32,338 nt of DNA from contig JAKAIL010000010.1 of NCBI GenBank assembly GCA_021825235.1, forward strand, positions 1 to 32,338, given 5' to 3'. The translations under genes and the position numbers were made by a program. The number at the start of each line of letters is the position of its first letter. Within the stretch, counting starts at the first letter, position 1. A model generated the notes under the pieces. The model was given only the letters and a program-made list of their open reading frames with translations. It was not told the origin of the DNA and made no database searches. Shown in pieces: positions 1 through 32,338 of this stretch. This DNA comes from Bacteroidota bacterium. Its GTDB lineage: Bacteria > Bacteroidota > Ignavibacteria > Palsa-1295.

Positions 1-1
1 A

Positions 2-175
2 TCTGGAACCACTGGCAGCGTCTTCCAGGATGAACGATTCGATCGAATTATTCGAAATGAGAAGGAATATCTGGAGAAATACCGGTATATCCTATACAAT
101 CCAGTGAAGGCGGGCCTCATCGAGCCGTTTGGGGAGTACCGGTTCTATCTCTATCCCCCGGAGAAGGCGGGTTGA
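2..175 (+). CDS. C-terminal part of a REP-associated tyrosine transposase-like (IS200-like, Y1_Tnp/RAYT) protein, cut by window start
   Basis: Reading from base 2: SGTTGSVFQDERFDRIIRNEKEYLEKYRYILYNPVKAGLIEPFGEYRFYLYPPEKAG*. The FD-R-I-R...YI-NPVKAGL...Y motif is typical of the C-terminus of this family. Confidence 0.75.
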   Translation, partial: SGTTGSVFQDERFDRIIRNEKEYLEKYRYILYNPVKAGLIEPFGEYRFYLYPPEKAG

Positions 176-205
176 AAACCCGCCACACAGCCGAGAACGG
201 CTGTG
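166..205. repeat. Two adjacent REP-like hairpins at the 3' end of the RAYT-like gene
   Basis: ggcgggtt(gaa)aacccgcc at 166-184 and cacagccg(agaa)cggctgtg at 186-205, both perfect 8-bp stems. The transposase stop codon (173-175) lies inside the first hairpin. Confidence 0.7.
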
Positions 206-241
206 CTACTATGCCTTATTACTGCCAGCTTCCACTCATCT

Positions 242-928
242 ATGCGACCCGTTTCCTTTCCAATTCGCCGTCATGAACTTTACGACCTGATCGACTCCGG
301 CGAAGGCGCGGACGTCGAGTTCAAGCGGCAGTTCTCGTCGCCCGAAAAAATTGCGCGGGAGATCATCGCCTTTGCCAACACGCGCGGGGGATACCTGCTC
401 TTCGGCGTGGACGACGATGGAACCGTTGTCGGTGTCCGAAGCGAGAAATCAGAACTCGAGGAGATCGAGCATGCAGCCCGCTGGATGATCGAGCCACCGG
501 TGGACATCATCACGGAGAATGTCCATGCCGGCAAAGGGTTCTACATCGTCCTCGTCCGGGTTCCGGAGAGCACCGCGAAGCCACACGTCCTTGTCGAATA
601 CGATAGTTCCGGCAAGCGGAGCAAGACGCAAGCGGGAACCGGATTTGTCCGATTCGAAGACAAGTCCGTGCAGGCCAGCCGGGAAATGATGAACGTGATG
701 CGCGGCCAAAGTCCCGAAGGCAAACCGCTGAAGCTCACCATCGGTCACAATGAAAAAGCGCTGTTCGAATACCTGGAACGAAATAACAAGATCACGGTGG
801 AGGAGTTTGCTAATCTCGTAAATATCAGCCGCCGCCGCGCCTCGAAAATCCTGGTGAACCTGGTCCGCGCCGGAACGCTGCTCATCCATGCTTTCGAAAA
901 GACCGAGTTCTTTACATTGGTGAAATAG
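242..928 (+). CDS. AlbA_2/Schlafen-type putative DNA-binding (divergent AAA-4) domain protein with C-terminal HTH
   Basis: ORF 203-928; likely start at 242 (MRPVSFPIRRHELYDLIDSGEGADVEFKRQFSS...). VEFK...I.AFANT.GGYLLFGVDDDG.VVG is the AlbA_2 signature; C-term NKITVEEFANLVNISRRRASKILVNLVRAG looks like a winged HTH. Confidence 0.75.
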   Translation: MRPVSFPIRRHELYDLIDSGEGADVEFKRQFSSPEKIAREIIAFANTRGGYLLFGVDDDGTVVGVRSEKSELEEIEHAARWMIEPPVDIITENVHAGKGFYIVLVRVPESTAKPHVLVEYDSSGKRSKTQAGTGFVRFEDKSVQASREMMNVMRGQSPEGKPLKLTIGHNEKALFEYLERNNKITVEEFANLVNISRRRASKILVNLVRAGTLLIHAFEKTEFFTLVK

Positions 929-1517
929 GCAGGGGTGCGGAGCACGCTTCAGCTTGCTCCAAAGATGCAGGGTGAAGCAAAAGCACCAGCCTACTCACTT
1001 GGGCACAAGCAGATACCACGGCACAGTCCTCTTTGTTGGTTCTCCCCGCTCGCGGGTGGATTAAAGGGGTGCAAAATCCCAACGTCGCCATCTTTTTGCA
1101 GGACGCCAGGCAGTTGCCGAACTTCCGCGCCGTTAGCCTCGGATTCGCGGTGCTTGATTTGGAGTCTGATTCTCGGCGTCTGCGGGCCGAGCGGATCGCG
1201 GTAAGCGATGATATCTATTCCACCGTCCTTGCCTTTCGGTGGTTAGGTGATGCGGAAATTGGTGCGGAACGAACTCGATTAGCGAATGTAGAACATTCCA
1301 TCTCGCAAGTCATCATGCGCATCGAGCGCTCGCAGGATTCTTCGCAGCACTTCGAGATGATCCGCGACCACTCTGAGTGCGATCATACAGCCATCGTAAA
1401 TATTGTTTGGTTCAGAATGGCAACAATCTTGGCCTGAATAGGATTGCGTATGCCCGGCCCGCTTGCCACAATTCACCCCTTCACCGCATCCATCCTCTCG
1501 AAGACGGCGTTTTCGCT

Positions 1518-1649
1518 TCACGCCACCATCGCCGGTGCCACTTCAACGATCAGCCGATGCAGCTCATCCTGCTTCAGCAGCTTCGCGGCCTCCAGGATTT
1601 CGATCCCGGCGAGCTTGCCTTCGGGGCCATGATCGGCCTTTGCGTTCAT
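1518..1649 (-). CDS. Short DUF2283-like ORF (43 aa), overlapping the upstream ORF stop by ATGA
   Basis: MNAKADHGPEGKLAGIEILEAAKLLKQDELHRLIVEVAPAMVA*. The 'G-L-GIEIL-A' core resembles the DUF2283 C-terminus. ATG at 1649-1647 overlaps the TGA of the 1646-2185 ORF. Confidence 0.4.
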   Translation of the reverse strand: MNAKADHGPEGKLAGIEILEAAKLLKQDELHRLIVEVAPAMVA

Positions 1650-2185
1650 GCCGTTTTCGAAGCTCGTGCTCGAATCGAAGGCTTTCGCCGTTCACTCGGT
1701 ATGGGCTTGCTTCTGCCGTTCGAGGCTCTGGGCGCTCGATCGGTTCGCTCTGGCCGGTGATATTCGATTGTTTTATGGTATAAATCCATAATCGGAAAAG
1801 TCATGTCGAAATCGCCCCAGAGGAGGTTGCCATACTCGATATGAAACGCCTTAAAATTCCGGATATCAAGATATTTCTTAACATCCGGATGGGGACAGTC
1901 GCGCAAAAAGTCGCCGAAGTTCTCGCGGTGTTTCGCTGCTTCGGGAATCTCGGGCTTCCGCGAAAAATCGTATTCGATTATTCCGTCGTGTGAATCGGAA
2001 ATCGGGAAGATCAGGTCGTAGTCGCCCCACATTAAATTTCCATCGACTAACCGGAAATTCTTGAATTCGTCTAACGCCCAATATTTGGTAATCCATGGGC
2101 GTGGCACATCGCCGAGATGGTCGTGAAAGTCAAGATCGCGAACGGTGCCATCGCTGAAGGACGTCGATGAAGCGAAATATCTCAC
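1646..2185 (-). CDS. DUF2442-like protein containing two tandem copies of the domain core
   Basis: Internal repeat: KYWALDEFKNFRLVDGNLMWGDYDLIFPISDSHDGIIEYD / KYLDIRNFKAFHIEYGNLLWGDFDMTFPIMDLYHKTIEYH. The F..v...G.l.WgdyDl.fpi..LY pattern is DUF2442-like. Confidence 0.6.
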   Translation of the reverse strand: MRYFASSTSFSDGTVRDLDFHDHLGDVPRPWITKYWALDEFKNFRLVDGNLMWGDYDLIFPISDSHDGIIEYDFSRKPEIPEAAKHRENFGDFLRDCPHPDVKKYLDIRNFKAFHIEYGNLLWGDFDMTFPIMDLYHKTIEYHRPERTDRAPRASNGRSKPIPSERRKPSIRARASKTA

Positions 2186-2229
2186 GTTCGTTTCAATTCG
2201 TTTCTTTATCCAGCCGCTACGAGCATTCC

Positions 2230-3213
2230 TTAGCGTGCAATGGCTTCCGGCGCCTCGGCTGTGGTAGCTGGAACGTTAGCTCGTGTAGTGGCACGGGTGT
2301 TTGCCGGTCCGCTGGTAGCCGGCGCAGCCATAAGCTGTCCTACGGTGATCGAGTTGCGAATCTCGTCCAACAAGGACTGCACCGTGGATGGCGAATGCGA
2401 AAGCATGATCGTGTTCGAGTGATCGGTTCCCGCAACTTTAGCGAGCGTGTCAAAATACTGGGTGAGTACCACCAGCGCCATGGCATCCTGCGGATTAACG
2501 CCCGTCGCCGCCGCCAAGTCTTCCACGGACTTCTTCAGACCCTCGATGATGGCGGACCGCTCACCGGCAATGCCCTGGCCCTGCAGCACTTTGGATTGCA
2601 TTTCGGCCGTAGCGGCGGCGACCATCTTGATCCGGTCCGCCTCGCCTTGCGCCGTAGCAGCTTGCTGGCTCCGTTGCGCTGCCTGGACCGCATTCATGGC
2701 TGCGCGCACATCGTCGCTGGGGGAAACATCCGTGATCAGCGTTTTCACAATCTCGTATCCATAATTCTCCATCTGCTCATTGAGCGCATGGGTGATGCTC
2801 GCCCCGATCGTGGACTGCTGCGAGTACACATCATCCAGCGTTAATGTTGGCAGGTGCGCCAAGATCACGTTGTAGGCCAGTGACTCGATCTGCGCTATCG
2901 GATCGGTGATGTTATAGTACGACTCGCGGACGTGATCGGGCAGGACGCGGAACTGAATGGAAAGCGGCATGGTGACAAACGTTCCATCCTTGGTCTTGGC
3001 CTCGACCTTAGTGTCATGTTGTGCAATCCGCAGGCTTACGCGCCGTGCGATGTGGTCCACAAAAGGCAGCTTTGTGTTGAAGCCAGCCTGTGCCACGCGG
3101 CTGAATCGTCCGAAACGTTCCACAATCGCCGCCGTGGATTGTTGGACCGTGAAAACCGACGCAAAGATAAGCAGTATTGCAATGAAAACAACAATGAGTA
3201 GAAATGCTACCAT
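2230..3213 (-). CDS. SPFH/band 7 domain protein (stomatin/HflC/QmcA-like)
   Basis: N-terminal TM followed by VQQSTAAIVERFGRFSRVAQAGFNTKLPFVDHIARRVSLRIAQHD and the AQRSQQAATAQGEADRIKMVAAATAEMQSKVLQGQGIAGER band-7 helix. Confidence 0.9.
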   Translation of the reverse strand: MVAFLLIVVFIAILLIFASVFTVQQSTAAIVERFGRFSRVAQAGFNTKLPFVDHIARRVSLRIAQHDTKVEAKTKDGTFVTMPLSIQFRVLPDHVRESYYNITDPIAQIESLAYNVILAHLPTLTLDDVYSQQSTIGASITHALNEQMENYGYEIVKTLITDVSPSDDVRAAMNAVQAAQRSQQAATAQGEADRIKMVAAATAEMQSKVLQGQGIAGERSAIIEGLKKSVEDLAAATGVNPQDAMALVVLTQYFDTLAKVAGTDHSNTIMLSHSPSTVQSLLDEIRNSITVGQLMAAPATSGPANTRATTRANVPATTAEAPEAIAR

Positions 3214-3278
3214 AACTTGAAAAGGGGATTAGTTCGAAACAACGAACAACACGCCCGTGGTGTGCAAGTTCCGCTTTA

Positions 3279-3419
3279 GGACCCACTGCCGCGTTCGGGG
3301 TTCCCTATCTTTCCTTTGCGGAAATATACGGCCAGGCGCTCGTCCGGATCCCGCTCAATGGTTACAGCCAATACGACCAACTTGGCGAAGCCAGTGCGGG
3401 CCTGCGGCTTTCCTTCTGA
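3279..3419 (+). pseudogene. Orphan C-terminal fragment resembling an outer-membrane beta-barrel protein
   Basis: Open frame GPTAAFGVPYLSFAEIYGQALVRIPLNGYSQYDQLGEASAGLRLSF* ending in an aromatic-terminated beta-strand (GLRLSF), with no usable start or upstream coding. Confidence 0.35.
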
Positions 3420-3859
3420 GAACTTTTTGACAGACGGAACTCCGGTTTACCGAACTGCCCCCTGATCTAAAAGTAAATTGTTGTTGAAACAAATTCGGGC
3501 ACACACTGGGAGAAAAAATTCCCAGAGTGGATAAAAAGACATATTTGACGGGTTGAAGCTCTGTAAGTGATTGCATTCCAAAAGGTTACAGGGAGTGAAA
3601 GTTATCCACACGAGAATGTGGAAGAAAGCTATGAGATCCATAGAAAAGCATGAAAAAACCCGCAACTATTTTCATGTGGAATACCTATGACGCAATGGGA
3701 AATAGGGGGCGTTTTGGTTTTCTTAAATTCCGGTCTCCTAAGTAAAAATTGAGTATTAAAAATATCCTCAGCCGTGTAACTTTGGGAGGTTTGATGGGTT
3801 CTTAGGAAAGAGGGGGGAGATCATTTTCCCGAATCGGAACAACATTAACTCTCGAAGCC

Positions 3860-4201
3860 ATGAAAAAAGGAAAAAGCATACGTCTCATGGCAATAGTAGC
3901 TTTTACCATGGGACTCGGAGCCGGTGGCTGCGATAGCACCGGTCCCGGACATTCGGCACAATTCGGCACAGCGGCCAAAACGGTAACGCTGGGAGGAACC
4001 GTAGTCTTTCGGGACAATGGTTCGGGATTTTACGGCATTTTGGCCGATAATGGCGGCCAATACGAGCCGCTAAACCTCGATGCCCGCTTCCGTTCGGACG
4101 GTGAGCATATCTCCTTTACCGGTTCGCTGGATACAACCAAGCTTGGCGAGCACCATTGGGGGAACCCCATTGAGCTTGCCAGCGTGACGGAAGTGCGGTA
4201 A
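3860..4201 (+). CDS. Small putative lipoprotein of unknown function
   Basis: MKKGKSIRLMAIVAFTMGLGAGGC...: signal peptide with a lipobox-like LGAGGC. Confidence 0.6.
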   Translation: MKKGKSIRLMAIVAFTMGLGAGGCDSTGPGHSAQFGTAAKTVTLGGTVVFRDNGSGFYGILADNGGQYEPLNLDARFRSDGEHISFTGSLDTTKLGEHHWGNPIELASVTEVR

Positions 4202-4873
4202 TTAGCACACGTTGCACTCGCGCGCAATTCCGTCCAGCATTTTGAAAAATGCGAGGGCCACTGTTTGCGCGGCATGAATGGCCCGGTCTTCATCTTCGCG
4301 GGAGCGAATGAGATTGGCCATGAGGTCTCGCTCGGCTTTGCGGTGAATTTGGTCCGCTACTTCGTGGACCCGGAAAAAAGCCAGGCCATAATCGCTGGTT
4401 ACGCCATAATGCTTAGTCAAACCCTCGATTTTCGTGTGCGAAATCTCTGGTATTTGCGATTCGTACCCATACAGGGCCGCAACTCCTTCGAGCGTATCGC
4501 TTTGCCGTGTGATGGAACGGAGTGTCTCGATCAAAGCTCGGGTTTCCGGGTAGAGCTCCGTTTTCTCGGCCCCATTGGTATCGGCGCCAATAGTATCGGC
4601 AAATTGCAGCCAGAGTTCTGGATGGTTTGGTGTTGAATGCTCTTCCTCCATGAGATTGAGCAATAGTTGGCGGCGGTGATCGAGGTCCTCCGTGTTGGAA
4701 TGAACTGCGCTGATAAAAGTCGGAAAAAGCTTCTCGAACTGATAATATTGCCCAGCATAGTCCCGAAGCGTTTCGTGGCTGAGTGAGCCTTCGCTCCAAG
4801 CCTTATAAAACGGATGCTTAAGGAGAGCATATTCTGAGATAGCGGCGTCCAGACGGTCAAAAAAGGTATGCAT
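4202..4873 (-). CDS. CADD-family (TenA/PqqC-like heme-oxygenase-fold) diiron protein; putative 4-aminobenzoate synthase / folate metabolism
   Basis: Close match in layout to Chlamydia CADD: HPFYKAWSEGSL (tyrosine equivalent to CADD Tyr27), NLMEEEHSTPNHPELWLQF, GVAALYGYESQIPEISHTKIEGLTKHYG, FFRVHEVADQIH (H-x3-D-x2-H metal ligands). Confidence 0.85.
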   Translation of the reverse strand: MHTFFDRLDAAISEYALLKHPFYKAWSEGSLSHETLRDYAGQYYQFEKLFPTFISAVHSNTEDLDHRRQLLLNLMEEEHSTPNHPELWLQFADTIGADTNGAEKTELYPETRALIETLRSITRQSDTLEGVAALYGYESQIPEISHTKIEGLTKHYGVTSDYGLAFFRVHEVADQIHRKAERDLMANLIRSREDEDRAIHAAQTVALAFFKMLDGIARECNVC

Positions 4874-4900
4874 AAACGAAAAAGGTTAATTACCGACGTG

Positions 4901-4932
4901 CAAATATACAAAAAAAAATGGATTTCCACAAA
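4901..4932 (-). promoter_or_regulatory. Bacteroidota-type promoter upstream of the CADD-like gene
   Basis: Minus strand reads TTTG (4932-4929), 20-nt spacer, TATATTTG (4908-4901), matching TTTG-N19-21-TAnnTTTG; 27 nt before the start codon at 4873. Confidence 0.6.
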
Positions 4933-4998
4933 AATTCGCCGCGATTGGACGCTTTTCGTATGCCACCGAAGGCATTAAAGCGCTGTTCAGAATATGGT

Positions 4999-5360
4999 AT
5001 GGACGAAATTAAATGGAAATCTACCCTCACCAAAAAGGACATTTCAGCAGCGAAAGAATACCTGACATTAGTGTTTACCCCCAGGATGTGGTTGCCGCAG
5101 TGGCGAAGTTGACAAAGCGGAGGCATCACATCGAAAAGTTCAAGGCGAAGGATATTCTTCGCGCTGCGGAATCACAATTGCTACCGGAAACCAATGAGGA
5201 TGTTCGAGCGGAATTCCTAAAATTTATGGAACAAGAGCCCATTGTGCTCGTTCGTAAGGCGCACCGGCTGTTTATCGCCGACGGATACCATCGTACGTGC
5301 GCAGCTTATTACCTCGATAAGGATAGTGAAGTCTGTTGCGTGTTGGTTGGAATTGAATAG
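4999..5360 (+). pseudogene. ParB/sulfiredoxin-like small protein, interrupted by an apparent 1-nt frameshift near 5078-5082
   Basis: Frame A (from 4999): MDEIKWKSTLTKKDISAAKEYLTLVFTP; frame B: QDVVAAVAKLTKRRHHIEKFKAKDILRAAESQLLPET...LFIADGYHRTCAAYYLDKDSEVCCVLVGIE*. Adding one C to the CCCCC run fuses the two into one protein. Confidence 0.6.
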
Positions 5361-5451
5361 AGAGCGAAATCAGCTAAAGTTAAGCTGTAAGCGGAAATAG
5401 TAGTAAAATTGGCGAATTTTCGTCGCCTTTCGTTGTTACCGAGGTCACTGA

Positions 5452-6495
5452 ATGATAGACATTTCCTTGGCGGCACCGCCCAAAGTTTCTCGCACTGAGC
5501 CCAAATCCATTCGTGTGGTTGAGTATAGCGCTGGAGATGCGGCGCTGTGGGACAACTTCGTTCGCCGTTCTATGAATGGAACGGTGTTTCATAGCCAGCA
5601 ATTCCTGCGGTATCATCCCGCTAACCGATTTACATTCCGACACCTCCTGTTTTTCGAAGAAGAAAAACTGGTTGCCGTTTTGCCCGGCGCGATTAAGGAT
5701 CATAATTTTGAATCGCCGCTTGGTGCCAGTTATGGGTCATTTGTAACGGGAGATATTAGTGCTCAGGACGCCCTCGATGTGGTGCAGGCCTTCGAAGATT
5801 ACATCCGGGCAATAGGTGTTGAACAAGTATTTCTTACCTCGGCACCGGTAATCTATCAGCCGGTCCTTACGCAAAATTTGGATTTTGCGCTGCTGTATCG
5901 CGGCTATGCCTATCAGCGGCACTATATTTCGCACGCGATTGACCTCGACCGCCCTGGTCAGCCGTTCGACCGCTTTCAGTCGGTGGCCAGAAAACATGTT
6001 CGGCATGTAATGCGTAACTATCCCGAGACCTGGATAGAAGAATCGCAGCCCACGACGATTCGAGGAATGCTCGAAGAATTCTATCCAATCCTCCTGGAAA
6101 ACAAAGCAAAATACAACGCAAAACCGACCCACACGCTCGAGGAGTTACTCGTGTTGGAGGAATTGCTTCCGAATTTCATGAAGCTCTTTCTTGTCCGTAA
6201 TGGGAAAGAACCAGTCGCCGGTTCACTTCTTTTCCTGGCAAACGACCGCGTTGCGCTCATTTTTTACCACATGCTGCGCTATTCGTTCGACCATCTGAAA
6301 CCGATTTATCTTTTAATGGACCGCGTAACGCAATGGTCGAAGCTCCACTGGTATCGTTTCGTGGACATTGGCGTCTCGCAGGATACGAGCGATGAAAACC
6401 CCATGACGCCTGCGCTCAGCCTTATTCATTTCAAGGAAAAGTTCGATTCGCGCGGAGTGCTTCGCTCCACACTTCACAAAGATTATCGTTCGTAG
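5452..6495 (+). CDS. FemAB/GNAT-like (acetyltransferase-type) protein
   Basis: 347 aa; W..FV..S.NGT.FHS..FL.YHP...F..., ...PVAGSLLFLANDRVALIFYHMLRYS..., HWYRFVDIGVS pattern of FemAB/BioF2-like GNATs. Confidence 0.7.
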   Translation: MIDISLAAPPKVSRTEPKSIRVVEYSAGDAALWDNFVRRSMNGTVFHSQQFLRYHPANRFTFRHLLFFEEEKLVAVLPGAIKDHNFESPLGASYGSFVTGDISAQDALDVVQAFEDYIRAIGVEQVFLTSAPVIYQPVLTQNLDFALLYRGYAYQRHYISHAIDLDRPGQPFDRFQSVARKHVRHVMRNYPETWIEESQPTTIRGMLEEFYPILLENKAKYNAKPTHTLEELLVLEELLPNFMKLFLVRNGKEPVAGSLLFLANDRVALIFYHMLRYSFDHLKPIYLLMDRVTQWSKLHWYRFVDIGVSQDTSDENPMTPALSLIHFKEKFDSRGVLRSTLHKDYRS

Positions 6496-6496
6496 T

Positions 6497-7561
6497 GTGG
6501 GGAATCGTTCGTTGCTCCTGCTTTCCATGGCCGATCCTGCCACCGATCGCCGTGCCCAAAACTTCAAACGGTTTTTCGAACAATCGGGATGGAGCGTAGA
6601 AATAATCTCAATTTCGCTGAGGACAACCCGAGGCCCAAAGCGATTTCTGGAATATGACCAGGCCCTTGCGCGGGCTGTTCGAAATCGGTTTGCAGATGTT
6701 GTCATGGCCTGCGATCTTTTTTCGCTTACTCAGGCCCGGAGGATGAAGAACCTCAGCAACGCAAAAGTCCTTCTCTATGATGCTCGGGAAGTTTATACAG
6801 AACTTCCTCATGTCGCTGATCATCCGATTAAAAAATGGATTTGGCGAAGGCTCGAACGGCGAGGATTGATGGAGACTGATTTCGTCATCGTTACGGGTCC
6901 ACGGGATGTGCAGGCTATCTGCAATGTCCATGATTTTTTACCACGGCCAGTAATGGTTCGGAATCTTCCCTGGCATGAAGATAATCTCGAACGAGATCGA
7001 TCGTTGCTGACTCGCTTTGGAATTCCACCAGATGTGACTGTAGCGGTATATGTTGGTGGCCTGCAAGAGGGCCGGGGACTTCCGAAATTGGTTCAGGTTT
7101 TTCAGGCATTGCCGGAGAAGCATCTGCTGCTTATTGGCGATGGGAAATTAAGACAGGGGCTTGAATTGATGGCAACGCCGAATGTTCATTTTGCCGGAGC
7201 AGTCCCCGCTGAGGAAGCAATGCGGCTGGTGGCTTCCTGTGACGCCGGAATATCGCTTATCGAGTCCATCTCACCCAGCTATGCATTGGGCCTACCGAGT
7301 AAGGTATTCGAATATATGATGAGCGGCATCCCGGTTGTTTCGAGCCGTCTCCTTCAAGTACTCGACTTATTTGAACGGGAGCAATGGATATTCTTTGTAG
7401 ATGTAAACGATCCGACTTCGATTCGAAGGGGGATAGAAAGCGCATTCGCTACTGGACATTCTCCCATTCGTGATAGGGAGCGTTCCCTTGCGCTTGCTGA
7501 ATATCATTTTGCGCATGATGCAGAAAAGCTACTAACGCTCCTCCGAACCATCCCTCTATAG
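6497..7561 (+). CDS. Glycosyltransferase (GT-B, family 4-like), GTG start
   Basis: VAVYVGGLQEGRGLPKLVQVFQALPEKHLLLIGDGKLRQGLELMATPNVHFAGAVPAEEAMRLVASCDAGISLIESISPSYALGLPSKVFEYMMSGIPVVSS. Confidence 0.85.
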   Translation: MGNRSLLLLSMADPATDRRAQNFKRFFEQSGWSVEIISISLRTTRGPKRFLEYDQALARAVRNRFADVVMACDLFSLTQARRMKNLSNAKVLLYDAREVYTELPHVADHPIKKWIWRRLERRGLMETDFVIVTGPRDVQAICNVHDFLPRPVMVRNLPWHEDNLERDRSLLTRFGIPPDVTVAVYVGGLQEGRGLPKLVQVFQALPEKHLLLIGDGKLRQGLELMATPNVHFAGAVPAEEAMRLVASCDAGISLIESISPSYALGLPSKVFEYMMSGIPVVSSRLLQVLDLFEREQWIFFVDVNDPTSIRRGIESAFATGHSPIRDRERSLALAEYHFAHDAEKLLTLLRTIPL

Positions 7562-7562
7562 C

Positions 7563-8432
7563 GTGGTCTATTTCTATCTCATCCTTCAGCAGCTTATTGG
7601 CAGCACCACGCATTTGGTTGCGCAGGATGTTACGCAGAGCGTCGATCCTGGGTTACTCTTACTACTCCGGTCACTGGGAGCGGCGTCAGCATTTTTCGTG
7701 CTGTTGCTTTTTACGGAGCGGCGATGGAACGTCTTCAGCCGCATCGCCCGTAAAGATATTGGGCGATTGGTTCTGTTGGGCCTGCTCAATGTTCCGCTCA
7801 ACCAATTGCTGTATCTTTATGGCATAAAATATACCACTCCGGAAAATAGTGCGCTGCTATATTCACTTACTCCGGCCTTGGTATTTCTCTTTACAGCTAT
7901 ACGGCATAGTGAGAGGCCCTCTGGCAAGAAGGCGCTTGGGATTGGCCTGGCGCTGATCGGGGCAGTGGTTGTTATGTTCGATCAGGGTGCCCAGTTTGCG
8001 TCCAAACATACCGAAGGTAATATACTGATCTTTATCGCGGTCATTGCATGGTCTCTTTTCACGATGTTGGGCCGTTCAGTCGTATTGAAATATGGTGCGT
8101 TTTATGTAACGGCAGTCAACATGATTTTTGGTGCCTTATTATATCTGCCCTTTGGATTGCTTACCGGTCATTTTTCAGATGTTTCGGGATTTTCTGGAAT
8201 TTCTTGGACGGAAGTGGCTTATCTCATACTATTTGCTTCGGTACTAAACTACTTGTTATGGTATGCTGCTTTAGCTCGGCTCGAAGCTACACGCGTAGCT
8301 GTATTTCAGAATCTGCAGCCAATCATAACTACAGCGATGGCGCTTTATTTTGGGCGTGCCGTGTTAACATTACAATTTGTCGGCGGTGGATCACTCGCGC
8401 TTATCGGAGTGCTAGTAGTCGAACTCGCTTAA
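7563..8432 (+). CDS. EamA/DMT-superfamily transporter, GTG start
   Basis: Ten-TM pattern; two EamA repeats (NQLLYLYGIKYTTPENSALLYSLTPALVFLFTA; ...LEATRVAVFQNLQPIITTAMALYFG). Confidence 0.85.
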   Translation: MVYFYLILQQLIGSTTHLVAQDVTQSVDPGLLLLLRSLGAASAFFVLLLFTERRWNVFSRIARKDIGRLVLLGLLNVPLNQLLYLYGIKYTTPENSALLYSLTPALVFLFTAIRHSERPSGKKALGIGLALIGAVVVMFDQGAQFASKHTEGNILIFIAVIAWSLFTMLGRSVVLKYGAFYVTAVNMIFGALLYLPFGLLTGHFSDVSGFSGISWTEVAYLILFASVLNYLLWYAALARLEATRVAVFQNLQPIITTAMALYFGRAVLTLQFVGGGSLALIGVLVVELA

Positions 8433-8446
8433 TCTTGGTAATATTC

Positions 8447-9307
8447 TTATGCGCTTGGAACCCAACCACCATCGGTATGGCGAAAATGGTCTTCCGCAGA
8501 AGGCTCGAATTTCTCCTTTTCAACACTCCAGAGCATTCGAGTGATGGTTATTGCGTCAGAGTTGGTCCAGATTATATTAAACGAATTCACCTCGCGAGAG
8601 GAACGAAACGAAGTGGCCGTACCGGCTTGGATAACCAACGCTCCGTAACCTTCGATTTTATATCGTTCGGCTGTCGTACGGGCAAAAATTCGGTGTAAGT
8701 GGCCGGCAAGCAATAGGTCGACTCCGCATTCCGCGAGCACTTTCATGGCACGGCCTGCTCGATTAATCAACTGGCGTTTGTCAGTGTAGCCATCCGGCAG
8801 ATCGAAGGGATGATGCGTAACGAGCATTTTTATGTGATCGCTGGGGATAGGACATAGTTTCTCTCGCACATACACGAGTTGTTCACGATTAATATGTCCA
8901 TATTTCGTGCTTCGAGAACGCGCTGTATTGATACCAACTACAGCGATTTCCTGATCGTCATAAGTGGGGTAGAGGTTGCTTGCAATGTATTTTTTGAAGC
9001 GAGCGAATGGGCTGGTCAATCGTTCGAGCGGGTTCCAAAGAGGAATATCATGGTTGCCAGGCACAACAATTTGCGGTTCAGGAAGCGATGAAAGGAAGGC
9101 TCGTGCTTCGAGATATTCCCGCTTGCGGGCCAGTTGCGTTAAGTCACCACTTGCGATGACAAGGTCTGGGTTAGCCTCATGTACTGCCCGGATGAGCGGG
9201 ATAATGGTCCGCTCATCTGTTTTACCGAAGTGAATATCAGAAATATGGACAATGACTCTCACAAGGAGCATCTCATCAATATCCGCGCCGAGGAAACAGT
9301 GTGACAA
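8447..9307 (-). CDS. Calcineurin-like metallophosphoesterase
   Basis: HISDIHFGK, ASGDLTQLA, VPGNHDIPLW, VTHHPFDLP, LLLAGHLHR metal-binding motifs. Confidence 0.9.
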   Translation of the reverse strand: MSHCFLGADIDEMLLVRVIVHISDIHFGKTDERTIIPLIRAVHEANPDLVIASGDLTQLARKREYLEARAFLSSLPEPQIVVPGNHDIPLWNPLERLTSPFARFKKYIASNLYPTYDDQEIAVVGINTARSRSTKYGHINREQLVYVREKLCPIPSDHIKMLVTHHPFDLPDGYTDKRQLINRAGRAMKVLAECGVDLLLAGHLHRIFARTTAERYKIEGYGALVIQAGTATSFRSSREVNSFNIIWTNSDAITITRMLWSVEKEKFEPSAEDHFRHTDGGWVPSA

Positions 9308-9355
9308 TTTTTAAAGGGGCTTACTTTTGCATGGCTCTTGTTTAGCACTTCATTG

Positions 9356-10123
9356 ATGACAGCCAATGTAGAGCAGCACCATCCAATCGAGCAGTTGACA
9401 ACGCGCCGTGTGGAGCGACTGCTTAAAATTTTGACATCCTATTATTTTATTGCACTGGCAATCGGGGCTTCGTTCGCGTATCTTTTTGGCTGGCTTGCCG
9501 ACGAAGTAACAGAGAATGAGTTCGGCGTCGATAATGCGGCAATTCTTCTTCATATCCACTCATTTCGTACTCCGATGCTCGATCGGTTCGCGTTCGATCT
9601 TACATTCCTTGGTTCCGCACTTGGCATTATCATACTCTCCGCATTAATTATTGGTGGGCTCTGGCTTTTGAAGCGATACGTGGAGATTGGAATGTACGCA
9701 GCCGTTTTGATCGGTGCTTCCGTTATGGTGGTTACGTTAAAATTGTTTTTTCATCAGTTACGACCGCAAGTATTTCCGCCGCTCGTTCACGAAACCAGTT
9801 ATAGTTTTCCGAGTGGGCATTCCCTTACCTCGTTTGCTGTGTGGGGCTTTGTTGCATGGTGGATCGTTTCGCTCGATCCCAAACAGCTTTGGCGATGGCT
9901 GCTCGGATTACTGAGCGTTATGGTTGCAGCCTTGGTGGCGCTTAGCCGATTGTATTTGGGAGTGCATTGGCCCACGGATGTTTTAGCCGGATTTTTTCTC
10001 GGATTTGGATGGGTAGCGGTCTGCGCCCTCGGGCATCGATGGCTTACGCGGCATGCTCGGCAGGAGCGTCGCGAGCAATTATATCAACGTCGCCTGCGTC
10101 ATCATTGGCCTCGAATGACTTAA
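9356..10123 (+). CDS. PAP2-family phosphatase (lipid phosphatase-like)
   Basis: KLFFHQLRPQVFPPL, YSFPSGHSLTSFAVWG, SRLYLGVHWPTDVLAG. The ORF is open from 9338 (TTG); ATG at 9356. Confidence 0.88.
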   Translation: MTANVEQHHPIEQLTTRRVERLLKILTSYYFIALAIGASFAYLFGWLADEVTENEFGVDNAAILLHIHSFRTPMLDRFAFDLTFLGSALGIIILSALIIGGLWLLKRYVEIGMYAAVLIGASVMVVTLKLFFHQLRPQVFPPLVHETSYSFPSGHSLTSFAVWGFVAWWIVSLDPKQLWRWLLGLLSVMVAALVALSRLYLGVHWPTDVLAGFFLGFGWVAVCALGHRWLTRHARQERREQLYQRRLRHHWPRMT

Positions 10124-10125
10124 TC

Positions 10126-11385
10126 CTATGTTTCGATGTAGTCTAATTCCTTTCCAAAGGTTTCTCCGAGTCCCCAAAGCGAGGCGATAGCAATAAGGAG
10201 CGTAGCGGCTCCGACGATGGCTGCAGCATCGATCAGCGAAGCTTTTGGCTCGAAGCTTAATGCGAAGAGGGACTTGAGCCATTCGAATACCAGGGCAATC
10301 GGCACGAGGGCGCCGCGCACAAAGTTGGGAACGGTTATTGCAACCGTGGTGCGGAGATTAGTACCAAATTGCTCGGCAGCAATGGTAACGAAAAGCGCCC
10401 AGTATCCGCTTGCAATGCCCATCATGGCGCAAATTGCATAAAACACTTGCGGTGTGGAATGACCTTGCATAAAATATGCGGCCACCAGAGCTGCGGCTGC
10501 TACCAGGAATATCAGCACTACTTTTTTTCTGCTTTTCAGTGCCTGGCTCATGCTGCCGCTTGCTAAGTTACCTATCGTGAGCCCAAGATAGAACCAAAAG
10601 ATAGCCGCACCACCGGTGTTCACTCCGGTTACTCCGAGCGCTTTCGATAGCTCTGGCGCTATCGTCATAAGAATTCCCACGAGATACCACGTAGGTAGTC
10701 CGATCAGAATGCACCGAACATACTTGCCGAATCGTTTCCGATTCGCAAATAAACTCAAAAAGCTTCCTCGACGAACGTTCGTAATTGCGATCTTGACATA
10801 CATGCCGGATTCCACGATGCCGATCCGTAGCAAAAGGAGAACGATTCCCAATCCGCCACCGAACAAGAAGCAGGTTTGCCATCCAAAAACATTTGCAATT
10901 ACAAACGCAACCAGCGCTCCCGCGACGCCGACCGAGGTAACCAAAGCTGTTCCATATCCACGGTATTCTTTCGACAGTAGCTCCGAGACGAGCGTTACAC
11001 CGGCGCCCAATTCACCGGCAAGGCCAATTCCGGAAATGAACCGTAGTGCGGCATATTGTGGCACCGTTTGTACATACGCGTTTGCAATATTCGCAAGCGA
11101 ATATAAGATGATGCTTCCAAACAGGACGGAGAGCCTGCCGCGTTTGTCTCCCAGAATGCCCCACACGATACCGCCGATGAGCATTCCGACCATCTGCACA
11201 TTAAGTAGATAGATGCCAGTGTTAAGCACGGCCGTATCCGAAAGGCCAAGTGATTTTAGGCTTGGGACCCGAATGATTGAAAAGAGGACAAGGTCGTAGA
11301 TATCGACAAAATATCCAAGCGCCGAGACAATTACGGCAGCGCTGAATAGGCTCTTAAAAAGCGAACGCCGAGCGTGAGAATCCAT
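10126..11385 (-). CDS. MFS transporter
   Basis: About 12 TM; GGIVWGILGDKRGRLSVLFGS motif, RFISGIGLAGELGAG, SELLSKEYRGYGTAL. Confidence 0.88.
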   Translation of the reverse strand: MDSHARRSLFKSLFSAAVIVSALGYFVDIYDLVLFSIIRVPSLKSLGLSDTAVLNTGIYLLNVQMVGMLIGGIVWGILGDKRGRLSVLFGSIILYSLANIANAYVQTVPQYAALRFISGIGLAGELGAGVTLVSELLSKEYRGYGTALVTSVGVAGALVAFVIANVFGWQTCFLFGGGLGIVLLLLRIGIVESGMYVKIAITNVRRGSFLSLFANRKRFGKYVRCILIGLPTWYLVGILMTIAPELSKALGVTGVNTGGAAIFWFYLGLTIGNLASGSMSQALKSRKKVVLIFLVAAAALVAAYFMQGHSTPQVFYAICAMMGIASGYWALFVTIAAEQFGTNLRTTVAITVPNFVRGALVPIALVFEWLKSLFALSFEPKASLIDAAAIVGAATLLIAIASLWGLGETFGKELDYIET

Positions 11386-11516
11386 ATAGAATCGTGGGTA
11401 CTACAATAAATCATTTCAAAAATACGAAATATAGTGGAGACTATCTCATATTCTACATCCAATTGTTATCCGTTGTTATTGACCCAGCGATGAAGTATTC
11501 GGATAGGATCGAAGTG

Positions 11517-13169
11517 TTAAATCACTTCCGGAACCATTTCCATTGCACCCGCCGGGCATTCGGCTACGCAAATACCACAGCCTTTGCAATAATCGTAGTT
11601 GATTTCGAAGCGGCCTTTGCCAGGTTCCATGCCGAGGTGCATTGGTAACTTTCGTATTGCGTTATCCGGGCAGACCGCGAGGCAGTTATCGCACTCGAAG
11701 CAATTCCCGCAGGACATGCAACGGCGTGCTTCAAAGAGTGCATTTGTCTCATCCAGTCCGCCAAACACTTCTTCGAAGGTTGTGCGGCGCCGCAGCATCT
11801 CGAGCGTCGGCTGAACAGCCTTCTCTGCATCCGAATAGTACCACGTATTAAGTTTCTCGGCAGTAGCAAGAGTATGTTTCTCTTTTACCGAGAATTCTTT
11901 TCCTCGAAGATATGCATCGATATTACGTGCGGCCTTTTTGCCATGCCCAACCGCGACGGTAATCGTTCGCTCGGAGGGGACCATATCGCCCCCAGCGAAT
12001 AGGCCTGGGAACCCAGTCATCATGTTGGAGTCAACACTCACAATTCCATCCTTGTCGTTTTTAATACCGGGAATACCGGTTGTAATGCTGGTGTCAACAT
12101 CTTGTCCAAGTGCCAGCACGACCATATCACCGGAAATCACCTCGAATTCGCCCGTAGGTTGAGGATACCCATCGCTATCGAGTTTCATCTTCTCGATTGT
12201 GATGGTTTCATCACTCAAATGCTTGATGGTTTCGAGCCACCGAAATTGAATTCCTTCCTCGATGGCCTCTTCTACTTCGAATGCATGCGCCGGCATTTTT
12301 TCTTTGGTCCGCCGATAGACAATAATTGATTCTCCGCCGAGTCGTTTCGCCGAACGGGCAACATCCAACGCGGTATTGCCGCCGCCATAGACGATAACCC
12401 GGCGACCGATTAATGCACCCTTGTCGCTTGAGTTTTCAGAATCGCGAAGCATGTGAAGCGCATCGAGCACTCGTCCTGCATCGGGGGAAGGAATATCGAC
12501 ATGTTTCGAAATGTGCGCTCCTATCGCAAGAAAGCAAGCATCGAAACTTTCCTTTTTCATCGCCGCTGGGATATCGCGTACCTTTTCATTCAACCGGAGT
12601 GTGACGCCCATATCGAGTATTCTCTGTACTTCGGCGTCGATAACATCCCGTGGCAACCGATACTCTGGAATTCCATACCGCATCATTCCGCCAGCTTTAG
12701 CTTCAGCTTCGACAATCGTTACTGAATGCCCTAAGCGGGCGAGATGATAAGCAGCCGATAGTCCGCTCGGCCCACCACCTACTATGAGTATGCGCTTACC
12801 ACTCTTTTCCGTAGCAATCTTTATGTGCCAACCTTCGGCGATGGCACGGTCTCCAAGGAACCGTTCTACGGAGTGAATGCTAACGGCTTCATCCACCGTT
12901 GCGCGATTGCAGGCTGTTTCACAGGGATGGTAACATGCTCGCCCCATAATTGCCGGGAATGGATTATTTCGCATAATCTCTTCCCATGCTTCTTGATAAT
13001 CAGCCTCTTCGGCATGATAAAGCCAATTCTGAACATTTTCTCCTGCTGGGCATGCGTTGTTGCATGGAGGGAGGAAATCTGCATATTGCGGGCGCTCGGT
13101 GCGCCAGGCTCCTGTGTGATTTTCAAGGCTGGAACCGACTGGCAAGGAGATCGCGAAGTGCCTCGTCAT
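11517..13169 (-). CDS. FAD-dependent NAD(P)-binding oxidoreductase (GltD-like) with C-terminal 4Fe-4S ferredoxin domain, electron-transfer subunit of the 2-oxoacid oxidoreductase operon
   Basis: CNNACPAGENVQNWL, ILIVGGGPSGLSAAYHLARLGH, VIVYGGGNTALDVARSA, FAGGDMV; C-term CMSCGNCFECDNCLAVCPDNA and CKGCGICVAECPAGAM. Starts ATGA with the porB-like stop. Confidence 0.88.
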   Translation of the reverse strand: MTRHFAISLPVGSSLENHTGAWRTERPQYADFLPPCNNACPAGENVQNWLYHAEEADYQEAWEEIMRNNPFPAIMGRACYHPCETACNRATVDEAVSIHSVERFLGDRAIAEGWHIKIATEKSGKRILIVGGGPSGLSAAYHLARLGHSVTIVEAEAKAGGMMRYGIPEYRLPRDVIDAEVQRILDMGVTLRLNEKVRDIPAAMKKESFDACFLAIGAHISKHVDIPSPDAGRVLDALHMLRDSENSSDKGALIGRRVIVYGGGNTALDVARSAKRLGGESIIVYRRTKEKMPAHAFEVEEAIEEGIQFRWLETIKHLSDETITIEKMKLDSDGYPQPTGEFEVISGDMVVLALGQDVDTSITTGIPGIKNDKDGIVSVDSNMMTGFPGLFAGGDMVPSERTITVAVGHGKKAARNIDAYLRGKEFSVKEKHTLATAEKLNTWYYSDAEKAVQPTLEMLRRRTTFEEVFGGLDETNALFEARRCMSCGNCFECDNCLAVCPDNAIRKLPMHLGMEPGKGRFEINYDYCKGCGICVAECPAGAMEMVPEVI

Positions 13170-14209
13170 GCGTTGGCCTCTTCGTGGATAAGATGGTAGC
13201 GCTCGATATTCTTATTGGCAATCGCCTGCAACGCGGAGAGTCGTTCTTCGTCGCGTTTTGGTTTGAACAGGTGGGCAAAGCGCCCTTGGGTCATTAAATA
13301 TTCTTCAACAGGTATTTGTCGTCGAATAGGCGATGAGTGAATAACTTCGCCGTGCTCTGCCTCAAAGAGTGGCCATACGCCAGACTCTACAGCAAGCCGA
13401 GCTACGCGAATCGTATCTCGGGTCGCATGTGCCCATCCCAACGGGCAAGGAACGAAAATGTGAATATAGCGAGCCCCATGAATGGACATCGCCTTCGTAA
13501 CCTTCTCTTCCAGATCGTGAAGATTGGCTACGCTGGCGGTGGCTACGTATGGAATGTTATGAGCCATGGCAATGCGTGGAACGTCTTTGCCGATTCCAAA
13601 GGGATTCCCGGGTGCTTTCCCGACTGCTGGAGTAGTAGCAGTCCTCGCGGTTGGTGGTGTAGCGCTTGATCGCTGTACTCCCGTATTCATATAACCTTGA
13701 TTGTCATAGCAAAGGTAGAGAACGTCATCGTTTCGCTCGAACATCCCGCTCAATGCGCCGAAACCAATGTCGGTAGTACCTCCATCGCCGCCCTGTGCAA
13801 CCACGCGAATGTGATCCTTGCCTTGTCTCCGCAATGCTGCTGCAACACCGGATGCCACCGCAGTAGCGTTCCCAAAGAGGGAGTGTAGCCAGGGAACCTG
13901 CCATGACGTTTCCGGATAGGGAGTCGAAAATACTTCGAGGCATCCCGTTGCGTTAACTGCTATAATGTTCCCGTTGGCAGCACGAATAGCAGCATCCAGC
14001 GCATAGCGTGCCCCGAGTGCTTCCCCGCAGCCCTGGCACGCACGGTGGCCGCAGGTGATCGCATTGGAACGTTCCTGAGAAGATTGTACCGTCCGAAGTT
14101 CCTTATCGAGCAGTCGGTTCCCAGCGGTAAAGGTGCCGGTTTGATAGAACTTTACCCTCGTTTGAACTCCGTCCACCGATGACTGTTCTTGTATTTTCGG
14201 TTCTATCAT
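13166..14209 (-). CDS. porB: 2-oxoacid:acceptor (pyruvate:ferredoxin-like) oxidoreductase beta subunit
   Basis: CGHRACQGCGEALGARYALDAA, VNATGCLEVFSTPYPETSW, VVAQGGDGGTTDIGFGALSGMFERNDDVLYLCYDNQGYMNTGVQRSSATP. Start at 14209 gives an ATGA overlap with the alpha subunit. Confidence 0.88.
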   Translation of the reverse strand: MIEPKIQEQSSVDGVQTRVKFYQTGTFTAGNRLLDKELRTVQSSQERSNAITCGHRACQGCGEALGARYALDAAIRAANGNIIAVNATGCLEVFSTPYPETSWQVPWLHSLFGNATAVASGVAAALRRQGKDHIRVVAQGGDGGTTDIGFGALSGMFERNDDVLYLCYDNQGYMNTGVQRSSATPPTARTATTPAVGKAPGNPFGIGKDVPRIAMAHNIPYVATASVANLHDLEEKVTKAMSIHGARYIHIFVPCPLGWAHATRDTIRVARLAVESGVWPLFEAEHGEVIHSSPIRRQIPVEEYLMTQGRFAHLFKPKRDEERLSALQAIANKNIERYHLIHEEANA

Positions 14210-15390
14210 GCGACTTCTGCTCCTAATTCGTTCTTGACCATATCCCAATTCAAATCCAGGAATGTAATTTCCGGTAACTCGCCGAGCGGCGCGCGCTCGA
14301 ATATCTTTTTGAGTGACGCTTTCGTAATGGGCCGGCCTCCTAATCCTGCAATAATAGTATGTACCGGAAGCAATCTATTTTCGAGGGCGAGCCGAATATC
14401 GGCCGCTAACGGTCCGCCCATTCCAGCGGTAATACTTCGATCGATAACGATTATCCGCTCGGCTCGCTTCAGTGCTTCGCGTACGGTATCGAAGGGGAAT
14501 GGGCGATAGCATGTAATAGCCATTACACCGATCGAATGGCCGTTCTTCCGCAATTCGTCGGCAACGTCGAGCACGGTGCCGACCACGGAACCCATTCCGA
14601 CTACCACAGTAGAAGCTCCTTCGAGATTATACGCATGGAAATATCCACCGGAATCTCGGCCAAACTGCTGGAGGAATTCTTCCGCAAGGGCCGGGATTCT
14701 TTTTAAAGCCTGTAATTGCTTATGATGTGCCAGATAACGGACTTCGGCAAAGGCTTCCGGTCCAACGAGTGCTCCCGCTGTTACCGGGTGTTCCGGGTCC
14801 AGTTCGTACGCTGGTTGAAACGGCCCGACGAACTTTGTAACCAAGGTTTCCTCCGGGATATCGAGTTGCTCGTAGGCATGGGTTAGGATAAATCCATCGA
14901 CACAGACCATAACCGGAGTTCCCAAGGACTCGGCAATACGAAATGCCTGAATGTGAAGATCGACGGCTTCCTGGTTGGTTTCGGCGAAGAGCATAACCCA
15001 TCCCGCATCGCGGAGTGCCATGGCATCGGAATGATCGTTCCAAATATTGATCGGTGCACCGATCGCGCGGGTTCCTAAGGTCATCACGATAGGCAGCCCC
15101 ATGCCGCTGGCATTATAGACTGCTTCTGTCATAAAAAGCAGGCCCTGGCTCGAAGTCGCCGTGTAGGAACGAACTCCTCCCGCCGACGAGCCGATTGCTA
15201 CGCTCATCGCGGCGAATTCGCTTTCGACGTTAATGAATTCACAGTCCGGAAGTTCCCCGGTTCGGACCATTTCGCCCAAGGCTTCGACAATATGGGTTTG
15301 GGGCGTAATAGGGTAGGCACAGACTACCTTCGGCCGGCAGAGGGCAACGGCTTCGGCCACGCCCCGAGACCCTTCAATCTGTTTCAGCAA
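14206..15390 (-). CDS. porA: 2-oxoacid:acceptor oxidoreductase alpha subunit (TTG start)
   Basis: GSRGVAEAVALCRPKVVCAYPITPQTHIVEAL, ESEFAAMSVAIGSSAGGVRSYTATSSQGLLFMTEAVYNASGMGLPIVM. GGAGG lies just upstream of the TTG at 15390. Confidence 0.9.
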   Translation of the reverse strand: MLKQIEGSRGVAEAVALCRPKVVCAYPITPQTHIVEALGEMVRTGELPDCEFINVESEFAAMSVAIGSSAGGVRSYTATSSQGLLFMTEAVYNASGMGLPIVMTLGTRAIGAPINIWNDHSDAMALRDAGWVMLFAETNQEAVDLHIQAFRIAESLGTPVMVCVDGFILTHAYEQLDIPEETLVTKFVGPFQPAYELDPEHPVTAGALVGPEAFAEVRYLAHHKQLQALKRIPALAEEFLQQFGRDSGGYFHAYNLEGASTVVVGMGSVVGTVLDVADELRKNGHSIGVMAITCYRPFPFDTVREALKRAERIIVIDRSITAGMGGPLAADIRLALENRLLPVHTIIAGLGGRPITKASLKKIFERAPLGELPEITFLDLNWDMVKNELGAEVA

Positions 15391-16013
15391 ATTTCCTCCG
15401 AAAGTTTTGAAGTTTCGCGCTTTTCGTCTTCTATCAGAGTGGTTTCCTCGGCCTGCTCCTTTTGGGCGGCTTCGCTTGCTGCCCTGGCGGCCTGGATATT
15501 CCGTTCGGCAATATCCGAATTGAATTTCTCCCGAATCGCTTTGGATAATGCTTCGAGACCAATGACCCCGGTAAGTTCCGAGAAGGCACCGAGGAGCGCC
15601 GCATTCGGAATGGGCCGGCCAATAAATTTCAAGGCCAGTTCCGTTGCGGGAACTGTTATGACATGCCCTTCCGGGAGCTGGTGCTCGATGCCACTCAGAT
15701 GTAGTTCGGACGGTGTCTTCCGAGAGTTAATGAGCACAAATCCCTCCTTTTTCAGACCGCTGAAGATGCCCGGCATCAGGAGCAGGGTGGGGTCCTGGAG
15801 GATCAGTGCATCTGGCTCTGCTATGGGTTCCCGGGACCGGATCGGCTTCTCGTCGATACGGCAAAATGCCATGACCGGAGCCCCGGTACGCTCCGAGCCG
15901 AAACTCGGAAAGGCCTGTGCATGTCGGTCTTCCTCGAACGCGGCAATAGACAATAATTCGGCCGCAGTGACCACCCCCTGGCCACCGCGTCCGTGAATTC
16001 GGACTTCGAACAT
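15384..16013 (-). CDS. porG: 2-oxoacid:acceptor oxidoreductase gamma subunit
   Basis: EVRIHGRGGQGVVTAAELLSIAAFEEDRHAQAFPSFGSERTGAPVMAFCRID. Confidence 0.9.
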   Translation of the reverse strand: MFEVRIHGRGGQGVVTAAELLSIAAFEEDRHAQAFPSFGSERTGAPVMAFCRIDEKPIRSREPIAEPDALILQDPTLLLMPGIFSGLKKEGFVLINSRKTPSELHLSGIEHQLPEGHVITVPATELALKFIGRPIPNAALLGAFSELTGVIGLEALSKAIREKFNSDIAERNIQAARAASEAAQKEQAEETTLIEDEKRETSKLSEEIC

Positions 16014-16227
16014 GGCTGTTCGATTGACCAGAATCTTGCCAGTAGAGGCTTTAACGTTGGAAATGGAGATTTTGGCTTGTTTTGGCCCATTTGGGTTTTT
16101 CCATAATTCTGCGATTCTGTTGGATTCGTTAAAAATTTTGACGAACCCTTTACGGATTTCTCTCTCAAATCAAATTTCTTTACTGTCTTGGGTTGTTGAA
16201 TCGCGGCCAGTCGCTCCAAAATTGAAC

Positions 16228-17247
16228 TCAATGGATCTTAAACCCGGAAAATTGAATCACGCCATACGCATTGCCGCCCATGGTGGTCGTATTATTTGTT
16301 ACTGGCTCGCATTTCACGCGTACCCGGTCTCCAGCTTGCAATTTCAGTGGTAGCGTATAATCCATTTGAGTGTAACCTCCGTTTACCAGCGAATAATATC
16401 TTCGATAGGCTATCTCACTGCCATTGACGAAATAGGCAAGGTAGATCTCACTCGGAGGTGAGCTCCGTGTATCGACGGAAATGAAGGAATCGAATTCATA
16501 ATATCCGGAGGAAGGAGCCGTGAACCAATCGCTATCGAGAGAGAAATAACCCGAATCGTCAAACCCTCCGGCGGTATTATCATACGTAAAATCAATCGTG
16601 GTGAACACATCATGCGGCAAGGTTTGGAAGGTGCCACCGACGACACTAAAGGCGACGGCATTCGTGGACGTGGGGGTCCACTGAGAACCATTCCAGACCA
16701 AGGTTTGGCCCGGAGTTGGTGCTACGGTAGCAACTGGGTGTGAGGCGATCCCCACGACTTCGGGCGCGGGATAGGATGCCGCCAAGTCTCCGGAAGCTGG
16801 CCCAGACGGAGGGGCGCTGGCGCCAGGGGCTAACGCTTGCGCCGTAACTGCCATCGCCGCTATCACTGCAGAATCCGATGTACCTGCTCGGATAGCATAG
16901 AAGGAATTGGCGGTCGGGGTCAGAAGGGACCGTGGCGATAGTTCCGGGCCATTATCGACGGAAATACCCAAATAATACGGCCGATCGAATTTCAAGGAAT
17001 CCGGAATCGGGATTTGGTTTCCCAGGAAAACCGTGAATACCCCATTGGCGATGGTTACGGATTCGATGTCGCTATAAAGCAATGTACCTCCCGATAGCGC
17101 ATCGTAGAGATTGAGCTTCAGGACGTGAGACCCGGTTAGGTTCTGTCCGCTCTGGCTCAGGATACCTTGAACCGAAATCTGCTTGGGTACGGTAGCGTAG
17201 GCTGGAATTCCGATTGCAAGGGCCAGGAAAATCGTTAGTTTCTTCAT
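16228..17247 (-). CDS. Secreted protein with C-terminal C1q/TNF-like jelly-roll domain
   Basis: Signal peptide MKKLTIFLALAIGIPAYA; low-complexity middle with tail-fibre-like 'GDLAASYPAPEVVGI' segment; C-term FSVVGGTFQTLPHDVFTTIDFTYDN...GYYEFDSFISVD...YFVNGSEIAYRR...LQAGDRVRVK. Confidence 0.65.
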   Translation of the reverse strand: MKKLTIFLALAIGIPAYATVPKQISVQGILSQSGQNLTGSHVLKLNLYDALSGGTLLYSDIESVTIANGVFTVFLGNQIPIPDSLKFDRPYYLGISVDNGPELSPRSLLTPTANSFYAIRAGTSDSAVIAAMAVTAQALAPGASAPPSGPASGDLAASYPAPEVVGIASHPVATVAPTPGQTLVWNGSQWTPTSTNAVAFSVVGGTFQTLPHDVFTTIDFTYDNTAGGFDDSGYFSLDSDWFTAPSSGYYEFDSFISVDTRSSPPSEIYLAYFVNGSEIAYRRYYSLVNGGYTQMDYTLPLKLQAGDRVRVKCEPVTNNTTTMGGNAYGVIQFSGFKIH

Positions 17248-17336
17248 AGGCTTTCAAATCGTTATAAAAATCAACTCGATACTTCCCCAGAACCGCTTTC
17301 CGGACCGTAGCATTCCACCCCTTTAGCTCTTCGCGG

Positions 17337-18891
<1,555 letters not shown>

Positions 18892-19026
18892 CACTTTCCA
18901 CTACCCGTTGCCCAGGATTGCCGCCGCCAAACGCTATAATCCCACATACGGTTCGGAAAAAGCCTGGTTACGATTCTCTTTCCCTCTCAGGTTACCAATT
19001 TCTCGACCTCCTTCTTTATGACGGGC

Positions 19027-20040
19027 TTATACTTCCTCCTTTTTTCGTGGATTCCATCCATCCGCATATTCCGTTTTTCCGCTAAAGGCGTCGAATGGAT
19101 CGGTCCGGAGCCGCCTCACGCCTTCTTCCCATTCCAATTCCTCTAAAAGTGTCTTCGCTTCGGCCCGCTCGAACGATTCGACCCTGGCTCGTTCCTCGGT
19201 TTCGTTGCGCTCGCGTTCGGCACGCGCTTCAATCGGTGTTCGTTCTCTCAATTGCGTTTCGTTTTCATGAAGCGGAGGATTCGGGTTGTGCATTTTCTGC
19301 GAATGCAGGGCATAAACGCTATATCGCTTTTCCCATCGAAGCTTCTCCTCATGCGACATCAACCGCCAGACCGAAGCCGCGTACGCAGAAAGCGCACCGA
19401 TCGGGCCGCGCGCCGGAGTGAACGAAGCCACATCGTAGCGCTGCTCGTGCGAGAAGATGACCATCGTAAGCGGCATCCGCGCGCGAATCGCGAGAATGCC
19501 CTGCGCGAACTGCTCGCGCTCCCAGCGCGAAAACGAAGTGAACTCGAACGAATTGAGAAGCACGATGCAGCCCGGGCGCTCCTTTACTTCCTCTTCGAGC
19601 CGCGAGGCCGTGAGCAGCGAGGTCGGCGCGTCTAAGATCGAGAGGTTCTCTGGAAACGGATTCGGAACCGCGTCGTCGAAGGTGACGTGATCGTGCTCTT
19701 CGAAAAACCGCGCGAAAGAGGGAGGAAGCGGAATATTTTGCTCGTGGAGCGCATGGGCGAAGGTGCGCTGCATCAGGTCTGCGCCGGCGTAGGTATTGAT
19801 AAGGAGCACGTGCCGTTCCGGGAACTTCCGCGCCAGAAAAAGCGACATCGCGTTCGAAATCTCGACCGATTCCCGTATATCCCGATTCAGCACGAGCGTA
19901 AGCGCATTGCTGTGGACCACAATCGCATCCCCCTCCGCATTTTCATACTGGCAGAGCTGCTCGCGCGCGGGCTCCGGCGCCGCCGCAAATAAGTCCGCCA
20001 TCCCGATCTTCCGTACTCCATCCAATGCACAGATTGCCAT
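19027..20040 (-). CDS. Hypothetical protein, RecA/DnaB-like fold suspected with degenerate Walker A; charged C-terminal coiled region
   Basis: AAGGAG RBS before ATG at 20040. GDAIVVHSNALTLVLNRDIRESVEISNAMSLFLARKFPERHVLLINTYAG and GCIVLLNSFEFTSFSRWEREQFAQGILAIRARMPLTMVIFSHE follow the RecA-like Walker A/B layout without a GxxxxGK[ST] loop. Confidence 0.55.
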   Translation of the reverse strand: MAICALDGVRKIGMADLFAAAPEPAREQLCQYENAEGDAIVVHSNALTLVLNRDIRESVEISNAMSLFLARKFPERHVLLINTYAGADLMQRTFAHALHEQNIPLPPSFARFFEEHDHVTFDDAVPNPFPENLSILDAPTSLLTASRLEEEVKERPGCIVLLNSFEFTSFSRWEREQFAQGILAIRARMPLTMVIFSHEQRYDVASFTPARGPIGALSAYAASVWRLMSHEEKLRWEKRYSVYALHSQKMHNPNPPLHENETQLRERTPIEARAERERNETEERARVESFERAEAKTLLEELEWEEGVRRLRTDPFDAFSGKTEYADGWNPRKKEEV

Positions 20041-20275
20041 AATGTTACTCCTTAAAGTGTAGAAGTTCTCTTGAATTGCGTTTGAAATTCATAAAGGCAC
20101 CTCCCCGATTTTTCATCATTCATCATTCTTCATTCATCATTGCTGTGGGTGCCCATACGCGCAATAGCAACATAACACATGAAGTATATAATTGTTACAG
20201 GAACCACAAAGATTTAACATTACGGGCACCTGTTTTCTATGTGATGAATACTCTCTGGCGCGGTTCCGTATCTCA

Positions 20276-20339
20276 GCTCCGTTAGGAGCGTAATATGTGT
20301 AGCCCCGGGTGAAGTGAGCGCAGCGAACGGAACCCGGGG
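20276..20339. repeat. REP-like palindromic element
   Basis: gctcc(gtta)ggagc at 20276-20289 followed by ccccgggt (20303-20310) ... acccgggg (20332-20339). Confidence 0.65.
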
Positions 20340-20406
20340 TTAGCGGATCAGTTTTAATTCCCAGAGTCTAGGAGGGACGACAGATCGCCTCAAGAACAAT
20401 CCAGAT

Positions 20407-22356
20407 TCAATTACCAAACGGAAAATCATGCCTGAGCCATTCTTCACCCGTAATTGTAGCAGGCGTTGTCGATCCGAGCTCTCCGATGAACTGAGTTGTT
20501 GGTGTTCGGGCATACTGGCCGCCACCTCTCGGTAAAATAGTACCCAACTTATGTGCAAGCGCGCGTTCAATTTTTGAAATGGAAGATAGGACAAGTATAT
20601 CCGTACATCTTGTCATGGCAACGTAGAAAAGGCGCCGTTGCTCCTGAAGAGCCTCGCGGCGCTCAACCGGTGGCAAGTTCCCATCAACAATAGGTATAAA
20701 TGCTTGATTACATGTCGTCACAATAGTGACCTTCGCAGTCAAACCTTTTGACTTCTGCAAGCTCATAACGCGCACGTATTCAGCATCCTCCGGTATCTCC
20801 GGTTGAGCGAGCTCATGACAAATCGCATTGTATAGCTTCTCCACTGTTTCACAATTAGGTAGAACCCGAAGAGCTACGTCTCGAAGTCCACTAACACCCT
20901 CCTCACCTGCTGGCATTAATTCATCCACGATAGCGGAGATTTCACCTGAGCCGAGATCTTCAACGGCTGCTATAATTTCCGTAAATTGAAGTAAAAGATT
21001 ATCGACACCAGGAAGGAGGGAACTGTCCTGTTCGGCGGAAACCATTGTTTGCCAAGGCGACAGATTATTGTCTTCGCAATAAGTCCGAAGCAAAGCATAC
21101 TCTTCTGCAAATCCAGTATCGCTTCCTCTCCCGAGAAGATAGCGAAGGGCAACTCTATCCTCCTTATCGACCAACAAAGTTAGCATCGCCAGAGCATATT
21201 GCGCTTCGGTCGATTCAAAAGCCTCTTCTTGGTAGAATGAATGGGCATCAATACCTCTTTCATTAAGCGCATCCCTAATCGCGTAACCGATTAGCTTTCT
21301 CGGTGTTAGGACCAAGATATCACCTGGTTCAACGCCCCTGGAATTTATTAAGTGAGTAACAAGGCCTGCTAAACCGTTTGCTTCAGCATTCAGGTCGGCC
21401 CACTGTACGATTGCAATATCGCCATCACAGTTCCCGGGTCTGGGAACAAGGCGTTGTGCAAGGTTTGCCCCGTGGTTTTTGGAAATTAGCTCATTGGCGA
21501 GAACTACGACTCGCTTCGGACATCGGCGGCATTCCTGAAGGCTCTGGTCGTACGTATTCGGGTGTGAGGTTGCATAAGTACTGATTCCCTCTGGGTTGGC
21601 GTGTCTGAAGCGGTAAATTGATTGATCAACATCACCGACAATCGATATTCCGCCAGCCGCTCCAAGAACATCTATAAGCTCCTGCTCTGCGCGATTAAGA
21701 TCCTGAAACTCATCGACCAATACGTGATCAAATCCTGGGTTGAAGTGCGGATTAGCTCTTAGAAATTTCAGAGCCTCAGGCACTACTTCCCCAATGAGCA
21801 TCGCGCCATGGAACCGGAGCCAACTAATTAAAAAATCTTGGAATATCCGATCCGATTCCGTCGTTGGCCAACCTGGTACTTCCGACTGGAGTCTGGCCCA
21901 GGCCGCTTCAAAAGCGAGGATTTGTTTTGTGATCTCTCGTCTCGGGCCAAAGGATGTTTGATATAGAAAATCATGGAGAAGGCCTTCCGCCTCAAAGCGA
22001 AGTATCCCGCTGCTCTTGAACGTTAATAAGGGTCTTGTGGCTCGTCCAGATATTTCAAGTACATCATTTCGACTAAGGAGGCCGAAGCAGAAGGAGTGAA
22101 GGGTCCCGGCATTAATTTGTTGAGACCCGACAATATTTAAGTCGCGAATATCATTAACCAATGCTCTGGCGGCATTACGCGTAAAAGTTACCGCGAGTAT
22201 CTGAGAAGGTTTCACCCCCTCTTCGAGTAATCGTGCAACCCTTCTTTTAAGCGCAAACGACTTACCCGTCCCTGGCCCCGCCATTACCCTCAGAGGCGAT
22301 TGAGTCGCAGCCGCAATCGCCAAAGCTGCTCCGGTTAATCCATCATTCCATGCCAT
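20407..22356 (-). CDS. UvrD/Rep-like superfamily 1 ATP-dependent DNA helicase
   Basis: Motif I VMAGPGTGKSFALKRRV, Ia LAVTFTRNAARAL, II HVLVDEFQDLNRAE, III SIVGDVDQSIYRFRHA, V RVMSLQKSKGLTAKVTIV, VI RRLFYVAMTRCTDILVLS. Confidence 0.93.
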   Translation of the reverse strand: MAWNDGLTGAALAIAAATQSPLRVMAGPGTGKSFALKRRVARLLEEGVKPSQILAVTFTRNAARALVNDIRDLNIVGSQQINAGTLHSFCFGLLSRNDVLEISGRATRPLLTFKSSGILRFEAEGLLHDFLYQTSFGPRREITKQILAFEAAWARLQSEVPGWPTTESDRIFQDFLISWLRFHGAMLIGEVVPEALKFLRANPHFNPGFDHVLVDEFQDLNRAEQELIDVLGAAGGISIVGDVDQSIYRFRHANPEGISTYATSHPNTYDQSLQECRRCPKRVVVLANELISKNHGANLAQRLVPRPGNCDGDIAIVQWADLNAEANGLAGLVTHLINSRGVEPGDILVLTPRKLIGYAIRDALNERGIDAHSFYQEEAFESTEAQYALAMLTLLVDKEDRVALRYLLGRGSDTGFAEEYALLRTYCEDNNLSPWQTMVSAEQDSSLLPGVDNLLLQFTEIIAAVEDLGSGEISAIVDELMPAGEEGVSGLRDVALRVLPNCETVEKLYNAICHELAQPEIPEDAEYVRVMSLQKSKGLTAKVTIVTTCNQAFIPIVDGNLPPVERREALQEQRRLFYVAMTRCTDILVLSSISKIERALAHKLGTILPRGGGQYARTPTTQFIGELGSTTPATITGEEWLRHDFPFGN

Positions 22357-22464
22357 GTTTTGCCACTTTGCGAGGAAGAACGCTTGTGCTAAAAGTTGAT
22401 AAAATCGTGTTTTGGGATGATTCGTTTTAAGAAGTTAACCAGGTTGGCCTTATGGCCTTTCATA

Positions 22465-23244
22465 TTAAAATGGAAGCTCATTAGGTCCCCTAAGATCGAC
22501 TATCCCTTCAGTACGAGCTTTCAATCTCCCTTGGTTTGCAAGGATCCAGTTCTCACCTACGTCTGTGAGCTTTAGCGCTGTATAGTTATTGCCGTTCCAG
22601 TCTATTTCATTTACGGAAATTAAAAAACCACGCCTCACCAAGTCTCGAATTACTAGCCCCGACATAGCTTTCGTATAGCCGGCACGTTCCATGTCATTCA
22701 TCACATTGTGACCGCTTACCGAATCGTCTGGTAAAGGACAATTCCCGAGTACAATTCCAAGAGCGGCAATATGTGTATCCGGAACTTCGGAAGCCTCTTC
22801 AACAACTTCGCTTATCCTGAGAGAACTAATTTCAATCTCTTTCATTGCCAGCGCGTTCAGCCTAGCAGTGATTTCATCTCCCATTTTTTTAAATGCACTC
22901 GGAGATTCGACACCATAGCGTATAATAGTTCGATGCTGAATGTCAAACGGAAACTTTTCTGGACGATCCTCAGAACATATTAAAACAAGCCCCTTGCCCT
23001 GTGCTCGTGCATAACCTACCTCGTACCATACATTCGGGCTGTTTGTGGATATATCAGCGATACAAACGATCGAATTTTTAATTCCTGCTTCTATTTCATC
23101 GATCGGAATTTCGACGGCAGGATCACGGTCTACACGATAAGGAATCAATTCGGCTGCTTTGATTGCGGGCCCAACGACCTCATCGTATCGTAGGTCAAAT
23201 GGACCACCATTATCAAAAGGTTGAATCACGAAACATTGAGACAT
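22465..23244 (-). CDS. Protein with N-terminal TIR/nucleoside 2-deoxyribosyltransferase-like domain and C-terminal winged-HTH-like region
   Basis: MSQCFVIQPFDNGGPFDLRYDEVVGPAIKAAELIPYRVDRDPAVEIPIDEIEAGIKNSIVCIADISTNSPNVWYEVGYARAQGKGLVLICSE (ADIS-x-NSPNVWYEVGYA signature); C-term MNDMERAGYTKAMSGLVIRDLVRRGFLIS...YTALKLTDVGENWI. Confidence 0.75.
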   Translation of the reverse strand: MSQCFVIQPFDNGGPFDLRYDEVVGPAIKAAELIPYRVDRDPAVEIPIDEIEAGIKNSIVCIADISTNSPNVWYEVGYARAQGKGLVLICSEDRPEKFPFDIQHRTIIRYGVESPSAFKKMGDEITARLNALAMKEIEISSLRISEVVEEASEVPDTHIAALGIVLGNCPLPDDSVSGHNVMNDMERAGYTKAMSGLVIRDLVRRGFLISVNEIDWNGNNYTALKLTDVGENWILANQGRLKARTEGIVDLRGPNELPF

Positions 23245-23384
23245 ATTATTTTTCCTGTTCTTTACTCAACCGTTTGCCTTTCGCACAGGTGCCCTCATTC
23301 CGCCGTCTATATTTCGGGCGGCGCGGTGTTATTTTAATTTTCTCCTCTTCCGCTTGCGGGACGGGAACATAATCGGATAACCTA

Positions 23385-23436
23385 CGCCGTTTCGAGCGAG
23401 ACTTTGGCGAGGCTTTCGGGCGAGACGCGTTTCGAG
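23385..23436. repeat. Repeat B, copy 1 (52 bp)
   Basis: cgccgtttcgagcgagactttggcgaggctttcgggcgagacgcgtttcgag; 47/52 identical by eye to 24428-24479. Confidence 0.7.
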
Positions 23437-23515
23437 AGCCGAAGAATTTCCACGCCGAAGGGCACGATTACGCCTTCCCTCAGCTTGAAAGAAAGCTACA
23501 AGCCCATCCAGCGCA

Positions 23516-24016
23516 ATGCATCATCGAGCGATAGCTTCATTCGCAATACTCACAGCCATAACTACCGTTTTTGCCGGTTGCTTTAGCCCATCCACATACA
23601 CACGCGATATTTCCGGCGTTTACATTCCGGTCGATTCAATTCCGCGGTTCGATACGGTAGTCCTTTGGACGAATATTCGTCCCGATAGCGAAGGTTTCTT
23701 CTTCCATCGTTTTCTGGATAGTTCCGGTTCCTTGCGATCGGACAGCGGGACTTTCACCCGTGACCAGTCGTTGTCCGATAGCAGGGCACACCTGTCTCCC
23801 ACGTCGCTATACGATCTGGATTTTCCAAAGTGGGTGCAGGCAAGCGATTCCGCCAGCGGTTTTATTGAGGCATCCATATTCAGAGGATATAATGGGCGAG
23901 TTTGGCTCAGCGTTGGTGTCGTTCAAGCAGCCGGACACCGCCTTGGCGGCACGTATCAGAAGATCCGCTCCGTGGAATATCGGCCATTGTCACGGTTTAA
24001 CCTCCTGTCTTTCTAA
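23516..24016 (+). CDS. Putative lipoprotein of unknown function
   Basis: MHHRAIASFAILTAITTVFAGCFSPS: signal peptide plus lipobox (VFAGC). Confidence 0.55.
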   Translation: MHHRAIASFAILTAITTVFAGCFSPSTYTRDISGVYIPVDSIPRFDTVVLWTNIRPDSEGFFFHRFLDSSGSLRSDSGTFTRDQSLSDSRAHLSPTSLYDLDFPKWVQASDSASGFIEASIFRGYNGRVWLSVGVVQAAGHRLGGTYQKIRSVEYRPLSRFNLLSF

Positions 24017-24089
24017 GGTAAGCAGAATTGATTTTGGTAGGAAGATCGCACCACGGAACTCTGTCCTCCCCTTCGAGATTAGCCATATT

Positions 24090-24344
24090 ATGTCCGGAGC
24101 CGACCTTCTTGCGACCATCATCGAGGCTGTTGTTGGGATAATCCTTTTGACAGCCTGGATTGTGTTCGCGTTTTACCTGGTCAAGAAATGGAAACGGCGC
24201 AATATCGATCCTGGTCCTCTCATTCCTCCGGACTTCTATGGTGCGTGGCAGGGCCACAATCTCGGTACAACAACGATGGAACCCGGCGAACTAACGCGCA
24301 TCGAGCATGACCTTGAACATCCGGCCGGGGAACGGAAGGATTAA
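24090..24344 (+). CDS. Small single-TM hypothetical protein
   Basis: MSGADLLATIIEAVVGIILLTAWIVFAFYLVKKWKRRNIDPGPLIPPDFYGAWQGH...; internal ATG of ORF 23760-24344. Confidence 0.45.
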   Translation: MSGADLLATIIEAVVGIILLTAWIVFAFYLVKKWKRRNIDPGPLIPPDFYGAWQGHNLGTTTMEPGELTRIEHDLEHPAGERKD

Positions 24345-24357
24345 GCGGAAGCAGGAA

Positions 24358-24551
24358 CTTCCCCGTACACGAGCGGGTAAGCGCCTTGAAAACCCACACC
24401 TGTCATCCCCGCGCATGCGGGGCTCTGCGCCGTTTCGCGCGAGACCGTGGCGAGGCTTTCGGGCGAGCCGCGTTTCGAAAGTTTTGCCAGTTGGCATATT
24501 ACAGGGCACCCCGTCGGGGAAGCTGGAGCTTCCCCGTACACGAGCGGGTAA
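24358..24551. repeat. Intergenic repeat mosaic: repeat A (23 bp, two exact copies), repeat B copy 2, and several hairpins
   Basis: cttccccgtacacgagcgggtaa at 24358-24380 and 24529-24551; repeat B copy at 24428-24479; hairpins ccccgc(gcat)gcgggg 24407-24422, ccccg(t)cgggg 24509-24519, ggggaagct(gg)agcttcccc 24516-24535. Confidence 0.75.
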
Positions 24552-24581
24552 CGATTGGTGCGGGGCTGTGGTTGAAAGAGG

Positions 24582-25328
24582 ATGCTTTCAAAATCTGCTG
24601 CAGTCCGCAAGCTGGGCGAGCGCACGGGATTCGAATGGCGCAGCCGGGAGGTGAGCCGTGTCGAGAGCCTTAGCGATGCGGTATTCGGCCTTGCCGTCAC
24701 GCTGCTCATCGTCTCCGCCGAAGTGCCGAAAACGTATGAGGAGCTACTGTCCTCGCTTCGCCTGTTCGTTCCCTTCGCATTTTCATTCGTGATTCTGATG
24801 AGTATCTGGTACCAGCATTATATCTTCCACCGCCGCTATGGACTGGAAGACCTTGCCTCGACCATTTATACTATGGCATTGCTGTTCCTCGTACTGTTTT
24901 ATACCTACCCGCTCAAGTTCATGTTTATGGTGGACCTGGGCACGCGCGGTTATGAACTCCAATCGGCGCAGGAACTGGCGGGATTGTTTACCATCTATGG
25001 CGTCGGGTTCATTGCGATCTATGTCCTTTTTTTCTTCATGTACCGCCATGCGTACCGGAAGCGGGAGGAATTAAACTTAACGGAAGTCGAAGTCTGGGAT
25101 ACGCGGCATTCGATGCGGGAAATTCTGATGATGGGTTCGGTGGGATGCCTTTCGGTCGCGGTGGCAAACCTGCTTCCCGGCGATTTGGTAATTCTGGCCG
25201 GGCCCGCGTACGCGTTACTCGGGCTTATCAGTTGGCTGCACGGTTCGTGGTCCAACAAACGCCGGGCGGCGATTTTCGTGCGATTGGAAGCGGCCGCAGA
25301 AGAGCCGGAACCGGCGCTCAATGTTTGA
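24582..25328 (+). CDS. TMEM175-family (DUF1211) membrane protein, putative potassium channel
   Basis: SRVESLSDAVFGLAVTLLIVSAEVPKTYEEL: the R-x-E-x-x-SDAVF-x-x-x-TLL signature; multi-TM. Confidence 0.8.
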   Translation: MLSKSAAVRKLGERTGFEWRSREVSRVESLSDAVFGLAVTLLIVSAEVPKTYEELLSSLRLFVPFAFSFVILMSIWYQHYIFHRRYGLEDLASTIYTMALLFLVLFYTYPLKFMFMVDLGTRGYELQSAQELAGLFTIYGVGFIAIYVLFFFMYRHAYRKREELNLTEVEVWDTRHSMREILMMGSVGCLSVAVANLLPGDLVILAGPAYALLGLISWLHGSWSNKRRAAIFVRLEAAAEEPEPALNV

Positions 25329-26424
25329 GGATAAGATCGAACGAACCTCCGGAAACCATTCCACCTGTGGTTGTTTCCTGCCAGTTCGTTGCGCCGGAGG
25401 CATCGCTCGAATCCTCGGTAATCTGATATCCGACATCGAAGAGTTGCAAGCGCAAATCATTATCTACTGGTAATACCGCCGGAGAGCTTTCGCCGTTATC
25501 GTACCAGAGGGTGTCTGCAAAGTGGAAGGGTGTTCTAACACTGGAAACTCTATGGAAGATAGCCTGCGCGGTCTGGTGAATGGTGTCCCACGTGATTTGG
25601 AGCAACGGGTATGATTCATTGTTTAACCGGATCAAGCCATAATTCAGGCCAGTTCCCGTTTTTGCGAAAACGGTTCCCTGAATACTGGTGTCGATTTCGC
25701 GGGAAATGGTAACTGTGGTCCTCCAGGTGGAGTCGATGGGCACAGACGATCCGCTCTCATATCCTGTGCGATGATGGACCTCGATTGCACTGTAGTTATC
25801 CCAAATCTCCGCCAGCGTTGTCCATGCCGTCGGTCGGGTGATGACGAGCGTTCCGGGATAGTAGCCGCGTAGCGAGTCGGACAGCATAATGTTGCCGGAG
25901 TAGCTATTTGGTATGGCATGAGAGACAATGCGATCGGGAAACACGGAATCGATCGGGAACCTCATTCCATTGACGGTCAGGCTGGGGACGCCGTGGTAAT
26001 TATTCATCCCGGTGCCGGGGATCGAAAACGAGCCGCCGATGGGAACGCTATCGGCGATAATGGCATGCGGACTAAACGTGTACTCAATCACAATCGGCTT
26101 GGCAGAGTAGGCAGTCTGTTCATAGGCCCACACTTTTACAGGGCCAGTTTTCGCCCCTTCGGGCACATACACTCCGATTTCGGTATCCTGGACCAGGAAG
26201 GTCTGGGCGCGGGCAGTGTCAATGAAGACGCGAATATCGTTGGCATCGTAGCCGAAATCGGTTCCATAGATCATGAGGGTATCGAAGGTCCAGGCTGTGT
26301 CCGGAAAAAACCGTGAGATGGTCGGCGCCAGCGGGTTAAGGACGGAAGTGCTCGTCGAGGTGCAGGAAAGCTCGATCAGCGCCAGGAGGGCGAGCATCGG
26401 AAGGAAACACAAAGTCGATTTCAT
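25318..26424 (-). CDS. Secreted/lipoprotein with IPT/TIG-like domain(s)
   Basis: MKSTLCFLPMLALLALIELSC lipobox; PTISRFFPDTAWTFDTLMIYGTDFGYDANDIRVFIDTARAQTFLVQDTEIGVYVPEGAKTGPVKVW is IPT/TIG-like. Confidence 0.65.
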   Translation of the reverse strand: MKSTLCFLPMLALLALIELSCTSTSTSVLNPLAPTISRFFPDTAWTFDTLMIYGTDFGYDANDIRVFIDTARAQTFLVQDTEIGVYVPEGAKTGPVKVWAYEQTAYSAKPIVIEYTFSPHAIIADSVPIGGSFSIPGTGMNNYHGVPSLTVNGMRFPIDSVFPDRIVSHAIPNSYSGNIMLSDSLRGYYPGTLVITRPTAWTTLAEIWDNYSAIEVHHRTGYESGSSVPIDSTWRTTVTISREIDTSIQGTVFAKTGTGLNYGLIRLNNESYPLLQITWDTIHQTAQAIFHRVSSVRTPFHFADTLWYDNGESSPAVLPVDNDLRLQLFDVGYQITEDSSDASGATNWQETTTGGMVSGGSFDLILKH

Positions 26425-26660
26425 GGTGGGTTTTGCCGATGATTATGCGTGTATATCAATAACTCATCCACCCGTCGAAAGTTACAGAAAAAAGTCGAAG
26501 GAATAGTCGAATATTCATCCTATACCAGTAAATACTTTCCTCGTGGGATCAGAAATTTTCCCGTCGTGCAGGCTGAAATCAGTAAAGAGTCGCCGCAACG
26601 TCCAAATTTCGCCTTATGGCGGAGAATTTGGGGAATTCAGAATATCAACTCACTAATACT

Positions 26661-27287
26661 ATGGCACAAACACAGCATAACCACGTTTCCGATGGCCTCT
26701 ACAAGGCCTCGAAGAAGACCCCGGAATTTCTTAAAGTCCCGGCGATGAAGTATCTCATGATCGATGGCACCGGCGACCCGAATACCTCGAAGCAATTCCA
26801 GGATAGCATTCAGGCGCTTTATTCGTTGGCGTATGGAATTAAATTTGGGCGCAAGAAGCGCGGCGAGGAATCCGACTATAAGATCCCGCCGCTCGAAGGT
26901 CTCTGGTGGAGCGATGACCCGAAGAATTTTATGGACGGCGGCGATAAATCCAAATGGCAGTGGCGACTGATGATCTCCGAGCCGGACTTCGTCTCCCAGA
27001 AGGACCTAACCATTGCCGCGGAGGAAGCAGGGAAGAAGAAAGCGTTGCCAGCCTTGCCTTCCGTGCGATTAGAGAAATTCGCGGAAGGACCGGCAGTGCA
27101 AATGATGCACGTGGGGCCATATTCGACCGAGCACACGTCCATTGCCAGGCTGCACGATTTCGCGAAAGAATCCGGCTACGAGATTACCGGGAAGTTCCAC
27201 GAGATCTACCTGAGCGATCCCTCGAAAACGGCACCGGAGAAAATCAAGACGATCATTCGCCAGCCAGTCGCGAAACAATCCTCTTAG
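26661..27287 (+). CDS. GyrI-like small-molecule-binding domain protein
   Basis: FLKVPAMKYLMIDGTGDPNTSKQFQDSIQALYSLAYGIKF...YKIPPLEGLWW...QMMHVGPYSTEHTSIARLHDFAKESGYEITGKFHEIYLSDPSKTAPEKIKTIIRQPV. Confidence 0.85.
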   Translation: MAQTQHNHVSDGLYKASKKTPEFLKVPAMKYLMIDGTGDPNTSKQFQDSIQALYSLAYGIKFGRKKRGEESDYKIPPLEGLWWSDDPKNFMDGGDKSKWQWRLMISEPDFVSQKDLTIAAEEAGKKKALPALPSVRLEKFAEGPAVQMMHVGPYSTEHTSIARLHDFAKESGYEITGKFHEIYLSDPSKTAPEKIKTIIRQPVAKQSS

Positions 27288-27383
27288 GTGATAACCCGCT
27301 TATAGAGCGCGGAACCGATCGCCAACAAGACACCCTGTTTTTTTCGCCAGGGTGGCAATGGTGTCGTTCGCCCGGCAGTTTGT

Positions 27384-28088
27384 TCAATGCGATGATTCCA
27401 CCGCGGCGGCCGGCGGGGGAGCGGGCGCGAACGGAGTCAGATCGAAGAGGTAACTTATTCCCAGTTCAGCGGTAGCCAAGGGACCATTGTTGAGCGTAGC
27501 ATCGGCGCCGTGGAACCAGGCGGATTCGATATTTTTCGAGAAGGCATAGGACCCTTCCACGTGGAAATTAAGCGTTCCCAGGTCCGAGCGCAGCAGTTCC
27601 ACGATCCCACCGATCCTGCCTTCGAATAAGGCATTGACGTCGCCGGGTTTAAGGTTCGGAGTCGCTGCGCCGCCTAGCGCCGTTGTGCTTACCGAGACCG
27701 GCAGGCCAAGCCCGACGCCGATCAGGAACCCGCTGAACCGGAGTTCCGGGCGCAGGGAGATATAACCGAAATTGTAGTTCACGCCGAGGTTCGAATTAGC
27801 CTGATCGTGGAAATTAATGGTCCGCGCGTCATAGACCACGCCGAGATCGAAGCCGACGTTTCTCGTATAAGTAAAGTCAAGCAGCGCACCGGGCGTGTAG
27901 GCAAATCCCGGAGAGGTTTTCGATCCCGAGGCGACATCGCCCGCGTTGGCGGCCGCGCCGGCCGTAATCAGGGGTCCGGCTTTCAGGTCCATCAGGCCGT
28001 CCTGTCCCTGGACGAAGGCAGTTTGGGCCGTGGCCCGGAACGCGGAGGTGCTGAGCAGCACAAAGGCAAGGAGTCGGATTGTTTTCAT
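27384..28088 (-). CDS. Outer-membrane beta-barrel-like hypothetical protein
   Basis: Signal peptide MKTIRLLAFVLLSTSAFRATAQ followed by alternating beta-strand pattern (DFTYTRNVGFDLGVVYDART, YNFGYISLRPELRFSGFLIGVGLGLPVSV). Confidence 0.55.
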   Translation of the reverse strand: MKTIRLLAFVLLSTSAFRATAQTAFVQGQDGLMDLKAGPLITAGAAANAGDVASGSKTSPGFAYTPGALLDFTYTRNVGFDLGVVYDARTINFHDQANSNLGVNYNFGYISLRPELRFSGFLIGVGLGLPVSVSTTALGGAATPNLKPGDVNALFEGRIGGIVELLRSDLGTLNFHVEGSYAFSKNIESAWFHGADATLNNGPLATAELGISYLFDLTPFAPAPPPAAAVESSH

Positions 28089-28118
28089 AGTGGTGCCTCA
28101 TACAAATTAGAGTGCTGG

Positions 28119-28961
28119 TTATCGTTGTTTGGGCTGGCCGACATAACCGGAACCATAGTTATACTTTTTGCTGGCCGGTGGCATCGAGGGTGTGATAGCG
28201 CGCATCGGTACTTCCTGCACGACGCGATCGTAATTCGGCGCTGCCACTCTGGCCGGTGGGGGCGCCGGCGCTCGGCTTGTTCCCGTCCCTGGAGTCCGTG
28301 GGGTGGGGGCAGGAGTCGGTGCCGGCGCTGGGGGCCGAGATGGGACATTTGGTAATGGCGCCGGTGCTTGCGGCGCCGGTGCTTGCGGCGATGGCGCATT
28401 TGGCAAGGGCTGCGGGGCCGGGGTTGCGGCGCGCCGCTCACGCGGGATCCGCATAAAGGTTACCCGGTCCGAGTTCTCGTTGAAGGCGCGCGGCACGAGT
28501 TCCCGATCGCTGGGAACGTCGGATATAATCCGCTGGTGCATCACAATATCCGGATACCGATCGTAGCAGTGGGGGGGATAGTTATCGTGGTAATATCGGT
28601 CGTGCAGCCAGGGCCGGGCAATATCGCGGTGGATGAGTACGAGGAATACGCCATAGAGGTTGACATCGGCATACATCGGAGGCAACGTGGCGCTGCATAT
28701 CCACATCGCGCCGGTTTGGTAACAAAAAGTGCCTTGCCAGACATCGTAATAGACGTCGTAATCCGGCAGATAATAATAGCGGATGGTGCTTACGTTGTCG
28801 TAGGGCGGAGCCCAGGGTGGCGGCACGTAGTTTCGGTAGACGACTACGGCGCGCTCCCCGCTCGGAGCCCAGGCGCACGAAGGCAAGAAGGCCCCAGCGG
28901 TTAGGGTTCCCACTACGATCGAGAGCACCATCCAGAACTTTGGGGGGCAAGAGGTATTCAT
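28119..28961 (-). CDS. Hypothetical secreted/lipoprotein with proline/alanine-rich C-terminal linker
   Basis: Start MNTSCPPKFWMVLSIVVGTLTAGAFLPSC; YYYLPDYDVYYDVWQGTFCYQTGAMWICSATLPP; PQAPAPQAPAPLPN...PAPAPTPAPTPRTPG tract. Confidence 0.6.
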   Translation of the reverse strand: MNTSCPPKFWMVLSIVVGTLTAGAFLPSCAWAPSGERAVVVYRNYVPPPWAPPYDNVSTIRYYYLPDYDVYYDVWQGTFCYQTGAMWICSATLPPMYADVNLYGVFLVLIHRDIARPWLHDRYYHDNYPPHCYDRYPDIVMHQRIISDVPSDRELVPRAFNENSDRVTFMRIPRERRAATPAPQPLPNAPSPQAPAPQAPAPLPNVPSRPPAPAPTPAPTPRTPGTGTSRAPAPPPARVAAPNYDRVVQEVPMRAITPSMPPASKKYNYGSGYVGQPKQR

Positions 28962-28971
28962 CGTTCGCTCC

Positions 28972-29472
28972 TTACGCATTAACGGTTGCCTCGGAGGCTG
29001 GCGTTTGGCTGTGGTCTCCGAAGATCCATTGGTGAAGTTCCTCGTAAAAGGAACGGAGAGCATTGGCCTGAGAAGCTTCTTTCAAGTCCAGTAGCTTGTG
29101 CAAGCGCTGCTTCATTTTGAGAAGCCGTTTTTCGGCAATGATGCGGAGGAGATCGCCGATTTCCGGCTTTGTCGTCCGCGATTTTTGCGAAAGTTTCATT
29201 GCAAGCCGCGAGGCGTTCCGAATCTCGTGCGTCACTTTGTCGGTAAGGTCTGCGGTCAGATCGAGCGCGTATGCGAGTTCGCCCAGCCGTGCGCCGAGCC
29301 ATTGTTTCATGCGGTGCTGATACTCGTGCGATGAGCGTGAGCGCCGGGAGAGGAGGCGGGTGGCGCCGTAGGCCGCGGCAGTTCCCGCGGCTACGGCGAT
29401 CCCAATCCGTATGCTCCGTGCCTGTCTGGAACGCGCTCGTGGCAGCGTCTCCAGTAATGGGGTGGTAGCCAT
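28972..29472 (-). CDS. Hypothetical protein with a short N-terminal hydrophobic (glycine-zipper-like) segment
   Basis: ATG at 29472 (MATTPLLETLPRARSRQARSIRIGIAVAAGTAAAYGATRLLSRR...); helical, charged C-term. Confidence 0.5.
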   Translation of the reverse strand: MATTPLLETLPRARSRQARSIRIGIAVAAGTAAAYGATRLLSRRSRSSHEYQHRMKQWLGARLGELAYALDLTADLTDKVTHEIRNASRLAMKLSQKSRTTKPEIGDLLRIIAEKRLLKMKQRLHKLLDLKEASQANALRSFYEELHQWIFGDHSQTPASEATVNA

Positions 29473-29492
29473 GGTGGTCGCTTTCTGTGATA

Positions 29493-30179
29493 TTACAGTT
29501 CCACGGATTCCATTTCTTCGACCGTGATCTGGTCGTTCACTTTGGAGACGCCCGGCGCGGCCCACGCCGCATTCTCCGCTTCGTCCCGTTCCGCCCAGGA
29601 ATGTACCGTCCCTTTGAGCGTGACCAGGCTGCCGTTGACATCCACGGAAACATTGCCGGCATTAATGGTGGCCGAGCGCTGGAATGCTTGCTTAATCTTA
29701 TCCTTGATTTGCACCGGTTTCAGGATGGGTTTTACCGTGACGAGATTGCTGATACCTTTTACACCGGCTAAGTCTTCCACTTCCTTGCGGGCTTCGTCTT
29801 TTTGGAATTGCCACTCGACATCGCCTTCGAGTTTTACCCAGCCATTCTCGACGCTCACGGTAATGCGGTCGTCCGGAACGGCCGTACACCATCGGAGTGC
29901 ATCGACGGCGGCCTGCGCGATTTCCGTGTCCGTCTTCATATTTTTGTGGTCGAGCCGGACTTCGATTTCTTCGGCCACGGCGCGAACGCCATTAATGCTC
30001 TTGGCAGCTCGCTCGGCAGCCAGCTTTGCAGGATAACTATCCACATGTCCGGTTAAAGTTACCACGCCATTTTCGGCTGTAACACCCAGGTCGGCCTTCT
30101 GGCCACTGGAACCGTTCAGAAGCGGTTCCCAACGGAGCGAGTCCATGACGTCGCGCCGTAATTGATCGTTGGATTTCAT
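29493..30179 (-). CDS. Protein with three BON domains
   Basis: Three repeats of GVTAENGVVTLTGHVDSYPAKLAAERAAKSINGVRAVAEEIEV / TVSVENGWVKLEGDVEWQFQKDEARKEVEDLAGVKGISNLVTV / SVDVNGSLVTLKGTVHSWAERDEAENAAWAAPGVSKVNDQITV. Confidence 0.92.
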   Translation of the reverse strand: MKSNDQLRRDVMDSLRWEPLLNGSSGQKADLGVTAENGVVTLTGHVDSYPAKLAAERAAKSINGVRAVAEEIEVRLDHKNMKTDTEIAQAAVDALRWCTAVPDDRITVSVENGWVKLEGDVEWQFQKDEARKEVEDLAGVKGISNLVTVKPILKPVQIKDKIKQAFQRSATINAGNVSVDVNGSLVTLKGTVHSWAERDEAENAAWAAPGVSKVNDQITVEEMESVEL

Positions 30180-30483
30180 ACGTGTATTCGGTTAAGAAAA
30201 AAGTTCACTTCGTGTCTGGCGCATTCATATCATGAATGCATGGATTAGCGAACGATGGGTCAAAAAGCGAACCACGCACACGAGCATCCACTATTGCGGC
30301 GAAAATGGCAGAACATGGGAGTTAAAGTTGTCAAGATATTTACGGCTCAACGTCAATAATTCTTACATGAAAATGAATGAATCCGGTGAGAATATGGCCC
30401 TTTGTGCTGGATTAGGAACCTGGGAAACATGGCACATTTTTCGTCTTTTCGGTGGATAACGATGCAGGAAACGGGAGCGGACA

Positions 30484-30999
30484 ATGGCATTAATCAAGTG
30501 GGGTACGTCCCCCTTTAATTCGGTGGAGCGGGTCATGCTGGGCGCGATGCGCCGCCCCGCGAGTTTTGAAGAGCTCGAACTTCCGAACGTCGATATTTCG
30601 GAAGATCAGGAAAATTTCTACATTATCTCGGAATTACCCGGCATGCGAGATGAGGATGTTAAAGTTACGGTGGACGCCGATGTATTAACCATCAGCGGGC
30701 ACCAGGGCAGCGCCAGTACACTGCAGACACGAAGAACGCACTGGAATGAACGCGCGCATGGCGAGTTCGTCCGGTCCTTTTCGATGCCCCATAACGTGAA
30801 AGCAACAGCCATATCGGGCACGTTTCGGGACGGTCTGCTGGAACTTACGCTGCCGAAGGTAGCTCCGGCCGTGCCAACGGTGCGAGAAATACCGCTGAAT
30901 ACAACGACCAGGTATGGCAGCCGGCCATCCATCGCGTCGAAAAGGAACTCACTTCCCCCGAAAGCGGTCCTCGCAGCCCACGCGGTTACGCCGGATTAA
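30484..30999 (+). CDS. Hsp20/alpha-crystallin family small heat shock protein
   Basis: PNVDISEDQENFYIISELPGMRDEDVKVTVDADVLTISG...ERAHGEFVRSFSMPHNVKATAISGTFRDGLLELTLPK. Confidence 0.93.
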   Translation: MALIKWGTSPFNSVERVMLGAMRRPASFEELELPNVDISEDQENFYIISELPGMRDEDVKVTVDADVLTISGHQGSASTLQTRRTHWNERAHGEFVRSFSMPHNVKATAISGTFRDGLLELTLPKVAPAVPTVREIPLNTTTRYGSRPSIASKRNSLPPKAVLAAHAVTPD

Positions 31000-31009
31000 A
31001 AAGGGAAAG

Positions 31010-31040
31010 CGCCACTCCGGGCTGGGTGCCCGGAGTGGCG
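31010..31040. other. Strong stem-loop in the hsp20 3' region
   Basis: cgccactccggg(ctgggtg)cccggagtggcg: perfect 12-bp stem starting 10 nt after the hsp20 stop; no T-tract follows on the + strand. Confidence 0.6.
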
Positions 31041-31065
31041 ATCGCAAAAAGGAAAGGAAAATATT

Positions 31066-31413
31066 ATGTCAAAGACATTCTCGATCATTTTGGGTTTAGG
31101 ACTCATCGCGCTTTGGGCAGTCGGAATTTCGACGGGCGATGTAACCGGCTGGTTGCTCTGGCTCGATGGAATTATCGGCATAGGCGCACTGATCATGGGG
31201 CTTGCCATGAATCGGGACTCCTCGAAAAACCTGCGCGTCGGCGGCCCGGTGTGGGTCGCGCTTTGTCTCTTCGCACTTTGGATTATTGGGCTCTACCTTG
31301 GAGCCACAAGCTGGCTTTCCTGGTGGACGTTCGGCTTCGCGTGCGCATTTCTCATTCCGGGAATTGCCTCCACGTCTGCGCCGAAAACACCCCATCATCC
31401 GATTACCGCCTGA
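31066..31413 (+). CDS. Small multi-TM protein (SPW-repeat-like)
   Basis: 115 aa, four predicted TM segments (MSKTFSIILGLGLIALWAVGIS...LLWLDGIIGIGALIMGLA...WVALCLFALWIIGLYLGATSWLSWWTFGFACAFLIPGIA). Confidence 0.6.
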   Translation: MSKTFSIILGLGLIALWAVGISTGDVTGWLLWLDGIIGIGALIMGLAMNRDSSKNLRVGGPVWVALCLFALWIIGLYLGATSWLSWWTFGFACAFLIPGIASTSAPKTPHHPITA

Positions 31414-31585
31414 ACGTTTCGTTCTTGGGGGTTTCTTCTTAGGAGGTTTCCTTCTTAGGACCGGCAGGCTCTAATCGGTGAGCGCATCTCTCGAATGCAG
31501 CTACCTTTGTAGCGGCATAAGAGGGTTGTGTTCTAAACGGAAGGAATCAAGGCTGTTCAAAAGTGGAAAGGTAGGTGAATAATTC

Positions 31586-31825
31586 ATGCACACACACGGT
31601 TGGTTACCCGATAAGCACCAAGAGAAAGATGATGTCGTACGGGTCTTTGAAACGGTACTCAACTCGGAAGATCGGCCGGCCTCCGGCCCAATACCGGGCA
31701 GTGTCGTATTCCATTACCGCAACCATCCGCATTTGCTCCGGATGACGCGGCACCGAGCCAACCGTCACGGAGAGCATCTTCAGGAGACGGCCTTTCGACC
31801 TACCCCATTCGGACCTATGCCATGA
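31586..31825 (+). CDS. Small hypothetical ORF, ATGA-overlapping the next ORF
   Basis: 79 aa; stop TGA 31823-31825 overlaps ATG at 31822. Confidence 0.3.
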   Translation: MHTHGWLPDKHQEKDDVVRVFETVLNSEDRPASGPIPGSVVFHYRNHPHLLRMTRHRANRHGEHLQETAFRPTPFGPMP

Positions 31826-32031
31826 CCGATTTTCAATTCGTCATTTTCATCTCGATGGTTTGCGGCATGGTCATAGGATGGATGTCGAAGCTGAGGGCAC
31901 ACACGCATCGTGGAATCCATTGGGCGGGCGGAGAAATGACACGACAGGTCCTCCGGGATTTCCCCCGGTTTCGGACCTTCCCTTCCACTGACCGGTCCGC
32001 ACATTCCAAGGCTAACAGAATAAAATTATGA
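31822..32031 (+). CDS. Small hypothetical ORF with N-terminal hydrophobic segment, ATGA-overlapping the cupin gene
   Basis: MTDFQFVIFISMVCGMVIGWMSKLRAH...; stop TGA 32029-32031 overlaps ATG at 32028. Confidence 0.35.
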   Translation: MTDFQFVIFISMVCGMVIGWMSKLRAHTHRGIHWAGGEMTRQVLRDFPRFRTFPSTDRSAHSKANRIKL

Positions 32032-32338
32032 GCTTTCTAACAAATATCATTTACGATACTTCGGAAAATCAAAATTTCCGGACCGTACTCTTTACCGGCA
32101 AAAAATCCCAACTGGTGGTTATGTCCATTCCGCCCGGCGGGGAGGTCGGTATGGAAACGCATGATGCTGTAGAGCAAACGCTATTCATTTTAAGCGGTAA
32201 AGGAGTGGCGATGCTGGACGGTGAGCGCAAGGACGTACGCGCCGGCGATGTCCTGGTTGTTACTCCGGGAACGGAACACAATGTCCTTAATACGGAATCG
32301 ATCCCGCTAAAGATTTATACGATCTACGCGCCGCCGAA
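32028..32338 (+). CDS. Cupin-domain protein, truncated by window end
   Basis: MSFLTNIIYDTSENQNFRTVLFTGKKSQLVVMSIPPGGEVGMETHDAVEQTLFILSGKGVAMLDGERKDVRAGDVLVVTPGTEHNVLNTESIPLKIYTIYAPP, canonical cupin_2. Confidence 0.85.
   Translation, partial: MSFLTNIIYDTSENQNFRTVLFTGKKSQLVVMSIPPGGEVGMETHDAVEQTLFILSGKGVAMLDGERKDVRAGDVLVVTPGTEHNVLNTESIPLKIYTIYAPP

Follow-up and report, generated by a model that had tools for sequence, protein, structure and literature searches.

An SSB-like C-terminal tip on a presumed N-glycosidase effector encoded next to a UvrD-subfamily helicase in a Bacteroidota bacterium

AbpAB is triggered by phage SSB or DNA damage (PMC10732053), and Hachiman is a helicase-plus-nuclease sensor of genome integrity (PMC12278908). 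SSB itself carries a C-terminal tip, DDDIPF in E. coli (PMC5872125), and this SSB-Ct is the motif through which at least 17 proteins dock (PMC10018359, PMC7145534). In this study, we analyzed a locus from a Bacteroidota bacterium (contig JAKAIL010000010.1) within a window of 32,338 nucleotides, by which we mean the whole stretch of DNA under consideration. An original prediction, made from the sequence, had read two of its genes as a candidate two-gene defense module of a UvrD-like helicase and a TIR/NDT-like protein with a winged-helix-like tail. The domain assignments and the connection to defense were supported, whereas the gene neighborhoods spoke against the module. The main finding is the tail of the smaller protein, overlooked in that prediction, which ends in an SSB-like tip (...GPNELPF). 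The features of the locus are as follows.

22465 to 23244, minus strand: small effector-like protein, 259 aa, with an NDT/TIR-like domain, a PadR-like winged helix, and an SSB-like C-terminal tip (ORF, structure model, fold searches, family alignment)
22909 to 23244, minus strand: NDT/TIR-like Rossmann-type domain, residues 1-112 (sub-threshold Pfam PF05014; Foldseek to NDT, DNPH1, MilB, and TIR)
23020 to 23022, minus strand: codon of E75 in NVWYEVGYA, presumed to be the catalytic Glu (no variation in the family alignment; within the PF05014-matched stretch)
22537 to 22782, minus strand: predicted winged-helix domain, residues 155-236 (AF2 secondary structure; Foldseek to PadR regulators)
22468 to 22512, minus strand: C-terminal tail predicted to be disordered, residues 245-259, with the SSB-like tip NELPF at 22468-22482 (pLDDT <50; tip conserved in the family)
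20407 to 22356, minus strand: UvrD-like SF1A helicase, 649 aa, of a distinct defense-associated subfamily (Pfam, GajB-like in PADLOC, subfamily score gap)
22258 to 22281, minus strand: helicase Walker A AGPGTGKS, residues 26-33 (sequence)
20734 to 20763, minus strand: helicase motif V region SLQKSKGLTA, residues 532-541 (sequence)
20303 to 20340, no strand: REP-like palindrome 3' of the helicase, dispersed in the genome (sequence, repeat comparison)
23382 to 23438, no strand: dispersed repeat in the intergenic region 5' of the small gene (an 89% copy lies at 24425-24481)

Both genes lie where the original prediction had placed them, on a common (minus) strand and 108 bp apart, and no terminator-like site was found when this gap was scanned. 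The two repeats that it had pointed out were also recovered, the REP-like palindrome about 67 bp beyond the helicase stop and the dispersed repeat 5' of the small gene; segments of 20240-20406 are present at four further sites in the genome. The GC3 is 42.8% for the helicase and 36.9% for the small gene, compared with 50-69% in eight other sampled window genes. As a GC3 below that of the sampled neighbors is expected for acquired genes, the two genes look horizontally acquired. A cassette or attC origin of the window copy is unsupported, the window repeats being REP-like and dispersed and unlike those of the arrays described below (L221 and L049). Besides the pair, a PADLOC scan recognized no defense genes among the ten window neighbors. 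One gene flanking the locus is multi-copy in the genus, and a 337-aa protein encoded at 19027-20040 of the window, unassigned in function, has several paralogues in same-genus genomes.

The small protein was modeled with AlphaFold from six homologues (mean pLDDT, 74.5). Foldseek matched the Rossmann-like N-terminal half of the model to DNPH1, NDT, the CMP N-glycosidases MilB/BcmB, and TIR domains, and the C-terminal half to PadR regulators, which bears out the predicted winged-helix-like tail. With modest E-values in Foldseek (about 1e-4 to 1e-3), the fold call leans on many concordant matches. Pfam PF05014 (Nuc_deoxyrib_tr) gave 18.2 bits, under its cut-off of 28.8, and the PADLOC model 'Effector TIR' matched weakly (E=4.4e-6); an uncharacterized PHROG matched at 3e-16, an NCBIfam search with the small protein gave no match, and PDB sequence searches returned only noise. 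The predicted structure supports a TIR/NDT-like N-glycosidase fold, joined to a winged helix of PadR-like type. Residues 63-79 are ADISTNSPNVWYEVGYA, and the presumed catalytic Glu on which the original prediction depended is present there as E75, which is invariant in 12/12 aligned sequences. The protein is a member of an undescribed family of proteins that presumably attack nucleotides or NAD.

Full-length relatives of the small protein occur in an Acetatifactor assembly (L010), on viral contigs (L185-L187, L191-L193, and L274-L275), and in members of the class (G416, G605, and G476), and the full-length family forms ten sequence clusters with 28-66% identity between clusters. An exact [ILV]PF end after acidic or polar residues is found in eight of the ten: GPNELPF in the window, DDDIPF in L186, DDGIPF in L187, DDPIPF in L191/L192, DDNVPF in L274/L275, VDDLPF in G416, DDDVPF in G605, and KDDLPF in G476. 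The other two clusters deviate, with the ends DDSLPFN (L010) and DDDIPSY (L185). The tip comes after a linker of variable sequence, and the tail is predicted to be disordered (pLDDT <50 in AlphaFold). The small protein of the window carries the arrangement of an SSB-Ct-type motif, in which a tail predicted to be disordered terminates in acidic-[ILV]PF, with fewer acidic residues in its tip (PNELPF) than in canonical SSB tips. The idea of the tip was formed on five members, and the exact tip was present in 5/5 of the clusters found later (L191/L192, L274/L275, G416, G605, and G476). As controls, the tip was present in one of 21 relatives with only the common N-terminal domain, the exception (L016) belonging to another NDT-like type, and 20 [ILV]PF ends were counted among 1224 background ORFs, mostly SSBs and members of the small-protein family. 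A binomial figure of 4e-18 for the tip presumes independence and ignores shared ancestry, and it is not usable as a probability.

The ends of SSB and effector were then compared within the same genome. They are VDDLPF and PNELPF in the genome of the window, DDDLPF and VDDLPF in G416, DDDVPF and DDDVPF in G605, and KEDLPF and KDDLPF in G476, respectively, and the last three residues of the effector equal those of the host SSB in all four genomes compared. The SSB tips sampled from the class are nearly all LPF, with VPF rare; therefore, the VPF match in G605 is informative and the LPF matches are weakly so. Given that the tail copies the docking tip of the host SSB, the small protein would be tied to the replication/repair machinery. 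Our search of open-licence papers turned up no defense effector described as having an SSB-type tip.

A second NDT/TIR-like type of 284-285 aa, FAFVLMPFDKKF..., is encoded at L016:1018-1872 and L021:1150-2007 and ends in EYDDLPF and WEDDLPF, respectively. Since this type has the tip on a different C-terminal sequence, the SSB tip seems to have been joined to NDT/TIR-like domains more than once. A 113-aa protein encoded at L223:187-528, unlike the effectors by eye, has the SSB-like end WESEIPF. The winged helix of RecQ binds SSB tails, and the tip of the small protein could act in cis, filling an SSB-tip pocket on its own winged helix and holding the protein inactive until free SSB tails, e.g., those of a phage SSB, displace it. 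The joint occurrence of winged helix and tip in the full-length family would be in agreement with this, as would the triggering of AbpAB by phage SSB (PMC10732053) and the part that SSB plays in reports on Retron-Eco8 (PMC12887533) and Hna (PMC13381803). However, no pocket was identified on the winged helix, and the second NDT-like type bears the tip without sharing the C-terminal sequence. We therefore consider a tip acting in cis quite improbable and favor one that would dock the effector on other proteins.

The genomic contexts of the small-protein family are those in which, by inference from context, defense cargo would be carried. On the viral contigs, the effector gene lies among structural genes (prophage structural regions), and the position that it occupies ahead of a Mu-type protease-like gene is common to L191, L192, and L274/L275 (genes identified by eye). 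In L010, genes for a cytosine methyltransferase, an unassigned protein, and Vsr (a Dcm/Vsr locus) are followed by the effector and then by a borderline HEPN protein. The effector of G416 lies within a cassette-like array whose repeats are spaced 0.8-1 kb apart, and that of G605 is preceded by a macro-domain protein; the latter, at L222:3552-4157 and 42 bp upstream, is a possible ADP-ribose-handling partner. Single-gene arrays with attC-like repeats, resembling chromosomal integrons, are found at L221:5900-10000 (the effector of G416) and L049:1-4456 (the helicase of G096), and at L188:5001-10608 a cluster that ends in an NTPase, NLR/STAND-like in appearance, includes a distant relative lacking the SSB tip. 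Single-sequence scans of viral sequences gave no matches. The PadR-like winged helix, a DNA-binding domain of which typical TIR effectors have no need, would also suit a regulator or nucleotide-metabolism protein, in which an NDT-like ligand-binding domain controls the DNA-binding domain and the tail is a partner-docking tag. We regard this as unlikely, considering that neither E75 nor the N-glycosidase core around it varies and that the sporadic spread over prophages, a cassette-like array, and a restriction-modification (RM) locus is typical of defense cargo.

The helicase has the canonical SF1 motifs attributed to it, namely Walker A (AGPGTGKS), DEFQD, the QSIYRFR region, SLQKSKGLTA, and QRRLFYVAMTR, and it matches the Pfam families UvrD-helicase (E=3.3e-38) and UvrD_C (E=1.6e-17). 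Its top PADLOC match is GajB (E=3.6e-44); TIGR01073 pcrA scores similarly (1e-45), below its cut-off. The cut-offs of the housekeeping equivalogs are missed by far, with 156 of 911 bits for pcrA, 131 of 1144 for uvrD, and 114 of 951 for rep. A profile search of 391 class genomes returned six subfamily members at 752-1114 bits and a next best score of 256, and the helicase belongs to a sharply bounded UvrD subfamily, of which we found no report in the open-licence papers searched. On viral contigs, a search with the helicase alignment detected distant UvrD relatives only. Type I RM adjoins the subfamily helicase in three genomes: in G416, a type I RM operon directly precedes the helicase, and a TIR_2 protein comes after it; in G460, it lies between hsdS and hsdR and overlaps hsdR; and in G650, the order is hsdS, helicase, DarTG, and hsdR. 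Elsewhere, it is part of an Hma locus that also encodes HmaB and an Abi_C protein (G458), stands by itself with attC-like repeats on either side on a contig of 4.5 kb (G096), or persists as a truncated copy amid insertion sequences on the Rhizobium plasmid pRL23b4. The region L160:2261-13474 is a type I RM operon in which the genes between hsdS and hsdR encode the UvrD-like helicase as well as a DarTG pair.

The gene neighborhoods of both families led us to reject a conserved two-gene system. An NDT-like gene was found beside the helicase in 0/5 of the other subfamily members and not beside the truncated Rhizobium copy, within the available sequence (only 4.5 kb for the G096 contig), and no helicase was found beside the other full-length NDT-winged-helix proteins in the sequence available. 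The pair is not co-conserved in homologous loci, an outcome that the original prediction had named beforehand as speaking against its module. G416 has both genes, unlinked, with the effector in the cassette-like array and the helicase in the RM island. In the genome of the window, the two genes might form a cooperating sensor-effector module, in which the helicase would track foreign DNA ends or ssDNA and unleash its N-glycosidase partner, in the manner of other systems that combine a helicase with an effector. Consistent with this are the common strand, the 108-bp gap in which no terminator was found, the low GC3 of both genes, the TIR_2 protein next to the closest helicase (G416), and the presence of both genes in one further genome, which has a chance of about 0.04 when the genome of the window is excluded. 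However, the pair is absent from every other locus examined, the effector family stands alone elsewhere, and the helicase has unrelated partners, and on balance we judge such a module somewhat unlikely. A loose functional link is possible, since the helicase of G416 adjoins a TIR-superfamily protein (TIR_2, a different TIR family; one case). The two are probably anti-phage genes that stand apart from each other and do not form one fixed system.

The pair could also be the remnant of a known system, either Gabija lacking GajA or a retron II-A effector that lacks its reverse transcriptase (RT) and ncRNA, inasmuch as GajB models score best for the helicase and the combination of NDT and winged helix resembles the retron-Eco1 effector in outline. 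However, PADLOC recognized no GajA (OLD-family nuclease) beside the helicase or among the ten window neighbors, and no RT was found beside the effector among adjacent ORFs or PADLOC-scanned neighbors. The NDT_II-A model did not match the window protein at E<=1 or seven relatives at E<=0.01, nor did the STM3845_fam model match, and hhalign gave a probability of 0.5% between the small-protein family and the retron II-A effector. Comparison by models and profiles with the BL21-lineage effector of retron-Eco1 likewise revealed no relation, and the helicase subfamily is a separate one, found in RM and Hma loci. An incomplete known system is therefore very improbable. As for Thoeris, no ThsB model matched the window protein and no ThsA was present among the scanned neighbors.

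With roughly even confidence, we suggest that the locus is an islet acquired by horizontal transfer and made up of two defense-associated genes that move independently, one for an effector with an SSB-mimicking tip and one for a UvrD-subfamily helicase. The 259-aa protein would be a stand-alone effector with a TIR/NDT-like N-glycosidase domain, a PadR-like winged helix, and a flexible tail mimicking the SSB tip. The tip would dock the effector on SSB-interacting proteins of the RecQ/RecO/PriA/ExoI type and place it at replication or repair intermediates, where a phage-specific disturbance might release glycosidase activity on NAD+ or nucleotides; this attack would stop the infection or the infected cell. 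The helicase, carried in type I RM and Hma operons, may act on DNA ends or ssDNA arising from restriction or phage replication. A broader and tentative possibility is that N-glycosidase immune effectors on prophages, cassettes, and RM loci imitate the host SSB tail clade by clade and join the SSB interactome, wiring immunity to the replication/repair hubs of the host and sensing their takeover by phage. AbpAB, Retron-Eco8, and Hna have reportedly been linked to phage SSB, and an effector with an SSB tail of its own would, if the reading is true, connect the replication hub with cell-suicide enzymes by a direct physical route. Type I restriction operons would gain a component, as yet without a name, in the helicase subfamily.

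Compared with known systems, the window helicase is, like GajB of Gabija, an SF1A UvrD-like defense helicase of similar size; in contrast to GajB, it has no GajA among its scanned neighbors, forms a subfamily of its own, and is found with type I RM, with Hma, and in a cassette-like array. In being embedded in a type I RM operon in G460 (hsdS/hsdR) and G650 (with DarTG), the helicase gene resembles that of PrrC in EcoprrI, although PrrC is an anticodon nuclease and the window contains no RM genes. The small protein and the type II-A effector of Retron-Eco1 (Ec86; PDB 7v9x, 7xjg) are single chains of similar size in which an NDT-like N-glycosidase-type domain precedes a C-terminal domain of DNA-binding type, whereas the retron effector ends in ...DKIPYAHP instead of an SSB tip and no RT was found linked to the window protein. 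Its predicted fold is similar in Foldseek to those of SpbK, AbTir, MyD88, and RPP1, but compared with the TIR, ThsB, and SpbK NADase effectors its sequence is nearer to the NDT/CMP-hydrolase branch, a winged helix and an SSB tip are added, and no ThsA was found nearby. The tip itself can be compared with that of SSB: although its carrier is an N-glycosidase-like protein with no OB fold, the small-protein family has the same acidic-[I/L/V]PF at the end of a disordered tail, with the last three residues as in the host SSB.
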